Shown here: piece after piece, positions 1-64,000 of the stretch
Numbering within the stretch: the stretch's first letter is position 1
How the letters are laid out: the number at the start of each line of letters is the position of its first letter
Made by a program: the position numbers and the translations under genes
Notes under the pieces: model-generated
Seen by the model: only the letters and a program-made list of their open reading frames with translations
What the model was told of the DNA's origin: nothing
The model's database searches: none
Assembly: GCF_002150005.2 (NCBI RefSeq)
Contig: NZ_MSPP01000003.1
Location: 310,001 to 374,000, forward strand
Length of the DNA: 64,000 bases
Direction of reading: 5' to 3'
Origin: Marivivens niveibacter
GTDB lineage: Bacteria > Pseudomonadota > Alphaproteobacteria > Rhodobacterales > Rhodobacteraceae

Positions 1-1
1 G

Positions 2-1228
2 GGCGGCACCACGGGCCTGCCTAAAATCGTTCAGCACAAATATTCGGGCATCGTTTACAATGCATGGCTGGGTGACCGCCTGCTGTTTACGGAAAACGAT
101 GTTCAGATCTGTCCTCTGCCGTTGTTCCACGTGTTTGCGACGATCGTGTCGCTGGGCGCATCACTGGGATCAGGCGCGCATTTCGTTCTGCCGACCCCAG
201 CGGGTTATCGCGGCGACGGCGTGTTCGACAATTTCTGGAAATTGATCGAACGCTACAACGTGACGTTCATGATCACCGTCCCGACTGCGATTGCCGCCCT
301 GATGCAGCGCCCTGTGAACGCCGATATTTCGTCGCTGCGTCTGGCGTTCTGCGGGTCTGCGCCTTTGCCTGTCGAGCTATACAAACGGTTCGAAGACGCC
401 GCCAAAATCACCATCTGCGAAGGTTACGGCCTGACCGAGGCGACTTGCCTTGTCTCGATCAACCCACCTGATGGCGAAAAGAAAGTCGGCTCCATCGGGT
501 TCCCGTTCCCATACACGGACGTCAAAATTTTCGACGTGGTCAGCCACGAAGAATGCCCAACCGACACCATCGGTGAAATCTGCGTCAGCAACCCGGGCGT
601 CAACATGGGCGCGACCTATACCGAGGATCGCAAGAACGCAGACCTGTATTACCCAGGCCCACTGGGCCCGACCCAATACCTGCGTACGGGCGATCTGGGC
701 CGTTTTGATGCCGACGGCTATTTGTGGATTACCGGCCGCGCCAAGGATCTGATCATCCGCGCAGGTCACAACATCGACCCAGCCGAGATTGAAGAGGCAC
801 TAGCAGGTCACGAAAAGATCGCCTTTGCGGGCGCAATCGGTCAGCCTGATTCTTACGCTGGCGAACTGCCGTGTGCGTATGTCGAACTGGTCGACGGGGC
901 CGAGGTTACATCCGAAGAATTGCTGGAATACGCCAAGGCGCATATCCACGAACGCGCAGCGCATCCAAAGTATCTGGAGATCCTGCCCGAGCTGCCAAAA
1001 ACCGCAGTGGGCAAGATTTTCAAACCTGACCTGCGCCGCATGGCAATCACACGGATCTATAATGAAACGCTCGCTGCCGAAGGCCTAGCCGCCGAAGTGA
1101 CCGAGGTGATCGAGGACAAAAAACTGGGTCTGGTCGCGGTTCTGTCGAAAACCGGCGAATGCGACGCGGATGCTGTGGCGCATTGTCTGGGGGCGCACAC
1201 CCGCCCGTGGAAATGGGCCGAAGAATAA
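2..1228 (+). CDS. AMP-forming acyl-CoA synthetase, 5'-truncated by window edge
   Basis: Member of the ANL (AMP-binding) superfamily, which activates a carboxylic acid to an acyl-adenylate and then transfers it to CoA. The reading frame is open from base 2, inside the phosphate-binding loop (GGTTGLPK), so the N-terminal part is outside the window; 408 residues remain. Visible family motifs in order: GYGLTE (A5), YLRTGDLG followed by the hinge region GRAKDLIIRAGHNIDPAEIEEAL-type A7/A8 block, and the C-terminal lysine motif in KTAVGKIFKPDLR (A10). These leave the catalytic core intact. Substrate chain length cannot be read from the motifs. It ends at a strong bidirectional terminator shared with convergent metG. 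Family certain, substrate unknown. Confidence 0.9.
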   Translation, partial: GGTTGLPKIVQHKYSGIVYNAWLGDRLLFTENDVQICPLPLFHVFATIVSLGASLGSGAHFVLPTPAGYRGDGVFDNFWKLIERYNVTFMITVPTAIAALMQRPVNADISSLRLAFCGSAPLPVELYKRFEDAAKITICEGYGLTEATCLVSINPPDGEKKVGSIGFPFPYTDVKIFDVVSHEECPTDTIGEICVSNPGVNMGATYTEDRKNADLYYPGPLGPTQYLRTGDLGRFDADGYLWITGRAKDLIIRAGHNIDPAEIEEALAGHEKIAFAGAIGQPDSYAGELPCAYVELVDGAEVTSEELLEYAKAHIHERAAHPKYLEILPELPKTAVGKIFKPDLRRMAITRIYNETLAAEGLAAEVTEVIEDKKLGLVAVLSKTGECDADAVAHCLGAHTRPWKWAEE

Positions 1229-1234
1229 AACAAC

Positions 1235-1260
1235 AAAGGGCGGCCATTGGCCGCCCTTTT
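1235..1260. terminator. Bidirectional intrinsic terminator between acyl-CoA synthetase and metG
   Basis: Perfect 11-bp inverted repeat (AAAGGGCGGCC and its complement) around a 3-base loop at 1246-1248, with T residues on the right side and A residues on the left. It sits between two convergent stop codons and can serve both strands. Confidence 0.85.
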
Positions 1261-1281
1261 CAATTGAATAACCGGACCTGA

Positions 1282-2991
1282 TCAGTCGCGTGTGCCTGCA
1301 AATTTGGATTGCCATTCTTCGCGCTGATCATCCGAGATTTTACCGAACAAATTGTCAGGCACCGCGAATGCGTGACCAGCGGGCAAGCGGGTGACGGCAT
1401 CAGCCGCTGCGCCTGGCCATTCTGCGTCTACCTTCATCGCCTCTAGTAACGTCGCGGCTGCGTCAGGGATGAACGGTTCGGACAGAACGGCGTATAGCGG
1501 GATCAGGTTCAGCGCCAAACGCACCTGCGATGCGGCCAGCTCTGGGTCTTCCTTGAATGTGGACCACGGCGCTGCCTCTTGCAGGTATTCGTTGCCCATC
1601 ACCCAGATCGCGCGCAATGCGCCAGCGGCTTTGCGAACCTCTTTGGCTTCCATGAACTCTTCGTACTGGCGGATGTTCTGTTCCAGCTGCGCAACCCAAT
1701 CGGCGTCTACCGCTAGATCAGGGCCGCCAGTAGGCACCTCTTCGCCGAATTTCGAACGGCAGAATTTGGTGACGCGGCTGACAAAATTGCCCAGAACGTC
1801 GGCCAAATCTTTATTCACGGACTGTTGGAAGTTTTCCCACGTAAATTCGCTGTCCGACGATTCAGGGGCGTGCGATAGCAACCACCAGCGCCAGTAGTCA
1901 GCTGGCAGGATTTCCAGCGCCTGGTCCATAAACACACCGCGCCCGCGCGAGGTGCTGAACTGGCCGCCGTCATAGTTCAGGTAGTTGAACGATTTGATGT
2001 AATCGACCAGCTTCCATGGCTCGTTCGATCCCAGAATGGTGCATGGGAACGACAGCGTGTGGAACGGTACGTTATCTTTGCCCATGAACTGGGTATAGGT
2101 CACGTCGTCCGCGCCTTTGTCGGTGCGCCACCAGCGTTCCCAATCGTCGCCTTTGCCTGCATCAACCCATTCTTGGGATGCGGCGATGTATTCGATGGGT
2201 GCGTCGAACCAGACGTAGAACACTTTGCCTTCCATGCCGGGCCAGTCTTCGTCGCCTTTTTTCACAGGCACGCCCCAGTCCAGATCGCGGGTGATGCCGC
2301 GGTCTTGTAGGCCGTCGCCGTCATGCAACCATTTTTTCGCGATCGAAGTCGTCAGCACAGGCCAATCGGTTTTGCTGTCGATCCACGCGTCCAGCTGATC
2401 TTTCATTTGCGACTGGCGCAGGTACAGGTGTTTGGTTTCGCGCATTTCCAGATCGGTGGAACCCGAAATGGTCGAATGCGGATTGATCAGGTCCACAGGG
2501 TCCAGCTGTTTGGTGCAGTTGTCGCACTGGTCGCCGCGCGCGCTGTCGAAACCGCAGTTGGGGCAGGTGCCTTCGATATAGCGGTCAGGCAGGAAACGGC
2601 CGTCCGCGTGCGAATACATCTGGGTTTCCGACACTTCACGGATCAGATCGTTATCGGCCAGAACGCCCGCAAAATGCTGGGTCAGTTTTTTGTTTTGTTC
2701 CGATGATGAGCGGCCAAAGTGATCGAACGACAGGCGGAAACCTTCGGCGATTTTGGCCTGAACGTCGTGCATTTCGGCGCAGTATTCTGCGACGGGTTTG
2801 CCCGCCTTGGCTGCGGCCAATTCCGCTGGGGTGCCGTGTTCGTCGGTGGCGCAAAGAAACATCACCTCGTTGCCGCGACCACGTTGGTAGCGTGCAAAAA
2901 GGTCCGCAGGCAGCTGCGATCCAACTAAGTTTCCAAGGTGTTTGATCCCGTTGATGTAAGGGATCGCCGAAGTAATCAGATGTCGTGCCAT
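1282..2991 (-). CDS. metG: Methionyl-tRNA synthetase
   Basis: Class I aminoacyl-tRNA synthetase that charges tRNA-Met. At 569 residues it has the Rossmann catalytic core and anticodon-binding helical domain but lacks the C-terminal tRNA-binding (EMAP-like) dimerisation domain of E. coli-type MetRS. The HIGH signature is HLGN at residues 18-21. A four-cysteine zinc knuckle is at C143, C146, C156 and C159. The KMSKS loop is the variant FSTSR at 345-349, as is common in this subtype. The start is supported by AGGAAT about 7 bases upstream. Monocistronic, divergent from the small outer-membrane gene at 3122. Confidence 0.96.
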
Positions 2992-3121
2992 GATCTATTC
3001 CTGTGCGCGGTTATCCGCCTTTTAGCGGCGCATGGGGCGTGATGCCAGCACAGACCGACTATCGCAACCGTGAAACCAGCGCTATATGAGGGACAGAGCA
3101 GTAAATAATGGGAAAACCCAC

Positions 3122-3580
3122 ATGAAAATTCTATTCGCAGCCGCCGCGATTGCAGCGGTATCGGGTGCCGCATCGGCCCAAGAATTTTATATCGGCGCAG
3201 GCGTCGATTTGCAGACACCACATTCAGGCGACCAATCTGTTGCGTCCACCATCATGGGCGGCGCACAGTTTGGAAACGGTCCGGTGACTTTTGGTCCAGA
3301 GCTAGAAATGAATTTGACCAATGGCGGCGATTATAACGCGCTGCGTCTGCGCGGCATTGCTCGTCACGACACGGGTGCGGTCGCTCTGATGGCTTCGGTC
3401 GGATATACCAATTATGACGTTGATGGCAGCGGCGCTGTCGATGGTTTGAATTACGGGTTGGGCATTGATTACGAATTGTCGCAATCGGTCGACCTGCGCG
3501 CCGAACTGATCCGTGATCATGCGCCCGACGATGACATGCTGGTCACCAATGTGCGTTTCGGCGCAGTCTACGGTTTCTGA
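3122..3580 (+). CDS. Small outer-membrane beta-barrel protein with signal peptide
   Basis: A 152-residue exported protein. Residues 1-20 form a signal peptide (MKILFAAAAIAAVSGAASA, cleavage after ASA). The mature part alternates short amphipathic strands with polar loops and ends in Phe (VYGF), the usual C-terminal signature of an outer-membrane beta barrel; it resembles the opacity/OmpA-type small barrels. I chose the ATG at 3122 because it opens the signal peptide; an in-frame upstream start would add about 12 residues that do not look like an n-region. The specific function is unknown. A hairpin terminator follows directly. Confidence 0.75.
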   Translation: MKILFAAAAIAAVSGAASAQEFYIGAGVDLQTPHSGDQSVASTIMGGAQFGNGPVTFGPELEMNLTNGGDYNALRLRGIARHDTGAVALMASVGYTNYDVDGSGAVDGLNYGLGIDYELSQSVDLRAELIRDHAPDDDMLVTNVRFGAVYGF

Positions 3581-3587
3581 TTTGAAA

Positions 3588-3616
3588 GGGGCGCCAAATC
3601 TGGCGCCCCGTTTCGT
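3588..3616. terminator. Intrinsic terminator between omp-like gene and SDR
   Basis: Perfect 9-bp stem GGGGCGCCA/TGGCGCCCC with a 4-base loop (3597-3600), followed by GTTTCGTTT. It lies between convergent stops and probably serves the + strand better than the - strand. Confidence 0.75.
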
Positions 3617-4366
3617 TTATTGCGCGGTATAGCCGCCATCGACCAGATGGTAGCTGCCGGTGATGAAACTTGCGTCGTCAGACAGCAGGAACAGCGTCAG
3701 TTTGGCGACTTCGTCCGGATCGCCCAGACGTTTCATGGCGTGTTGGTTCGCCAGATAATCCATCGTGTCCTGATCCAGATTTTGATCCAGCAATGGCGTT
3801 TTGATAAAGCCTGGTCCGATTGAGTTAATGCGGATGCCTTTGTCGCCGTATTCCAGTGCTGCGGATTTCGTCAGGCCAACAACGCCGTGTTTCGCCGCGA
3901 CATAAGCGCCAGAATTCGCGATACCCACGGACCCGAGGATCGAGGCGATGTTCACAATCGAACCCGTGCCGCCCGTTTCGATCATTTTCGGGATCGCGTA
4001 ACGAACGCCGTAAAATACGCCAGTCAGGTTTACGTCGATTACCTTTTGCCAGCTATCAATGGGGTATTCACCCAATGGCGCTGCCGCACCGCCCACACCT
4101 GCATTGTTCACCAACATATCCAGCGATCCGCCAAATTCGGTCGCGGCCTGCATCATGGCGTCGACTTGTTCGGCGTTTGATGTGTCTACTTCGAACGCCT
4201 TGGCGTTTTCGCCCAGTTCGGATGCCAGTTTTTCGGCGTTTTCCATATCTAGATCGGCGATCAAAACCTTTGCGCCTGCGTCGACCAATTGAGTGACGAT
4301 AGATTTACCAATACCAGAGCCGCCACCTGTGACGATTGCGGTTTTCCCTTTGAAATCATGGGCCAT
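3617..4366 (-). CDS. Short-chain dehydrogenase/reductase (classical SDR)
   Basis: NAD(P)-dependent oxidoreductase of 249 residues, the normal length for classical SDRs. The cofactor motif TGGGSGIG starts at residue 13, NNAG is at 87-90, and the catalytic Ser142 / Tyr155 / Lys159 triad (YVAAK) is complete. The frame is open further upstream, but the ATG at 4366 is chosen because a strong AAAGGAGG lies just before it and the preceding 50 codons are not SDR-like. The substrate cannot be assigned; FabG-like and sugar/alcohol dehydrogenases share these motifs. Divergent from the aldo-keto reductase at 4540 with a 173-base gap. Confidence 0.88.
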   Translation of the reverse strand: MAHDFKGKTAIVTGGGSGIGKSIVTQLVDAGAKVLIADLDMENAEKLASELGENAKAFEVDTSNAEQVDAMMQAATEFGGSLDMLVNNAGVGGAAAPLGEYPIDSWQKVIDVNLTGVFYGVRYAIPKMIETGGTGSIVNIASILGSVGIANSGAYVAAKHGVVGLTKSAALEYGDKGIRINSIGPGFIKTPLLDQNLDQDTMDYLANQHAMKRLGDPDEVAKLTLFLLSDDASFITGSYHLVDGGYTAQ

Positions 4367-4539
4367 TTTTGGCCTCCTTTCTAAAATGTTTGTGTCCATT
4401 ATATAGGTCAGGAATTGTGCGTCTTTGAGGCAGATCACGCGCAGGTGTTGTTCGGCACTGCACAGACGGAATGCAGGGGTTGCACTGGCACGTTGAACCA
4501 CTAGGTTCATGCCCAACGCATTCTATTTGGGACGTATTT

Positions 4540-5574
4540 ATGAAAACGCTACAGCTTGGCCGTACTGGCATTTCGGTGCCTGATTGGTGCTTGGGCACCA
4601 TGACTTTTTCCAACCAAACGCCGCAGGATGACGCATTCCGTCAGATGGATATGGCGATGGATGCGGGCATCAATTTCTTTGACGTCGCTGAAATGTACCC
4701 TGTGAATCCTGTCAAAAAGGAAACGATGGGCAATTCGGAAAAGGTCATCGGGAACTGGTTTGAAAAAACGGGTCGCCGCGAAGAGGTCGTAGTCGCAACC
4801 AAAGTGTCGGGCGACAGCGGTTTCCGCCCAGGTGGCTACACAGCTGAGTCCGTTCGCGGTGCGGTCGAGGATTCGCTAACCCGTCTAAAAACCGACTACA
4901 TCGATCTGTATCAGATGCACTGGCCGAACCGCGGCAGCTATCATTTCCGCCAGAACTGGACCTTTGACGCATCAAAGCAGGACAAAGCCAAAGAACTGGA
5001 CAACCTGCGCGGCGTGCTGTCCGTGCTGAACGATTTGGTGAACGAAGGCAAACTGCGTGCAATCGGCCTGTCGAACGAAAGTGCGTGGGGCACCATGCAG
5101 TGGTTGAAATTGGCAGAAGAGGGCATCGGCCCGCGCGTTGCGTCGATGCAGAACGAATATTCGCTGCTGGCCCGTATGTACGACACCGACATGTCCGAAG
5201 TGTCGATCCACGAAGACGTGCTGTTGTTGTCCTATTCTCCGCTAGCCACGGGTCTGCTGACTGGCAAATATCGCAACGGTGCAGTGCCAGAGGCATCACG
5301 CATGTCGCTTGTTCCGGGTCTATCCGGTCGTTCGAACCCGCGTGCGCACGCAGCTGTCGAAGCCTATCAGGCGATCGCCGATAAACACGGTATCGCTCTG
5401 GACCACATGTCGATGGCATGGCAACGCAGCCGCCCGTTCCCAATCTCGGCGATTTTTGGCACCACTACGTCCGAGCAGTTAGAGCACTTGCTGAAAGCCA
5501 AGGATATGGAGCTGGACGAGGAGATCGTCAAAGAGATTGACGACGCGCATCGCGACCACCCAATGCCGTTCTAA
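4540..5574 (+). CDS. Aldo/keto reductase, Tas-like
   Basis: NADP(H)-dependent aldo-keto reductase of 344 residues. The tetrad is visible: Asp48 and Tyr53 (FFDVAEMY), Lys88 (VVVATKVS) and His127 (LYQMHWP). The long insert after AEMYPVNP and the overall length match the Tas/YajO group rather than short 270-residue AKRs. The start MKTLQLGRTGI is the usual AKR opening; an upstream in-frame start would add 23 unrelated residues. The stop overlaps that of the convergent NUDIX gene by four bases (CTAA). The physiological substrate is unknown. Confidence 0.88.
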   Translation: MKTLQLGRTGISVPDWCLGTMTFSNQTPQDDAFRQMDMAMDAGINFFDVAEMYPVNPVKKETMGNSEKVIGNWFEKTGRREEVVVATKVSGDSGFRPGGYTAESVRGAVEDSLTRLKTDYIDLYQMHWPNRGSYHFRQNWTFDASKQDKAKELDNLRGVLSVLNDLVNEGKLRAIGLSNESAWGTMQWLKLAEEGIGPRVASMQNEYSLLARMYDTDMSEVSIHEDVLLLSYSPLATGLLTGKYRNGAVPEASRMSLVPGLSGRSNPRAHAAVEAYQAIADKHGIALDHMSMAWQRSRPFPISAIFGTTTSEQLEHLLKAKDMELDEEIVKEIDDAHRDHPMPF

Positions 5575-6284
5575 TCACAATGGTAAGCGTCCAGCGGGCG
5601 CTTGCCACCCAGACGGGTCACAAGTTGGGCTTCGTCGTTATCACGGAAAAACGGCACGTTTTCGGGCGGGCCGTTTTTTTCTATGTTGGCCATTAATTCA
5701 GCCAAGACAACTTCGGTGACGAACGGCAAATCAAAGGACCGCGCATCGGCGATCGGAATCCATTGCAGATGGCGCAATTCATCTTCGGCACGCGAAAAAT
5801 CGTCTGGGTCGGTCGATAGTGCGTCGGCATCAGCCAAGAAAAACCGCGCATCAAAACGGCGGGGGCGTCCCGGTGGAGTGATAGCACGGAAAATGAAAGA
5901 CATGGATGTGCCGCTGGGTTTGTGACCCGTTGCGCCATACCCGCGCCACCCCTTTGGCGGGGCGGACCATTCTGCGGGTTCCCCAATAATCTGACCTGTT
6001 TCTTCCCACAATTCGCGGATTGCAGCAGCGACCAATGCGTTTGCGGGCGTGGTGCTTTGATCCGAAAGGCGGTTTAAACATGTCGGATTGATGGGCGCGG
6101 CCATGTCCACCGTTTGATCAACCGCATCAACAGCTCCGCCCGGAAAGACGAACTTGTTCGGCATGAACACAGCGCCGGACCCGCGCTGGCCCATTAAAAC
6201 TTTGGGATTTGAATGCCGGTCACGCACCACAATGATCGTGGCCGCGTCGCGGATAGGGGTCGAATCGACTGGTTTGTGCGTCAT
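5571..6284 (-). CDS. NUDIX hydrolase
   Basis: 237-residue NUDIX-fold protein that would hydrolyse a nucleoside-diphosphate-linked substrate, possibly a CoA-type one because the Nudix box is split. The core of the box is REL-WEETG at residues 90-97, while the FPGG part (47-50) lies about 30 residues earlier than in a canonical box, which is typical of the NUDT7/NUDT19-like architecture. It is second in a two-gene unit: its ATG overlaps the stop of the DUF983 gene (ATGA), so translation is probably coupled. Substrate not determined. Confidence 0.85.
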   Translation of the reverse strand: MTHKPVDSTPIRDAATIIVVRDRHSNPKVLMGQRGSGAVFMPNKFVFPGGAVDAVDQTVDMAAPINPTCLNRLSDQSTTPANALVAAAIRELWEETGQIIGEPAEWSAPPKGWRGYGATGHKPSGTSMSFIFRAITPPGRPRRFDARFFLADADALSTDPDDFSRAEDELRHLQWIPIADARSFDLPFVTEVVLAELMANIEKNGPPENVPFFRDNDEAQLVTRLGGKRPLDAYHCD

Positions 6285-6676
6285 CCTGTGACGTTATCAA
6301 ACCCATGCATACGTTTCGCCCATTGAATGCCGACGATCATGCCTTTTAGGCGTGGCAGCAAATACAAAGACAGGCCGACGCATCCAACCGTGAATACCGT
6401 CGCCATGACCAACGGCTCTGGACGGAACCAGACAAACGCGAAATGCATGGCAAAGCCCAGAATGTGACCGACAATCAAAATGGTCAGATAGGCGGGGCCA
6501 TCATCCGCGCGATGGTGATGCAGTTCTTCGCGGCAAGCGGGGCAGCTATCCGAGACCTTTAGGTAACCTGTAAACATGTTGCCTTCGCCGCAGGACGGGC
6601 AACGACGGCGAAAACCGCGCAGCATGGATAGTTTTCCATCACGCTGTGTAGCGTTGTTGTCAGCGATGTCCGTCAT
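6281..6676 (-). CDS. DUF983 membrane protein with zinc-ribbon-like N-terminus
   Basis: 131-residue protein. The N-terminal cytoplasmic part carries two CxxC pairs (C26/C29 and C45/C48) that look like a zinc ribbon, followed by HHH and DDGPAY, the most conserved patch of the DUF983 family. Two hydrophobic segments follow (about 64-84 and 89-110), ending in a basic tail. DUF983 has no established function, although it is common near respiratory and assembly genes in alphaproteobacteria. GGAGAC precedes the ATG. Co-transcribed with the NUDIX gene. Confidence 0.85.
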   Translation of the reverse strand: MTDIADNNATQRDGKLSMLRGFRRRCPSCGEGNMFTGYLKVSDSCPACREELHHHRADDGPAYLTILIVGHILGFAMHFAFVWFRPEPLVMATVFTVGCVGLSLYLLPRLKGMIVGIQWAKRMHGFDNVTG

Positions 6677-6875
6677 GACTGTCTCCGATTAGATGAATTC
6701 CACATGCTACTTTTGGCTTAGTATTAAAAGGGGACTTTGCCCCGTTGCGGCTGGATGTCGCGCGAAGGTGGGAAAAAGTTTAATTACCGGCGACGGAAAC
6801 TTTGGTGCGGCCCGTATTAAATGCGTCTTGGGCAGTTGAGGGCCTGAGGCGAACCTCGTAACCAAAGGACGAAAC

Positions 6876-7421
6876 ATGAAAACCAAACTACTGATTGCTG
6901 CACTGATCACTGGCGTTGCTGCGACTTCTGTATCCGCCGCTGGATTTGGTCGTAGCGAAGGAGCAGGATCTTTTGGCCCACGCGGTGGCATTGCCGCGAT
7001 GGATTTTGCAACTGTTGATGCGAATGCTGACGGTTCGATCACACTGGAAGAACTGCAAGCCCTGCCTGCCGCTAAATTCGCAGAAGTCGATACCGATGGT
7101 GACGGCGTGCTAAGTGCCGAAGAGCTAAACGCTCAGGTCACTGCGCAGATGGCAGAACGCGCTGCGGCACGTGTTGAACAACAAATCACATCGCGTGACA
7201 CGGATGGTGACGGCGCGCTGAGCCTAGAAGAACTGCAGCCAAACGATACCACCCGTCTGACTTCGATGTTCGAACGTCTGGATGCTGATTCTGATGGCAA
7301 TGTAACCGCTGAAGAATTCGCAGCTTTTGAAACTGCGATGGCACAGCGTGACCAGATGCGCGGCGGTGATCGTGGTGGTCGTGACGGCGGTCGTGACGGT
7401 GGCCAGCGCCACAATCACTAA
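6876..7421 (+). CDS. Exported EF-hand calcium-binding protein
   Basis: 181 residues with a signal peptide at 1-21 (cleavage after SAA). Four canonical EF-hand loops are visible, starting at D48 (DANADGSITLEE), D72 (DTDGDGVLSAEE), D108 (DTDGDGALSLEE) and D136 (DADSDGNVTAEE); all have the closing Glu at position 12, so all four should bind calcium. The C-terminal tail, about residues 160-181, is a low-complexity stretch of Gly, Arg and Asp repeats. It lies immediately upstream of an ECF sigma factor operon, with a GC-rich hairpin but no clear U-tract between them, so read-through is plausible. Role is probably periplasmic calcium buffering or sensing (inference). Confidence 0.9.
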   Translation: MKTKLLIAALITGVAATSVSAAGFGRSEGAGSFGPRGGIAAMDFATVDANADGSITLEELQALPAAKFAEVDTDGDGVLSAEELNAQVTAQMAERAAARVEQQITSRDTDGDGALSLEELQPNDTTRLTSMFERLDADSDGNVTAEEFAAFETAMAQRDQMRGGDRGGRDGGRDGGQRHNH

Positions 7422-7430
7422 CTAATTGAA

Positions 7431-7458
7431 GGGGCCCGTGCATTCGGGTGCGGGCCCC
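7431..7458 (+). terminator. GC-rich hairpin after EF-hand gene (possible attenuator)
   Basis: Inverted repeat GGGGCCCG/CGGGCCCC, extendable with wobble pairs to about 11 bp, lies 10 bases after the EF-hand stop. No T-run follows (GATTGAATAG), so it may stabilise the upstream mRNA end or reduce read-through rather than terminate fully. Confidence 0.5.
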
Positions 7459-7498
7459 GATTGAATAGACACAAAGGAATCTGTACCTGTGACAGGTA

Positions 7499-8086
7499 AT
7501 GGACATGGCCTTTGACGAATATGCAGGCGCGCCTGACAGCGCACTATTGGTCGCCTTTGCAAATGGCGACAGCGCAGCGGCACGTTTGCTGGTGGTGCGA
7601 TTGTCTCCGCGTGCGTTGGGTCAAGCTCAACGCATGTTGAACGATCGCGCAGCCGCCGAAGATGTGGTGCAAGAGGCGTTTTTGCGCCTGTGGAAAATTG
7701 CGCCCGATTGGCGCCAAGGCGAAGCGCAGGTATCGACCTGGCTGTATCGTGTTGTTGCGAATTTATGCACTGACCGATTACGGGTCAGGCGGCGAAATGT
7801 CGATTTCGACAAAATCGCCGAACCCGAAGACAGCGCACCTAGCGTTGCGCAAAAGATGCAAGACGAAGCACGGCACGATGCGTTGGCCGCCGCTTTGGCC
7901 GAAATGCCAGAACGACAGGCACAGGCCGTGTCTTTGCGACATTTAGAAGGTCTGGGAAATCCCGAGATTGCCCAGATTATGGATATCAGCGTTGAGGCCG
8001 TAGAGAGCCTGACAGCGCGCGGAAAACGGACGTTGGCGTCGATTTTGGCCAGCAAGAAAGCGGAACTGGGGTTTAACGATGAGTGA
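7499..8086 (+). CDS. RNA polymerase sigma factor, ECF (sigma-70 family)
   Basis: 195-residue group IV sigma factor. Region 2 spans roughly residues 20-95 (DRAAAEDVVQEAFLRLWK, then STWLYRVVANLCTDRLR for -10 recognition). Region 4 spans roughly 130-185 (LPERQ-like MPERQAQAVSLRHLEG, then the helix-turn-helix NPEIAQIMDISVEAVESL). It heads a three-gene unit with overlapping or abutting reading frames: the next gene starts 8 bases before this stop. That arrangement is typical of an ECF factor with its membrane-bound anti-sigma partner. A start at either ATG, 7499 or 7505, is possible. Confidence 0.93.
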   Translation: MDMAFDEYAGAPDSALLVAFANGDSAAARLLVVRLSPRALGQAQRMLNDRAAAEDVVQEAFLRLWKIAPDWRQGEAQVSTWLYRVVANLCTDRLRVRRRNVDFDKIAEPEDSAPSVAQKMQDEARHDALAAALAEMPERQAQAVSLRHLEGLGNPEIAQIMDISVEAVESLTARGKRTLASILASKKAELGFNDE

Positions 8087-8441
8087 TAAACTATCCCATC
8101 TGACCGATGCACAGCTTGAGGAAATGTTCGCCTCTGCGCGGACGTCGGACCCTGTGCCGGACGCAGATTTTATGGCGCGTATGTTCGCGGATATTGATTC
8201 CATTGTGCCTCAGGTCGAACCGGTTGTAGCGGATGCGCCGCGTCGTTCCGTTCTGGCGTCTATTTGGGCTGCCTTGGGTGGCTGGGCTGGCGCAAGTGGA
8301 CTTGCAGCCGCCGCGGCAACAGGCATCTGGATCGGCGTTGCGTCCCCCACCAGCATGGCCACAGTGAGCGATGCATTCTGGGGTGATAGCATGTCGGTAT
8401 CTGTGATGGTGCCTGACGACATTTTGGGGTTGGAGGGGTAA
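8079..8441 (+). CDS. Small membrane protein, putative anti-sigma factor
   Basis: 120 residues, one predicted transmembrane helix (about 65-90, AGASGLAAAAATGIWIGVA). The N-terminal cytoplasmic part begins with LSHLTDAQLEEMFASAR, an amphipathic helix of the kind used by small anti-sigma factors to clamp an ECF sigma. It has no zinc (ZAS) motif. The function is inferred from position: it overlaps the ECF gene by 8 bases and abuts the Metal_resist gene. The analogy is to CnrY in the CnrYXH system; sequence similarity to CnrY was not tested. Confidence 0.6.
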   Translation: MSDKLSHLTDAQLEEMFASARTSDPVPDADFMARMFADIDSIVPQVEPVVADAPRRSVLASIWAALGGWAGASGLAAAAATGIWIGVASPTSMATVSDAFWGDSMSVSVMVPDDILGLEG

Positions 8442-8442
8442 T

Positions 8443-8946
8443 ATGGCTGAAACTAAGAAATCTTCGATGCGGCCCGCGCTACGGGTTTTGCTGGTTGTGT
8501 CGCTGGCGCTAAACCTGCTGGTTGCGGGCGTATTGGTCGGCGGTATTTCAAAAGGCCGTCAGTTTAGCCCCAAGGGTAACTTTGACATCTCTGTCGGTCC
8601 GTTCTCCCGTGCCTTTGAAGAAGAGGACCGCCGCGCAATCCGCGATGATTTGCGTGCCCGCATGGCAGAATTCGCCACCCCGCAAGAGCAAAGCGCATCA
8701 ATGCAAACCCTGATTGCTGCCATGCGCGCAGATCCCTTTGTCGAAGACGCTGTGACTGAACAGTTCGAAACGCAGCGCGAAAATGCGGCTGAGGCTATGC
8801 GGATTGGTCAAGAAGTCGTGTTGAATCGCCTTCGCGAAATGTCCGTCGAAGAACGTGAAGAATTCACCGATCGTCTGATGAGAGAGGCCATGCGCCGCCC
8901 TGATCGTGATCGTGACGGCGGTGGCCGCGACAAAGACCGCGATTAA
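8443..8946 (+). CDS. Metal_resist/CnrX-type periplasmic sensor-like protein
   Basis: 167 residues: a basic N-terminus, one membrane anchor (about 12-33, LRVLLVVSLALNLLVAGVLVGG), then a helical periplasmic domain of the Spy/CnrX/ZraP kind (long helices rich in Arg and Glu). The tail (about 150-167) is low-complexity Arg-Asp-Gly. It contains no His and no Cys at all, so it cannot use the His ligands of CnrX for nickel or cobalt; metal sensing should not be assumed. It sits one base after the putative anti-sigma gene, so the three genes form one unit. The likely role is signal perception upstream of the anti-sigma factor (inference). Confidence 0.7.
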   Translation: MAETKKSSMRPALRVLLVVSLALNLLVAGVLVGGISKGRQFSPKGNFDISVGPFSRAFEEEDRRAIRDDLRARMAEFATPQEQSASMQTLIAAMRADPFVEDAVTEQFETQRENAAEAMRIGQEVVLNRLREMSVEEREEFTDRLMREAMRRPDRDRDGGGRDKDRD

Positions 8947-8955
8947 TCAAGGTTG

Positions 8956-10350
8956 TCACGCTGCATCGCGTAGCGTGACAATATTCCGACCCGCAGCTTT
9001 TGAATCGTACAATGCGGCATCCGCATAATCGATGAGCTGATTGATATCGGTAGAGCATTTCGCGCTGCAATCCGATACCGCCAGCCCGATAGACATTGTG
9101 ACCGTCACGGGCGGCATATTCCCGATATCAATTGGCGTATTTTGGACCAAAAATCGCAAACGCTCTGCGGTTTTTTGTGCCGCTGCGACAGATGTGTCGG
9201 GCATCGCGACCAGAAATTCTTCGCCACCGATCCGTGCGACAAGGTCGATAGGGCGCAGACTGTCGCGGATCAGTTCAGCAATAGCCGAGATCACTTTGTC
9301 ACCGGCAGTATGCCCGTAGGTATCATTCACCGATTTGAAATGATCAATGTCTAGTGCCATCAACGCAAAACTACGGTTTGTCCGTATTGCGCGGTCCGCC
9401 ATCGCCTGCAAATGGGGCATGGCATAGCGGCGATTGTATAGCCCAGTGAGCGGGTCAGTGACGGCCGCCTTTAGCCCTGATTGGACCGTGTCGCGCAGCT
9501 TTTCCATTCTGATTTTCCGTCGAACTAAACCACGTGCGCGGAGCCCAATTTCGGCAGCTGTAGCGTCATACGGCACCACATCATTTGCCCCCAGATCCAA
9601 CGCCATTGCCCCTAAATGGTCGCCGTTTTCGGGTGCTATGATCAATTGTGCCGCGTTACGGGTTTGGTTGCGGCTACGTAGTTCGGCGATAAGGCGGAAC
9701 ACGCGCCCGTCTTCTCCTGATGTATCGGCATGTCGGGCGTCTATCACATAAAGGTCGGGCGGGGTGTCTAGTGTTTCGATGCTTAACGCATCTTCATGGG
9801 TAAAGCTGCGCACGCGGCTGGCCATCGCAGCGCTTAGATCCCGCGATAGCGGCAGGGCAAGAGCTTGGTTATTGGACACTAACGCAACTTTGCCAGGGGC
9901 GATAAAGGGGTCACCGCCTTCGGCGAAACCCAAGGCGCGGCTGGTATCGTCACGTAACTTTAGTTCGTTATCCACCGCGCGACTGCGAAGCAGGCTGCGG
10001 ATGCGTGCAAGTAGCATCATATCCGATACAGGTTTCGACAATACCTCGGTCGCGCCAGAACGAAGCGTTTCAATCCGCGATGCGGAAGAATCGAATGTCC
10101 CTGTCGCGATTATTGGGATGTTACCTGTTGAGCTGTTTGTTGATAGAAATTGAAAGAAATTGTTCATATCCCGCGATGCGCTGGATACGTCCGCGACGAT
10201 CAGATCGACGGCATCACCATCGGTAATACATTGCTGCGCCTCTGCAATCGTCGCGCAGGGCGTGACCTTGTATTGTGCGGTCATCAATTTGACCTTTAAC
10301 ACGATGCGGTTTGTTGCAACTGTGTCTATGATGATAATTCGGCCTGACAT
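8956..10350 (-). CDS. pleD: PleD-like response regulator diguanylate cyclase (REC-REC-GGDEF)
   Basis: 464 residues with two receiver domains (about 1-120 and 150-270) and a C-terminal GGDEF domain (about 295-464) that makes cyclic di-GMP. The active-site loop is GGEEF at 375-379, catalytically competent, and an RxxD inhibitory site (R366-D369) lies five residues before the loop. REC1 has the phosphoacceptor Asp54 and Lys106, but its acidic pocket shows one Asp (IIIIDT) rather than the usual pair. REC2 lacks the pocket, as in Caulobacter PleD. The start is set by GGAG before the ATG at 10350. In Caulobacter divK precedes pleD; no divK is present here. Confidence 0.9.
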   Translation of the reverse strand: MSGRIIIIDTVATNRIVLKVKLMTAQYKVTPCATIAEAQQCITDGDAVDLIVADVSSASRDMNNFFQFLSTNSSTGNIPIIATGTFDSSASRIETLRSGATEVLSKPVSDMMLLARIRSLLRSRAVDNELKLRDDTSRALGFAEGGDPFIAPGKVALVSNNQALALPLSRDLSAAMASRVRSFTHEDALSIETLDTPPDLYVIDARHADTSGEDGRVFRLIAELRSRNQTRNAAQLIIAPENGDHLGAMALDLGANDVVPYDATAAEIGLRARGLVRRKIRMEKLRDTVQSGLKAAVTDPLTGLYNRRYAMPHLQAMADRAIRTNRSFALMALDIDHFKSVNDTYGHTAGDKVISAIAELIRDSLRPIDLVARIGGEEFLVAMPDTSVAAAQKTAERLRFLVQNTPIDIGNMPPVTVTMSIGLAVSDCSAKCSTDINQLIDYADAALYDSKAAGRNIVTLRDAA

Positions 10351-10437
10351 AAGGTACTCCGGCAAGGGCGTTGCCTGTTTTTTGTCAGCTTGGCGTTGAA
10401 TAGTTAAAAAACTCTTTCCGGAGCTTAAGAATAGAGA

Positions 10438-10716
10438 ATGAAACGTGAACAGGCGGAAACGATTGCGCTTCAGTCACTCGGCTGGTTGGTCGGAAATGAT
10501 GAATTGTGTCCAATATTTTTGGGTTCGACGGGCGCAAGTGTAGATGATCTGAAAGCCCAAGCGAACGAGCCAGAGTTCCTAGCGTCGGTTCTGGAATTCA
10601 TCACGATGGATGACCAATGGGTGGTTTCGCTGTGCGACACGTTTGGCTGGCCGTATGAAACGCCGCTACAGGCGCGCTATGCCTTGCCTGGCGCGCAAAA
10701 TGTGCATTGGACATAG
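10438..10716 (+). CDS. DUF3572 family protein
   Basis: 92-residue soluble protein recognisable as DUF3572 (ETIALQSLGWLVGNDELCPIFLGSTG at the start of the family pattern). The family is alphaproteobacterial and often borders pleD, as here, where it is divergent from it. It has no known function and no catalytic motif. It is separated by one base from the downstream HAD phosphatase and probably co-transcribed with it. Confidence 0.8.
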   Translation: MKREQAETIALQSLGWLVGNDELCPIFLGSTGASVDDLKAQANEPEFLASVLEFITMDDQWVVSLCDTFGWPYETPLQARYALPGAQNVHWT

Positions 10717-10717
10717 C

Positions 10718-11416
10718 ATGGTCGCGATTAAAGGCATTATTTTCGACAAAGACGGCACGTTGTTTGATTTCAATGCGACGTGGGGGTGCTGGACAGGTGG
10801 ATTAATTTCCGAAGAATGCGGTGATGACACGGTGTTGCAACAGGCGCTCGCGGCTGAGCTTGCGTTTGATTTGCAAAGCCAGCGTTTCGAAAAGCACAGC
10901 ATTGTCATTGCCTCAACCGCCGAAGAGGTGGCTGATGTCATATTGCCGTATTTGCCTGATGCAACACCGTCAGGTTTAATAGACCGAATGAACGACCGTG
11001 CAGCAAAAGCGCCCCAAGTAGAGGCGGCGCCGCTGAAAACCTTTTTGGCTGATCTGAAGTCGCGCGGGTTTGTCTTGGGGGTCGCGACGAATGATTCCGA
11101 AATGCCAGCACGCGCACATCTGGATCAGGCAGGCATCAGCGATCAGTTCGACTTTATTGCTGGTTACGATAGCGGCTATGGTGGCAAACCCGCTCCGGGA
11201 CAATTGATCGGGTTTTGTAATCACACCGGTTTGGCACCTGCAGAATGCATTATGGTTGGTGATAGCACCCATGACCTGATGGCTGGGCGTGCCGCAGGGA
11301 TGCGTTGCGTGGGTGTGCTAACCGGATTGGCAGAGGCCAACGAATTGGCCCCCCATGCGGATGTTGTTTTGCCGTCGATTGCAGAGTTACCTGAATGGAT
11401 CGCGGCTCAGGGCTGA
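10718..11416 (+). CDS. HAD-family phosphatase, phosphoglycolate phosphatase-like
   Basis: 232 residues. HAD motif I is FDKDGTL with nucleophile Asp10 and acid Asp12; motif II is VATND; motif III Lys lies in YGGKPAPG; motif IV is VGDSTHDL. The cap is helical (class C1), as in Gph, and dephosphorylates small phosphometabolites such as 2-phosphoglycolate. The start at 10718 lies directly after the DUF3572 stop; longer in-frame starts would overlap that gene. The 3' end overlaps the convergent TetR gene by 10 bases. Exact substrate unconfirmed. Confidence 0.85.
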   Translation: MVAIKGIIFDKDGTLFDFNATWGCWTGGLISEECGDDTVLQQALAAELAFDLQSQRFEKHSIVIASTAEEVADVILPYLPDATPSGLIDRMNDRAAKAPQVEAAPLKTFLADLKSRGFVLGVATNDSEMPARAHLDQAGISDQFDFIAGYDSGYGGKPAPGQLIGFCNHTGLAPAECIMVGDSTHDLMAGRAAGMRCVGVLTGLAEANELAPHADVVLPSIAELPEWIAAQG

Positions 11417-12003
11417 CCCAACAATTTCAACAGGACGTTTTTGGCGCGTTCTGCGCGTTTTGCGACCTCGGCTTCTGGCAGGATTGGTAATACACCCATG
11501 ACACGGCGGATTTGCGTGTCGGCCACCAGCAGGTCATAATAGGTTTCTGCAGCTTCTGTAGCGTCGATCGGATGCGGGCCGCTTTTGTCGATGATTTGCG
11601 CCAAAAGGGGGATGATCTTGTCGCGTCCGCCTTCGACGATTGTCCGACCCAACAGGCCAGTATCATGAACATCGCCCGCCGCTGCGCGATCCAGAACGAC
11701 CGAACGTTGGCCCGTGACGATGGACAGTAATTGGGGCCCGAAATTGTCCAAAATGTCTGTCAGACTGTCGCCGTTTTCGATTGCCGCCGTTAGCACATCT
11801 CGGGATGCGGACAGGTTGCGTTCGACCATAGACAGGAACAGCCCCTGTTTATTGCCGTACCATTTGTACAGCGTTTCGTTTGATGCTTTTGCACGTTTGG
11901 CGACCTCGAGCATCGAAGTCGCCTTGTATCCTTTTAACGCTAGTAAGCCATAGGCGGCCGTTTCGATCTGAAGACGGCGGTCAGATTGTTTGGCTTCGTT
12001 CAT
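11407..12003 (-). CDS. TetR/AcrR family transcriptional regulator
   Basis: 198 residues. The N-terminal TetR helix-turn-helix is clear (GYKATSMLEVAKRAKASNETLYKWYGNKQGLF, residues about 24-56); the C-terminal ligand-binding domain is unassigned. The ATG at 12003 is preferred; an in-frame start at 12060 would place 19 extra residues across a palindromic site that looks like its own operator. No effector or drug-efflux gene lies next to it, so its targets may be elsewhere or it may autoregulate only. Confidence 0.88.
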   Translation of the reverse strand: MNEAKQSDRRLQIETAAYGLLALKGYKATSMLEVAKRAKASNETLYKWYGNKQGLFLSMVERNLSASRDVLTAAIENGDSLTDILDNFGPQLLSIVTGQRSVVLDRAAAGDVHDTGLLGRTIVEGGRDKIIPLLAQIIDKSGPHPIDATEAAETYYDLLVADTQIRRVMGVLPILPEAEVAKRAERAKNVLLKLLGQP

Positions 12004-12030
12004 GCTCGGGGCCTCTGGTTTCACTGATCT

Positions 12031-12050
12031 GTACCCGAATATACGGATAC
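12031..12050. promoter_or_regulatory. Palindrome upstream of tetR-type gene, candidate operator
   Basis: 20-base inverted repeat with arms GTACCCGAAT and ATACGGATAC; 8 of 10 positions are complementary. It lies 27 bases upstream of the TetR start, the usual place for an autoregulatory TetR operator. Assignment is by position and symmetry only. Confidence 0.45.
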
Positions 12051-12092
12051 AAATGGACAAACCGTTGAGCCCCGATACGAATGCGCCTTGCT

Positions 12093-13160
12093 CTATCCTT
12101 TTAGGCAGTCTGCCAGTGCGGTCGCGATCTGAACGATCGACTCTGAAGCCAGTTTTGGCGAACCAGCCAGTTGACCGCCCAACGGATCAATTGTGATGAT
12201 CCGCACGTCTGCGCCTTCGGTTACAACGGTCACCCATTCAGGGCTGGATTGGCTGTCAGAAACGATGCACTCGATGCCTTCGTGTTCAATTTCTTCTTTG
12301 ATTTCAGTTAGGCGCGCGGCGCTGGGTGCGGATGCGTCGGACAGTGCAATGCGGCCTGCAGACGGCACATCAAAGGCCGATTCAAAATAGCCCAGCGCGT
12401 CGTGCGACACGACAAATGGGATGCCGCGGACATCAGCCAAAGCGTTCAGTGCTGCCTCATTGGCATAGTCGATATCTGCCAAAGTTTGAATCGCATTTTG
12501 TGCAATTTCTGTTTCCATATCTGGGGATGCAGTCGAGATTGCAGTTTGAATGGTGCCTGCCCAAGCGGTCAGAACAGCAGGCGACAACCAGGCATGAGGA
12601 TCGAAGTCGCCGTGATCGTGTTCATCGTGATCTTCGTGACCGTGTTCGTCTTCTTCATGCTCATCATGGTCATCATGGTCGTGTTCGTCATGCTCATCAT
12701 GGTCGTGCGCGTCATGTTCTTCAGCTTCGTGTGCGTCGTGATCATGTTCTTCGTGAGCATGGGCATCATGATCGTGCTCATCGTGTTCTTCGTGTTCATC
12801 ATGATCGTCATGCGATTCTTCGCGCCACGCGATCGGGGTCCAGCCTTCGGTTTCTAGCAGTTCGATCACCGTCGCAGACGCTGCCAGCGTATCGATTGGA
12901 TCAGCAAGGAAAGGGGACAGTGCTTCGCCGGTCCAGATGACCAAATCAGCCTCTGCAAGAAAACGCGCATCGGATGGCCGTAGTGCGAAGTTATGTGGGT
13001 TATCACCCGGCTGCAGCAGTGTCGTCACCTCGGCTGTGTCGCCAGCGATGGACTGCACCAATGATCCGACGGGCAGAATGTCGGTGACAATTTTCAGCGT
13101 CTCTGCCTGGGCTGCGCTGGTGGTGATAACGGACAATAATGCGGCGGCTCGGATGTACAT
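12093..13160 (-). CDS. znuA: Zinc ABC transporter substrate-binding protein ZnuA
   Basis: 355-residue periplasmic cluster A-I zinc-binding protein with signal peptide (1-19, cleavage after AQA). Expected ligands are His56 (NPHNF), His189 (DPHAW), His253 (VSHDALGYF) and Asp325 (TIDPLGG). An unusually long His/Asp/Glu-rich loop spans about residues 117-184, a zinc-scavenging loop seen in ZnuA but not in manganese-specific relatives. Cys298 and Cys352 can form the C-terminal disulfide known from ZnuA. AAGAGGT precedes the ATG. Divergent from zur-znuC-znuB, with two Zur boxes between. Confidence 0.96.
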   Translation of the reverse strand: MYIRAAALLSVITTSAAQAETLKIVTDILPVGSLVQSIAGDTAEVTTLLQPGDNPHNFALRPSDARFLAEADLVIWTGEALSPFLADPIDTLAASATVIELLETEGWTPIAWREESHDDHDEHEEHDEHDHDAHAHEEHDHDAHEAEEHDAHDHDEHDEHDHDDHDEHEEDEHGHEDHDEHDHGDFDPHAWLSPAVLTAWAGTIQTAISTASPDMETEIAQNAIQTLADIDYANEAALNALADVRGIPFVVSHDALGYFESAFDVPSAGRIALSDASAPSAARLTEIKEEIEHEGIECIVSDSQSSPEWVTVVTEGADVRIITIDPLGGQLAGSPKLASESIVQIATALADCLKG

Positions 13161-13202
13161 TGTGACCTCTTGAGAATGTAATTGGCCATCCCTATAATTA
13201 TG

Positions 13203-13214
13203 ATGTTATAACAT
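13203..13214. promoter_or_regulatory. Zur box 1
   Basis: Perfect 12-bp palindrome ATGTTATAACAT, with further symmetric positions outside, in the znuA/zur intergenic region, 43 bases from the znuA start. It matches the AT-rich dyad of alphaproteobacterial Zur operators. Confidence 0.8.
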
Positions 13215-13232
13215 AACAACCCCCATAATGTG

Positions 13233-13244
13233 ATACTATAACAT
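13233..13244. promoter_or_regulatory. Zur box 2
   Basis: ATACTATAACAT, an imperfect copy of box 1 (shared TATAACATA core). Its centre lies exactly 30 bases from that of box 1, about three helical turns, and 18 bases before the zur ATG. This suggests separate Zur dimers on one face of the helix, one for each divergent promoter (inference). Confidence 0.65.
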
Positions 13245-13261
13245 ATAACTCTGGATCCCAT

Positions 13262-13738
13262 ATGACCGAGAAAATCCAAAGCTTTGCGCCACATGATCAT
13301 GGATCTTGTATCCATTCCGCGATGAATGTGGCCGAAGAAACCTGTGCAGCCCGCAAGGTACAACTGACCCCTGTGCGGCGTAGGGTATTGGAAATATTGC
13401 TCGAATCGCATGCTGCGATGGGCGCCTATGATGTTTTAGCGCGGCTTGATGCCGAAGGTCTGGGGTCTAAACCACCTGTCGCCTATCGGGCTTTGGCGTT
13501 TTTGGTCGAACAGGGGTTTGTCCATCGAATCGAACGTTTGAACGCGTTTGTCGCCTGCAATCACCCTGGCACCTCGCATGACCCGGCATTTATGATTTGC
13601 CGCAGCTGCCACAAAGTCGCCGAAGCGGACGCAGGGAATGCTGTTCTGAATTCCCCAGCATCGCAAAGTGGTTTCACCATCGAACAAACGGTCATAGAAG
13701 CCGAAGGCCTGTGCCCTCTTTGCAAGGAAAGCGCTTGA
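13262..13738 (+). CDS. zur: Zinc uptake regulator Zur (Fur family)
   Basis: 158-residue zinc-responsive repressor. The N-terminal winged helix includes QLTPVRRRVLEILLESHAAMGAYDVL and PPVAYRALAFLVEQGFVHRI. The structural zinc site is made by two CxxC pairs, C113/C116 and C151/C154; C99 and H101 in VACNHPG belong to the regulatory site region. It is Zur rather than Fur or Mur because of the VACNHPGTSH pattern and the linked znu genes. It is first in the zur-znuC-znuB operon, so it is likely autoregulated through box 2. Confidence 0.93.
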   Translation: MTEKIQSFAPHDHGSCIHSAMNVAEETCAARKVQLTPVRRRVLEILLESHAAMGAYDVLARLDAEGLGSKPPVAYRALAFLVEQGFVHRIERLNAFVACNHPGTSHDPAFMICRSCHKVAEADAGNAVLNSPASQSGFTIEQTVIEAEGLCPLCKESA

Positions 13739-13739
13739 T

Positions 13740-14495
13740 ATGAGCCTAATTACAGCGCGCAAGCTGAGCGTCCGTCAGGGCGATAAAACCGTTTTGCAAA
13801 ACGTCGATTTCGAAATTCGAAAAGGCGAGATCGTCACGATCGTCGGGCCGAACGGGTCAGGTAAATCGACTCTGCTAAGGACATTGATTGGCGCCGTTAC
13901 TCCTGAAAGTGGGGAATTAAATCGTAAAACCAAACTGCGGATTGGGTATGTGCCTCAGAAATTATTCGTAGATGGCGCAATGCCGCTGACTGTTCGGCGT
14001 TTTCTAGACGTGCCTAAGCGGGTCAAAAATTCAGAGGCCGAGGCCGCATTGGACCGAACGGGTGTCGCACATTTGGCGGATCATCCGCTAAATGGTTTGA
14101 GCGGCGGGCAATTCCAACGTGTGCTTTTGGCGCGTGCGATTTTGGTGAAACCGGACATTTTGATGCTGGACGAAGCCACGCAAGGTTTGGACCAGCCCGG
14201 ATCGGCCGCGTTCTATCAACTGATTGAAGAGCTGCGAGACACGTTGGGTTGTGCGGTTTTAATGGTCAGCCACGAATTACACGTCGTCATGAGCGCCTCT
14301 GATCGCGTTATCTGCCTGAATGGGCATGTTTGCTGTGAAGGTGCGCCAGACGTCGTATCGGCCGCACCGGAATATCGGCAGCTCTTTGGAACGGGCACCA
14401 AAGGCGCATTGGCATTGTACCGCCACGATCACAACCACGATCATGATCATGTGCACGAACATGATCACACTTGCGACCACGAAGGAGCCCACTGA
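13740..14495 (+). CDS. znuC: Zinc ABC transporter ATP-binding protein ZnuC
   Basis: 251-residue ABC ATPase that powers zinc import through ZnuB. Walker A is GPNGSGKST (36-44), the signature is LSGGQFQRV near 120, Walker B is ILMLDEATQ near 145, and the switch His is in VSHELH. The C-terminal tail (about 223-251) is packed with His-Asp repeats plus one Cys, an extension not needed for ATPase function that may sense or buffer cytoplasmic zinc. It starts one base after zur and overlaps znuB by one base (TGATG). Confidence 0.95.
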   Translation: MSLITARKLSVRQGDKTVLQNVDFEIRKGEIVTIVGPNGSGKSTLLRTLIGAVTPESGELNRKTKLRIGYVPQKLFVDGAMPLTVRRFLDVPKRVKNSEAEAALDRTGVAHLADHPLNGLSGGQFQRVLLARAILVKPDILMLDEATQGLDQPGSAAFYQLIEELRDTLGCAVLMVSHELHVVMSASDRVICLNGHVCCEGAPDVVSAAPEYRQLFGTGTKGALALYRHDHNHDHDHVHEHDHTCDHEGAH

Positions 14496-15289
14496 TGTTG
14501 GACGATTTTTTCATCCGTGCGCTAATTGCAGGTGTCGGCACGGCGATCACTGCGGGATGGTTGGGCACCTTCGTTGTTTGGCGCAGAATGGCGTATTTCG
14601 GCGACGCGACCGCGCACGCAGCGGTTTTGGGCGTGGCGTTGGCGTTGGGATTTCAGATTTCGATCCTTGTTGGGGTCACTTTCACCGCAAGCGGTATGGC
14701 AGTGCTGCTATGGGCGCTGCATGGGCGCGGGTTTTCGGTCGACACGCTCTTAGGTGTTCTTTCGCACGGTGCATTGGCGATTGGACTGTTGGCCGTTGCG
14801 ATGGTGCCTGGGCCTCGGGTTAGTCTAGACGCGTATTTGTTTGGCGATATTCTGACCGTCAGTAAAATGGATTTGGCCGTTATCTGGTGCGGATTGGCTG
14901 TTGTAGCTGGGGTGTTGTGGTGGCGCTGGTCGGCGCTGGTCACATCGACGGTTTCACCTGATTTGGCCTATGCCGCCGGAGTTGATCCAAGGCGGGAACA
15001 GTTGATTTTGTCGCTATTATTGGCGGGCGTAGTTGCTGTGTCGATCAAAGTTGTCGGGGCGCTTCTGATTACAGCGCTACTGATCATTCCTGCGGCCGCT
15101 GCCCGCAATGTCGCGCGAACGCCTGAAATGATGGCTGTTATTGCGGCACTTATCGGCGGGGCATCGGCCATCGGTGGGCTACATGCGTCTTTGTGGTTTG
15201 ATGCGCCAGCGGGCCCGCCCATTGTGGTCGCGGCGATCATCCTGTTCGCACTAGGGGTTGTTTTGCGCCCTTTATTTATTCGCCGTTGA
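14495..15289 (+). CDS. znuB: Zinc ABC transporter permease ZnuB
   Basis: 264-residue integral membrane permease of the ZnuB/MntB (ABC-3) family with about eight hydrophobic segments. It forms the zinc channel with ZnuC. The ATG at 14495 overlaps the znuC stop, and GGAG sits 8 bases upstream, so a start inside znuC (14471) is rejected. The family-typical HAAVLGVALALG and VKVVGALLITALLIIPAAAA segments are visible. Its stop codon lies inside the putative -35 element of the following RNase P RNA gene. Confidence 0.94.
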   Translation: MLDDFFIRALIAGVGTAITAGWLGTFVVWRRMAYFGDATAHAAVLGVALALGFQISILVGVTFTASGMAVLLWALHGRGFSVDTLLGVLSHGALAIGLLAVAMVPGPRVSLDAYLFGDILTVSKMDLAVIWCGLAVVAGVLWWRWSALVTSTVSPDLAYAAGVDPRREQLILSLLLAGVVAVSIKVVGALLITALLIIPAAAARNVARTPEMMAVIAALIGGASAIGGLHASLWFDAPAGPPIVVAAIILFALGVVLRPLFIRR

Positions 15290-15313
15290 CCGAATGACAG
15301 GGTTGGCTTAGGC
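15286..15313 (+). promoter_or_regulatory. Putative promoter of rnpB
   Basis: TTGACC (15286-15291), overlapping the znuB stop codon, is followed after 16 bases by TTAGGC (15308-15313). This predicts a start near 15320, where the P1 helix of RNase P RNA begins. The -35 fit is good and the -10 fit is weak. Confidence 0.5.
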
Positions 15314-15320
15314 ACTGCGG

Positions 15321-15688
15321 CGCGCGGATGGCTGGATGACCGCAGGTTTGACCTGAGGAAAGTCCGGACACCAAAAGGCAAGGTGCCGGGTAACGCCCGG
15401 CGGGGGTAACCCTAGGGACAGCGCCACAGAGAACAGACTACCCTGCATGCAGGGAAAAGGTGAAACGGTGGAGTAAGAGCCCACCGCGGGACTGGCAACA
15501 GGACCGGCAAGGCAAGCCCCACCTGGTGCAATGCCAAATAGGGACCTCGCGCCCGTTAGGGCAGGGACGCCTAACCCCGAGAGGTCCGGGTTGGCAGCTA
15601 GAGGGCAGTTGGTAACAATTGTCCAAGATGAATGGTCATCCAAGGGGTCAAACCCTGGACAAAATCCGGCTTATAGGCCGTCCGCGCA
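15321..15688 (+). ncRNA. rnpB: RNase P RNA (type A)
   Basis: Catalytic RNA that trims tRNA 5' leaders. The diagnostic 5' core GAGGAAAGTCCGGAC (about 15354-15368) and the 3' core with AGATGAATGG and ACAAAATCCGGCTTAT (about 15626-15674) are both present and in the right order. The ends are set by P1: GCGCGGATGGCT at 15322 pairs, with two G-U wobbles, with the segment ending at 15687. A 7-bp hairpin follows at 15694-15714 without a T-run. Ends are accurate to a few bases. Confidence 0.95.
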
Positions 15689-15718
15689 TAAATGTTTCAG
15701 GAATCTTCTGAAACGCTG

Positions 15719-15746
15719 TTGACTCGGCCCAACCCTTCGTTAAAAG
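15719..15746 (+). promoter_or_regulatory. Putative promoter of rpmG
   Basis: TTGACT (15719-15724), 16-base spacer, TAAAAG (15741-15746). The same arrangement, TTGACT-16-TATAAG, lies before rpsD at 45540. Predicted leader is about 60 bases. Confidence 0.5.
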
Positions 15747-15812
15747 GCGGGCTTCATACGAATTCACGCGATGTGCCGCTATCTCACGGCCCGCGATCAG
15801 GAGAGATGAGAC

Positions 15813-15980
15813 ATGGCGAAGCCGACCACTATCAAAATCCGCCTGAACTCCACCGCGGGGACCGGGCACTTCTACGTCACTAAAAAGAACGCGCGTACGA
15901 TGACCGAAAAAATGGTTGTACGTAAATACGACCCAGTTGTTCGTAAGCACGTTGAATACAAAGAAGGTAAGATTAAATAA
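15813..15980 (+). CDS. rpmG: 50S ribosomal protein L33
   Basis: 55-residue large-subunit protein. It begins [20 protein letters not shown] and contains the family-typical [21 protein letters not shown], ending in EGKIK. It lacks the zinc-binding cysteines of the C+ form, so it is the zinc-independent (C-) paralogue, in keeping with most alphaproteobacteria. AGGAG lies about 9 bases before the ATG. Followed by a strong terminator. Confidence 0.96.
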
Positions 15981-16006
15981 TCTTACGTTCTCGTATTGTG
16001 ATATAG

Positions 16007-16038
16007 ACGGCCGTACGGAACACCCGTGCGGCCGTTTT
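16007..16038 (+). terminator. Intrinsic terminator of rpmG
   Basis: 12-bp stem (ACGGCCGTACGG pairing with CCGTGCGGCCGT, one wobble), 5-base loop, then TTTTCTTTT. Confidence 0.9.
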
Positions 16039-16052
16039 CTTTTGGTTCTGTT

Positions 16053-16553
16053 ATGTTTTATGTCCGCGAAGCCAGTTCATCTGATCTGCCTGCAGTCGTC
16101 GCGCTACTGAAAAGTAGCTATGACGTGCAGCTTCGCGACGCCTATCCGCCTTCAGTGTTTGAACGTCTAAGGGAACATGTTCTGGCGGTGCCGATCGAGC
16201 TGGTTGATTCTGGCCGCTTTTATCTGGCCGAACACGATCAAAAAATTCTGGGGTGCGGCGGCTGGATGCGTGATGTCCCTGATCAATTAGAACCCAGACA
16301 GCATTTTGGTTTGCTGCGTATGTTTGCGTCTTCGCCTTCGGCACTACGCTGTGGCGTCGCATCGGAAATTCTGTACCAATGCGTAGCTTCTGCACGAGTC
16401 GAGGGCGTGAAAGGCTTTGAGTGCGTGACGACATTGAACGCGGTCGGTTTCTTTCGGAACCGCGGGTTCGTTGTCGAAGGAGAAATGAGCGCTTTTCCCC
16501 TTGCCGGAACCTCTGAAAAAATACCGATGGTTCGTATGCAGCGGGAATTTTAG
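16053..16553 (+). CDS. GNAT family N-acetyltransferase
   Basis: 166 residues with a GNAT fold. The opening FYVREASSSDLPAVVALLKSSY is a standard beta1-alpha1, and FGLLRMFASSPSALRCGVASEIL is the acetyl-CoA-binding region, although the usual Q/RxxGxG/A loop is degenerate. The GFFRNRGFVVEGE block near 135-150 is the beta6-beta7 region. A GTG start at 16026 is rejected because it lies inside the terminator of rpmG. The substrate is unknown. The stop overlaps that of the convergent hisN-type gene by four bases. Confidence 0.75.
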   Translation: MFYVREASSSDLPAVVALLKSSYDVQLRDAYPPSVFERLREHVLAVPIELVDSGRFYLAEHDQKILGCGGWMRDVPDQLEPRQHFGLLRMFASSPSALRCGVASEILYQCVASARVEGVKGFECVTTLNAVGFFRNRGFVVEGEMSAFPLAGTSEKIPMVRMQREF

Positions 16554-17362
16554 CGCATTTTGCTGCGTAGGATTTCCATCGCCTGTTGATGGATGTCGCG
16601 ATTCGCGGCTGCGATCACCCGCCCGCCGTTGTGCACAGGGTTTCCATCCCAATCGGTCACGATCCCGCCCGCTGCCTGAATCACTGCGATTGGCGCCTGA
16701 ATATCATAGGAATTTAGACCTGCCTCGATCACCAGATCGATCTGCCCAGCGGCAAGCAGGGCATAGGCATAACAGTCACAACCATAGCGAACCAGCTGTG
16801 CCTGATCTGCGACCGCATCGAATGCGGCGCGTTCCGCGTCGCTACCGACTTCGGGAAATGTTGTGAACAGGATGGACTGTGACAGCGGACGTGCCGCGCG
16901 GGTCCGGAGCGCGCCTGTGCCGTGCGGGCCCGTAACGGTCGCGTGGTTGGGGGCACCGATAAAACGTTCACCAATATAGGGTTGGTCGATGATGCCCACC
17001 ACGGGGCCGCTTTGGGGGCCTGCAGCGATCAATACGCCCCAAGTTGGGGTGCCAGACAGATAGCCCCGCGTGCCGTCGATGGGATCCAATACCCAAGTCA
17101 GACCAGAGGTGCCCTCTTTGGTTCCGTATTCTTCGCCGATGATTGCGTCATCTGGTCGTTCGGCTGCCAAAACGTCGCGCATGGCGCGTTCGGCGGCGCG
17201 GTCGCCTTCGGTCACGGGGTCAAAATCTGCGGGGCGTTTGTTGTCTGCCTCTAGGCCGGTACTGCGGAAATGTTCCAACGTCGCCGGCCGGGCCGCGTCG
17301 GCAAGCAAATGGGCGACCCGGATTAGATCGCCCATTGTTTCGGTATCGATTTTGTCGGTCAT
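16550..17362 (-). CDS. hisN: Inositol-monophosphatase-family phosphatase, HisN-like histidinol-phosphatase
   Basis: 270-residue Mg-dependent, lithium-sensitive-type phosphatase. Metal-binding motifs: GEE near residue 96, DPIDGTRGY near 113-121, and the C-terminal SYDIQAPIAVIQAAGG (the WD motif with Tyr for Trp). The Arg after DGT (DGTRGY) is characteristic of the HisN histidinol-phosphate phosphatase subgroup rather than SuhB or CysQ. That would fit the last phosphatase step of histidine synthesis, though other IMPase substrates cannot be excluded. Downstream of the XRE gene, same strand, 61-base gap. Confidence 0.85.
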   Translation of the reverse strand: MTDKIDTETMGDLIRVAHLLADAARPATLEHFRSTGLEADNKRPADFDPVTEGDRAAERAMRDVLAAERPDDAIIGEEYGTKEGTSGLTWVLDPIDGTRGYLSGTPTWGVLIAAGPQSGPVVGIIDQPYIGERFIGAPNHATVTGPHGTGALRTRAARPLSQSILFTTFPEVGSDAERAAFDAVADQAQLVRYGCDCYAYALLAAGQIDLVIEAGLNSYDIQAPIAVIQAAGGIVTDWDGNPVHNGGRVIAAANRDIHQQAMEILRSKMR

Positions 17363-17423
17363 GGTCGGCCCCTGAATTCGCTTCCGTTTTCGGTAGCGCG
17401 GGACCTGTCACATGGTCAAGCTG

Positions 17424-17792
17424 TTAGGCAGCAGAGTCCGACAGGACGCGTGCCAGATCAAACAGACGGCGACGCTGTGCCTCTGGGATCGCATAGTACG
17501 AACGCAAAAGTTCCAATGCCTCTTTGTCCGACAAGATGTCGTTCGGCATGTCGCCTTCGGTTTGGGCTGCTGCGTTTTCCAAACCTTCAAAGAAGAACGA
17601 AATATCCACGCCCAGCGCGTGCGCGATATCCCATAGACGCGACGCGGAAACGCGGTTCATGCCGGTTTCATATTTCTGGATTTGCTGGAATTTAATTCCA
17701 ACTTTTTCGGCTAGCTGCTGCTGTGTGGTGCCAATCATCCACCGACGGTGGCGGATGCGTTTACCTACATGCACATCAACTGGATGGCTCAT
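17424..17792 (-). CDS. XRE-family transcriptional regulator, PraR/PhrR-like
   Basis: 122 residues. The helix-turn-helix covers about 8-65 with VGKRIRHRRWM, QQQLAEKVGIKFQQIQKYE and NRVSASRLWDIAHALGV, then SFFFEGLE. This pattern matches the rhizobial PraR/PhrR group, known in Rhizobium and Sinorhizobium to affect quorum sensing and stress or biofilm genes; the role here is unproved. The C-terminus ends in AQRRRLFDLARVLS, also family-typical. The start is fixed by AAAGGA before the ATG; an in-frame start 23 codons upstream has no such support. Confidence 0.82.
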   Translation of the reverse strand: MSHPVDVHVGKRIRHRRWMIGTTQQQLAEKVGIKFQQIQKYETGMNRVSASRLWDIAHALGVDISFFFEGLENAAAQTEGDMPNDILSDKEALELLRSYYAIPEAQRRRLFDLARVLSDSAA

Positions 17793-18045
17793 GGACACAT
17801 ATTCCTTTCGGGTCACTGGTAACGTTTGACGATCACCGACCACCCCACAGGTCGTTATCACGTATTCGAGTTTTGTTTTTCGCGCCCTAATAGAACACGT
17901 AACGGTTGCGCATCAAACATGCCCTTTAGGACAGGTTGAGTTACATAAGGTCATTGATGTCGCAGTTTGAGACTGTTCTTTTGCAATCCGTATTGGGCTC
18001 TGCCATCCTTTTGGCGACAGACAGATCGTAACACAGGCCCGTATT

Positions 18046-19002
18046 ATGAAATCCTATCGTGTTTCGGCGTTCGATACCGCGCCGTCGCTGGAAAATATTG
18101 CCGTCCCTTCACCCCAAAAAGGCGAAGTATTGCTGGAAATTCATGCGTGCGGCCTAAATTTCGCTGATTTGTTGATGACAAAAGGCACGTACCAGGACAC
18201 GCCAGAGCCTCCCTTTACGCTGGGCCTAGAAGTGTGCGGAACGATCCGCGAATTGGGGTCCGAAGTGACCGGATTCGAGGTCGGCGACCGCGTTGCTGTC
18301 TATGGCGGGCAGGGCGGAATGGCCGAATTTGGCGTCTTTCCTGCGGAACGTTGCGTCACGGTTCCAGACGCTATGTCCAGTGCCGAAGCGGCGGGTTTCA
18401 TGGTGGCCTACGGGTCGTCTCACCTTGCCCTCACGCGGCGGGCGCGGTTGCAAGCAGGGGAAACACTGGTTGTGATGGGGGCGGCTGGCGGCGTCGGCCT
18501 GACCGCCGTTGAAATCGGCAAACAGCTGGGCGCGACGGTGATCGCAGTGGCCCGTGGTGCGGATAAATTGGAAATCGCGCGTCAGGCTGGCGCGGATCAT
18601 CTGATCGATGTCTCTGCGGATCTGGCCGCCGAACTAAAAGCATTGGGCGGGATCGATGTGGCCTATGACGCGGTGGGCGGGGATATGTTCAAGGCTGCTA
18701 TGAAAGCTGCCAAACGCGAAGCGCGGCTTATGCCGATTGGTTTTGCCAGCGGCGATGTTCCACAGATTCCATCAAATCATCTGCTGGTCAAAAACATCGA
18801 TGTGATCGGTTTTTATTGGGGCGGATATTTGAAATTCAATCCAAAAGCCCTGACCGAGAGCATGGCAGAGCTATTTGACTGGTACACCAAAGGCCGCATC
18901 AAACCCCACGTCAGCCACACGTTTCCATTGGATCAAGCCGCTGACGCGCTGGATATTTTGGCCAAACGTAAATCTACGGGCAAGGTTGTGGTTACGCCCT
19001 AG
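18046..19002 (+). CDS. NADPH:quinone oxidoreductase family protein (zinc-free MDR)
   Basis: 318-residue medium-chain dehydrogenase/reductase without the structural or catalytic zinc ligands, as in QOR/zeta-crystallin. The groES-like half has HACGLNFADLLMTKG and LGLEVCGTI; the Rossmann half has VVMGAAGGVGLTAVEIGKQLGATVIAV near 145-170. It would use NADPH to reduce quinones or enones. It overlaps the convergent LysR gene by 11 bases. A second quinone oxidoreductase of a different subgroup is at 35943. Confidence 0.88.
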   Translation: MKSYRVSAFDTAPSLENIAVPSPQKGEVLLEIHACGLNFADLLMTKGTYQDTPEPPFTLGLEVCGTIRELGSEVTGFEVGDRVAVYGGQGGMAEFGVFPAERCVTVPDAMSSAEAAGFMVAYGSSHLALTRRARLQAGETLVVMGAAGGVGLTAVEIGKQLGATVIAVARGADKLEIARQAGADHLIDVSADLAAELKALGGIDVAYDAVGGDMFKAAMKAAKREARLMPIGFASGDVPQIPSNHLLVKNIDVIGFYWGGYLKFNPKALTESMAELFDWYTKGRIKPHVSHTFPLDQAADALDILAKRKSTGKVVVTP

Positions 19003-19849
19003 CGCGATAGGCCTCGCGCAGCATATCCGCCAGATGCTGCCCCACTGGATCGTTCCTGTTGGGGGACAGATACAGGTTGATATAGGTGCTGGGCAAATCA
19101 GGTAAGGTGCCACCGTGGTCGATCTGTTCCAGTTCTGCTGGGGCTGTGCCTTCTAGCATCGTGTGGACGGCCAAATCTGCTGCGATTGTTGCTTCGGCGG
19201 ATCGCGTAGAGTCCGTATCCAGCGCCATTTCCCATGCAATGCCGGCGTCCTCAAGCGTGCGTTGGCAGACATTTCGGAAAATGCAGTGCGCTTCGTGGCC
19301 TAGGCGCAATGGGCGATTACGGAATGCGTTGCCGTTAGGCGCGCCGATCCAAACAAGAGGAACATCCGCCAGCGTTTCGGCATCAACAGGTTGTTCGTAT
19401 TCAGTGGTCAGCAGGACATCGATTTCCTGATTGGTAAACTGCTTTTTCATTTGCCGTGTGTACGACGAAATCAGGCGCACCTGAACGCGCGGAAAATCCA
19501 GCGAAAATTGCCGCAAAACGGGCGGCAAGACCGGATAGATGATGTCATGAGGTACGCCCAAAGTAATTTCGCCTTCGAACGCGTTCGAGGTCAGACGCCC
19601 CAAGGCTTCGTCGTTGATGTCCAGCAAACGGCGTGCATAGCCCAATAACTGTTCACCTGCGGCGGTTGCTTTGATTTGGCGGCCTGACCGGTCCAGCAAG
19701 ATCAGCCCCAGATTTTCCTCTAGCCGCTTTAGCTGCATCGAGACCGCTGATTGGGTCAGGTTCAGCCGTGTCGCAGCACGAGTCACCCCGCCTAAATCCA
19801 GAACGGTTACCAGTGCGCGTAGGGCGGTCATGTCTAGGTTTCGGGCCAT
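18992..19849 (-). CDS. LysR family transcriptional regulator
   Basis: 285 residues. The winged helix-turn-helix is MTALRALVTVLDLGGVTRAATRLNLTQSAVSMQLKRLEENLG (about 7-48), followed by a substrate-binding effector domain. The start MARNLDMTALR at 19849 is preferred to one ten codons upstream on LysR length conventions. It is divergent from the DUF1127 gene and convergent with the quinone oxidoreductase. A T-N11-A site lies in the divergent region. Confidence 0.92.
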   Translation of the reverse strand: MARNLDMTALRALVTVLDLGGVTRAATRLNLTQSAVSMQLKRLEENLGLILLDRSGRQIKATAAGEQLLGYARRLLDINDEALGRLTSNAFEGEITLGVPHDIIYPVLPPVLRQFSLDFPRVQVRLISSYTRQMKKQFTNQEIDVLLTTEYEQPVDAETLADVPLVWIGAPNGNAFRNRPLRLGHEAHCIFRNVCQRTLEDAGIAWEMALDTDSTRSAEATIAADLAVHTMLEGTAPAELEQIDHGGTLPDLPSTYINLYLSPNRNDPVGQHLADMLREAYRARA

Positions 19850-19915
19850 TATCAAGATCTGTGATGTTAGGGATGACAATCATTCGTTTCCATAATGCAC
19901 GTTCTACGGGTTACA

Positions 19916-19928
19916 TCAAGAATATTGA
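19916..19928. promoter_or_regulatory. Candidate LysR-type T-N11-A box
   Basis: TCAAGAATATTGA has the T-N11-A pattern with TCAA/TTGA arms. It lies between the divergent LysR gene (67 bases from its start) and the DUF1127 gene (37 bases from its start). Confidence 0.4.
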
Positions 19929-19964
19929 ACGAATACAGCAATTCATCACGAAAGGAAATGACCG

Positions 19965-20189
19965 ATGGCTTTTGTTCAGTCTTCTTCCCTGCGCGGCGTT
20001 TCTGGTCGCCGCTTATCGTTTGCAAAACGTCTGCGCATGATGCTGGCATTACGCAAAAGCCGCACGGATTTGGCCGCGCTGACCGATGATCAACTGGCCG
20101 ATATCGGTGTTTCGCGCGAACAGGCAACAGTCGAAAGCCAACGCGCCCCATGGGATGGGCACGAATATTGGGTCAAACGTACGTTTTGA
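19965..20189 (+). CDS. DUF1127 family small protein (YjiS-like)
   Basis: 74 residues ending in the DUF1127 domain: RKSRTDLAALTDDQLADIGVSREQA, preceded by a basic helix (SGRRLSFAKRLRMMLALRK). DUF1127 proteins are small, Arg/Leu-rich, stress-linked and in Rhodobacter some bind RNA (CcaF1). AAAGGA lies 9 bases before the ATG. Divergence from a LysR gene suggests control by it. Confidence 0.82.
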   Translation: MAFVQSSSLRGVSGRRLSFAKRLRMMLALRKSRTDLAALTDDQLADIGVSREQATVESQRAPWDGHEYWVKRTF

Positions 20190-20285
20190 CCCTTTGTAAG
20201 CCCTTGAAAACCTGACCCACATTCCCGATATTTACACCAAAGCCCCTATTGTGGGGTCAAAACACAGCGTTTTTGGAGGTTTTCA

Positions 20286-21020
20286 ATGGCTGACTTTCGC
20301 ACGATGCATGCCGCAACAGGCGCACGCACCGCTGCTATCGACGAGGGCCTTCGCGCCCACATGAACAAAGTTTACGCGACTATGTCGGTCGGCACATTGC
20401 TGACATTCATCGTTGCGTGGGCATTTGGTTCGAGCGCGGAACTGTTTTCGATCCTGCGTAACCCGCAAGGTGGCATGACCATTCTGGGTTGGATCGTCAT
20501 GTTCGCACCGCTGATCATGGTGTTTGCATTCGGCGCCGCGATTAATCGTCTGTCGGCTGCTGGCGCCCAATTGTTCTTCTACGCATTCGCGTCCGTTATG
20601 GGTCTGTCGATGTCGTGGATTTTCGTCGCGTTCACTGGCACCTCGATCGCTCAGGTGTTCTTGGTCACGTCGATCGCATTCGCGGGTCTGTCGCTGGTTG
20701 GTTACACCACCAAAAAAGACCTGTCCGCGATGGGTTCGTTCCTGATCATGGGTGTGATTGGTTTGCTGGTCGCGTCGGTTATCAACATCTTCCTGCAGTC
20801 TCCTGCAATCGCCTATGCAGTTTCGATCCTGGGTGTTCTAATCTTTGCTGGTCTAACCGCTTATGACACGCAGAAAATCAAGAACGACTATATCCAGCAC
20901 GCATATGCGATGGATCAGGAATGGTTGGCGAAATCGGCAATCATGGGTGCATTGAACCTGTATCTGGATTTCATCAACATGTTCATGTTCCTGCTGCAAT
21001 TGCTGGGCAACCGCGAATAA
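20286..21020 (+). CDS. Bax inhibitor-1/YccA family membrane protein
   Basis: 244 residues with about seven transmembrane helices. The BI-1 pattern is visible: N-terminal HMNKVYATMSVGTLLTF, central SMSWIFVAFTGTSIAQVF, and C-terminal GLTAYDTQKIKNDY, which carries the conserved Asp of the pH-dependent calcium leak channel. Bacterial BI-1 (YetJ) conducts calcium in a pH-dependent way; YccA modulates FtsH. The present role is not known. Strong GGAGG lies before the ATG and a terminator after the stop. Confidence 0.92.
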   Translation: MADFRTMHAATGARTAAIDEGLRAHMNKVYATMSVGTLLTFIVAWAFGSSAELFSILRNPQGGMTILGWIVMFAPLIMVFAFGAAINRLSAAGAQLFFYAFASVMGLSMSWIFVAFTGTSIAQVFLVTSIAFAGLSLVGYTTKKDLSAMGSFLIMGVIGLLVASVINIFLQSPAIAYAVSILGVLIFAGLTAYDTQKIKNDYIQHAYAMDQEWLAKSAIMGALNLYLDFINMFMFLLQLLGNRE

Positions 21021-21046
21021 CGCGTTTTAAAACTGCTAATTGTTTA

Positions 21047-21070
21047 GGCCGTCCGCAGGGGCGGCCTTTT
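21047..21070 (+). terminator. Intrinsic terminator after BI-1 gene
   Basis: 8-bp stem GGCCGTCC/GGGCGGCC with one wobble, GCAG loop, then TTTT. Confidence 0.8.
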
Positions 21071-21171
21071 CGTTTGTATAGGTTGCCCGCGCGAAGGGGT
21101 AGGTTTGCTCGACAGTCGGCGGCTCTGGTCGTCCAATAACATGTGAGAAGTATCAGACAGGTTTGAGTCAC

Positions 21172-21483
21172 ATGTTCTATCGAATCTACACAGTCAAACT
21201 CGGAAGTCTGGCGAATGCGAAATTGGCCGCGGCATTCTTTACCGAGACTTTTGAAAAAGACGCACACATGCTGCCGGTGGCGTCGATCGAGATCTTTTTT
21301 GATTCCGAAGGCAGTTTGCTGATCCACGTTGGCGCAACCTCGATGGCGGCGCTAAAGCGGTTCAACAAATACGGCGATGCGGTGCTAGAAGAATTGCGCG
21401 AAAGTTTTGTGTGCAAGACAGACAAATTCACAACTGTATCGGTTTTCCGTTTCGATCAGGCCAAGGCGAAAGTCGCGGTTTAA
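21172..21483 (+). CDS. Hypothetical protein, 103 residues
   Basis: Family not recognised. Soluble alpha/beta-looking protein without signal peptide or membrane helix; contains IEIFFDSEGSLLIHVGATSMAALKRFNKYGD. Codon use and amino-acid content look like the neighbours and the frame is clean, so it is probably expressed. The ATG at 21172 is the likeliest start; a TTG 9 bases upstream is in frame. The ribosome site is weak. It stands alone between a terminator and the deaminase gene. Confidence 0.6.
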   Translation: MFYRIYTVKLGSLANAKLAAAFFTETFEKDAHMLPVASIEIFFDSEGSLLIHVGATSMAALKRFNKYGDAVLEELRESFVCKTDKFTTVSVFRFDQAKAKVAV

Positions 21484-21540
21484 CGGTTGCAGTAGTTTAG
21501 TGCGCTAGTACTTTGGCCCTATTCAATAGGGGGCGTAGCA

Positions 21541-22869
21541 GTGCGTATTTTAATCAAAGGCGCGACCGTCTTGACGATGGACGACCAACTGCGGGAATGC
21601 GTTGGTGATGTTCTAATTTCCGATGGGGTGATCCGCGCCGTCGGAGAGGTCGACGCGGCAGACGTGGATCGGACAATACTGGCTGCGGGCTGTGTCGTGA
21701 CCCCGGGGCTGGTGAATACGCATCATCATTTGTACCAAACACTCACGCGGGCTGTGCCCGGTGGGCAGGATGCTCTGCTATTTGGGTGGCTCAAAACCCT
21801 CTATCCGATTTGGTCGCGGTTTGGGCCAGAAGAATTTTATACATCCGCCGCGGTGGGGTTGGCCGAACTTGCGCTTTCGGGGTGCACGTTGACCTCTGAT
21901 CATCTGTACCTTTTCCCCAATGGGGGGCGATTGGACGACACGATTGCGGCGGCGACAGATATTGGTCTGCGCTTTCATCCGACGCGCGGCGCCATGAGTA
22001 TCGGCGAATCTGATGGCGGTTTGCCCCCTGACAGTTTGGTCGAAAACGAAGCTGATATTCTGAATGATTGCATTCGTGTCATCGATACCTTTCATGACGA
22101 CAGCGAAGGCGCGATGGTTCGCGTGGGCGTGGCCCCCTGTTCCCCATTTTCCGTTTCCCGCGACCTGATGCGCGATGCCGCCATTTTGGCACGTGACAAA
22201 GGCGTGATGCTGCATACGCATTTGGCCGAAAACGACGAAGACATCGCCTATAGTTTGGCCAATTTTGGCTGTCGTCCTGGCCAATATGCCGAAGAATTGG
22301 GTTGGACGGGATCCGATGTGTGGCACGCCCACTGCGTCAAATTGGACGCTGAGGAAATTTCGCTGTTCGCGCGGACGAAAACGGGTGTTGCGCATTGCCC
22401 GTGTTCGAATTGCCGATTGGGGTCTGGCATCGCACCACTGCGGTCGATGCGAGACGCGGGTGTGCCTGTTGGGCTGGGCGTTGATGGATCGGCCAGCAAT
22501 GACGCGGGCAATTTGGTAATCGAGGCGCGACAGGCTATGCTGTTGCAACGCGTTGCCAATGGTGCCGACGCCATGAGTGCCCGCGAGGCTTTGTATATCG
22601 CAACCCGTGGCGGGGCCGAGGTGTTGGGCAGACATGATTGCGGGCAGATCGCAGTAGGCAAACGGGCTGATATCGCCATCTGGGATGTTTCTGGTATCGA
22701 ATCCGCTGGCAGTTGGGATCCAGCAGCGATTTTGTTGGCGGGCCCGACAACCGTTCGCGATTTGTTGGTCGAAGGCCGGGTTGTCGTCAATAACGGACAA
22801 TTGGCAACGATGGATCTACAGGCGCTAGTGCGTCGTCAAAATGAGTTAGCAAAAGGGTTGATGGTATGA
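21541..22869 (+). CDS. 8-oxoguanine deaminase-like amidohydrolase
   Basis: 442 residues, GTG start, of the COG0402 cytosine-deaminase/TRZ-ATZ group. The metal site is shown by PGLVNTHHHLYQTLTRAVPG (H61 and H63), HTHLAEN, DVWHAHCVKL and GLGVDGSASND. This combination, with PGGQ and FGWLKTLYPIW, resembles 8-oxoguanine deaminases; the alternative is another N-heterocycle aminohydrolase of the hydroxyatrazine type. It overlaps the CAP lipoprotein gene by four bases (ATGA). A guanine deaminase gene lies 0.4 kb downstream on the opposite strand. Confidence 0.82.
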   Translation: MRILIKGATVLTMDDQLRECVGDVLISDGVIRAVGEVDAADVDRTILAAGCVVTPGLVNTHHHLYQTLTRAVPGGQDALLFGWLKTLYPIWSRFGPEEFYTSAAVGLAELALSGCTLTSDHLYLFPNGGRLDDTIAAATDIGLRFHPTRGAMSIGESDGGLPPDSLVENEADILNDCIRVIDTFHDDSEGAMVRVGVAPCSPFSVSRDLMRDAAILARDKGVMLHTHLAENDEDIAYSLANFGCRPGQYAEELGWTGSDVWHAHCVKLDAEEISLFARTKTGVAHCPCSNCRLGSGIAPLRSMRDAGVPVGLGVDGSASNDAGNLVIEARQAMLLQRVANGADAMSAREALYIATRGGAEVLGRHDCGQIAVGKRADIAIWDVSGIESAGSWDPAAILLAGPTTVRDLLVEGRVVVNNGQLATMDLQALVRRQNELAKGLMV

Positions 22870-23360
22870 TGGTTCGTTCGGTTTGTGCAGCAGTGGCGTT
22901 GGGGTTGATGGCAGGCTGCGTCATCGTACCCATTCCAATTCCGGTTGGATCGTCGATCCCTGATCCATCGTCCGTTACGATAACGCCTGCAACGACGGGT
23001 TTTGGCGCTATGATGGTATCTCAGCGCGCGGCGGTCGGCGTTGGGCCTGTCGAAGAAAACGCACAGTTGACCGCAGCGGCGAATGCCTATGCGCGGCGTT
23101 TGGATACCGAAGGTTTCTTTGATCACGTGGCGCCCGATGGGTCAAAGCCATCTGACCGCGCATTGGCCGCAGGGTATTGCGACCAATACGTTGGTGAAAA
23201 CCTTGCTTACGGGCAAACCTCGGAAATTCAGGTGATGCAGGACTGGATGGCCTCGGCGGGGCACCGCGAAAATATCCTGAACCCGAATTTCGTTCGGTAT
23301 GGTTTGGGCCGCTATGGTGACAAATGGGTGCTGATGCTGGGGGATGCGTGTACGTTTTGA
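22866..23360 (+). CDS. CAP/SCP-domain lipoprotein
   Basis: 164 residues. Lipobox LMAGC sits at about 14-18, so the mature protein should be lipid-anchored. The CAP (SCP/PR-1) domain includes NAYARRLDTEGFFDHVAPDGS, GENLAYG and WMASAGHRENILNPNFVRYGLG, with the two His of the family site. Bacterial CAP proteins are mostly uncharacterised, with roles proposed in envelope stress or sterol/lipid binding. Its reading frame is coupled to the deaminase. The 3' end overlaps the convergent guanine deaminase gene by 49 bases. Confidence 0.88.
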   Translation: MMVRSVCAAVALGLMAGCVIVPIPIPVGSSIPDPSSVTITPATTGFGAMMVSQRAAVGVGPVEENAQLTAAANAYARRLDTEGFFDHVAPDGSKPSDRALAAGYCDQYVGENLAYGQTSEIQVMQDWMASAGHRENILNPNFVRYGLGRYGDKWVLMLGDACTF

Positions 23361-24634
23361 CCCGCGATCCATGTGGCGGTGATCGCACGGTCATCGCCCA
23401 TCATGATCGTTGGGAACAGTGCATCCCATAGGGTTTCAGCCCGATCCGCACGTTGCGCAATCGCCTTTGTCGATTTCAGATTGATCACCGTAATGTCGGC
23501 CATGGATCCCGCGGCCAGTCGGCCTATTTCGCCAGTTTTGTGCAGCGCGGCTGCGGACCCTTCGGTGGCGAGCCACAACAATTGTGATGGATGCACGGCC
23601 TCGCCACGTAATTGGGCGATTTCATAAGTAGCGCCCATTGTACGCAACATCGAAAAATTCGACCCGCCGCCGGTGTCTGTGGCTAGACCGATCCGCATTT
23701 GCGTTTTGGACAACCCCATCAGGTCAAACAATCCAGATCCGATGAATGTATTTGATGTTGGGCAGTGGACTACAGACGCGCCAATTTCGGACAGACGCGC
23801 AATTTCGCGTTCGGTCAAATGGATCGCGTGGCCGTATAGGCCCATTTCGCCCAGCAAACCGAATTGTTCATAGGTATCCAAATAGTCCCGAGCCTTTGGG
23901 AATAGGGATTTGACCCATTCAATTTCGGGCAACTGTTCGCTGAGGTGTGTTTGCATCATCACGTCGGGACGTTCGGCCCATAGATCGCCCAAGACCTTTA
24001 GCTGTTCGGGCGTTGAGGTTGGGGAAAACCGCGGTGTGATCGCATATGTTGCGCGGCCTCGACCGTGCCATTTGTCCAGCAATGCTTTGCTGTCGTCATA
24101 TGCGGATTGGACTGTGTCGCGCAGTGTGTCGGGTGCGTTGCGGTCCATGCAAGTTTTCCCTGCAACAACAGCCATGTTTCGTGCCTCTGCCGCAGTGAAA
24201 AACGCATCGACCGATTCAGGATGGATTGTGCAGAAACTGGTTAATGTCGTGGTTCCGTGGGCGACCGCCAAATCGATTGTTCGATTGGCGATGTCTGCGG
24301 CATAATCGGGGTCATAAAAGCGGGATTCTTCGGGGAACGTGTACGTATTCAGCCAATCAATCAGCTGTTTGCCCCATGATGCGATGATGCCGGTTTGCGG
24401 GTAATGCATGTGGGCGTCCACAAATCCCGCAGTGATCAATGCATCGCCATAATCTGTGACTTTGGCATCTGGGTTGGCGGTGCGGATAACGTCAGCTGCG
24501 CCCACATCGGTAATGCGTTCACCTTCGATCAACACAGCCCCGTGGGTGTGGTGTTCAAAGGCATTGTTCCAATCTGTTTCAAATGGATTTGCTGTAAAAG
24601 CCAGTGTTTGGCCTGTCAGAATATGTTTGTTCAT
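23312..24634 (-). CDS. guaD: Guanine deaminase
   Basis: 440-residue amidohydrolase converting guanine to xanthine. Metal ligands are H75 and H77 (FVDAHMHYPQTG) with QTHLSEQ, YGHAIHL and GLATDTGGG. The PQTG after HMH and the FPEE motif (YTFPEESRF) identify guanine deaminase. The start MNKHILTGQ at 24634 is chosen; the open frame upstream does not resemble the family. The C-terminal 16 codons run antisense to the end of the CAP gene. Confidence 0.92.
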   Translation of the reverse strand: MNKHILTGQTLAFTANPFETDWNNAFEHHTHGAVLIEGERITDVGAADVIRTANPDAKVTDYGDALITAGFVDAHMHYPQTGIIASWGKQLIDWLNTYTFPEESRFYDPDYAADIANRTIDLAVAHGTTTLTSFCTIHPESVDAFFTAAEARNMAVVAGKTCMDRNAPDTLRDTVQSAYDDSKALLDKWHGRGRATYAITPRFSPTSTPEQLKVLGDLWAERPDVMMQTHLSEQLPEIEWVKSLFPKARDYLDTYEQFGLLGEMGLYGHAIHLTEREIARLSEIGASVVHCPTSNTFIGSGLFDLMGLSKTQMRIGLATDTGGGSNFSMLRTMGATYEIAQLRGEAVHPSQLLWLATEGSAAALHKTGEIGRLAAGSMADITVINLKSTKAIAQRADRAETLWDALFPTIMMGDDRAITATWIAGQNVHASPSISTHLSP

Positions 24635-24747
24635 ACGCCTGACATTAGGGGGCGTAAAACTGGTCGTAAATCGATGATTTTGGTCCAGCTGCCATTGTCG
24701 CGCGACGTTATCTTTGTATGTTGAGCGCAAAGATCTAAGGGGGTGCT

Positions 24748-26118
24748 ATGTCCGAACAGTTTGAAATGGACGAAGACGAAGCATTCGGCGTTGCCCCAAC
24801 GCTGATTGATGACGTGGTCGAGGCAACCTCTGCCGGTGACCGTGGCGCCATTGAACAACTGTTGGACCCGATACACCCCGCGGATATTGCGCACCTGATC
24901 GAACAGTTGCCGCCGCGCGACCGAACCGCACTGATTGAAGTGTGGAAAGGCGTTGATGGTGAAATCCTGTCCGAACTGGACGAAGGCCTGCGGGAAGAAA
25001 TCATCGACACGATGGCGCCAGCCGAACTGGCCGAGGTCGTACGCGATCTGGAATCGGATGATGTTGTCGATCTGGTCGAATACCTGGACGAAGATCAGCA
25101 AGAGGCCGTTCTGGATGTGCTGGATGGTGCTGAACGTCTAGCCGTCGAAAAGGCGCTGTCCTACCCCGAAGAATCGGCTGGCCGTCACATGCAGGTCGAA
25201 GTCGTCCGCGCGCCTGACCATTGGACTGTTGGCGAAGCGATTGATTTCCTACGGTCTGACGTTGAATTGCCCGACCAGTTTTATCACGTCATCCTGATTG
25301 ATGCGCGGCTGAAACCTGTGGGATATGTCACCTTGGGTCGTATTCTGTCCGCGCGCCGCGGTCAGAAACTCACCGATCTGGCCGAAGAAAGTTTCCGCAG
25401 TTTTCACGTCGAAGACCCCGCAGCGGATGTGGCCCATGCGTTCAACCACTATCACCTGATTTCTGCGCCTGTCGTCGATGATGATGATCGTTTGGTTGGT
25501 ATCATCACAATTGACGACGCTATGACCCTGCTGGACGAAGAACACGAAGAAGACATCCTACGTCTTGCTGGTGTGGGGGAAGGCAGCCTGTCTGATACGG
25601 TACTGGAAACCACGAAACAACGTCTGCCGTGGTTGGCTGTAAATCTAGTAACTGCGATCCTTGCTTCGATGGTGATTGGACTGTTTGAAACGACCATTTC
25701 AGGTTTGGTTGCATTGGCTGTTTTGATGCCGATTGTCGCGTCTATGGGCGGCAATGCAGGCACACAATCGTTGACCGTTGCAGTGCGCGCCATCGCGACC
25801 CGCGACCTAACGGGATCAAACGTTTGGCGGGTTATTCGCCGCGAACTGGCTGTTGGATTGTTTAACGGCTTGGTCTTCGCCGTATTGATGGGCACGGTAG
25901 GTTGGGTCTGGTTTGGTATGCCGATGCTGGGCGTTGTTCTGGCGGTCGCTATGGTCATCAATCTGGTCGTGGCTGGGCTCGCAGGGACTGTGGTGCCTGT
26001 CATATTGGAAAAACTAGGCGTTGACCCAGCGCTGGCCTCTGGTGCTTTTGTGACCACCGTGACCGATGTTGTCGGGTTCTTTGCCTTCCTTGGATTGGCT
26101 GCGGTGATGATATTATGA
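24748..26118 (+). CDS. mgtE: Magnesium transporter MgtE
   Basis: 456 residues: N-terminal superhelical domain (about 25-140), tandem CBS domains (about 150-275) and five transmembrane helices (about 300-456). The pore-lining signature PIVASMGGNAGTQSLTV is present, as is the C-terminal acidic residue in FVTTVTDVVGF that forms the Mg2+ selectivity site. The CBS and N domains close the channel when cytoplasmic Mg2+ is high. AAGGGGG lies before the ATG. Overlaps the next gene by ATGA. Confidence 0.96.
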   Translation: MSEQFEMDEDEAFGVAPTLIDDVVEATSAGDRGAIEQLLDPIHPADIAHLIEQLPPRDRTALIEVWKGVDGEILSELDEGLREEIIDTMAPAELAEVVRDLESDDVVDLVEYLDEDQQEAVLDVLDGAERLAVEKALSYPEESAGRHMQVEVVRAPDHWTVGEAIDFLRSDVELPDQFYHVILIDARLKPVGYVTLGRILSARRGQKLTDLAEESFRSFHVEDPAADVAHAFNHYHLISAPVVDDDDRLVGIITIDDAMTLLDEEHEEDILRLAGVGEGSLSDTVLETTKQRLPWLAVNLVTAILASMVIGLFETTISGLVALAVLMPIVASMGGNAGTQSLTVAVRAIATRDLTGSNVWRVIRRELAVGLFNGLVFAVLMGTVGWVWFGMPMLGVVLAVAMVINLVVAGLAGTVVPVILEKLGVDPALASGAFVTTVTDVVGFFAFLGLAAVMIL

Positions 26119-26672
26119 CCTTGATCGACAAAAACGCTGCACGCAAAGCGGCCTTTGCTCGCCGTAAAGTGGCCCACGAGTCAGGCATCGGCACCGCAGC
26201 GCATTTGTCCGAGGTACTGGCAGGTTATCGCGGTGTACCAATCGCAGGTTACATGCCGATGCGCACCGAAATCGATCCGTTGCCCGCGATGGCCGAAGCG
26301 GCGGCCCACGGCCCCGTTTGCGTCCCAGTTATCATCGAAAATGACGCGCCGTTACGGTTTCGGCAATGGGAGCCTGATTGCGCATTGGAAACGGGGGCAT
26401 TCGGCGCGCAGATCCCTGTGAATGGGGATTGGATCGAACCAGAGATCGTCATTGTCCCGATGGTCGGCTTTTCCCGCGATGGCGGACGTTTGGGATATGG
26501 GGGCGGTTTTTATGACCGTACTTTGGAATTGCTGCGGTCCAAACGTGCCACATTGGCGATCGGTTTCGCCTATGACGCACAAGAGGACGCTGACCTGCCG
26601 ATTGAACCGTGGGATCAGCCGTTGGATATGATCGTAACCGAAACGGGCATCATCGACGTGCCGCGCGGCTAG
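26115..26672 (+). CDS. 5-formyltetrahydrofolate cyclo-ligase
   Basis: 185-residue ATP-dependent enzyme that returns 5-formyl-THF to 5,10-methenyl-THF. Motifs: the basic N-terminal helix RKAAFARRKVAHE, GYMPMRTEIDPLP, and the C-terminal VPMVGFSRDGGRLGYGGGFYDR, which includes the ATP-binding loop. Start overlaps the mgtE stop, giving a two-gene operon. The stop CTAG is shared tail-to-tail with the AraC gene. Confidence 0.93.
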   Translation: MTLIDKNAARKAAFARRKVAHESGIGTAAHLSEVLAGYRGVPIAGYMPMRTEIDPLPAMAEAAAHGPVCVPVIIENDAPLRFRQWEPDCALETGAFGAQIPVNGDWIEPEIVIVPMVGFSRDGGRLGYGGGFYDRTLELLRSKRATLAIGFAYDAQEDADLPIEPWDQPLDMIVTETGIIDVPRG

Positions 26673-27520
26673 ATCGAGGGCTGAATTACATTTCGCTGTC
26701 TGGCACGACGGAACTGAGCTGGCGTTTGACCATTGTGCGCCAAAAACAGTTTGTGAAAATGCGATAGGTTGGGAATGCCACATTCCGCCGCGATCTCGCT
26801 CAGTGATTCCGAACTGCCTACCAATTGACGCGCCGCGTATTCCATGCGGATGTTGTTTACGTATTCGGACGGGCTTTGTTTTAGATACTGGCGGCAGGTG
26901 CGGCTGACATGAGCATGAGCGCGACCCGAAACGCGTACAAACCCAGCAGCGCCATCGCGGAACACCTCGGGATCGCGAACAGCATGGCAGGCGGCAATCA
27001 GCCATTCAGGTGCGGAGTCTGCGATCGGTTGCACGTCTTCTAATAAGTCCGAAAGCAGCGGCACCAACAGCGCCGAGGCAGTTAATGCGTTCGGTGTGCG
27101 CCGCTCCATCGCGACAGCGGCATGGTTCAATGTGGCGAGCTGTTGGATAGAAAGCTGATGTTCAGCAATTGTTGTTGGGGCATCCCAAAAGAAATGGCCA
27201 ACCAGATCAGGATAATCGCGCCCCAATTCGTCAATGAATTGCGGGGCAAATGCGACAGAGACGATCATCGCGTCCTTACCGCGTCCTTGGATCGCATGTG
27301 CCGCTGTTGGGGGGACGAAGATTAACGCGCCTTCGGTCAAATCGTCCTGCGTTCCATCCTGTTTGAAATGGCGGACCTTGCCATTCTGCACCCATAGCAA
27401 TTCGTAGAAATCATGCTGGTGCAGCATTTTGGGTCTATTGTTCGCTAAGGCCGCCCGCGTCAGTTGAACCGCAGTGCCATCGGGTAAAAACTCACTATGG
27501 CGAATATCAACAATTTCCAT
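26669..27520 (-). CDS. AraC family transcriptional regulator with cupin sensor domain
   Basis: 283 residues. The N-terminal cupin has HQHDFYELLWVQNGKVRHF and PPTAAHAIQGRG; the C-terminal AraC domain carries two helix-turn-helices (GFVRVSGRAHAHVSRTCRQY and ESLSEIAAECGIPNLSHFHKLF). The likely ligand is a small sugar or acid, but none is evident from context. The start MEIVDIRHSEF is placed at 27520; the frame extends 62 codons upstream without AraC-like content. Confidence 0.88.
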   Translation of the reverse strand: MEIVDIRHSEFLPDGTAVQLTRAALANNRPKMLHQHDFYELLWVQNGKVRHFKQDGTQDDLTEGALIFVPPTAAHAIQGRGKDAMIVSVAFAPQFIDELGRDYPDLVGHFFWDAPTTIAEHQLSIQQLATLNHAAVAMERRTPNALTASALLVPLLSDLLEDVQPIADSAPEWLIAACHAVRDPEVFRDGAAGFVRVSGRAHAHVSRTCRQYLKQSPSEYVNNIRMEYAARQLVGSSESLSEIAAECGIPNLSHFHKLFLAHNGQTPAQFRRARQRNVIQPSI

Positions 27521-27647
27521 AGGTTGTATATTAGCACGGATTCGGTGATCGGTCTTTAGCGAAATGCCGCAGGTGCAAACAAACGGGTGACGTGTTCGTG
27601 ATTTCTGGCTAGAAGGCGACACGCTGCTGTAAAAGGGACTACACGCT

Positions 27648-28337
27648 ATGACGTTTGATCGCTCTATCAAGATTGCCCCATCGATCCTGTCCGCTGATTT
27701 CGCCAACTTTGGCGCTGAAATCCGTGCGATCGAAGATCAAGGTGCTGATTGGGTCCACGTGGATGTAATGGACGGCCATTTCGTTCCAAACCTGACATTC
27801 GGCCCCCCAGCAGTCAAAGCGTTCCGCCCGCACGTCAAAACATTCATGGATGTGCACCTGATGATTGCGCCAGTCGATCCCTATATCGAAGCCTACGCCG
27901 AAGCAGGCGCCGATATGATCACCGCCCATATCGAAGCAGGTCCGCATATTCACCGCACCCTGCAAGCGATCAAAGCCCAAGGCGTCAAAGCAGGCGTCGC
28001 CTTAAACCCTGGCACGCCAGCCGAAGCTGTGGCCGATGTTCTGGATCTGGTCGACATGGTATTGGTTATGACCGTGAACCCAGGATTTGGTGGTCAAAAA
28101 TTCATCCATTCCGGCGTTGATAAAACGCGCAAGGTTCGCGAAATGATCGGTGATCGTGACATTCACATCCAGATCGATGGCGGCGTGACGACCGAAACCG
28201 CGCCGTTGGTTGCCGCGGCTGGTGCCGATGTATTGGTCGCAGGTTCAGCCGTTTTCAAAGGCGGATCGGTCGATAAACCAGATGTCTATGGACAAAATAT
28301 CAAAGATATACGGACCGCTGCACAGTCGGTTTTGTAA
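27648..28337 (+). CDS. rpe: Ribulose-phosphate 3-epimerase
   Basis: 229-residue TIM barrel interconverting ribulose-5-phosphate and xylulose-5-phosphate. Signature residues: [29 protein letters not shown] (metal ligands H and D), [19 protein letters not shown] and IDGGV. Monocistronic, with its own terminator directly after. Confidence 0.97.
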
Positions 28338-28340
28338 ACC

Positions 28341-28364
28341 AAAAGGCGCTTCGGCGCCTTTTTT
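28341..28364 (+). terminator. Intrinsic terminator of rpe
   Basis: Perfect 9-bp stem AAAAGGCGC/GCGCCTTTT with a stable TTCG loop, followed by a T-run. Confidence 0.92.
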
Positions 28365-28539
28365 CATTTTTTGGCGACGGATTGATTTGTCTCGTTCGTA
28401 TATTAATTGAACTGATACGGCCCTGTTTGTTTTTGGGGACCCGTTTTTATTCGAACAGATATTTAGAATCGAGACGAAGTTGTCACATTCGGATGGTAGC
28501 GACCTGCGTAACGGACGAATTATTCGTGGAACCGCAGGC

Positions 28540-29448
28540 ATGAAAACGCAGCGTGAGACTGAAATCCCCGCTCAAAATATTCCCGCAAATTTGTTGGCGC
28601 GCGCTATGTCGCCCGTTTCTGATCCTGATGCGCTGAAATCGACGCAGTATCCAAATGCGCGGTATTTCCCTGTGCTGTTTATTTCGGACATGCACCTAGG
28701 TGCGCATAGTTGTCAGGCAGAGGCTCTGCTGGAGTTCCTAAAATCACATGTGGCCGACACGATTTATCTGGTTGGGGATATTTTCGATAACTGGCGCCCA
28801 ATGGGGGCCAATTGGAAACCAGCGCACCACGAGGTCGTTAATCTGCTGCTAGAGCGCATGAAAAGCGGCGTGAAACTGATCTACACTCCAGGCAATCACG
28901 ACGCGTTTTTCCGTAAATATTTCGGTGAATATTTCGACAACCTTATTGTTGCGGATCACGTTTACCATACAACAGCCGATGGTACGCGTTTTTTGGTAAT
29001 CCATGGCGATACCTGTGACGTCTTTGAACGCCGCGCGCCGATCCTGTCGAAAATCGGTGCCCATTGCGAAAGCTTGATGCGCTGCGTCCAGCTGATGACG
29101 AACCATGTCCTGCGTGCATTCGACAAACCCGAATGGTCGGGTGTCGACAAAGTGCTGAGTTACGTCAATTCATTGATACGGTCGCAGGACTGTTTCCAAG
29201 AGCGTTTGTCGGATCTGGCCGTTGCCCACAAAGCCGATGGGATCATCTGCGGCCATTTCCACCAATTTGCGCTACACAGTGATTTTGGCGTGATCTACGC
29301 AAACTGCGGGGATTGGACCGAAAACTGTACGGCTCTTGCGGAAACAGACAGTGGTCGATTGGTGATGATCGACTGGGCAGGGCATAGCGTTCGCGCGGCC
29401 ACTGGTGATACAGTTGCTGAAATCGAAGAAACTCCAGCGACTGTTTAG
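28540..29448 (+). CDS. Metallophosphoesterase, PlcP/LpxH-like
   Basis: 302-residue calcineurin-like phosphoesterase. All metal-binding motifs are present: FISDMHLG (D50, H52), GDIFD (D80), PGNHD (N119, H120), VIHGD and GHFHQF. The family includes UDP-2,3-diacylglucosamine hydrolase LpxH and the phospholipase C PlcP of Sinorhizobium and marine bacteria, which strips phospholipid headgroups in phosphate limitation. PlcP is favoured because a GT21 glycolipid glycosyltransferase follows 12 bases downstream. The start at ATG 28540 is preferred; an in-frame TTG at 28480 exists. No clear Pho box is visible upstream. Confidence 0.78.
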   Translation: MKTQRETEIPAQNIPANLLARAMSPVSDPDALKSTQYPNARYFPVLFISDMHLGAHSCQAEALLEFLKSHVADTIYLVGDIFDNWRPMGANWKPAHHEVVNLLLERMKSGVKLIYTPGNHDAFFRKYFGEYFDNLIVADHVYHTTADGTRFLVIHGDTCDVFERRAPILSKIGAHCESLMRCVQLMTNHVLRAFDKPEWSGVDKVLSYVNSLIRSQDCFQERLSDLAVAHKADGIICGHFHQFALHSDFGVIYANCGDWTENCTALAETDSGRLVMIDWAGHSVRAATGDTVAEIEETPATV

Positions 29449-29460
29449 GCCTAACGTACG

Positions 29461-30585
29461 ATGACACTTTTGGAAATTCTGGCGTCAGGGACGGTGATCT
29501 CTGTCGCTGCGGTACATGCTGCGACTGTTGGCGCATCCATCTGGGCCGTTCACCGTCCGCTGCCGCAAACGGAAATTTCGGGACAGCCGGGTGTGACGGT
29601 TTTGCGCCCTGTTTGCGGTTTGGAAAACAATCTGGCTGAAACGCTGCGCAGTACCTTTACGTTTAGTTACGAAGGCGCAGTTCAGCTGGTTTTTTGCTGT
29701 GATGATGCAGATGACCCCGCCGTCCCATTGGTCAATGATTTGATCGCGCAGTTTCCGAACGTTGATGCGCAGTTATTGATTGGTCGCGATACCGTCAGTG
29801 GTAACCCCAAACTGAACAATCTGGTCAAAGGTTGGAACGCAGCACGTCACGATTTCGTCTTGATGGCCGATAGCAATGTTTTGCTGCCGCATGATTACAT
29901 TCAGCGCCTGTTTGCCCGCTGGACGCCCGACACAGGGCTGGTGACGTCTCCGCCTGTTGGTATTCGGCCGACAAATGCCGCGGGCCATTTAGAGGCGGCA
30001 TTCCTGAATACCTATCAAGACCGATGGCAATTGACGTCGGATGTATTCGGAAATGGATTTGCCCAAGGTAAAATCCTATTTTGGCGCCGCGATGTCCTAG
30101 AGGCCGCAGGCGGATTGGAAAAACTAGGCCGCGATATGGCCGAAGATGTTGCATCGACCAAAGCCGTGCGCGGGCAGGGCCTGCATGTGCGGCTTTTGGG
30201 GGATTTGCTGCCGCAACCGATTGGTGATCGCACATTCAAAGACGTCTGGAAACGACAAGTGCGCTGGGCAATGGTGCGGCGCATGGGGTTTCCCGCGCTA
30301 TATGCCGCTGAAATTCTGTCTTCGTCCGCAGTGCCGTTGATCCTGTCGATTATTCTGGCGGCGGTGTGCGCGATCCCTTGGGGCTGCGTTTTGGCCTTGG
30401 CGGTGTTCTGGTTCGGATTAGAATGGCTGCTGGCATGGGCTGCGCGTTGGCCGCATGGTTTGCGCGATGTGGTCGCGATGATCTGGCGCGATGCGCTGTT
30501 ACCTGCAGTTTGGATTGCAGGATGGCGCGGTAAAGAATTCGAATGGCGTGGCAACGCGATGTCGTCGGACGACACGACAGGGTAA
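29461..30585 (+). CDS. GT21-type glycosyltransferase (ceramide/diacylglycerol glucosyltransferase-like)
   Basis: 374 residues. An N-terminal membrane anchor (about 5-30), a GT-A domain and two or three C-terminal membrane helices (about 285-350). The D1-D2-D3-(Q/R)xxRW signature is CCDDADD, MADSN, EDV and RQVRW. This is family 21, whose bacterial members in Agrobacterium and Mesorhizobium are processive diacylglycerol or ceramide glycosyltransferases. It probably puts glucose or another sugar on the diacylglycerol released by the upstream phosphoesterase (inference). Confidence 0.82.
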   Translation: MTLLEILASGTVISVAAVHAATVGASIWAVHRPLPQTEISGQPGVTVLRPVCGLENNLAETLRSTFTFSYEGAVQLVFCCDDADDPAVPLVNDLIAQFPNVDAQLLIGRDTVSGNPKLNNLVKGWNAARHDFVLMADSNVLLPHDYIQRLFARWTPDTGLVTSPPVGIRPTNAAGHLEAAFLNTYQDRWQLTSDVFGNGFAQGKILFWRRDVLEAAGGLEKLGRDMAEDVASTKAVRGQGLHVRLLGDLLPQPIGDRTFKDVWKRQVRWAMVRRMGFPALYAAEILSSSAVPLILSIILAAVCAIPWGCVLALAVFWFGLEWLLAWAARWPHGLRDVVAMIWRDALLPAVWIAGWRGKEFEWRGNAMSSDDTTG

Positions 30586-30588
30586 GTC

Positions 30589-31173
30589 ATGGATTTCTCG
30601 ACCCTTCAGCAATTGGTTCAGGACCACGGGCTATGGCTATTGGCGCCTGTGACTGTGATCGAAGGCCCTATAGTGACCGTGATTGCGGCCTATATGGCGT
30701 CTTTGGGATTGCTGAACGTCTATGCTGTCTATGTGATCTGCGTATTGGGTGACCTGGTCGGCGACGCCATCATTTATTCCATTGGCCGTTTCGGTCCCAA
30801 AAGTCTGCCGGGCCGTTGGCAGGTGCGTTTGGGGCTGAATCGGACCCGCCGCCAAGGTTTGCGAACCCATTTCAATGAAACAGGTGGCCGGACGTTGATC
30901 ATTGGCAAACTGACCCATTCAGCGGGGGCTGCAGTATTGTTCGCCGCTGGCACAGGCAAAATGCCAATCGGTCAATTCCTATGGTACAATCTATTGGGAA
31001 CCTTGCCGAAAACGCTGCTATTCGTCGTTTTGGGATATGTGTTTGGCTATGCCTATTCGACAATCGACCACTATATTTTCCGCGCCTCGATGATCCTATT
31101 GGTCGTTGCATTGGTCGGGTTCGGCATCTGGTATTACTGGGGACCGACAAAATCGCAGGAAGATGCGAAATGA
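30589..31173 (+). CDS. DedA-family (VTT domain) membrane protein
   Basis: 194 residues with about five hydrophobic segments. DedA signature: PVTVIEGPIVTVIAAYMAS near residue 20, GDLVGDAIIYSIGRFG, GRTLIIGKLTHSAGAAVLFAAG and a conserved Arg/Gly patch. Members act as phospholipid scramblases or undecaprenyl-phosphate flippases. Three bases after the GT21 gene and overlapping the next by ATGA, so it may flip a glycolipid or carrier made in this operon (inference). Confidence 0.82.
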   Translation: MDFSTLQQLVQDHGLWLLAPVTVIEGPIVTVIAAYMASLGLLNVYAVYVICVLGDLVGDAIIYSIGRFGPKSLPGRWQVRLGLNRTRRQGLRTHFNETGGRTLIIGKLTHSAGAAVLFAAGTGKMPIGQFLWYNLLGTLPKTLLFVVLGYVFGYAYSTIDHYIFRASMILLVVALVGFGIWYYWGPTKSQEDAK

Positions 31174-31847
31174 CGAAACTTAGCTGTATTATTCCTGCCT
31201 ATAACGAAGAATCGCGGATCCGCGCCGTTCTAGATTCTGTCATTGGCCATCCGCATATCGACGAAATTATCGTCGTCGATGATGGGTCCGCCGATGGCAC
31301 GGCTGAAGTGGTCGAGGCAATCGACGGCGTCCGCCTGATCCGCATGCCCGAAAACCGCGGTAAAACATGGGCTGTGACCGTTGGGATCGAACAGGCGCAG
31401 GGTAGTCACCTGATGTTTGTGGACGCTGATTTGTTGGGTTTGGAGCAGTCGCATTTGACCGATCTGATCACGCCGGTTGTTGGCGGCGATGCCGATATCT
31501 CGATCAGTCTGCGCACCAATGCGCCGCGCGTTTGGCACTGGATCGGGATTGATTACATCTCGGGCGAACGGGTCATGTCGCGCGATCTGCTGCTGCCGCG
31601 CATTTATGAAATGCGGGCTCTGCCGAAATTCGGGCTAGAGGTGTTTATGAATTCGCTGTTGGTCCGTGATCGCGCCCGCGTTGCTGTGGTGAAATGGCCT
31701 GGCGTCGAAAGCCCGTTCAAAAACGCGAAATACGGCTGGCGGGCAGGGGTCATGGCGGATGTAAAGATGATCCGCGATATGTGCCGCGCGGTTCCGCCGT
31801 GGGGTTTGGCAGCGCAAATTTATCAAATGCGCCGCCAACGCGTGTGA
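31170..31847 (+). CDS. Glycosyltransferase family 2 (GT-A)
   Basis: 225 residues. The GT-A core is LSCIIPAYNEESRIRAVLDS, IIVVDDGSADGT and MFVDADL. It has no membrane anchor at the C-terminus, unlike the DPM1/ArnC-like enzymes with tails. The donor and acceptor are unknown; polyprenyl-phosphate or glycolipid substrates are both plausible. The start at 31170 overlaps the DedA stop (ATGA), which rules out the longer frame running back into dedA. Last gene of the four-gene lipid cluster. Confidence 0.85.
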   Translation: MTKLSCIIPAYNEESRIRAVLDSVIGHPHIDEIIVVDDGSADGTAEVVEAIDGVRLIRMPENRGKTWAVTVGIEQAQGSHLMFVDADLLGLEQSHLTDLITPVVGGDADISISLRTNAPRVWHWIGIDYISGERVMSRDLLLPRIYEMRALPKFGLEVFMNSLLVRDRARVAVVKWPGVESPFKNAKYGWRAGVMADVKMIRDMCRAVPPWGLAAQIYQMRRQRV

Positions 31848-32543
31848 TTACACGGTAACTTCGACGCCGCGCTGAACCGCTGGACGGTCATAAAAACGCT
31901 GTTCATAGGCGACGACGTTTTTGTAGTTGCCGTATTCCAGAACGTCTTTGGCCTCGTAAAACTCTAGCGTTTTTAGCCATGGTGCGATTGCCATATCGGC
32001 GATCGAATAGTCACCCGCGACCCAATCGCGGCCCTCTAGCTGCGTATTCAGGACGTTCAGGATACGTTTGCCTTCGCCGATGTAACGGTTGCGGGCGGTC
32101 GGATCCTCCATCGAGGCGCCAGCGAATTTGTAAAAGAATCCCAACTGGCCAAACATGGGGCCCTGACCTGCCATCTGCCACATCAGCCATTGGTAGACGG
32201 TAAATTTTTCAGATGCTGTGGAGCCTGCGAATTTGCCTGACTTTTCCGCCAGATATTGCAGGATCGCGCCCGATTCAAACAGAGTGATCGGCGCACCGTC
32301 TGGCCCGTTCGGATCTAGGATCGCAGGGATTTTGTTGTTTGGGCTGACCGACAGAAATTCAGGGCTACGCATGATGTCATCAGACAGGCCGCCAGTGGAA
32401 TGGTATTCATATTTGATGCCCATTTCCTCTAGAGCGATGGGAACCTTGCGGCCGTTTGGTGTGCCAAACGCGTACACCTGCAAAATGTCAGGGTTTTGTG
32501 CGGGCCAGCGTTTGGTCACTAGGAAATCGGATAGATCAGTCAT
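31848..32543 (-). CDS. Glutathione S-transferase, YghU/YfcG (Nu-class)-like
   Basis: 231 residues. The thioredoxin-like N-domain has YAFGTPNGRKVPIALEEMGIKYE, with TPNG in place of a catalytic Cys or Ser, as in YfcG and YghU. FESGAILQYLAEK is the glutathione-binding Ser region. The C-terminal helical domain has WLMWQMAGQGPMFGQ and YSIADMAIAPWL. These enzymes act as disulfide-bond reductases on glutathione. The start at 32543 gives the family length. Tail-to-tail with the GT2 gene with no gap. Confidence 0.88.
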   Translation of the reverse strand: MTDLSDFLVTKRWPAQNPDILQVYAFGTPNGRKVPIALEEMGIKYEYHSTGGLSDDIMRSPEFLSVSPNNKIPAILDPNGPDGAPITLFESGAILQYLAEKSGKFAGSTASEKFTVYQWLMWQMAGQGPMFGQLGFFYKFAGASMEDPTARNRYIGEGKRILNVLNTQLEGRDWVAGDYSIADMAIAPWLKTLEFYEAKDVLEYGNYKNVVAYEQRFYDRPAVQRGVEVTV

Positions 32544-32686
32544 AACGCTCTCTCTTTTTAAAAATCTATACGGGGAAATAGCGCGAAAAATACTCCATAG
32601 AAATAGGCGCAGAGTGGGGTAAGGATGTGCGAACCTGCGCAGCTGCGACATATTGCGCAGGTATTGGGACATAAGGGGGCATTCAA

Positions 32687-33115
32687 ATGCTAGAAGAATT
32701 CAAAAAGTTTATCGCCAAAGGCAACGTCATGGACATGGCCGTTGGTATCATCGTCGGTGCAGCGTTCACCGCCATCGTCAAATCCATGGTCGATGACCTG
32801 ATCAACCCATTCATTGGTCTGTTCATTGGCGGTATCGATTTTTCGAACCTATACGTCGTCCTAAGCGGCGATGTACCTGAAGGTTCGAGCCTAGAAGCCG
32901 CACGCGAAGCAGGCGCAGCCGTATTCGCTTATGGTTCGTTCTTTATGGCTGTGATCAATTTCCTGATCATCGCATTCGTTGTGTTCATGCTGGTTCGCCA
33001 AGTGAACGCGATCAAAGAAAAAGCCAAAAAGCAGGAAGAAGCAGCACCAGCGGCTCCGAAGGGTCCAAGCGAGCTGGACGTTCTGTTGGAAATCCGCGAC
33101 AACCTGAAAAAATAA
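32687..33115 (+). CDS. mscL: Large-conductance mechanosensitive channel MscL
   Basis: 142-residue pentameric inner-membrane valve that opens under hypo-osmotic shock. Motifs: [27 protein letters not shown] (N-terminal helix and TM1), NPFIGLF, then TM2 [20 protein letters not shown] and the cytoplasmic helix ending in [19 protein letters not shown] lies before the ATG. Followed by a strong terminator. Confidence 0.97.
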
Positions 33116-33133
33116 GGTTAACGCCACTCACGG

Positions 33134-33164
33134 AAAAGGCCCGCCAAATTGGCGGGCCTTTTTT
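33134..33164. terminator. Bidirectional terminator between mscL and ald
   Basis: 12-bp perfect stem AAAAGGCCCGCC/GGCGGGCCTTTT, loop AAATT, between the convergent mscL and ald stops, with T on the right and A on the left. Confidence 0.92.
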
Positions 33165-33181
33165 GTTGTCTAGGACGCTGA

Positions 33182-34294
33182 TTACAACAGGGTCGCAGGG
33201 TCGACGGTTTCGATACCCAGCGCTTCGCCAACGGCTGCGTAGGTCAGTTTGCCGTCGTGGACGTTCAGACCGTTCAGTAGGTGTTTGTCGTCTTTGCAGG
33301 CCTGTTTCCAACCTTTGTTCGCCAGCGCGATCATGAATGGCAGCGTCGCGTTGCCCAGCGCCAGCGTCGAAGTGCGCGCAACAGCGCCCGGCATGTTAGC
33401 CACGCAGTAGTGCATCACGCCGTCGACTTCGTAGATTGGGTCTTGGTGCGTTGTCGCTTTGGATGTTTCGAAACAGCCGCCTTGGTCGATGGCGACGTCA
33501 ACCAGAACAGCACCTGGTTTCAATTCGGACAGTTGCGCACGGCTGATCAGTTTTGGCGCTGCTGCACCTGGGATCAGGACCGCACCGATGATCATGTCGG
33601 CTTCGCACGCCAATTCCATGGTGTTTGCGGCCGATGCATAGGCGGTTTTAAATTCTTTGCCGAACACGTCATCCAGATAGCGTAGGCGTGGGATTGAACG
33701 GTCCAGAACGGTCACATCTGCGCCCATGCCAGCGGCAATGCGCGCCGCGTGGGTGCCGACGACACCGCCGCCAATAACAACCACGCGGCCCGGAGCGACG
33801 CCTGGCACGCCGCCCAACAGCACCCCGCGACCACCGTTTGCTTTTTGCAGCGTGTAGGCGCCGACTTGCGGTGCCAAACGGCCAGCGACTTCGGACATTG
33901 GCGCAAGCAGGGGAAGGCCGCCCCGGTCGTCAGTCACAGTTTCATAAGCGATACAGGTCGCGCCCGATTCCAGCAGGTCTTTGGTCTGCTCTGGATCTGG
34001 GGCAAGGTGCAGATAGGTGAACAACAGTTGGCCCTTGCGCAGCATTTTGCGTTCAACGGCCTGAGGCTCTTTTACTTTGACGATCATGTCAGCCTTGGCG
34101 AACACGTCTGCTGCGGTCGGCAGGATGGTCGCGCCTTCGGCGATGTAATCTTCGTCAGCAAAGCCAGCGCCAATGCCAGCGCCAGTTTCCACGATCACTT
34201 CGTGACCGTTTACGATTGCTTCGTGCGCAGCCGCTGGGGTCAGGCCGACACGGAATTCTTGGGGTTTAATTTCTTTCGGGCAGCCGATGATCAT
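33182..34294 (-). CDS. ald: Alanine dehydrogenase
   Basis: 370 residues, NAD-dependent interconversion of alanine and pyruvate plus ammonium. The signature [20 protein letters not shown] is at the N-terminus; the Rossmann motif is [17 protein letters not shown] (about 170-186); the catalytic Lys is in KVKEPQ and His in LHLAPDP. The start is set by AGGAG before the ATG at 34294. The opposite-strand Lrp gene 120 bases away is the probable activator. Confidence 0.96.
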
Positions 34295-34378
34295 TGGAAG
34301 TCTCCTGTTGTCTTTCCAATAAGATCGCCCAGCTTTGACGCAAAAGTTTGGACATTTTCGCATTCATTGGTATTAATT

Positions 34379-34395
34379 TTCGAAGGATATTCGAA
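34379..34395. promoter_or_regulatory. Candidate Lrp-type operator between ald and its regulator
   Basis: Two TTCGAA hexamers, each itself palindromic, at 34379-34384 and 34390-34395, separated by 5 bases in an AT-rich intergenic region. Spacing is 11 bases, one helical turn. Assignment is by position. Confidence 0.4.
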
Positions 34396-34414
34396 TCATG
34401 AACGGTATGGCGCG

Positions 34415-34888
34415 ATGAATTACCAAGAAGTCGGATTGGATTCGATAGATTGCCGAATCCTAGAGGTGCTGCAAAAGGACGGCCGCCTGTCGAACGCGGA
34501 ATTGTCGGAACGGGTGAACCTATCCGCATCCGCTTGTCACCGCCGCGTCCAGCGTTTGGAAAAGGATGGGTTCATTGCGGGCTATGTCGCGCTGGTCGAT
34601 CCGCGCAAAATCGGGCGCAAAACGACCGTGTTCGTGGAAATCACCCTGTCAGGCCAATCGGACGAAGTTCTGAGCGGATTTGAACGCGCTGTGGCGCTGA
34701 TACCCGATGTGCTGGAATGCCATCTGATGGCGGGGTCGGCGGATTACCTGCTGAAAGTCGTGGCGGAAGACGCCGAAGATTTCGCGCGCATTCACCGCCG
34801 TCATTTGGCGGGCCTGCCGGGGGTGCAAACCCTGCAATCGTCGTTTTCGTTGAAACAGGTGCGCCAGACCACCGCGCTGCCGATCTAA
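34415..34888 (+). CDS. Lrp/AsnC family transcriptional regulator
   Basis: 157 residues. N-terminal helix-turn-helix DSIDCRILEVLQKDGRLSNAELSERVNLSASACHRRVQRLE, then the RAM effector domain with GSADYLLKVVAEDAEDF. The start at 34415 is the first ATG that gives a normal Lrp N-terminus; the frame is open far upstream but overlaps ald antisense. It is divergent from ald, which matches the AldR/BldR arrangement in which Lrp proteins induce alanine dehydrogenase. Confidence 0.92.
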   Translation: MNYQEVGLDSIDCRILEVLQKDGRLSNAELSERVNLSASACHRRVQRLEKDGFIAGYVALVDPRKIGRKTTVFVEITLSGQSDEVLSGFERAVALIPDVLECHLMAGSADYLLKVVAEDAEDFARIHRRHLAGLPGVQTLQSSFSLKQVRQTTALPI

Positions 34889-34893
34889 TAAAA

Positions 34894-34919
34894 AACCCCC
34901 GCTGAAAACAGCGGGGGTT
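34894..34919. terminator. Bidirectional terminator between lrp-like gene and rpsU
   Basis: Perfect 11-bp stem AACCCCCGCTG/CAGCGGGGGTT with AAAA loop; A-run on the left serves rpsU, shorter T-run on the right serves the lrp-like gene. Confidence 0.88.
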
Positions 34920-34942
34920 AATTCATCGCAATGGGGTGCTAA

Positions 34943-35149
34943 TTAAAGCAGACCTTCGCGTTGCAGCTTCTTACGAGCCAGTTTGCGCTGACGACGAATC
35001 GCTTCAGCTTTCTCACGGGCTTTCTGAACGGATGGCTTTTCGAAATGTTGCTTCAGCTTCATTTCGCGGAATACGCCTTCACGCTGCAGTTTTTTCTTAA
35101 GGGCACGAAGTGCCTGTTCTACGTTGTTATCGCGAACACTAACCTGCAT
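34943..35149 (-). CDS. rpsU: 30S ribosomal protein S21
   Basis: 68-residue basic small-subunit protein. [21 protein letters not shown] opens the family consensus; [11 protein letters not shown] is the Lys/Arg-rich C-terminus. AAAGGTGG lies before the ATG. S21 helps start-codon recognition on the 30S platform. Monocistronic with its own promoter and terminator. Confidence 0.97.
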
Positions 35150-35202
35150 GTGGTTTTCACCACCTTTCTAAGTTGGATTTGCAAATAGTTGCAGGAGTGG
35201 CG

Positions 35203-35231
35203 CGTATAGCAAACCGCCCTAGATTTGTCTA
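35203..35231 (-). promoter_or_regulatory. Putative promoter of rpsU
   Basis: Reading the - strand: TAGACA (complement of 35226-35231), 17-base spacer, TATACG (complement of 35203-35208). About 50 bases of leader before the rpsU start. Confidence 0.55.
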
Positions 35232-35254
35232 GTGTACCCCCAAAGGAGACCGCC

Positions 35255-35932
35255 ATGACCGATTTGCAGCAGCAATTGCTAGACGCGATTATTCCAAACG
35301 TAGTGTTTGATGGCTGGACGGATGCCGCATTTGAACGCGCCGCCGAAGATGTCGGTGTGTCGGTTTCGGCTGCGCGCGCTGTCTGTCCGCGCGGCGCGAC
35401 CGATCTGGCGGTGGCCTATCACAAACATGGTGACGACCTGATGCTGGCGCGGATTGCCGAAGCCGATATGTCCGCCCTGCGCTATAGCGAAAAGGTCGCC
35501 GCAGCGATCCGTTTCCGGCTAGAGGTCGCGGACAAAGAACTGGTGCGCCGCGGCACAACGTTGTTTTCGCTGCCGCATTTGGCCCTGATTGGCGGGCAGC
35601 TGATCTGGGGCACGGCTGACGCGATCTGGAATGCGCTGGGCGATACCTCGGATGATTATAACTGGTATTCGAAACGCACCATCCTATCTGGCGTTTATGG
35701 GTCATGCGTTCTGTTCTGGTTGGGCGATGATACGGGCGGCGAAGCAACCCGCGAATTCATCGACCGCCGTATTGAAAACGTGATGCAATTTGAAAAATTC
35801 AAAACCTCGGTGAAATCGACACCTATTGTGGGGCAATTTGCCAGTGGTTTGGAAAAAATGTTGTCGGGCATCAAACGCCCATCGGCAGCGGCGCGGGATG
35901 ATTTGCCCGGTCGCTGGACGCTAAACGATTAA
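35255..35932 (+). CDS. COQ9 family ubiquinone biosynthesis protein
   Basis: 225 residues. TetR-like fold with the COQ9 patterns GWTDAAFERAAEDVGVS near the N-terminus and DIWNALGDTSDDYNWYSKRTILSGVYGS-type core near 120-150 (here ADAIWNALGD). In eukaryotes COQ9 binds lipids and delivers substrate to COQ7; alphaproteobacteria have it too. AAAGGAG precedes the ATG at 35255. Ten bases before the quinone oxidoreductase gene, so co-transcribed, which links two quinone-related functions. Confidence 0.88.
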   Translation: MTDLQQQLLDAIIPNVVFDGWTDAAFERAAEDVGVSVSAARAVCPRGATDLAVAYHKHGDDLMLARIAEADMSALRYSEKVAAAIRFRLEVADKELVRRGTTLFSLPHLALIGGQLIWGTADAIWNALGDTSDDYNWYSKRTILSGVYGSCVLFWLGDDTGGEATREFIDRRIENVMQFEKFKTSVKSTPIVGQFASGLEKMLSGIKRPSAAARDDLPGRWTLND

Positions 35933-35942
35933 GGATATTTCC

Positions 35943-36923
35943 ATGTCTGAAATGATGCGCGCGGTGGAAATCACCCAAGCCGGCGGTCCCGAAGTCTTGG
36001 CTCCAACTCAGCGCCCAATCCCCACACCGAATGCGGGCGAGGTTGTGATCAAGGTTGAATATGCAGGGGTAAATCGCCCTGACGCATTGCAACGGGCTGG
36101 CCTATACGCGCCGCCCCCAACTGCCAGCGATCTGCCAGGGCTAGAGGCGTCTGGCGTTGTGACCGCAGTGGGCGAAGGCGTCAAAGACGTCGAAGTGGGC
36201 GACGAGGTTTGCGCACTGCTGCCTGGGGGCGGATACGCCGAATATGTTGCAACACCAGCCGCGCATTGTCTGCCCATCCCGTCCGGCGTTTCGATGCGCG
36301 ATGCGGCCTGTCTGCCCGAAACGTTTTTCACCGTCTGGTCCAACGTGTTCATGCGCGGCGGCCTAAAGCGTGGTCAAAAATTTTTGGTACATGGTGGATC
36401 TTCGGGTATTGGCACAACCGCAATTCAACTGGCCAAGGCGCGTGGCGCACGCGTTTTTGCGACCGCAGGGTCAGATGAAAAATGTGCCGCTTGCGTCGAT
36501 CTGGGGGCCGAGGCGTGTTTCAATTATCGCGAAGTTGATTTCGTTGATGAAATGAAAAAGCTGGGTCGTGCTGATGTTATTCTGGACATGGTTGGCGGAC
36601 CTTACATCGAACGTAATATCAAATCGTTAGCTGATGACGGCACCTTGGTTCAGATTGCGTTTTTGATGGGCGCGAAGGTCGAGGTGAATTGGGCCGCATT
36701 GATGATGCGCCGCCTGACCTTTACGGGGTCAACGTTGCGCCCTCAATCTGATGCGGCAAAGGCGGAAATCGCGAAACAGCTAAACCACCATGTGTGGCCG
36801 CTGATTGCATCAGGTCAGGTGAGCCCCGTCATTCACAAAGAATTCCCGTTAGAACAGGCCGCTGCCGCCCATGCATTGATGGAAAGCAGCGCCCACATTG
36901 GGAAAATCGTTCTGTCGGTTTAA
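35943..36923 (+). CDS. NAD(P)H-quinone oxidoreductase, PIG3-type MDR
   Basis: 326 residues. Zinc-free medium-chain dehydrogenase of the PIG3/TP53I3 group: VEITQAGGPEVL at the N-terminus, YAGVNRPDALQRAGLYAPPP (PIG3-specific), CLPETFFTVWSNVF, and the cofactor loop VHGGSSGIGTTAIQLAKARG. It reduces quinones using NADPH. Second gene after COQ9. The TAA stop is shared tail-to-tail (TTAA) with the RNase T2 gene. Confidence 0.9.
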   Translation: MSEMMRAVEITQAGGPEVLAPTQRPIPTPNAGEVVIKVEYAGVNRPDALQRAGLYAPPPTASDLPGLEASGVVTAVGEGVKDVEVGDEVCALLPGGGYAEYVATPAAHCLPIPSGVSMRDAACLPETFFTVWSNVFMRGGLKRGQKFLVHGGSSGIGTTAIQLAKARGARVFATAGSDEKCAACVDLGAEACFNYREVDFVDEMKKLGRADVILDMVGGPYIERNIKSLADDGTLVQIAFLMGAKVEVNWAALMMRRLTFTGSTLRPQSDAAKAEIAKQLNHHVWPLIASGQVSPVIHKEFPLEQAAAAHALMESSAHIGKIVLSV

Positions 36924-37555
36924 CGCACCGGATCAAATAGGGCGTCATCTAGCGAACAGTCGCGGATGACGTCGCTGCCGCAGCGGCGAAATTCCAGATC
37001 TTTGGTCATGCAGATGCGGACCTCTTGGATGTAACCGGATCGGCAGGTCACGGTGATTTCATCCGCGTCCAATTCGTCATTTTGATCCATGAACGCTTCT
37101 TCGATCAGGGATGCAGGCAGGCTGACCTGACTGGTCAGTTTGCGGAATGCCTGCGGAATGACAAAGGTTTCATAGGCTTCGCGGGCCAGGGCGTAATACT
37201 GGGTCGAATTCAGGCCCGAACATACGCCGTGTTTGTTCCACTGATACCACGCAAGACCTGACGTTCCCATGATGTCTGCCATTTCGGATGTCTGGCGGCG
37301 GGTTGGGTTGGGTACAGTCGTTGGACAATAGTCAGGCCACCCCGATTCATATTGCGGCCACAGGCCATGCAGGACCCAACCGAAATCTTCGCTTTCGTCA
37401 CATTGCGGGGAATCGCGGCCGTCTCCTTCTAACGCGCACCAGTTCGGCGACCATGATAGGGCCATCACGTAGTAGTCAAAATCGCCCGCGGTCCCGTCGG
37501 CTGCTGCGGATATAGGTGCAAAGGCAAGGCCAAGGGCCGTTATCAGTCGTTTCAT
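36920..37555 (-). CDS. Ribonuclease T2 family protein, exported
   Basis: 211 residues with a signal peptide (1-19). CAS I is LHGLWPQ with catalytic His63. CAS II reads WYQWNKHGVC: Lys108 and His109 are present but the usual His-Glu pair before them (H104, E105 in RNase Rh) is Tyr-Gln. The Glu is thought to assist catalysis, so activity may be altered. Several Cys can form disulfides, consistent with periplasmic location. Degrades RNA by 2',3'-cyclic intermediates if active. Confidence 0.88.
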   Translation of the reverse strand: MKRLITALGLAFAPISAAADGTAGDFDYYVMALSWSPNWCALEGDGRDSPQCDESEDFGWVLHGLWPQYESGWPDYCPTTVPNPTRRQTSEMADIMGTSGLAWYQWNKHGVCSGLNSTQYYALAREAYETFVIPQAFRKLTSQVSLPASLIEEAFMDQNDELDADEITVTCRSGYIQEVRICMTKDLEFRRCGSDVIRDCSLDDALFDPVR

Positions 37556-37620
37556 ATTTTGTCTTTTCTTAAAGGGTCAGCGCGACTATATAGGACCAGA
37601 GTTCCCCTACAATGTGAACT

Positions 37621-37655
37621 GGACTGGAAAATTCCCAGTCCGCCCCTTGCGGGGC
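37621..37655 (+). other. Tandem hairpins in the TrcR leader
   Basis: Two adjacent stem-loops upstream of the DUF1013 gene: GGACTGG/CCAGTCC (37621-37641, 7-base loop) and GCCCC/GGGGC (37642-37655, TTGC loop). They end about 32 bases before the ATG and leave AGGAG free. They could stabilise the 5' end or regulate translation; no known riboswitch or protein-binding motif is recognised. Confidence 0.55.
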
Positions 37656-37687
37656 AGCGGGGAAGATTTGCGTTAGGAGTAGCTGAG

Positions 37688-38446
37688 ATGGCTGATAAAC
37701 CGATTATGGCGAAAGCCACCGCTGTTTGGCTGATCGACAACACAACGATCAGCTTTAAACAGATTGCCGATTTCGTTGGCATGCACGAACTGGAAATCCA
37801 AGGCATCGCTGATGGTGATGTTGCGCCGGGCGTCAAAGGTTTTGACCCTGTAGCGAACAACCAGCTGACCCAGGAAACCATCGATAAAGCTGAACAGGAC
37901 CCGCTGTACAAGCTGAAGCTAAAGTTCAACCCGTCCGCAGCAGGCGAAGAAAAACGCCGTGGCCCACGGTACACTCCGCTGTCGAAACGTCAGGACCGTC
38001 CGAATTCGATCCTGTGGCTGGTGAAATTCCACCCAGAGCTGGCAGACGCCCAAATCGCAAAACTGGTTGGCACCACGAAACCAACCATTCAGGCGATCCG
38101 TGAACGCACGCACTGGAACATCCAGAACATGCAGCCAATCGATCCTGTTGCGCTGGGCCTGTGTAAACAGTCTGAGTTGGATGCCGCCGTTCAAAAGGCA
38201 AACGCGAAACGCGCTGCCGAAGGTACAGCAATGTCCGACGACGAACGCCGCAAATTGGTGTCGACCGAACAGTCGCTGGATATGCCTGCAGAACCTAAAA
38301 TCCCAACCGCAATTTCCGGTCTAGAAGCGTTCACGCTGAGCGAAGACAACAACGACGAAGATCCGCGTGGCGATGATGAATTCGCAGATGCTGACAGCTT
38401 CTTTAACCTGCCAGGTGACGCGGGTGACGACGAAGACGACAAATAA
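37688..38446 (+). CDS. trcR: TrcR-like transcriptional cell-cycle regulator (DUF1013)
   Basis: 252 residues. Contains the DUF1013 body: KATAVWLIDNTTISFKQIADF, LVKFHPELADAQIAKLVGTT, IRERTHWN and a strongly acidic C-tail (DDEFADADSFFNLPGDAGDDEDDK). In Caulobacter the DUF1013 protein TrcR travels with RNA polymerase and supports CtrA-dependent cell-cycle promoters. Function here is by family. AGGAG lies before the ATG at 37688; the frame is open 43 codons upstream but that stretch is the hairpin leader. Ends at a strong terminator. Confidence 0.88.
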   Translation: MADKPIMAKATAVWLIDNTTISFKQIADFVGMHELEIQGIADGDVAPGVKGFDPVANNQLTQETIDKAEQDPLYKLKLKFNPSAAGEEKRRGPRYTPLSKRQDRPNSILWLVKFHPELADAQIAKLVGTTKPTIQAIRERTHWNIQNMQPIDPVALGLCKQSELDAAVQKANAKRAAEGTAMSDDERRKLVSTEQSLDMPAEPKIPTAISGLEAFTLSEDNNDEDPRGDDEFADADSFFNLPGDAGDDEDDK

Positions 38447-38466
38447 GTTGGTTGTTAGTTGAACAC

Positions 38467-38496
38467 AAAACGCCCTGCATTTTGCGGGGCGTTTTT
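38467..38496. terminator. Terminator between trcR and recR
   Basis: 13-bp stem (AAAACGCCCTGCA with TGCGGGGCGTTTT, one wobble), TTT loop, T-run on the right. The convergent recR stop is at 38500, so it may serve both strands. Confidence 0.88.
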
Positions 38497-38499
38497 CGT

Positions 38500-39093
38500 T
38501 TACAGGCTGCGGCGGGCGCGTAGGGCGGCTGTGATCGTGCCGTCGTCCAGATAGTCCAATTCGCCGCCCACAGGGACGCCTTGGGCCAATGACGTCACTG
38601 TCACATGCCCCAATTGATCCGCGATGTAATGCGCCGTGGTTTGCCCGTCGATTGTGGCGGATAGCGCAAGGATCACCTCGGTCACGTTTTCAGACGTCAC
38701 GCGGTCGATCAGTTTGGGTATGTGCAGATCCTCGGGGCCGACAGCGTCCAGTGCGGATAGGGTGCCGCCCAGCACATGATACCGCCCGCGGAACACGCCC
38801 GACCGTTCCATCGCCCACAGGTCGGCCACGTCTTCGACCACGCAAATTTCGCCAGTCGCGCGGCGGTCATCTTCGCAGATTTTGCAAATATCGGACGTGC
38901 CGATGTTGCCGCAGTTCAGGCATTCACGGGCCGATTGACCGACGCGCATCATCGCGTCCGCCAACGGGATCATCTGCTGTTTGCGTTTCTTGATCAGATG
39001 CAAAACAGCACGCCGCGCCGACCGAGGCCCAAGCCCAGGCAGTTTGGACAAAAGACCGATCAGGTCTTCGATATCTTGCGGCCCGTCAGCCAT
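38500..39093 (-). CDS. recR: Recombination mediator RecR
   Basis: 197 residues. N-terminal helix-hairpin-helix ([23 protein letters not shown]), Cys4 zinc finger C58/C61/C70/C73, Toprim domain with [12 protein letters not shown], and Walker-B-like [15 protein letters not shown]. RecR with RecF/RecO loads RecA onto SSB-coated DNA. Last of the dnaX-orf-ebfC-recR block, three bases after ebfC. Confidence 0.97.
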
Positions 39094-39096
39094 AAA

Positions 39097-39441
39097 TCAG
39101 AACGGCAGGTCCATACCCGGAGGCAGGCCAAGTTCGCTGGTGATTTTTTCCATTTCCTGACGCGACCGTTCGGAGGCGCGCGATTGCGCGTCTTTGATCG
39201 CGGCCAAGATCAGGTCTTCGACCATTTCTTTGTCGTCGCCCGAAAAAATCGACGGATCGATGTCCAGCGATTTCAATTCACCTTTGGCGGATGCGACGGC
39301 CTTGACCAGACCTGCGCCGGCTTCGCCTGTGACGGTGATGTTGTTCAGGTCATCCTGCATTTGCTGCATTTTGCCCTGCATTTCTTGTGCTTTTTTCATC
39401 ATCTTGGCCATATCGCCAAGACCGCCCATACCTTTGAACAT
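39097..39441 (-). CDS. ebfC: YbaB/EbfC family nucleoid-associated protein
   Basis: 114 residues. Central coiled-coil (KMMKKAQEMQGKMQQMQDDL) then the YbaB beta-sheet with VTGEAGAGLVKAVASAKGELKSLDIDPS. Dimeric DNA-binding tweezer protein; conserved between dnaX and recR in many bacteria, as here. Confidence 0.93.
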   Translation of the reverse strand: MFKGMGGLGDMAKMMKKAQEMQGKMQQMQDDLNNITVTGEAGAGLVKAVASAKGELKSLDIDPSIFSGDDKEMVEDLILAAIKDAQSRASERSRQEMEKITSELGLPPGMDLPF

Positions 39442-39444
39442 TGT

Positions 39445-39855
39445 CTAAACCCTTGGTTTTCTGATGCGCCGAATGGCGCGAATGATGGCAAACGCCGCAA
39501 CGATCGCGGCAAATCCTGCAGACAAATAAGGCGGAGCAATACAGCCTTCGGCGCGGGCCAATGCCCAGATGCCATCCGTATCCGCCGCCCATAGCCGCGT
39601 TGATGTAAACATAAGCAGGAACGTCGCCGAAATCACCCCCAGCACCTGAAATGCGATGGGGCGGAAAAACGATCCGGGCAGGACTGCCAAAACCAGCAGC
39701 ATTAGGATCGGATTTGCAAACGTATACAGCGGTTCGGTCCAGATCGTGACCGCGCCTTTGTCGGCGTCCCACATGGGGCGCACGTATTGGCACACTTCGG
39801 CGAATGACGCGGTCGGGATCAGGGACAGGATTAATCCTCTTCGAAGGGGTCCCAT
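39445..39855 (-). CDS. Hypothetical small membrane protein between dnaX and ebfC
   Basis: 136 residues. N-terminal stretch resembles a signal sequence (MGPLRRGLILSLIPTASFA), then three hydrophobic segments (about 50-65, 68-83, 112-128) and a basic C-terminus (IRAIRRIRKPR). Family not recognised. The start overlaps dnaX by 25 bases, and it ends 3 bases before ebfC, so it is translated from the dnaX-recR message. No functional link to replication is evident. Confidence 0.65.
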   Translation of the reverse strand: MGPLRRGLILSLIPTASFAEVCQYVRPMWDADKGAVTIWTEPLYTFANPILMLLVLAVLPGSFFRPIAFQVLGVISATFLLMFTSTRLWAADTDGIWALARAEGCIAPPYLSAGFAAIVAAFAIIRAIRRIRKPRV

Positions 39856-41588
39856 TCGTCCTCTACTTCTTCCAATGCTTCTACGGCGGCTTCTTGTTGC
39901 AGTTCTTTGGCGGTGCGGACCTTGGCGATCTTTGCCTTTGGAAACTGCGCCAGTACGGCCTGTACGATGGGCAGGGTCGCGGCCTCGGCTTTGCGGGCGT
40001 TATCGGCGGCGATGTTCTGTTCGGTGATAGACGGTTCTGCGCCTTCGCTGACCAGAGTGATCACCCAGCGGTTGCCTGTCCAGCTTTGTAGGCGAGAGCC
40101 CAGTTTTTGCACCAAATCCTGCGGCGCGTTCGGCGCCAGATCGCATTCGATCCGTCCGGGACGGTAGTTCGCCAAACGGATGAAGTTTTCAACCTCGACC
40201 AGCAACTGCACATCGCGGTGGGCGCGGATCAGATCCAGAACGGACGCAAAGGTCGCATAGCGGGCAAGCGCATGTTCCGCCATTTGCGGCGCGGCGGATG
40301 CCATGGGGCCAGATGGGCCGCTGTGGGTTGGCGCAGGCGTGCCCGAATACGCGTTGGTGCTGCCGCCGCCCGATGGGGCCATGCGGGGGCCGCCACCGCC
40401 ACCACCGCCCGATGGGGGTGGGGACGCGTTTTGTAGTTTGCGCACCAGTTCGTCGGGCGTTGGCAATTCGGCCACGTGGGTCATGCGGATCACGGCCATT
40501 TCGGCGGCCATCATCGCGTTTGGCGCTTGGGCAATTTCTTCGATCGCTTTTAGCAGCATTTGCCACATGCGGGTCAGGACGCGCATCGGCAGTTGGCCCG
40601 CCATGGCCTGTCCACGAGCACGTTCATCAGGCGAAATTGTGGGGTCTTCGGCCGCGTCGGGCGTGATTTTGATGACGGACACCCAGTGGGTAATCTCTGC
40701 CAAATCGCGCAGGATCGCCATCGGGTCCGCGCCATCGGAATATTGGGCAGATAATTCGTTCAACGCCTCTGCCGCGTCGCCGCGCAGGATCATGTCAAAC
40801 AAGTCAAACACGCGGCCACGGTCTGCCAGACCCAGCATCGCGCGGACTTGTTCCGCGGTGGTTTCGCCCGCGCCGTGGGAAATCGCCTGATCCAGCAGCG
40901 ATGTCGCGTCACGCGCCGACCCTTCGGCAGCGCGGGTGATGAGGGCCAGCGCGTCCTCGGAAATTTGCGCGCTTTCGCCGCCGGCGATTTTCTTTAGTAG
41001 GCCGATCATCACCTCTGGTTCGATGCGGCGCAGGTCGAAACGCTGACAGCGGGACAGAACGGTGACGGGCACTTTGCGAATTTCGGTGGTCGCAAAGATG
41101 AATTTCACATGCGCTGGCGGTTCTTCCAACGTTTTCAGCAGCGCGTTGAACGCGCCGGTCGATAGCATGTGAACTTCGTCGATGATGTAGACTTTGTACC
41201 GGGCTGATGCCGCGCGGTAGTGAACGCTGTCGATGATTTCGCGGATGTTCGCGACGCCCGTGTTCGATGCCGCGTCCATTTCGATGACGTCGACGTGGCG
41301 GCCTTCGATAATCGCGGTGCAATGTTCGCACTGACCACACGGTTCGGTCGTTGGCCCGCCATTTCCATCTGGGCCGATACAGTTCATGCCCTTGGCGATG
41401 ATCCGCGCGGTCGTGGTTTTACCCGTTCCGCGAATCCCCGTCATAATGAACGCTTGGGCAATGCGACCCGCGTCGAACGCGTTTTTCAGCGTGCGCACCA
41501 TCGCGTCTTGCCCCACCAAATCGGCAAAGGTTTCAGGGCGATATTTGCGGGCGAGAACCTGATAGTTCTTTTGCGGGGCGTCAGTCAT
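39831..41588 (-). CDS. dnaX: DNA polymerase III subunits gamma and tau
   Basis: 585-residue clamp-loader ATPase. Walker A GIRGTGKT (51-58), zinc-binding Cys70/Cys84/Cys87/Cys90, Walker B IDEVHML, arginine-finger sensor SRCQRF. A Gly/Ser/Pro-rich linker at about 385-425 separates the ATPase from the tau-specific C-terminus. I see no A-AAA-AAG-type slippery site, so a programmed frameshift to gamma is not supported by inspection. First protein gene after ffs on this strand. Confidence 0.95.
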   Translation of the reverse strand: MTDAPQKNYQVLARKYRPETFADLVGQDAMVRTLKNAFDAGRIAQAFIMTGIRGTGKTTTARIIAKGMNCIGPDGNGGPTTEPCGQCEHCTAIIEGRHVDVIEMDAASNTGVANIREIIDSVHYRAASARYKVYIIDEVHMLSTGAFNALLKTLEEPPAHVKFIFATTEIRKVPVTVLSRCQRFDLRRIEPEVMIGLLKKIAGGESAQISEDALALITRAAEGSARDATSLLDQAISHGAGETTAEQVRAMLGLADRGRVFDLFDMILRGDAAEALNELSAQYSDGADPMAILRDLAEITHWVSVIKITPDAAEDPTISPDERARGQAMAGQLPMRVLTRMWQMLLKAIEEIAQAPNAMMAAEMAVIRMTHVAELPTPDELVRKLQNASPPPSGGGGGGGPRMAPSGGGSTNAYSGTPAPTHSGPSGPMASAAPQMAEHALARYATFASVLDLIRAHRDVQLLVEVENFIRLANYRPGRIECDLAPNAPQDLVQKLGSRLQSWTGNRWVITLVSEGAEPSITEQNIAADNARKAEAATLPIVQAVLAQFPKAKIAKVRTAKELQQEAAVEALEEVEDEWDPFEED

Positions 41589-41723
41589 GGCGTCCTATGG
41601 ATTCTGTCGTTGTGGGCAGAGTAGGGCTCCGCGCCGCCAAGGTCCACCACCGATCACCCATTTCGGGTTGATGTTGCGGGCAGGCGCGTCCAATCTGCGG
41701 CCAATAAAAAATAGGGACGCTGA

Positions 41724-42074
41724 ATGACCACCTTTGACGAAAAATACGCCCGCGCCGTTGAAATTCTGGAACAGCAGGGGATCACCCGTAACGCTTATGA
41801 ACCGCCCGTTGCGCGCCTGCTTCGCCGTTTTGGCAAACCTGTGCGCCCGCTGCATTTCATGGATCTGCAGCAACTGGCCATTTTTCAGGGCGCAACATTC
41901 GGCGTGATGTGGGGCCTGTTTATGTGGGTATTCATGTGGAGCCGCGGTTCCATGCCCCTATCGGTGATCATTTTCGCGATCATGGTCGCAGGCGTCACAT
42001 TCGGATTGGGATCGGCCTATGTCATCCTACGCCGCGCGGCCCGCGCCGAACTGCCCAAATGGGATGACCTATAA
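41724..42074 (+). CDS. Small membrane protein, DUF6404-like
   Basis: 116 residues. N-terminal soluble helix pair (EKYARAVEILEQQGITRNAYEPPVARLLRRFG) and two transmembrane helices (about 53-72 and 78-100). The layout (xxPPxxRLLxxxGxxxxPxHF then two TM helices) resembles DUF6404 proteins, which have no known function. It lies on the opposite strand between ffs and dnaX. Family assignment is from memory of the pattern. Confidence 0.6.
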   Translation: MTTFDEKYARAVEILEQQGITRNAYEPPVARLLRRFGKPVRPLHFMDLQQLAIFQGATFGVMWGLFMWVFMWSRGSMPLSVIIFAIMVAGVTFGLGSAYVILRRAARAELPKWDDL

Positions 42075-42091
42075 AGAAGGGGGGGTAAGGT

Positions 42092-42185
42092 GAGAGGCTG
42101 GACAACGACCCAAGCGGGGCTCGTTACGGCTGCTTCCTTCCGGACCTGACCGGGTTGGCGAGGCGCTCGCCCGCGCCAACCTCTC
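42092..42185 (-). ncRNA. ffs: Signal recognition particle RNA (4.5S type)
   Basis: The - strand carries the universally conserved domain IV core GGTCAGGTCCGGAAGGAAGC followed by AGCC. The ends are set by GAGAGGTTGG (5') pairing with CCAGCCTCTC (3') with one wobble, giving about 94 nt, the normal length of bacterial 4.5S RNA. It forms the SRP with Ffh for co-translational targeting. Lies upstream of dnaX on the same strand, a common alphaproteobacterial order. Confidence 0.95.
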
Positions 42186-42263
42186 GACGCGTCAGATATG
42201 TGACAACGCAGCCGAACGCAAGGGGCGAATTGGCAAGAAGTTTTAGCAATGTGCGGGGAAAAG

Positions 42264-42338
42264 TGGCAGCCCGTAGGGGAATCGAACCCCTCTTTCCAGG
42301 TTGAAAACCTGGCGTCCTAACCGATAGACGAACGGGCC
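42264..42338 (-). tRNA. tRNA-Glu (TTC)
   Basis: Complete 75-nt cloverleaf on the - strand with encoded CCA. Acceptor GGCCCGT pairs ACGGGCT; anticodon stem CCAGG/CCTGG encloses loop TTTTCAA with anticodon TTC; T-arm AGGGGTTCGATTCCCCT. Discriminator is G. Confidence 0.97.
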
Positions 42339-42392
42339 ACTGTGTGTGAGGCGGCTTCTAATCTTGGTCGCGCGTCAGCGCAAGAGACAAAA

Positions 42393-42821
42393 TCAATTCT
42401 TTTTGCGTCTACCTAAAAAAATTCCTGTCAGGATCAGGGCTACGCCAGCCGTTCGGGCGATTGGGTTGCCTGCGTTGTCCAATATGATATCCAGCGCGAC
42501 GCCTGATACCATTTGGCCCGCGATTACCAACACGGCGGTTTGTGCCGCGCCAATGCGGGCAATGATCCAGCTGCTGGCAGCAATGAAAACAACACCAACC
42601 ATCCCGCCTGCATAGGCGATGAGCGGCACATCAAACGCGTGCTGCGTTGGCATCAGCCCGCCAAAGATCAGGACGATCACGCAAAGAAAGACAAAGCCGA
42701 CCGCATGATTCCAAAACGACGATTCCATTGCGCTGGTCGATAGTGCCAATCGCCCGTTCACCTGACGGCTAAGGCCGACCAGAATACCGCCCGCAAAGGC
42801 CATGATGGAAAATAGGATCAT
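42393..42821 (-). CDS. DMT superfamily transporter half, YdcZ/DUF606
   Basis: 142 residues, five predicted transmembrane helices. The YdcZ/DUF606 pattern is visible: GGILVGLSRQVNGRLA near the N-terminus, SSFWNHAVGF, and ITGIFLGRRKK near the end. Members with five helices often act as pairs. It follows the 42825 gene with a three-base gap, so the pair is probably co-expressed. Substrate unknown. Confidence 0.82.
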   Translation of the reverse strand: MILFSIMAFAGGILVGLSRQVNGRLALSTSAMESSFWNHAVGFVFLCVIVLIFGGLMPTQHAFDVPLIAYAGGMVGVVFIAASSWIIARIGAAQTAVLVIAGQMVSGVALDIILDNAGNPIARTAGVALILTGIFLGRRKKN

Positions 42822-42824
42822 GGG

Positions 42825-43283
42825 CTATCCTTTGTCTAAAAAGATAATGATCAGGCTGCCCGCCACGATACAGGCAAACGAAATCAATTCTGTTGATGTC
42901 GGCAGCCGCCGTTTGAGCCCGAAAAGCCCGACCATATCCGCACCTAGCCCGAATACCATTTGCCCCGCCAAACCCAGCGCGATGGTTCCTGAAAGGGCCA
43001 GAGGTGTATTTACGGTGAACGAGGTTAGGATGACCGTCACAGCGCCAGCCAAGCCCGCAAGATACGCCCATAGTGGCGGTTTGCTGCGCTGTTCTTTGGG
43101 TTTGCGGCCCATCGCTGCCAGCAGGATCAACGCTGTGACCGTTCCAACGCCATGTGCCAGCCAAGACGAAAACAACGGCGTTGCACCAGCTGCTGCCATG
43201 CCATTCAGCAACGTCATTATTGTCAGGAGGCCGCCGATGCCTAATGCGGCGATTGTATAAATCGGCATATTTTTTGAATTCAT
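42825..43283 (-). CDS. DMT superfamily transporter half, YdcZ/DUF606
   Basis: 152 residues, five transmembrane helices. Same family as the next gene: GGLLTIMTLLNGMAA, SSWLAHGVGTVTALILL, VFGLGADMVGLFG. First gene of the two-gene unit. The start at 43283 is preferred; the in-frame extension to 43319 lacks a ribosome site. Homologous five-helix subunits encoded next to each other probably form a heterodimer. Confidence 0.82.
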   Translation of the reverse strand: MNSKNMPIYTIAALGIGGLLTIMTLLNGMAAAGATPLFSSWLAHGVGTVTALILLAAMGRKPKEQRSKPPLWAYLAGLAGAVTVILTSFTVNTPLALSGTIALGLAGQMVFGLGADMVGLFGLKRRLPTSTELISFACIVAGSLIIIFLDKG

Positions 43284-43416
43284 GGTCAAATGTCTGTCAG
43301 TCTGCCGCTCGCAATGCAACCTTTGAATGCAAGCGAGGCTGGATAATGGTCATTAACTGTTTCTTTGCCGAATTCTGGACACGATTAGCGTGTATATCAG
43401 TTCGAAATGATTCCGA

Positions 43417-44340
43417 ATGGGTGTCGCAATGCGTTGTGTTTTTGTTGCAATAATGATGTCCGCAATAGCGGGTTCGGCCACTGCCGAAGGTGCTTGGGCT
43501 GGGTACAGCTATGCTGGTCAGGGCCGGCTGCTGAACAATGACTTTTTCGGAGACGGACATGATCGTTGGCGCACGGGTAGCTATTTGTTGGGGCTTGGTT
43601 ATGAAAATCCGCAGGCCCCAGCGGCAATCAGTTCGTTAGAGCTACGCCTTCGCGGGGAATCTATCGCGCCACGTGGCGTAACCGGATCAATGGCAACCGA
43701 TCGCGCCTATGCGGGGATTTGGTCCATGGGGCTGCATAGCCATCTGCGTAGCAGTGATGTTGACCTGAGTTTTGGCGCAGATTTGGTCGTGGTTGGTCCG
43801 CAGACGGGGATACTGGAGCTGCAAGAGAGCCTGCACGACATTCTGGGTGCGCAGCAAATCGATCAAACCGTCAGTGACAATCAGGTTGTGAATGGCGTCT
43901 TTCCAACCGTCACCGCCGAATTGGGTCACGACTTTGTCGTTGGGAAAGGCGTCGCTGTCCGTCCATTTGGCGAAGCGTCTTATGGCGTCGAGGATTTTTT
44001 GCGGGTTGGGGTCGATGTGTCGATCGGTGATACAGCCCAAGACGTTGTTTATGGCCGCGATCCCGTAACGGGTCAGCGGTACAAAATCGGCGAATCTGAT
44101 CAAACTGGTTTCGGCGTCGTTTTGGGGGCCGATTACGCCTACGTGGACGACAGCGAATATTTCCCGTCGGATTTCGGAACAACGATGAAAAATGAACGTT
44201 TGCGCGCTCGGGCAGGGGTGGCGTGGCAATTTACGCCCGACATGTCAGCCTATTATGGCATTACATATCTATCCGAAGAATACGAAGGTCAGTCCGAAGG
44301 CCAGTTTGTGGGGTCTCTCAAACTCAATCTTAACTTCTAG
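43417..44340 (+). CDS. LpxR-family (DUF2219) outer-membrane lipid A deacylase-like protein
   Basis: 307 residues with signal peptide (cleavage near residue 23, after ATA). The mature N-terminus carries the LpxR pattern NNDFFGDGHDRWRTGS, which resembles the ND...YTNG motif near the active site of LpxR. The rest is a beta-barrel ending in LNLNF. LpxR removes the 3' acyloxyacyl group of lipid A. Function as a deacylase is plausible but the catalytic His position could not be aligned by eye. ATGs at 43417 and 43429 are both possible starts. Confidence 0.72.
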   Translation: MGVAMRCVFVAIMMSAIAGSATAEGAWAGYSYAGQGRLLNNDFFGDGHDRWRTGSYLLGLGYENPQAPAAISSLELRLRGESIAPRGVTGSMATDRAYAGIWSMGLHSHLRSSDVDLSFGADLVVVGPQTGILELQESLHDILGAQQIDQTVSDNQVVNGVFPTVTAELGHDFVVGKGVAVRPFGEASYGVEDFLRVGVDVSIGDTAQDVVYGRDPVTGQRYKIGESDQTGFGVVLGADYAYVDDSEYFPSDFGTTMKNERLRARAGVAWQFTPDMSAYYGITYLSEEYEGQSEGQFVGSLKLNLNF

Positions 44341-44457
44341 CTGCAACACTCTGATATTTTTAAATCTAAAGGGTTGATTCGACAGCTTTCGCACGTCTAG
44401 ATTGCCTACGTACCTGCGCGACAAAGACGCGGGACGCATTGAAGGCATGAGGCAGGC

Positions 44458-45531
44458 ATGAAAACGGGCTATCAAGGCACGTTTGTCATTTCCTGGTCGC
44501 AAAGTGAATTAGACGGCAGCTGGGCTGCGCCGATCGACCATCTAAGAGTCGGGGCGAGCTGGGCGTGGACAGGTGAGCCCATTCGTGTGGATGGCGCGAA
44601 TTCTGTTTTGCTATTAGGCGAAGCGACCGGAGAGGCGGACATTAGAAAACGCGCGGCACAGTCCGTGCGCAGATTGCTATCGGCAGCGGTGTTGCCGAAT
44701 GAAAAAGGTTTGGATGAACACCTTCAAACCCCTTTGTTCGAGAAAAGTTTCAATATTACGGATGGTCGTGGCACGTGGACGGTGACCGTGATTGATTTGG
44801 GTCGTTCGCGTCCACCTTTGTTGATGTTTGTGGGCGAATTGCCTCCGAAGCATCGCGAAATGTGGGTGGTGTCGCACAATATCGATTTGGAACGTCCTGA
44901 TCAGATCAGCGATGCTCCTGGCGGCGTCATTTGTTTCACGCCAGGCACCACGATCCTAACAGACAGCGGACCGCGTCTGGTTGAAACGCTGGTCGAAGGC
45001 GATCGCGTTCAGACCAAAGATAACGGCTGTCAGGAAATTTTATGGATCGGAACGCGCCGTGTTACCGGTGCGCGTCTATTCGCGATGCCGCATTACGCGC
45101 CGGTTCGTATGACGGCAGGTGCGTTGGACAAAGATGTTCCAGACGAAGGGCTGTTGGTATCTCCAGATCACCGCATGGTTCTGAAAGGGCCACGCGCCAA
45201 GGCGTTGTTCAATGCAGACGAAGTATTGGTGACGGCGCGCGATTTGGTGAATGATCACAATATATATGTAGATCGTTCCGTTCGCGAAGTGACCTATATT
45301 CACATGTTGTTGGCATCGCACGAGGTGGTGTTTGCAAACAACGTTGAAACCGAAAGTTTCCACCCAGCCAGCGCAGCGCTGTCACATCTGGGGGAAATGG
45401 ATCGGACGCGTTTGTTTGATCGTTTGCCCGAGTTGGGTGGCAATCCGCAGGCATATGGTGCGTTTGCACGCCGCGTGCTGACATCCAGTGATGTTGCGAT
45501 CCTTAGCCACGATTATGGGCGCCGCGTGTAA
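44458..45531 (+). CDS. Hint-domain (hedgehog/intein-type) protein
   Basis: 357 residues. N-terminal about 150 residues of unknown fold, then a Hint module beginning VICFTPGTTILTD with the nucleophile Cys159, LVEGDRVQTKDNG, VSPDHRM (His238) and TYIHMLLASHEVVFANN near 280-296. Such stand-alone Hint proteins are frequent in Rhodobacteraceae. No signal peptide is visible and the C-terminal 60 residues after the module are not recognised. It may self-cleave or ligate, or be inactive; the partner is unknown. Confidence 0.82.
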   Translation: MKTGYQGTFVISWSQSELDGSWAAPIDHLRVGASWAWTGEPIRVDGANSVLLLGEATGEADIRKRAAQSVRRLLSAAVLPNEKGLDEHLQTPLFEKSFNITDGRGTWTVTVIDLGRSRPPLLMFVGELPPKHREMWVVSHNIDLERPDQISDAPGGVICFTPGTTILTDSGPRLVETLVEGDRVQTKDNGCQEILWIGTRRVTGARLFAMPHYAPVRMTAGALDKDVPDEGLLVSPDHRMVLKGPRAKALFNADEVLVTARDLVNDHNIYVDRSVREVTYIHMLLASHEVVFANNVETESFHPASAALSHLGEMDRTRLFDRLPELGGNPQAYGAFARRVLTSSDVAILSHDYGRRV

Positions 45532-45539
45532 TTGGATTG

Positions 45540-45567
45540 TTGACTCTGTCGCTCGCGCTTTTATAAG
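45540..45567 (+). promoter_or_regulatory. Putative promoter of rpsD
   Basis: TTGACT (45540-45545), 16-base spacer, TATAAG (45562-45567). Good match to sigma-70 elements; gives a leader of about 115 bases before rpsD. Confidence 0.65.
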
Positions 45568-45687
45568 CTGCCCATTCATTGGTGTTGGTGGGCCCCGCAA
45601 GGGGATTCCTGTCATGGCTTCGGCCAAGAGGACAACGCCCTTCATAGTCGCCCATCAGGGCGTCGTCAAAATCGAAGGATATCAGCT

Positions 45688-46308
45688 GTGACCAAACGCA
45701 CATCTGCCAAGTACAAAATCGACCGCCGTATGGGCGAAAACATCTGGGGCCGTCCAAAGTCGCCAGTAAACAAACGTGAATACGGCCCAGGCCAGCACGG
45801 TCAGCGCCGCAAAGCGAAAATCTCGGACTTCGGTCTGCAGCTGCGCGCAAAGCAGAAGCTGAAAGGCTACTACGGCGACCTGACCGAGAAACAGTTCCGC
45901 CGCATCTATGCAGAAGCTGAGCGTGTAAAAGGCGACACCGGTGAAAACCTAATCGGTCTGCTGGAGCGCCGTCTGGACGCAGTTGTTTACCGCGCGAAAT
46001 TCGTTGCGACCGTATTCGCTGCACGTCAGTTCGTAAACCACGGCCACGTTCTGGTGAACGGCAAGCCAGTGAACATCCCATCCTACCGTGTCAAAGAAGG
46101 CGACGTTGTAGAAGTTCGTCAGAAGTCGAAGCAACTGGCAGTTCTGCTGGAAGCTGTTCAGCTGACCGAGCGCGATGTTCCTGACTACATCGAAGCAGAC
46201 CACAACAAAATGACCGCGACTTTCGTTCGCACTCCTGGTCTGTCGGATGTTCCATACCCAGTTGTTATGGAACCGAACCTGGTGGTCGAATTCTACGCGA
46301 AGAACTAA
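45688..46308 (+). CDS. rpsD: 30S ribosomal protein S4
   Basis: 206 residues, GTG start with AAGGA 10 bases upstream. [21 protein letters not shown] is the family N-terminus; the S4 RNA-binding domain includes [42 protein letters not shown]-type residues (about 95-140). Primary 16S-binding protein. It stands alone rather than in the alpha operon (with rpsM, rpsK, rpoA). The leader contains a CCCC-GCAA-GGGG hairpin, possibly for S4 autoregulation (inference). Confidence 0.97.
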
Positions 46309-46335
46309 TCTTCGCCGATCTACAGAATTTCTGGC

Positions 46336-46363
46336 AAGGGTCGCCCAATCGGGCGGCCCTTTT
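46336..46363. terminator. Terminator between rpsD and ada
   Basis: 11-bp stem AAGGGTCGCCC/GGGCGGCCCTT with one wobble, AATC loop, then TTTCGTTT. Lies just before the convergent ada stop. Confidence 0.85.
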
Positions 46364-46366
46364 CGT

Positions 46367-47413
46367 TTATTGGTACTGTGTTTCTATTTCGATCAGCCGT
46401 TGTTTGCGCCACAGCCCGCCCGCATAACCCGTCAACGTGCCGTCCGCCCCGATCACGCGATGACAGGGGATAATCAGCGCAATCTGATTTGCTCCATTGG
46501 CCGCAGCAACTGCACGGACGGCGGTCGGGTTGTTGATGGTGTCTGCCAAGGCACCATAACTGACGGTGTGGCCTGCTGGAATGTCGCGCAACGCGGTCCA
46601 GACCGAACGTTGAAACGAGGTGCCGTAATCGGCGGCCAAAGGAACGGTGAATTGCGCGCGCGTGCCTGCGAAATATTCACAAAGTTCGGTTTCCGTTTGA
46701 TCGGCGATCGCAGTGCGTCCGAAAGATAAGCTTGCGGTTTTGGCCAGCCGTTTAAGGTTCGTTGCCAATGCCTTACGATCTGGAAATTCCAACATACGCA
46801 AAGCGTTGTCATCGGCGATGGCGATCATCGGGCCTAAAGGTGTGTCGATAAAATCTACCTTTAGGTTGCTTTCCGTTTGCATGTCTGAAGGCGCAACACC
46901 CAGCATCGCGGCAAAGCTTTTCCGAAAAGCCGTGGGGGAATCGTACCCTGCATCTAGTTGCGCTTCGATGACTTTACCGCCGCGCGCAATTGTGCCCGTT
47001 GCTATTCGCAGCCGTCTTTGGCGCGCCATCTGAATAAATGTCATCCCGAAGTGACGGCGAAATAGCCTTCGCACGGTCGAAGTATCCAAACCCATCGCGG
47101 CGATATCGGTTTCTGCCCATTTTCGATCAGGATCGGTGTCGAGTGCGTCTAACAGGCGTGCAATGACTGGGTCAGCGGCGGCGCTTGTGCCAATTGGATG
47201 GCAGCGTTTGCAGGGACGATACCCAGCCGCAGCGCAGGCCGTTGTTGAGTCAAAGAATTCGCAGTTTTCCCGCAGCGGTTTTCGTGCAGGGCAGGTTAGC
47301 CGACAAAAGATCCCCGTCGACCGCACGCCAACAAACGCACGACCCTCGTAACTGGGATCACGGGCCAGTAGGGCGTCATACAGGGTGTTATCGTCAGGTA
47401 AGGTAAACAGCAT
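46367..47413 (-). CDS. ada: Bifunctional Ada: methylphosphotriester and O6-methylguanine methyltransferase, AraC-type
   Basis: 348 residues from ATG 47413 (a GTG at 47440 is also in frame). N-terminal zinc domain with four Cys in GIFCRLTCPARKP and YRPCKRCHP, where one Cys takes methyl from phosphotriesters. Middle AraC helix-turn-helices (LDTSTVRRLFRRHFG). C-terminal methyltransferase with PCHRV active-site Cys and the DNA-binding VRAVAAANGANQIALII block. It combines all three modules of E. coli Ada and would both repair alkylated DNA and activate the response. Confidence 0.95.
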   Translation of the reverse strand: MLFTLPDDNTLYDALLARDPSYEGRAFVGVRSTGIFCRLTCPARKPLRENCEFFDSTTACAAAGYRPCKRCHPIGTSAAADPVIARLLDALDTDPDRKWAETDIAAMGLDTSTVRRLFRRHFGMTFIQMARQRRLRIATGTIARGGKVIEAQLDAGYDSPTAFRKSFAAMLGVAPSDMQTESNLKVDFIDTPLGPMIAIADDNALRMLEFPDRKALATNLKRLAKTASLSFGRTAIADQTETELCEYFAGTRAQFTVPLAADYGTSFQRSVWTALRDIPAGHTVSYGALADTINNPTAVRAVAAANGANQIALIIPCHRVIGADGTLTGYAGGLWRKQRLIEIETQYQ

Positions 47414-47533
47414 GAGGTCGGTATAGCGGCACAGTTGCACATATACCGCCTGAAAACGGGCAGCTAATCAACTGCGGTCTGGAAACAGGCCCATAGCAAG
47501 GGTAAGGAAGGGCACCAACCCAAGGGGCCTAAA

Positions 47534-48619
47534 ATGACGAAATCGCCACAGCCACAGCCCGGCATTATGGACATCGCGCTATACGTAAGCGGTGAGAGCA
47601 CGGTCGCTGGCAAATCGGATGTTCTGAAACTGTCGTCGAACGAAAATCCTTATGGATTTTCTGACTCTGTTCGCGATGCGTTTGTACGTACGGTTGGTGA
47701 ATTGCATCGTTATCCAACCACGGATCACGGCCCTTTGCGCCGCGCGATTGGCGAAATGCACGATGTTGATCCCGACCGCGTTATCTGCGGCGTCGGATCG
47801 GACGAGGTGCTGCAATTTATTACGACAGCCTATGCGGGCGTGGGTGACGAAATCATCACCACCGAACACGGGTTTTCGATGTATCCGATTTTGGCGAAAC
47901 AGGCTGGCGCTGTGCCTGTCACTGTCGCCGAAAAGGATCGCGTTGTAGATGTCGATGCCATTCTGGCGGCCGTCACCGACAAAACCCGTATCGTGTTTAT
48001 CGCGAACCCTGCGAACCCTACGGGTACGATGGTTGAAAATGGTGAATTGATCCGATTGATCGAAAACCTGCCATCGGATGTGCTTTTTGTGCACGACGGG
48101 GCCTATACTGAATACGTCGATGAATTTGACGGCGGTAAATCGTTGGTCGATCAATACCCTAACGTGATCATGACCCGTACGTTTTCGAAAATTTACGGGT
48201 TGGGCGGTTTGCGCATTGGCTGGGGCTATGCGTCCCGCGACATCATCGATGTGCTGAACCGTTTGCGCCAGCCATTTAACCTAAGCCAGACCCAAATGGC
48301 CGCGGCTGAGGCCGCCGTGCGTGACCGCGCATTTGTTGAAAAATGTCGGACCGAAAATGCCAAATGGCGCGACTGGATGACCAACGCTCTGCGCCAGATG
48401 GGTATTGGCTGCGATGACAGCTATGCCAATTTTGTGTTGGCCCGTTTTGCGGACGCAGACGAAGCCGCTGCAATGGATGCCGCGCTGAAAGCCGACGGGA
48501 TTATTGTCCGCCGCGTGGCAGGCTACGGTATCGCCGAAGGTCTGCGCATCACCGTGGGCGACGAATCTGCCTGCCGTCGTGTTATCCACACGATCGCCAC
48601 CCAAAAAGGCGTGCGCTGA
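47534..48619 (+). CDS. hisC: Histidinol-phosphate/aromatic aminotransferase
   Basis: 361-residue class II PLP aminotransferase (HisC). LSSNENPYGFS, VGSDEVLQFI, ANPANPTGTM, and the PLP-lysine motif TFSKIYGLGGLRIGWG are present. Because the next gene is prephenate dehydrogenase and both overlap (TGATG), this copy may act mainly as an aromatic/phenylalanine-tyrosine aminotransferase rather than in histidine synthesis. AAGGGG precedes the ATG. Confidence 0.9.
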   Translation: MTKSPQPQPGIMDIALYVSGESTVAGKSDVLKLSSNENPYGFSDSVRDAFVRTVGELHRYPTTDHGPLRRAIGEMHDVDPDRVICGVGSDEVLQFITTAYAGVGDEIITTEHGFSMYPILAKQAGAVPVTVAEKDRVVDVDAILAAVTDKTRIVFIANPANPTGTMVENGELIRLIENLPSDVLFVHDGAYTEYVDEFDGGKSLVDQYPNVIMTRTFSKIYGLGGLRIGWGYASRDIIDVLNRLRQPFNLSQTQMAAAEAAVRDRAFVEKCRTENAKWRDWMTNALRQMGIGCDDSYANFVLARFADADEAAAMDAALKADGIIVRRVAGYGIAEGLRITVGDESACRRVIHTIATQKGVR

Positions 48620-49539
48620 TGGTCATGTATAACAAAGTCGCTCTGATCGGTCTGGGCTTGATCGCTGGGTCTATGTCGCTGGCCATGCGCCGTGGCAAAC
48701 TGGCTGGCGAAATCGTCGGCTATGCCCGTAGCCAAGAAACGCGTAACATCGCGCGCGAAATCAATCTGGTTGATCGCGTCTGTGACACCGCAGAAGAGGC
48801 CGTGCAGGACGCCGATCTGATCGTTTTGGCCGTGCCCGTTGGCGCGATGGGCCCCGTGATGGAGGCGATTGCGCCTCATTTGAAAAAGGGCGCTGTTGTC
48901 ACGGATGTTGGGTCGGTCAAACGGTCGGTCTTTGATGCTGTGATCCCTCATATGCCTGACGGTTGCCATTTTATCGGCTGTCACCCGATGGCGGGTACCG
49001 AACATTCTGGGCCGCATTCGGGCTTTGCCACGTTGTTCGATAAACGCTGGTGTCTGGTCGTCCCACCCGAGGACGCGGATCAGGCCGAGGTTGACCGCAT
49101 CTGTGATTTCTGGCGCGGCATTGGCGCGGATATCGAAATCATGGAACCCGATCACCACGATCTGGTCTGTGCCGTCGTATCACACGCGCCGCACTTGATC
49201 GCCTATACGATGGTGGGCGTGGCCGACGATCTGCGCCGCGTGACGGACCAAGAGGTCATTAAATTTTCCGCCGCTGGTTTCCGCGATTTCACGCGTATTG
49301 CCGCGTCGGACCCGACCATGTGGCGGGATGTGTTTTTGACGAACAAAGACGCGACACTGGAAATTCTGGGCCGTTTTACCGAAGAATTATTTGCGCTTCA
49401 GCGGGCAATCCGGACGGGCGATGGTGATACGTTGTTTGACTACTTCACTCGCACTCGTGCGATCCGCCGCGGAATTATCGAAGCAGGTCAGGATACCTCT
49501 GCGCCAGATTTTGGCCGAACGCCGACCAAATCGGAATGA
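48619..49539 (+). CDS. tyrA: Prephenate/arogenate (cyclohexadienyl) dehydrogenase
   Basis: 306 residues. NAD-binding LIGLGLIAGSMSLAMRR (about 9-25), VTDVGSVK, the family signature HPMAGTEHSGP near 122-132 and VVSHAPHLIAYTMV. Oxidative decarboxylation of prephenate or arogenate in tyrosine synthesis. It overlaps hisC at the start and the extensin gene at the stop (ATGA), forming a three-gene operon. Confidence 0.94.
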   Translation: MVMYNKVALIGLGLIAGSMSLAMRRGKLAGEIVGYARSQETRNIAREINLVDRVCDTAEEAVQDADLIVLAVPVGAMGPVMEAIAPHLKKGAVVTDVGSVKRSVFDAVIPHMPDGCHFIGCHPMAGTEHSGPHSGFATLFDKRWCLVVPPEDADQAEVDRICDFWRGIGADIEIMEPDHHDLVCAVVSHAPHLIAYTMVGVADDLRRVTDQEVIKFSAAGFRDFTRIAASDPTMWRDVFLTNKDATLEILGRFTEELFALQRAIRTGDGDTLFDYFTRTRAIRRGIIEAGQDTSAPDFGRTPTKSE

Positions 49540-50354
49540 TCAGAGCGGGGGCGCTGATCTGTATCGCTTTATGGGCTGGTGTCGCGAGCGCCGAAGCACC
49601 CATTAATGCGCCAGCGCCGCCGGTACGTCCGACGATTGCCCCAGATACGCTGCCCCGCCCATTGGCGCGGCCTGATGGGTTGATCCCAGCGCCATCAACG
49701 CCAGAAACAGATTTGGCGCGTGAAGCAATGGCTACTCCAGCCAGCCAATACGCGGTTCAGACATCCACCCCACCAATCGCGCGAACGGGGCGTGTCGAAC
49801 GCCGTGCGGCAGAAATAATCGCGGCCCGCGCCCGTGGAATGGTGTGCAGTGACCCCGATATTCAGGGGGAGTATATCGCGCCCATTAACGGGGCAGGGGC
49901 ATGCGGTGTTGATCAACCTGTTCGGTTAAGATCGGTAATGGGGATCACATTTAACGACCGGCCCACCATCGATTGCCCCACGGCAATTGCACTGAAAAAC
50001 TGGCTATCGCGTAGCGCAATCCCTGTCATCGGCAGCGAAGGCGGCGGGTTAGAGCGGTTGAACCTGATGGGCCATTACTCCTGTCGCAATCGCAATGGCG
50101 CGGCTTCGGGGCGTTTATCTGAACATGCCTTTGGACGCGCTATTGATATCGGCAGTTTTCGATTGCGCGATGGTAGTGAAATATCCGTTCTAAATGATTG
50201 GGGCACCCGTGCGAATGGTCGCCAGTTGCGCGAAATGCACCGCGGAGCCTGCGGTATCTTTGGTACCGTTTTGGGACCCGAGGCAAATGCCGCACATCGT
50301 AATCATTTCCATTTCGATACCGCCCGGTATCGCAGCGGCAGCTATTGCCGTTAA
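49536..50354 (+). CDS. Extensin-like C-terminal domain protein, exported M15-like peptidase fold
   Basis: 272 residues. Signal peptide (1-19), then a Pro-rich spacer (about 22-65: APAPPVRPTIAP), then the extensin_2 domain with CSDPDIQGEY, HYSCRNRNGAASGRLSEHAFGRAID and HRNHFHFD. The H/D residues in SEHAFGRAIDIG and NHFHFD form a zinc site of the peptidase M15 (D,D-carboxypeptidase/VanX-like) type. Probably acts on peptidoglycan. Translationally coupled to tyrA; end shares TTAA with the DUF2125 gene. Confidence 0.82.
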   Translation: MIRAGALICIALWAGVASAEAPINAPAPPVRPTIAPDTLPRPLARPDGLIPAPSTPETDLAREAMATPASQYAVQTSTPPIARTGRVERRAAEIIAARARGMVCSDPDIQGEYIAPINGAGACGVDQPVRLRSVMGITFNDRPTIDCPTAIALKNWLSRSAIPVIGSEGGGLERLNLMGHYSCRNRNGAASGRLSEHAFGRAIDIGSFRLRDGSEISVLNDWGTRANGRQLREMHRGACGIFGTVLGPEANAAHRNHFHFDTARYRSGSYCR

Positions 50355-51274
50355 CGCAGGCGCGGGGCGGGGCCCAAAGGGAAAGGCCCCAGTTTGATTT
50401 GTCCATCTGCAAAGATCAGGGGCAGGTTCACCCGTCCGTTTTCGTCGGCCAAACCGCCAATCATCGCGCTGTATCCGAACACCGTGCCGCGATCGATCAC
50501 CCCAGCGTCGGCCATCAATTGAACCAGCATCTGCCAACCGCTCGCGGATAGATCCAACCGTCCCGTTGGAATGCCAAAGGCGTCGATCGCCAGATCACCA
50601 TTTACGGTCACATCTAATTCGCCCCAATTCATTTGAAGCGGCGCGAATTCTATGGATTGCAGCGGGTTCGGTGCCTGATCTGTAACCGACATCACACGAT
50701 CAAACGTCACCTGTCCGTCGAAATCGATCAGATCGACGTTTCGCAGGATTGGGTCATTTATCATCTGGGCGGGTAACTGAATTTTGGTTCCCGATACTGA
50801 CAATGTATATGTCGGCAGGTCGGCGGCCTGCATATCAACCGTCAAAGACCCAATCGCCCCCTCAAACGTGCCAGACACAACAGCGTTTTCGATTACCCCG
50901 CTGACCGAGGCAATTTCGGCGTTCGGATTGTATCGAAACCCAACGTCGATCCACAGTTCATCGGCGATTTGGGTTATGCCGCCAAATGAAACGGCGCCGT
51001 CGATTTTTGCACGAACATGATTGGGGGCCAGAAGAGGGGTCGAAATCTGAATGTTTTCGATGCTGCCGCCTTGGCGGAATGCTAGGTCCGCGGCATCCGA
51101 ACCCACACGCAACGGGTTCATCATCCAGTGGGGGCCATCATAGTTCGTGACCTGACCGTTGGCCGTTAAATCGATCAGAACCGAGGTCGCCAATTTGGAA
51201 TAGCCGAAGCTGCCCAGACCCCAAACCGTTGCATAGGCAATACCAAGTCCGACCACCCAACGACGTGCACCCAT
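50351..51274 (-). CDS. DUF2125 family protein
   Basis: 307 residues. One N-terminal membrane segment (about 7-26, signal-anchor) and a large exterior beta-rich domain with no catalytic residues visible. DUF2125 is an alphaproteobacterial envelope family of unknown function; some members resemble AsmA-type lipid-transfer proteins in their repetitive beta content. The start at 51274 is chosen because AAGGGG lies seven bases before it; a GTG is present five codons upstream. Confidence 0.75.
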   Translation of the reverse strand: MGARRWVVGLGIAYATVWGLGSFGYSKLATSVLIDLTANGQVTNYDGPHWMMNPLRVGSDAADLAFRQGGSIENIQISTPLLAPNHVRAKIDGAVSFGGITQIADELWIDVGFRYNPNAEIASVSGVIENAVVSGTFEGAIGSLTVDMQAADLPTYTLSVSGTKIQLPAQMINDPILRNVDLIDFDGQVTFDRVMSVTDQAPNPLQSIEFAPLQMNWGELDVTVNGDLAIDAFGIPTGRLDLSASGWQMLVQLMADAGVIDRGTVFGYSAMIGGLADENGRVNLPLIFADGQIKLGPFPLGPAPRLR

Positions 51275-51320
51275 TTTCGGCCCCTTCACCTTTATTCCGA
51301 AACTGTTTAACCAATGAAAT

Positions 51321-51869
51321 ATGGACGCAAAAGAACAATCACCGCTGTGGGTCTTTGGCTACGGATCACTTTTGTGGAATCCGGGGTTTGAACCTGTTGA
51401 ATCTGTCCCTGCAACCATGCCCGATTTTCATCGGTCGTTCTGTATGCTGTCGATCCATCATCGCGGTACTGTTGAACACCCAGGATTGGTTTTGGCGCTG
51501 GACGCGCAAGCGGGCGCACAATGCACCGGTATCGCATTTCGCGTGGCTGATAGCGATCGCGATCAAGTCATCGCGGATTTACGCGAACGCGAATTGGTTT
51601 CCTCGGCTTATCTGGAACGTGTGCTGCCGCTGACGTTGCGCGATGGGCGGGCTGTGAATGCACTGACCTACATTATTGATCCCGCGCATGAACAATATTG
51701 CCATTTTTCATTGGAAACACAGGCGCAAATGATCGCCTCGGCAGTTGGCGGTCGCGGGCCGAATACCGAATATCTGGAACGTACTGCACTGCATTTGATC
51801 GAAATGGGTATTAAAGACCCCGATATGGAATGGCTCCTGTCCAGAGTAAGACTATTGTGTACCCAATAG
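51321..51869 (+). CDS. ChaC-like gamma-glutamylcyclotransferase
   Basis: 182 residues. The substrate-binding loop VFGYGSLLWNPGF is at 11-23, and the catalytic Glu is in LRERELVSSAYLERV near 90-92. Family members release 5-oxoproline and Cys-Gly from glutathione. No link to neighbouring genes is apparent. Confidence 0.9.
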   Translation: MDAKEQSPLWVFGYGSLLWNPGFEPVESVPATMPDFHRSFCMLSIHHRGTVEHPGLVLALDAQAGAQCTGIAFRVADSDRDQVIADLRERELVSSAYLERVLPLTLRDGRAVNALTYIIDPAHEQYCHFSLETQAQMIASAVGGRGPNTEYLERTALHLIEMGIKDPDMEWLLSRVRLLCTQ

Positions 51870-51945
51870 GGGCATAATTCATTTGCGCACCGCCCCTAGG
51901 GCTGTAATGGTTATAGGGATTGAATAAAGACGAGGAACCCAACCC

Positions 51946-53079
51946 GTGGTGGACATCAGGGAACCCGAGGCCGAGCCATATTTTTCGCAACCGACACGCC
52001 AGATCACCTTTATGATGATCGCGCTGGGTTTGATTGGCGCAGGCATCTATTTTGCGTTTTCGACGCTTGAATCCATTTTCCTGTCGAACCCTTATCTAAA
52101 CGGTTTGATCCTGACGGTCTTTGTGATCGGTGTTGTGTCTTGTTTCGGGCAGGTGGTTCAGCTGGTTCGGTCTGTTGGCTGGATCAAAAAATTCGCGCGT
52201 GATCTGGATGTACAGGGCGCGCCTGTGTTGCTTGCGCCGTTGGCGACTTTGTTGCGGTCACGCGGGGCGCGGATGCAAATCTCTAGCACCTCGGCGCGGT
52301 CCATTTTGGATTCGGTTGCCAGCCGCATCGACGAAGATCGCGAAATCACCAAATATCTAGGCAATACGCTGATCTTTTTGGGATTGCTGGGTACGTTCTA
52401 TGGTCTTGCGACGACCGTTCCTGCGCTGGTCGACACAATCCGCAGTCTGAACGCCGACGAAGGTGCATCAGGCGCGGATGTTTTTGCCAAATTGCAGGTC
52501 GGATTAGAAAGCCAGCTGGGCGGCATGGGCACCGCGTTTTCGTCGTCATTGCTGGGTCTGGCGGGATCGCTGATCGTTGGTCTGCTAGAGCTATTTGCCG
52601 GCCACGGCCAAAACCGTTTTTATCGCGAATTGGAAGAATGGTTATCGTCGATCACGCGGCTTGGTTTCGCTGCTGGCGACGAAGGCGGGATGGAGTTTGT
52701 CGGTGGCGGATCTAATGACCAATTGGTCGCCTTGATCCGCGCATCAGAAGAAGGCCGTTTGCGCACCGACGAACAAATCGCCCAACTCAGCGCGACTGTC
52801 TCGCAACTGGCGGCGCGGATGGATGATCAGGATATCAGGCCCGCTTTGGCGCAGGCCGCCGCCGCACAACAAGAAATGGCACAAAAACTGGCCGAAAGCG
52901 GCGTTGACGGGATCGATGCCGAAAGCCGTATGCGTCTGCGTTCGATAGACGTCCAGCTGCTGCGTATCCTAGAGGAGCTATCGGCAGGCCGTCAGGAAAC
53001 GATCACCGAATTGCGCGGCGAATTGGGCAACATCAGTCGTGCCCTGCGTCAGATGAAACGCAATCCGGGGCAGGAGTGA
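51946..53079 (+). CDS. MotA/TolQ/ExbB-like proton-channel subunit
   Basis: 377 residues, GTG start with GAGGAA 8 bases upstream. Four predicted transmembrane helices (about 21-40, 49-70, 140-163, 188-210); NTLIFLGLLGTFYGLATTVPALV and GMGTAFSSSLLGLAGSLIVGLLE are the TM3/TM4 pair that lines the ion channel in MotA/ExbB proteins. The cytoplasmic C-tail (about 240-377) is helical. It is the A subunit of a stator-type motor, coupled to the OmpA-domain gene three bases downstream. It is not close to motA by context: no flagellar genes are nearby. Confidence 0.8.
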   Translation: MVDIREPEAEPYFSQPTRQITFMMIALGLIGAGIYFAFSTLESIFLSNPYLNGLILTVFVIGVVSCFGQVVQLVRSVGWIKKFARDLDVQGAPVLLAPLATLLRSRGARMQISSTSARSILDSVASRIDEDREITKYLGNTLIFLGLLGTFYGLATTVPALVDTIRSLNADEGASGADVFAKLQVGLESQLGGMGTAFSSSLLGLAGSLIVGLLELFAGHGQNRFYRELEEWLSSITRLGFAAGDEGGMEFVGGGSNDQLVALIRASEEGRLRTDEQIAQLSATVSQLAARMDDQDIRPALAQAAAAQQEMAQKLAESGVDGIDAESRMRLRSIDVQLLRILEELSAGRQETITELRGELGNISRALRQMKRNPGQE

Positions 53080-53082
53080 TCC

Positions 53083-55242
53083 ATGGCGATCTCTCGCCGC
53101 AGTACGAATAGGTTCAACGCGTCGATCTGGCCCGGTTTTGTGGATGCCATGACGGGGCTGTTGCTTGTTCTGATGTTTGTACTGACCATTTTCATGGTCT
53201 TACAATTTGTGCTGCGCGAAAAAATCGAAGGCCAAGAGGACCGTTTAAACGAACTGACAGCTGAAGTGTCGACGCTTGCGCAAGCATTGGGATTAGAACA
53301 GGCGCGATCATCTCAGCTAGCTGGGCAAGTCGGGCAGTTGACGACCGATCTGACCGCTGCGAATGACGAACGGTCTGCGCAAGCCGCATTGATTGCCCGC
53401 CTGACACAAGAACGCGACGCGAATGCCGCCGCGTTGGTCGAGGCGCAGAACCGCATCACAGGGTTCGAAGCACAGGTAGCGGGATTGTTGTCGGATCGTT
53501 CTGATTTGCGAAGCCAAGTCGCCGATCTGGAAAATACTCGTGACACATTGATTTCGGAACAAGAGGCGCTGAACCTTGCGTTGGCCCAAGCGCGCGATGA
53601 AATCGATACCGCCGCCGAACAGGCGCGTTTAGCTGCCGCGCGGCGCGAAGCGTTAGAGGCGATGATCGCCGAGTTAGAGACCGATAAATCGGATGCTCTT
53701 GCCTCTGTCGATGCATTAGAGGCGCAGCAATTGGTTGATGCTGCTGCATTGGACAGCTTGCGCGAACGTTTGGCTAATGCGGATTCCGAAATCACCGCAA
53801 TGACACTGGCGCTGGAACAACAACGCCGCCGCGCCGAAGATACGCTGACGTTGCTTGCTGCGGCAGAGGCGGCGCGTGACGATCTGGATATGCGGTTGGC
53901 TGCGGCTTTGCTGGCGAAAACCGAGCTGGAAAATGATCTAACCAGCGCGCTGAGCAACGGCCAAGATTTGGATGCACGTTTGCTGGCCGCGTTGGATTTG
54001 CAGCGCACCACCAATGCAGACCTTGCCGCCGCGCAAGAAGCTTTGGCTGCCGCCGAAGCCTCTAATCAGGATTTGACCACCCGCTTGGCTGCCGCCATAG
54101 CCGCGCAAGAACTGGCAGAAGGCGATTTGGACGCGGCACAACAGGCATTAGAGCAAGCACTGGCTGACGGCGATGCGGCGCAATCCGAAATTCAGGAACA
54201 ATTGGCGGCGGCGCTGCTCGCGAAACAAGCAGCCGAGGCTGAATTGCAGGCCGCGCAAAGTGCGGGCGCAGCTGCGAATGCTGCGCGGTTGACTCTAGAG
54301 GAACGGTTGGCCGAGGCGTTGATTGCCCGTCAGGCGTTGGAACAACAGGTCCAGTCGCTGTCGGAAAATCGCAGTGAAACCGAAACTGAACGTGCCAGCC
54401 TAGAGGCGCGACTGGCCGAAGCGTTAGCCGCCCAAGCCGCGGCGCAGGCGAATTTGACCGAGCAGATGACCGAAGCCGAACGACAAGCGGCGTTGTTGGC
54501 AACGGCAAATGCGGCGCTGGCCGAAGAAGAAGCGCTATCAGCAGAAAGCCAGCGACAGATTGCGGCCCTGAATGAGAATGTTGCCGAATTGCGTGCGCAG
54601 GTCAGCCAATTGCAAAACCTTCTGAACTTAGCTGAAATCGCGGATAGCGATGCGCAGGTCCAAATATCTAATCTGTCGTCGCAGTTGAATCAGGCGCTGG
54701 CGCGCGCTGCCGCAGAAAGTCGTCGCCGCCTAGAGCTGGAAGAAGCAGAGCGCGCGCGTTTAGAAGCCGAAGCGCAAAATTTGGCGCGGTATCGTTCTGA
54801 ATTCTTTGGCGAACTGCGCAGTATTCTAGAAGGCCAACAAGGCGTTCGTATCGAAGGCGACCGTTTCGTATTTTCGTCCGAGGTTTTGTTTGCCCCTGGC
54901 AGTGCGACCCTATCGGCCCAAGGCCAGCAAGAGATTGCCAAGGTCGCCGATATTTTGCGCCAAGTGTCCGATAGCATTCCCGAAAATATCGATTGGATCA
55001 TCCGCGTCGATGGTCATACCGATAATCTGCCGCTGTCGGGGCAGGGGCAGTTTGCAGATAACTGGGAACTGTCGCAGGCGCGGGCGCTGTCAGTGGTGCG
55101 TTATATGTCCGAAGCCCAAGGCATCGCGCCAAACCGTTTGTCGGCAAACGGGTTCGGTGAATATCAGCCTGTGAATACAGATGACACGCCAGCCGCACGC
55201 GCCCAAAACCGCCGGATCGAGCTAAAGCTTACTGAACGGTGA
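53083..55242 (+). CDS. MotB/OmpA-like protein with giant coiled coil
   Basis: 719 residues: short basic N-tail, one transmembrane helix (about 16-42) with a polar Asp21 in PGFVDAMTGLLLVLMF, the usual proton-carrying Asp of MotB/ExbD B subunits. Then a predicted coiled coil of about 520 residues (47-570) very rich in Ala, Glu, Gln and Leu, and a C-terminal OmpA peptidoglycan-binding domain (about 590-719) with DGHTD and NRRIELKL. The coil could span a long distance, roughly 70-80 nm if fully extended. No flagellar or Tol genes nearby; cargo unknown. Confidence 0.8.
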   Translation: MAISRRSTNRFNASIWPGFVDAMTGLLLVLMFVLTIFMVLQFVLREKIEGQEDRLNELTAEVSTLAQALGLEQARSSQLAGQVGQLTTDLTAANDERSAQAALIARLTQERDANAAALVEAQNRITGFEAQVAGLLSDRSDLRSQVADLENTRDTLISEQEALNLALAQARDEIDTAAEQARLAAARREALEAMIAELETDKSDALASVDALEAQQLVDAAALDSLRERLANADSEITAMTLALEQQRRRAEDTLTLLAAAEAARDDLDMRLAAALLAKTELENDLTSALSNGQDLDARLLAALDLQRTTNADLAAAQEALAAAEASNQDLTTRLAAAIAAQELAEGDLDAAQQALEQALADGDAAQSEIQEQLAAALLAKQAAEAELQAAQSAGAAANAARLTLEERLAEALIARQALEQQVQSLSENRSETETERASLEARLAEALAAQAAAQANLTEQMTEAERQAALLATANAALAEEEALSAESQRQIAALNENVAELRAQVSQLQNLLNLAEIADSDAQVQISNLSSQLNQALARAAAESRRRLELEEAERARLEAEAQNLARYRSEFFGELRSILEGQQGVRIEGDRFVFSSEVLFAPGSATLSAQGQQEIAKVADILRQVSDSIPENIDWIIRVDGHTDNLPLSGQGQFADNWELSQARALSVVRYMSEAQGIAPNRLSANGFGEYQPVNTDDTPAARAQNRRIELKLTER

Positions 55243-56185
55243 TGGTGACTGTCTGGGTGTCGATGACCTGATCGCCCCGCATATGGGTGACGGTTCCAGT
55301 ATAAGTTCCGCCGCTCCAGCCCGTTATGGGGGCACGTTTTCCACCAGCACGGAACCACAGCGCTTGGTCGCGATCTAACACCACTGTGTTCATGAAAATC
55401 GATCCCTCTGGCCCAGTGATGTCGAACGCCATTGTATCGCCCAACAATCCGCCAAAGGCATAGCCCCACAGAACCATGTCCTGAAACGCCGATTGGGTTA
55501 GGCGGTCCGGCATACCCTGTTTAATTTCGTCGTATGCAGGGACGTTTGGTGCGAACCCTGATGTAATGATGCCGCCAGCCGATATGGGCGGTACGTCAAT
55601 CCATAGCGTGTCATTACTTGTGCCGCAGGTATTGGCGTTTGGTGCAAAGGGATCAACGACTTCGCCGTCTTTTCGAACCGAAAGGTGAATATGCGGGAAC
55701 TGTGTTTGACCTGACAATCCGACTTGTCCCAACACTTGCCCCATCGCAACGCGGTCGCCGCTGCGAACGGTCACGGATCCTTTGGCCAGATGACAGTACT
55801 GGGTTTCCCAACCGTCCCCATGGCTGATGACCACGCCGTTGCCGCATTCACGACCCGAAACATCAGGTGCTGATGGTCCTGTTTGCAGCACATCATCCAT
55901 GTCATTGCGTACCCCGCGCACAGTACCAGGGGCAGAGGCGATGACGTCTACACCTTGGGCTTGTTGGTTCAACGATGTCAGCGCGAAATCCGTGCCTTTG
56001 TGGGTGTCATAGGTCAGCGTCCCGCAGGTGAAATCGCGAATTCCATCCGTGGTATCCAGATCAACGAACTGCTGGATGTAACAGTCGGTTTCCAGATCGC
56101 AGGCGATTGGCAGTCCCAAAAGAATGTCCCCCGCCATGACAGGCATGGCGAGGGACGAAACTATAGCAGTCGCTAAGACGCGCAT
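55229..56185 (-). CDS. M23 (LytM) peptidoglycan endopeptidase-like protein
   Basis: 318 residues with a signal peptide (1-18). The LytM domain has THKGTDFAL (first His and Asp) and FPHIHLS (HxH), the zinc-binding residues of active M23 peptidases. The C-terminal region (about 185-318) is a separate beta-rich domain of unknown family. The ATG overlaps the clpA stop (TAATG), so it is translated from clpA mRNA. The 3' end overlaps the OmpA gene by 14 bases. Confidence 0.87.
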   Translation of the reverse strand: MRVLATAIVSSLAMPVMAGDILLGLPIACDLETDCYIQQFVDLDTTDGIRDFTCGTLTYDTHKGTDFALTSLNQQAQGVDVIASAPGTVRGVRNDMDDVLQTGPSAPDVSGRECGNGVVISHGDGWETQYCHLAKGSVTVRSGDRVAMGQVLGQVGLSGQTQFPHIHLSVRKDGEVVDPFAPNANTCGTSNDTLWIDVPPISAGGIITSGFAPNVPAYDEIKQGMPDRLTQSAFQDMVLWGYAFGGLLGDTMAFDITGPEGSIFMNTVVLDRDQALWFRAGGKRAPITGWSGGTYTGTVTHMRGDQVIDTQTVTITVQ

Positions 56186-58521
56186 TAATCGGCAGTCAAA
56201 AGCGGTGGTTTGTTGCCGGACAATTTGCCCTGTTCTGGCGGTAGGATTTGAAGATCCAGTTCACCGTCTTTGACAGCCACGCGGACAACGCCGCCTTTGG
56301 TCAATTTGCCAAACAGCAGCTCTTCGGCCAGAGGTTTTTTGATGTGTTCCTGAATGACGCGGCCCAGTGGACGCGCACCCATTTTCGCATCGTACCCTTT
56401 GTCGCCCAGCCATCCTGCGGCTTCGATCGTCAGTTCGATGTGGACGTTGCGGTCCATCAACTGCGCCTCTAGCTGCAGAACAAACTTTTCGACGACCTGT
56501 AGGATCACCTCTTTCGGCAGCGGCTGGAACGGGATGACCGCGTCCAGACGGTTGCGGAATTCCGGCGTAAAGGTGCGTTCGATTGCAGCGGTGTCTTCGC
56601 CTTCGCGGCGATCGCGGCCGAAACCGATGGCTTCTTTTGCTTGCTCTGCTGCGCCTGCGTTGGATGTCATGATTAGGATCACGTTACGGAAATCTGTGGT
56701 CCGGCCGTTGTGGTCGGTCAGTTTGCCGTGGTCCATCACCTGCAACAGAATGTTGTAGACGTCTGGGTGTGCCTTTTCCATTTCATCTAGCAGCAGAACG
56801 CAGTGTGGGTTCTGGTCGATGCTGTCGGTCAACATGCCACCCTGATCGAACCCGACATAGCCCGGGGGGGCACCAATCAGACGCGATACAGCGTGTTTTT
56901 CCATGTATTCGGACATATCGAACCGGATCAGTTCCACGCCCAGCGTATCGGCCAGCTGTTTTGCGACCTCGGTTTTACCGACACCAGTTGGACCTGCGAA
57001 CAGGTAGTTACCGATGGGCTTTTCAGGTTCACGCAGGCCAGCGCGGGCAAGTTTGATCGCCGACGACAGTGCCTCGATCGCGGGGTCCTGACCGAACACA
57101 ACGCGTTTCAGCGACTTTTCCAGATCCTTCAGAGTCTCTGCATCGTCTTTGCTGACGTTTTTCGGCGGGATACGCGCGATTTTCGCAACGACGGCTTCGA
57201 TCTCTTTCACGCCAATGGTTTTGCGGCGGCGGGATTCTGCGACCAGATGCTGTGCGGCGCCGGCTTCGTCGATGACGTCGATGGCTTTGTCCGGCAGTTT
57301 ACGGTCGTTGATGTAACGGGCTGACAGTTCAACCGCCGTTTTGATCGCATCGGCGGTGTAACGGATCGCATGGTGTTCTTCGAAGTAAGGTTTCAAACCT
57401 TGCAGAATTTTCACCGAATCTTCTACAGATGGCTCGTTCACGTCGATTTTCTGGAAACGACGGGACAGCGCGCGATCTTTTTCGAAATGCTGACGGAACT
57501 CTTTATAGGTCGTCGAACCCATGCAGCGCAGTTTTCCGCCCTGCAGGGCAGGTTTCAGCAAGTTGGATGCGTCCATTGCGCCGCCCGATGTCGCGCCCGC
57601 ACCGATTACAGTGTGGATTTCATCGATGAACAGAACGGCGTCTGGGTGGTCTTCTAGTTCAGTTACCACAGCTTTCAGGCGTTCTTCGAAATCGCCGCGG
57701 TAGCGGGTGCCAGCCAGTAGCGCGCCCATATCAAGGCTAAAGATCGTGGTGCCCGACAGCACATCTGGCACTTCGTCATTGACAATTTTGCGTGCCAAAC
57801 CTTCGGCGATCGCGGTTTTACCCACGCCCGGATCACCCACCAGCAGCGGATTGTTTTTGCGGCGGCGACATAGAACTTGGATACAGCGTTCAACTTCGTG
57901 ATCGCGGCCGATCAGCGGATCAACGTCGCCTTTACGCGATTTTTTGTTCAGATCGACACAGTATTTCGCCAGTGCGGATTCGCGGTTTTCGCCGTTGCCT
58001 TCGGGGGATGCGGACGAGGACGAGGAGGATTCATCTTCGTCTTCCGATCCGACCACAGGGCGGCTTTCGCCGAATGCTGGGTCTTTGGCGACGCCATGCG
58101 CGATAAAGTTGACCGCGTCATAACGGGTCATGTCCTGATCTTGCAGGAAGTAGGCGGCGTTGCTTTCGCGTTCGGCAAAGATCGCGACCAAAACGTTCGC
58201 GCCCGTTACTTCGGTGCGGCCAGACGATTGTACGTGGATTGCCGCGCGTTGGATAACACGCTGGAACGCGGCCGTTGGGACAGCTTCGGATCCGTCGACA
58301 TCGGTGACGAGGGTCGATAGGTCCTCTTCGATATAATCTTCAAGGTTCTTACGCAGCTCATCCAGATCCACGGCGCAGGCCTTCATCACGCGGGCTGCGT
58401 CTGGTTCGTCGATCAACGCCAGCAATAGGTGTTCAAGCGTGGCAAGTTCGTGACGGCGTGCATTTGCCAATGCCAGTGCCGCATGGATGGACTGCTCTAG
58501 AGTGGTCGAAAAAGATGGCAC
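56185..58521 (-). CDS. clpA: ATP-dependent Clp protease ATP-binding subunit ClpA
   Basis: 778 residues. Duplicated Clp N-domain (1-150), an acidic Ser-rich linker ([15 protein letters not shown], about 160-180), two AAA+ modules with Walker [10 protein letters not shown] and GPTGVGKTE, and a ClpP-loop (IGF) region. Unfolds substrates for ClpP. The usual clpS neighbour upstream is missing; the intergenic 58522-58703 holds nothing that looks like clpS. Codon use is that of a well-expressed gene. Confidence 0.96.
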
Positions 58522-58703
58522 CTGCGTGCTCCTTTCTTTCGGGGGGTCTTTCGGGGCTGATGCCCGTCCGACCGTGGCCTCCTACCCATTAATGATTAGT
58601 TTTCCGGACCAACCTTCAAGGGCTATTTTATCAAATCCCGTATCTTTCGTCGTCTGTACCCGTTTAACGGTACGTAAAAGCGAAATGTTTGGGCACCTAT
58701 TCG

Positions 58704-59465
58704 TTAGAAGTTGTCCTTTCGGCTACGAATGGTTGCGAAACTTTCAACGTCTGTTGCACTTTCCATGCCGACTGCACGTTTTAGGGGCAATTCATCGGCC
58801 CGTAGGAACGGATTTGTCTGTTTTTCATCCGATAAAACGGATGGAACTGTGGGGATATTGGCCGCGCGGGCCGCTTGGATGCGTTCATTTCTTTCTATCA
58901 GATGGGGATTGTCTGGCTCGATTGAAAGGGCAAAGCGCATATTCGATGCTGTGTATTCATGTCCCGAACACAATAGTGTGTTGTCGGGTAGGGCGCGGAG
59001 ACGCTGCATCGTCGCCCACATTTGATCTGGAGTGCCTTCAAACAAACGACCACATCCCATCGCCATCAGGCTATCGGCGGAAAACAGGATGCCGCTGGTC
59101 GGGAAATAAAATGCGACATGTCCAATTGTGTGACCGTAGACGTCCATCACACGACACGGCTCTCCGCAGACGGTCAATTCATCACCATCGCGGACCTGTT
59201 CAGTTAGGTCGGGCAGGCGGTGCGCGTCGGCGGCAGCCCCGATAACCCGAGCTGCCCCGCGCAGGTCATCCACACCGTCGATGTGGTCATGGTGGTGATG
59301 GGTGATCAATATATCCGACAGCGTCCAACCTTGCCGTTCTAGTTCGGCTTTGATCGGGCGGGATTCTGGTGCGTCGATCAGGGCTGTTTCGCCCGTGTCG
59401 TCATTATGCAGCAAAAATGCGTAGTTATCGGTCAAACAGGGCACTGTGATCAGATTTAAAGGCAT
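58704..59465 (-). CDS. gloB: Hydroxyacylglutathione hydrolase (glyoxalase II)
   Basis: 253 residues. Metallo-beta-lactamase fold with THHHHDHIDG dinuclear metal site, VYGHTIGHVAF and LLCSGHEYTASNMRFAL; C-terminal NPFLRADE. Splits S-D-lactoylglutathione in methylglyoxal detoxification. Start at 59465 is preferred to the in-frame start 30 codons upstream. Divergent from the methyltransferase-like gene. Confidence 0.94.
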   Translation of the reverse strand: MPLNLITVPCLTDNYAFLLHNDDTGETALIDAPESRPIKAELERQGWTLSDILITHHHHDHIDGVDDLRGAARVIGAAADAHRLPDLTEQVRDGDELTVCGEPCRVMDVYGHTIGHVAFYFPTSGILFSADSLMAMGCGRLFEGTPDQMWATMQRLRALPDNTLLCSGHEYTASNMRFALSIEPDNPHLIERNERIQAARAANIPTVPSVLSDEKQTNPFLRADELPLKRAVGMESATDVESFATIRSRKDNF

Positions 59466-59526
59466 GGCATTGTCGTCGCGTTTGGGTAATCTACCTGTAG
59501 CGTGACTGATTGGACCAAGACCCGCA

Positions 59527-60294
59527 ATGCATTTAGACGTGTTAGACCTGCGCAACTTTTATTATCGCAGCGCATTGGGGCGAGCCGCACAGAAAGTGGT
59601 GCGCGATCATTTGGTCGACCTTTGGCCCGAAGCGACCAAACAAACCGTGGTGGGTTTCGGATTTGCCGCGCCGTTGTTGCGCCCGTATTTGACCGACGCG
59701 CGCCGCGTTGTCGCGTTAATGCCTGGTCCGCAGGGCGTGATGCCGTGGCCGCCAGGGCAGCCAAATGTCAGTGTATTATGCGAAGAAGTCATGTGGCCGT
59801 TGGAAACGGGCATTGCCGACAAACTGGTTGTGATGCACGGGCTGGAAACATCCGAAAATCCCAGCGCATTGCTGGATGAATGTTCGCGCGTTCTAGGGCC
59901 GGGCGGTAAGGCTGTATTCATCGTGCCGAACCGCGCGGGTTTATGGTGTCGGTCTGATCGTACGCCTTTCGGCTATGGTCGCCCATATTCGCTGGGCCAA
60001 TTGGAATCGCAGCTAAAGCAGCACAACTTTGTCGTCGAACGGGCTAGCTCTGCTTTGTATCAACCACCGTCGATCCGCAGGGTTTGGCGCAAGATGGGTG
60101 GTTTTTTGGAAAAGGTCGGCCATGACATTCCGTATTTGGCCGCTGGCGGCGTGTTGATTGTCGAGGTGACCAAACAGGTTCCCGCACAGCGCCGCCCGGG
60201 TTTGGGCGAGGCCGTGAAACGCCCACTGCGCGTTCTAGAGGGCGTAAGCCGACCCGTCAGAGAACCAGGGCTGACCAGCGGGCGTCATACTTAA
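59527..60294 (+). CDS. SAM-dependent methyltransferase-like protein
   Basis: 255 residues. Class I methyltransferase-like topology with [15 protein letters not shown] in place of the glycine-rich motif I and [18 protein letters not shown] as the motif-IV/post region. SAM-binding acidic residue after strand 2 is not clear. Common beside gloB in alphaproteobacteria. Could be a pseudo-enzyme or methylate a small molecule; function open. Confidence 0.7.
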
Positions 60295-60582
60295 GTACGA
60301 TATCCACAGATTCGTTCGGTTATGGGCCATTTTGTCTCAATGTGATCAAAGCACCATAAAAACAGGCGAAAAATCGGGGCGAATGGTCGCACGATATATA
60401 TATGTGTGCATTCTAACCCCCAACAATCGATTTTCTTGACGCTAAGGCGGTTGCGACACGCATACCTGTCTGCTACATCCCCCGTGATTTTGGCGCCCAC
60501 GTATAACGGGGGCCGTTCAAGCTGCCCGAACTGGATGTCATTTAGGCATGTGGTGACGGCCCAAAACATCGGAAGGGTGGAC
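60295..60582 (+). promoter_or_regulatory. Leader/promoter region of the ATP synthase operon
   Basis: No gene seen in these 288 bases. Contains an (AT)5 run at about 60394, a TTGACG at 60436-60441 with no good -10 at the standard distance (CATACC lies 19 bases on), and an inverted repeat CCCCCGT (60479-60485) / ACGGGGG (60506-60512). The last could fold in the 5' UTR. Confidence 0.4.
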
Positions 60583-61143
60583 GTGTCCGAACCAGCTTCG
60601 ATTTCAACCAGCATCGCCTCGCGCTATGCTTCTGCAGTGTTCGACCTTGCCAAAGACGGCAATGCGATCGCTGCTCTTGAGTCCGATATTGATTCCATCG
60701 ACGCTGCCTTGGCGGGCAGTGCAGAGCTGAACGCTCTGATCAATTCGCCGCTTTACAGCCGCGAAGAGCAAGCAACCGCCATTTCGGCGATTGCAGCCAA
60801 GATGGGTCTTTCGGAAATTTTTGCTAACACACTGAGCCTTCTGGCCCAGAAGCGTCGTCTGTTCGTGCTGCCGCACTTGCTGTCGTCGCTGCGTGCTCTG
60901 CTTGCAGAGGAAAAAGGCGAAGTGACTGCCGACGTGATCAGCGCAAAAGCACTGACCAAGACGCAGTCGGACAAACTAGCCAAAACTCTGTCGGCAAAAA
61001 TCGGCAAAGACGTAAAAATTAATGCGACCGTTGATGACGCACTTATCGGCGGTCTTGTTGTTAAGGTGGGCTCGAAAATGATCGATACGTCGATCGCTTC
61101 CAAGCTCAGCGCTCTCCAGAACACCATGAAAGAGGTCGGATAA
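60583..61143 (+). CDS. atpH: ATP synthase F1 delta subunit
   Basis: 186 residues, GTG start with GGAAGG upstream. [23 protein letters not shown] is the family N-terminus and [19 protein letters not shown] the C-terminal pattern. Forms the stator-stalk contact of F1. Longer open frame upstream (to 60406) covers the leader and is not used. Ends overlapping atpA (TAATG). Confidence 0.95.
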
Positions 61144-62681
61144 TGGCGATCCAAGCTGCAGAAATTTCTGCGATCCTAAAGGACCAGATCAAAAACTTCG
61201 GTCAGGAAGCCGAAGTGGCCGAAATCGGCCGTGTGCTCTCGGTCGGTGACGGTATCGCACGCGTATACGGTCTGGACAATGTTCAGGCTGGTGAAATGGT
61301 CGAATTCCCAGGCGGTATCCGCGGGATGGCACTGAACCTTGAAGCTGACAACGTTGGTGTTGTTATCTTCGGTTCCGACCGTGAGATCAAAGAAGGTGAC
61401 ACTGTTAAGCGCACCAACTCGATCGTCGACGTCCCTGCTGGTGACGAACTGCTGGGCCGCGTTGTAGACGGTCTGGGCAACCCAATCGACGGCAAAGGTC
61501 CAATCAACGCTTCCAAGCGTCTGGTTGCTGACGTTAAAGCGCCTGGCATTATCCCACGTAAATCGGTTCACGAACCGATGGCAACCGGCCTGAAATCGGT
61601 TGACGCGATGATCCCAATCGGCCGTGGCCAGCGTGAGCTGATCATTGGTGACCGTCAGACCGGTAAAACCGCTGTTGCTCTGGACGCGATCCTGAACCAG
61701 AAATCGTACAACGAAGCTGCAGGCGACGACGAGTCAAAGAAACTGTACTGCGTATACGTTGCTGTTGGTCAGAAACGTTCGACCGTTGCTCAGCTGGTTA
61801 AAAAGCTGGAAGAAAACGGTGCGATGGAATACTCGATCGTTGTTGCTGCGACCGCTTCGGACCCTGCACCTATGCAGTTCCTGGCACCATATGCTGCAAC
61901 CGCGATGGCAGAACACTTCCGTGACAACGGCCGCCACGCACTGATCATCTACGATGACCTGTCGAAACAGGCTGTGTCGTATCGTCAGATGTCGCTGCTG
62001 CTGCGCCGCCCACCAGGCCGCGAAGCTTACCCAGGCGACGTTTTCTATCTTCACTCGCGTCTGCTGGAACGTTCGGCAAAGCTGAACGAAGATTTCGGTG
62101 CAGGCTCGCTGACCGCGCTGCCAATCATCGAAACCCAAGGTGGCGACGTTTCCGCGTTTATTCCTACCAACGTGATTTCGATCACCGACGGTCAGATCTT
62201 CTTGGAAACCGAACTGTTCTATCAAGGTATCCGTCCTGCTGTGAACACCGGTCTGTCGGTTTCGCGCGTGGGCTCCTCGGCTCAGACCAAGGCGATGTCG
62301 TCGGTAGCAGGTCCTGTTAAACTGTCGCTGGCTCAGTACCGCGAAATGGCTGCATTCGCTCAGTTCGGTTCCGATCTGGACGCTGCAACCCAGAAGCTGC
62401 TGAACCGTGGTGCACGTCTGACCGAGCTGATGAAACAGCCTCAGTACTCGCCACTGACCAACGCCGAAATCGTCTGCATCATCTACGCAGGCACCAACGG
62501 CTACTTGGACAATCTGCCAGTTTCCGACGTTGCTCGTTTCGAAGACGCTCTGCTGAACTTCCTGCGCAACAAGCGTTCGGACATTCTGGAGTGGATCGCA
62601 AACGAGGATCCAAAGATCAAAGGCGACGCTGCAGACAAACTGAAAGCGGCTCTTGACGAGTTCGCAGCAGACTTCGCCTAA
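61143..62681 (+). CDS. atpA: ATP synthase F1 alpha subunit
   Basis: 512 residues. Walker [14 protein letters not shown] (about 170-182), [17 protein letters not shown] (non-catalytic site Arg region) and [18 protein letters not shown]. Codons are biased to CTG, GTT and CGT, a mark of high expression. Second gene of the atpHAGD operon. Confidence 0.98.
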
Positions 62682-62706
62682 GTTCACCGGATAAGGAGAC
62701 AAGGCA

Positions 62707-63579
62707 GTGCCAAGTCTTAAGGACCTCAAAAACAGGATCTCGTCGGTCAAATCGACCCGCAAGATCACCAAGGCGATGCAGATGGTCGCGGCAGCAAAAT
62801 TGCGCCGCGCCCAAGACGCCGCCGAGGCAGCACGTCCATATGCCGAGCGTTTTAACGCTGTGGTATCGACGCTGGCCGCTTCGGTTGGTTCGTCCGACAC
62901 TGCACCGCTGCTGCTGCGCGGCACCGGAAGCGATCAGGTCCACCTGCTGGTGGTCATGACCTCTGAACGTGGTCTGTGTGGCGGTTTCAATTCTTCGATC
63001 GTGAAGAAAGCACGCACACATGCGCTGGACCTACAGGCCCAGGGCAAAACGGTGAAAATCCTGACGGTTGGCAAAAAAGGCCGCGAACAGCTGCGCCGTG
63101 ATTTCGGTGATCTGCTCGTCGACCACGTCGACCTATCGGAAGTAAAGCGTATCGACTACGCAACCGCACGCGGCATTGGTCAAGACCTGCTGAAGCGGTT
63201 CGAAGCCGGTGAATTCGATGTTGCAACGATCTTCTTTGCGCAGTTCCAATCTGTGATTTCGCAGATCCCGACTGCTCAGCAGGTGATCCCAGCAAAATTC
63301 GAAGCAGCAGAAGACGCTGTTGTCGCCGACTACGATTACGAACCGAACGAAGAGGCCATTCTGGACGATCTGCTGCCTAGCAGCGTATCGACCGCAATCT
63401 TTGCGGCTCTTCTGGAAAACGCTGCATCCGAACAGGGTGCACGGATGAGCGCGATGGATAACGCGACCCGCAACGCGGGCGATATGATCGACAAGCTAAC
63501 CATCGAATTCAACCGTTCGCGTCAGGCTGTAATCACCAGCGAACTGATCGAAATTATTTCGGGCGCGGAAGCGCTCTAA
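62707..63579 (+). CDS. atpG: ATP synthase F1 gamma subunit
   Basis: 290 residues, GTG start with AAGGAG 10 bases upstream. [36 protein letters not shown] is the N-terminal rotor helix, with C-terminal [31 protein letters not shown]. Central rotating shaft of F1. Confidence 0.97.
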
Positions 63580-63597
63580 GAACCGGAGTAACGAAAC

Positions 63598-64000
63598 ATG
63601 GCAAACGCAAAAGGCAAAATCACGCAGGTGATTGGCGCCGTTGTCGACGTGCAGTTCGAAGATGGCCTGCCGGCTATCCTCAACGCGCTGACCACCGACA
63701 ACAACGGCAAACAGCTGGTTCTTGAAGTGTCCCAGCACCTTGGCGAAAACACAGTACGTACCATCGCAATGGACGCGACCGAAGGTCTAGTCCGTGGTCA
63801 GGACGTTGCTGACACTGGCGCACCGATCTCGGTTCCAGTTGGTAAAGCAACACTGGGTCGTATTCTGAACGTTGTTGGCGAACCAGTGGACGAAAAAGGC
63901 CCTGTAAACGCTGACGAGTTCCGCCCAATCCACGCAGAAGCACCAGAATTCGCTGACCAGTCGACTGGCACCGAAATCCTGGTCACCGGCATCAAAGTTA
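63598..64000 (+). CDS. atpD: ATP synthase F1 beta subunit, 3'-truncated by window end
   Basis: First 134 codons of the catalytic beta subunit: [39 protein letters not shown], and [23 protein letters not shown] precedes the ATG. The Walker A loop is beyond the window end. Confidence 0.97.

Follow-up and report, generated by a model that had tools for sequence, protein, structure and literature searches.

Among the described motor-type pairs, ZorA-ZorB of the Zorya phage-defence system combines a MotA-type A subunit bearing a helical tail with a B subunit that carries an Asp-containing helix and an OmpA-type domain, and passages on ZorB name binding residues of this type of wall-binding domain (PMC11890865). 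Flagellar MotA-MotB is likewise an adjacent pair with four hydrophobic segments, an Asp helix and an OmpA-type domain; passages of Puente-Lelievre et al. 2025 (PMC12505986) place the torque-generating region of flagellar A subunits in four or five short helices of the cytoplasmic part. Passages of the same paper describe “generic ion transporters”, non-flagellar A-B pairs in whose B subunits no OmpA homology was discerned. In this work, we analyzed an A-B gene pair in a stretch of 64,000 nucleotides of Marivivens niveibacter (contig NZ_MSPP01000003.1, positions 310,001 to 374,000), hereafter the window, which resembles these systems and, in the fold of A and its Thr/Ser positions, TolQ-TolR and ExbB-ExbD. 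It differs from Zorya in the short tail of A, the very long coiled coil of B and a wide chromosomal distribution, with no Zorya-like gene among its five neighbours; from MotA-MotB in a TM2-TM3 loop of about 60 residues (about 95 in the MotA of its own genome, by eye), in the long coil that separates the membrane helix of B from its wall domain and in showing no clear tie to flagella; from TolQ-TolR and ExbB-ExbD in the OmpA domain and coil of B, in TolA and TonB being absent from the five neighbouring genes by Pfam and in the presence of TolQ- and ExbB-like genes elsewhere in the genome; and from the generic ion transporters, as those passages describe them, in the clear OmpA domain of B.

The family of the window's B was already known (NCBIfam PRK09039.1-1). 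It is included in the PRK09039 entries “peptidoglycan -binding protein” (NF006542-NF006546), whose name points to neither a tested function nor an A partner, and whose model lengths (627, 350, 343, 342 and 343 positions) agree with the coil variation measured here. The term “uncharacterised”, applied to the pair in an earlier note on this DNA, seems to hold for function, no paper treating the pair having been recognized among the matches listed, but not for B as a catalogued protein. What is new is the drift of coil length under a conserved heptad register, the estimate of about 80 nm for a straight rod and the proposal of a gene C as candidate third component.

Table 1 Features of the A-B locus (window coordinates).
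Feature	Position	Strand	Remarks
chaC-like gamma-glutamylcyclotransferase gene	51321..51869	+	just upstream of A
A subunit	51946..53079	+	377 aa, GTG start, four hydrophobic segments, short tail of helices that is presumably cytoplasmic
A helix 114-167 with TM3	52285..52446	+	GLLGTF motif; Thr150 invariant, 64/64 rows
A helix 176-243 with TM4	52471..52674	+	Ser201 invariant, 64/64 rows
A tail	52711..53058	+	predicted helices inside residues 256-371; Asp324 in 59/64 rows
B subunit	53083..55242	+	719 aa, NCBIfam NF006542 (PRK09039.1-1)
Asp21 codon	53143..53145	+	WPGFVDA motif, start of membrane helix
Coiled coil of B	53224..54843	+	residues 48-587, no jump in heptad phase
OmpA-type peptidoglycan-binding domain	54886..55212	+	residues 602-710, PF00691 E=2.8e-21

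Both open reading frames were found where they had been placed before, with 3 nt between the A stop and the B start, and the pair is confirmed as real, beyond chance. Pfam assigned the five neighbouring genes (49536-58521) as extensin-like, DUF2125, ChaC, M23 and ClpA-type. The absence of flagellar, Tol and Ton genes nearby, which the earlier note had asserted, is true of these five; that of defence genes holds for the same five by Pfam, PADLOC having covered A and B alone. Elsewhere, the genome carries TolQ-, MotA/MotB- and two ExbB-like genes, named by reading, as well as FlhA. Nor is the pair a local oddity: it is common in alphaproteobacterial chromosomes, A being present in 251 of the 385 sampled genomes (E <= 1e-3, six of them weaker than 1e-20), among them 14 of the 15 listed from its own family, the Rhodobacteraceae, and some listed at 0.7-0.9 Mb. 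The ZorA-profile alignment over the A region crosses stop codons in G103 and G068, two genomes that are among the smallest. B is the neighbour of A in 36 of 40 class-wide loci chosen by hand (23/23 picked by A, 13/17 picked by B) and in 80/80 named loci, these being the 80 best among 586 confirmed matches; a homologue of the chaC-like gene lies in the flanks of all 60 named loci with full flanks, mostly directly upstream of A. FlhA, taken as a proxy for flagella, occurs in 152 of the 251 genomes with A and in 69 of the 134 without it (odds ratio 1.45, Fisher p=0.10), a weak association or none. The pair has probably been inherited vertically, and its persistence in some reduced genomes, together with the lack of a clear flagellar tie, points to a general envelope task. 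Many alphaproteobacteria possess a conserved motor-type pair additional to Tol-Pal, Ton and the flagellar stators.

The hydrophobic segments of A span residues 18-47, 43-78, about 137-162 and 193-221. The AlphaFold2 model (mean pLDDT 83) places two long helices at 114-167 and 176-243, a loop of about 60 residues with a single separate short helix (94-106) between segments 2 and 3, and a tail of about 130 residues, which agrees with the earlier observation that A lacks the giant cytoplasmic tail of ZorA. Against the PDB, ExbB, TolQ or ZorA chains made up 49 of the 50 Foldseek matches listed for this model, with weak E-values (best 4.1e-3, none <=1e-3 among the matches listed). Model and matches together assign A to the MotA/TolQ/ZorA fold class, all E-values being above 1e-3, and bear out the MotA/ExbB-type TM3-TM4 pair noted previously. 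In the sequence alignment, GLLGT and AFSSSLLGL of A lie over their TolQ, ExbB and MotA counterparts; when the A profile was compared with single sequences by hhalign, the matches were weak (probability 35.5 % for TolQ, 65.9 % for ExbB and 0.5 % for MotA). A falls below every Pfam cut-off, MotA_ExbB included, and PF01618 finds four other genes of the same genome; as this model misses A and neither TolA nor TonB is among the five neighbours, we did not count the pair within TolQR/ExbBD. A PDB sequence search with profile A2 (built from 27 of the 80 named loci, taken at intervals of three, and 36 class-wide A) gave best rows matching the coil-forming tail region only (60 of the 76 listed). From alignment A1, three loci (L024, L026 and L029) were left out for odd lengths or stops.

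As claimed for it, B has one membrane helix with Asp21 (a single hydrophobic segment, residues 13-49) and an OmpA-type domain recognized by PF00691. Asp21, located in IWPGFVDAM, proved conserved in homologues, as it is kept in 49/49 rows of alignment A3, which took 49 of 110 sequences (the window's B plus 109 relatives; 10 of the rows represent class-wide loci and 38 belong to the named set). B thus has the one N-terminal helix with a conserved Asp that characterizes a 5:2 motor. The motif W-P/A-G-aromatic-V-D occurs in 115/115 extracted B proteins, a set itself chosen by a closely similar motif; it is also present in four of five loci that the motif search had missed, the fifth (L180) holding a different OmpA protein. 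Within the OmpA domain, Thr646, Asp647, Asn660, Ser664 and Arg667 are invariant (49/49 rows), and we take positions of this type to be the expected peptidoglycan-binding residues. Scoring 774 bits against a cut-off of 388, the window's B is a member of NF006542, and it reaches 305.1 bits for NF006543 (cut-off 305). The NF006542 cut-off was passed in only 5 of the 385 class genomes, which places the B proteins found across the class outside this particular model. In R. sphaeroides, RSP_1033, which PMC10470522 lists as co-precipitating with DalA and as belonging to the OmpA family, is a candidate for this B.

The coiled coil between helix and wall domain, previously put at about 520 residues, is present and slightly longer, about 540: its large hydrophobic residues recur every 3.505 residues with a spectral power of 36.1 (200 shuffles: mean 4.6, maximum 9.9), and proline is absent from residues 46-590. 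Some windows of 42 residues give a weak heptad signal, and phase coherence is poor in four of the twelve longest relatives (L113 0.38, L099 0.29, L111 0.34, L096 0.45). A straight 540-residue rod would measure about 80 nm, more than an upright position in the periplasm would allow. Because such a coil could not stand radially, and because the C-terminal domain of B is of the peptidoglycan type with invariant residues of wall-binding type, B is most likely attached to the wall, rather than to the outer membrane or S-layer that the earlier note had envisaged. AlphaFold2 modelled B with low confidence (pLDDT 73.6, pTM 0.36) and broke the coil at 203-211, 363-366 and 486-492, which would fit a folded-back rod. 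An antiparallel hairpin was nevertheless not adopted, because the heptad phase continues across all three breaks (segment phases of -128, -153, 159 and 140 degrees, one residue being 103 degrees). In fifteen pairwise alignments, six of ten indels near residues 193-217 are multiples of seven, which would mildly favour a continuous coil.

We consider it probable that A and B form an A5B2 motor that is driven by protons, is anchored on peptidoglycan and serves the growth of the envelope. Its motor class is well supported, and what we observe is the fold class of A, residues of the ion-path and wall-binding types, a register-keeping coil, pairing and wide distribution. In the proposed mechanism, A and B would assemble in the inner membrane into a 5:2-type motor powered by ions, with A5B2 as the expected stoichiometry. 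Protons would pass between TM3/TM4 of A and the single helix of B, by way of Asp21 of B and Thr150/Ser201 of A, and their passage would make the ring of A subunits and the dimer of B rotate relative to each other. The C-terminal domain of B would grip peptidoglycan, while its helix would extend as a parallel coil tethering the motor; in Rhodobacteraceae this coil would have to run along the envelope, bend or fold, rather than spanning the periplasm as a straight rod. The motor would most likely power or sense wall and envelope growth, as chromosomal housekeeping and neither defence nor motility. This role is suggested by domain type, breadth and neighbourhood. The earlier interpretation is, overall, partly supported. 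A less probable reading is that the pair represents a separate further type of 5:2 motor of ancient origin in Alphaproteobacteria. Its axle would be extended as a coiled rod along the wall, up to about 145 nm, and the motor would pull, twist or sense at a wall site distant from its own position; the register of the rod would be kept while its length drifts, and C would be the third part in most lineages other than Rhodobacteraceae.

An unlikely alternative is that A-B acts as a Tol/Ton-type energiser, driving an outer-membrane process through C as a transducer-like protein. In its favor, the gene immediately upstream of A is C in at least 24 of the 36 class-wide loci, and the product of C has an apparent signal peptide, a proline-rich middle and an OmpA-like end with AYA-type residues in place of GHTD (signal peptide and residues by eye); all six C proteins tested passed the PF00691 cut-off. 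C, an exported protein rich in proline whose OmpA domain is degenerate, is a candidate third component of the A-B system. TonB and TolA carry a membrane helix, whereas C has none, by eye, beyond its signal peptide. Furthermore, gene C was not seen at the window's locus, nor was it found in the same genome with one C protein as query. A profile of 24 C proteins gave four matches with E <= 1 there, the best two being a 231-aa OmpA-domain ORF (2.4e-10) and the presumed Pal (8.1e-6), which we read as generic OmpA-domain matches and not as gene C. A Sel1 gene was not equated with S. meliloti RgsF, their likeness being by description only, and an RgsC-like M15 peptidase was not found in nine loci searched with one motif; the passages on the S. 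meliloti Rgs wall-growth network in PMC7327166 do not name A, B or C.

That the pair is a static tether, fastening inner membrane and wall together with no movement powered by ions, is improbable: the long rod and wall-binding-type domain would suit it, but the invariant Asp21 of B and Thr150/Ser201 of A are the kind of residue that an ion path needs, and a MotA-type A stands beside B in nearly all the loci described above. A Zorya-type phage-defence motor is very improbable, even though A appears, by sequence, nearest to ZorA among the compared families. ZorA1 is the best defence-profile match of A (E 6.7e-10) and picks up the A family across the class, in the tree that family groups with two ZorA-like rows and is separated from MotA/TolQ/ExbB (95/90, on very long branches), and B matches ZorB profiles (best 9.9e-25) through its OmpA domain. 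Against this, A scores 20 bits for the one NCBIfam ZorA model listed (NF033917; cut-off 500), its tail is short, ZorC/ZorD or ZorE are absent from the five neighbours by Pfam, and the distribution is wide and block-conserved; Zorya membership was rejected on these grounds. An extra flagellar stator is the least probable of these readings, since, despite four hydrophobic segments, a MotB-like B and FlhA in the same genome, 99 of the 251 genomes with A lack FlhA, the short TM2-TM3 loop holds one helix and not the four or five of a torque-generating region, and the genome already has a MotA-MotB-like pair. The pair therefore fails the tests made for TolQR, MotAB and Zorya alike, and the conserved Asp21, with these failed tests, speaks for the stator-type pair outside the known families that the earlier note had proposed.

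The great length of the coil, whose conservation had been put forward for checking, turned out to be a loose trait. Relatives have coils of about 125 to 978 residues, and when close relatives are compared, 104 of the 135 indels in the coil have lengths divisible by seven; the register is thus kept while the length drifts. This seven-residue drift offers a natural series for discerning force transmission, distance-setting or mere tethering. Tandem repeats at the DNA level were discarded as the cause of coil growth, as TRF detected in the B gene a single array, two copies of 10 bp; a 21-bp slippage or recombination bias in a heptad-encoding gene could help explain the multiples of seven.

Both open reading frames proposed in the earlier note are present, A encoding 377 aa and B, 3 nt downstream, 719 aa. 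The layout claimed for B is borne out as well, with a single hydrophobic segment carrying Asp21 within IWPGFVDAM, an OmpA domain, and between them a long coil of about 540 residues (some 520 had been claimed) with heptad-type hydrophobic periodicity. The pair is best read as a wall-tethered, proton-driven A5B2 motor serving envelope growth or upkeep; its motor class rests on tested features, and we infer its cellular job. An M23 peptidase gene overlaps the 3' end of B by 14 bp, tail to tail.

Coordinates of genes and domains in the window and at sampled homologous loci (L numbers)
Feature	Position	Remarks
A gene	51946-53079 (+)	window
B gene	53083-55242 (+)	window
OmpA domain of B	residues 602-710	Pfam
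M23 peptidase gene, overlap with B	55229-55242 (minus strand)	window
C gene	L170:7124-8008	alignment A4
C gene	L154:7080-8042	alignment A4
C gene		22 further class-wide loci; alignment A4
Sel1-repeat protein gene	L167:4229-5332	class-wide locus
Sel1-repeat protein gene	L170:4270-5310	class-wide locus
Sel1-repeat protein gene	L228:6018-7205	further locus
Sel1-repeat protein gene		L230, further locus
Sel1-repeat protein gene		L233, further locus
Short A gene	L234:8123-8851	
Short A gene	L235:8763-9491	
B-like ORF, then A	L238:7111-9633	reversed order
ZorA-like gene	L195:699-3611	
ZorA-like gene	L194:1405-2775	

No Pfam family matched A above its cut-off, and a PF01618 search of its own genome returned four other genes, A not among them, which we judged from their sequences to be TolQ (with a presumed Pal, an OmpA-domain ORF, nearby), MotA (accompanied by a MotB-like ORF at locus L012) and two ExbB. 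A has four hydrophobic segments, and its AF2 model (64-row alignment, mean pLDDT 83) places TM3 and TM4 in long helices at residues 114-167 and 176-243, with a helical tail beyond them, within residues 256-371. ExbB, TolQ or ZorA chains made up 49 of the 50 Foldseek rows shown for this model, the best E being 4.1e-3 and no row reaching 1e-3. Thr150 and Ser201, unchanged in 64 of 64 alignment rows, line up in sequence with Thr residues in TolQ, ExbB and MotA; in known motors, such Thr/Ser positions form the lining of the ion path. A small tree joined the A family to two ZorA-like proteins, away from MotA/TolQ/ExbB (support 95/90), a grouping made unsure by very long branches. The best defence profile for A was ZorA1 (PADLOC, E 6.7e-10), and the NCBIfam ZorA model gave it 20 bits, the cut-off being 500. 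For Zorya we drew on the accessible text of PMC11890865. ZorA-like proteins are also encoded at two loci of other alphaproteobacteria, L194 and L195, and behind the L195 gene comes an ORF, truncated where the locus ends, which by eye looks ZorB-like with a coil of its own.

Within the Alphaproteobacteria, A was found in 251 of 385 sampled genomes (E <= 1e-3), some of only 0.7-0.9 Mb, and 6 of the 251 matches were weaker than 1e-20. The phylum-wide sample yielded A in 64 of 299 genomes (E <= 1e-10), five of them outside the class, and in 14 of the 15 Rhodobacteraceae genomes listed. Those listed without A include genomes of 2.5-4.6 Mb from two families of the class, nine from f13 and three from f63, and one f13 genome shows only a weak match; this pattern suggests loss or absence by lineage. 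Loci were compared in a named set, the 80 best out of 586 confirmed matches, labelled mostly with Rhodobacteraceae genera and in a few cases as Rhodobacterales, Alphaproteobacteria or Sphingomonadales bins, and in a class-wide set of 40 hand-picked alphaproteobacterial loci, 23 chosen via strong A matches and 17 via B matches. B adjoins A in 80 of those best 80 named loci and in 36 of the 40 class-wide ones (23/23 picked by A, 13/17 by B); one non-adjacent case, L180, was picked up through a different OmpA protein, and the other three have B and no recognised A close by. At L234 and L235, from two genomes of one genus outside the class, A is just 243 aa, thus without the tail, and B is still adjacent; at L238 a B-like ORF of 255 aa precedes an A of 563 aa, beside efp.

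The architecture is assembled from known parts, and motors of this type come in more than five known kinds. The pair had been called uncharacterised, which seems to stand for its function and fails for B itself, already catalogued under a name that carries no tested function, PRK09039.1-1 (NCBIfam NF006542; 774 bits, with the cut-off at 388). Since that cut-off is reached in only 5 of 385 class genomes, the class-wide B proteins belong in sister models, if in any. Conservation had been asked about for both Asp21 and the length of B: the residue is conserved, being unchanged, like Thr646, Asp647, Asn660, Ser664 and Arg667, in 49 of 49 rows of the B alignment A3, among them 10 relatives from class-wide loci and 38 from the named set, and the length is not, the 76 complete proteins of the named set measuring 472-1157 aa and the 35 class-wide ones 302-676 aa. 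In the accessible text of a 2025 survey of MotAB relatives, OmpA homology was not discerned in non-flagellar B subunits (PMC12505986), to which the present family, with its OmpA domain, is an exception. We also drew on accessible parts of PMC10470522, PMC12204202, PMC10787603 and PMC8508746; no published work on the pair was recognised among the matches listed, with bioRxiv and most subscription journals outside coverage.

Large hydrophobic residues in the coil recur with a period of 3.505 residues, at a power of 36.1 where 200 shuffles averaged 4.6 and peaked at 9.9, and residues 46-590 hold no proline. Estimated coil lengths are 284-978 residues in the named set plus the window (median 470, n=77) and 125-472 class-wide (median 223, n=35). 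In 89 non-independent pairs of named relatives, each sharing at least 68 % identity over the aligned parts, 104 of 135 counted coil indels were multiples of seven residues, 1 in 7 being expected, or 90 of 118 after crude de-duplication; 14 of the 25 other indels of at least 4 residues left a remainder of 4, a shift typical of coiled-coil stutters. Along the window's coil the heptad phase shifts gradually, by at most about 31 degrees from one 42-residue segment to the next, some with weak signal. Median phase coherence was 0.88 (n=77) and 0.96 (n=35, class-wide), against a mean baseline from 300 shuffles of the window's coil of 0.30 (maximum 0.71); coherence was poor in four of the twelve longest coils, which may contain genuine breaks. 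At the coiled-coil rise of 0.1485 nm per residue, 540 residues would form a straight rod of 80 nm and 978 one of about 145 nm; as the periplasm is roughly 20-30 nm wide, an 80-nm rod cannot stand straight across it. In the AF2 model of B the helix is interrupted at three sites, with low confidence, and the coil may be a rod lying along the wall or a folded bundle.

A chaC homologue flanks A-B in 60 of 60 named loci with full flanks, mostly immediately 5' of A. Class-wide loci contain suhB (35/40), efp (30/40), gap (22/40) and thiE (20/40), nearly always 5' of A-B on the same strand. FlhA, present in 152 of 251 genomes with A and 69 of 134 without, showed no significant association with it (odds ratio 1.45, Fisher p=0.10, 385 class genomes). 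Directly 5' of A in at least 24 of the 36 class-wide loci with A (partly by eye) lies a gene for an apparently exported protein, C, with a short, conserved N-terminal V-x-V-N-x-x-A-L-D motif, a proline-rich linker and an OmpA-like domain at the C-terminus that lacks GHTD; 6 of 6 C proteins checked passed the PF00691 cut-off, and the others among 34 upstream ORFs picked were suhB-like or apparent wrong frames. C is a candidate third component of the system, missing at the window's locus, where chaC takes its place.

Between thiE and efp, 5' of A-B, 2 of 40 class-wide loci and 3 of 11 further loci encode a Sel1-repeat protein, for which Pfam counts 6 and 5 repeats in two checked. Compared by description only, from the accessible part of PMC7327166, it resembles RgsF of the Sinorhizobium meliloti Rgs wall-growth network, and as a candidate RgsF counterpart its gene may offer a functional lead.
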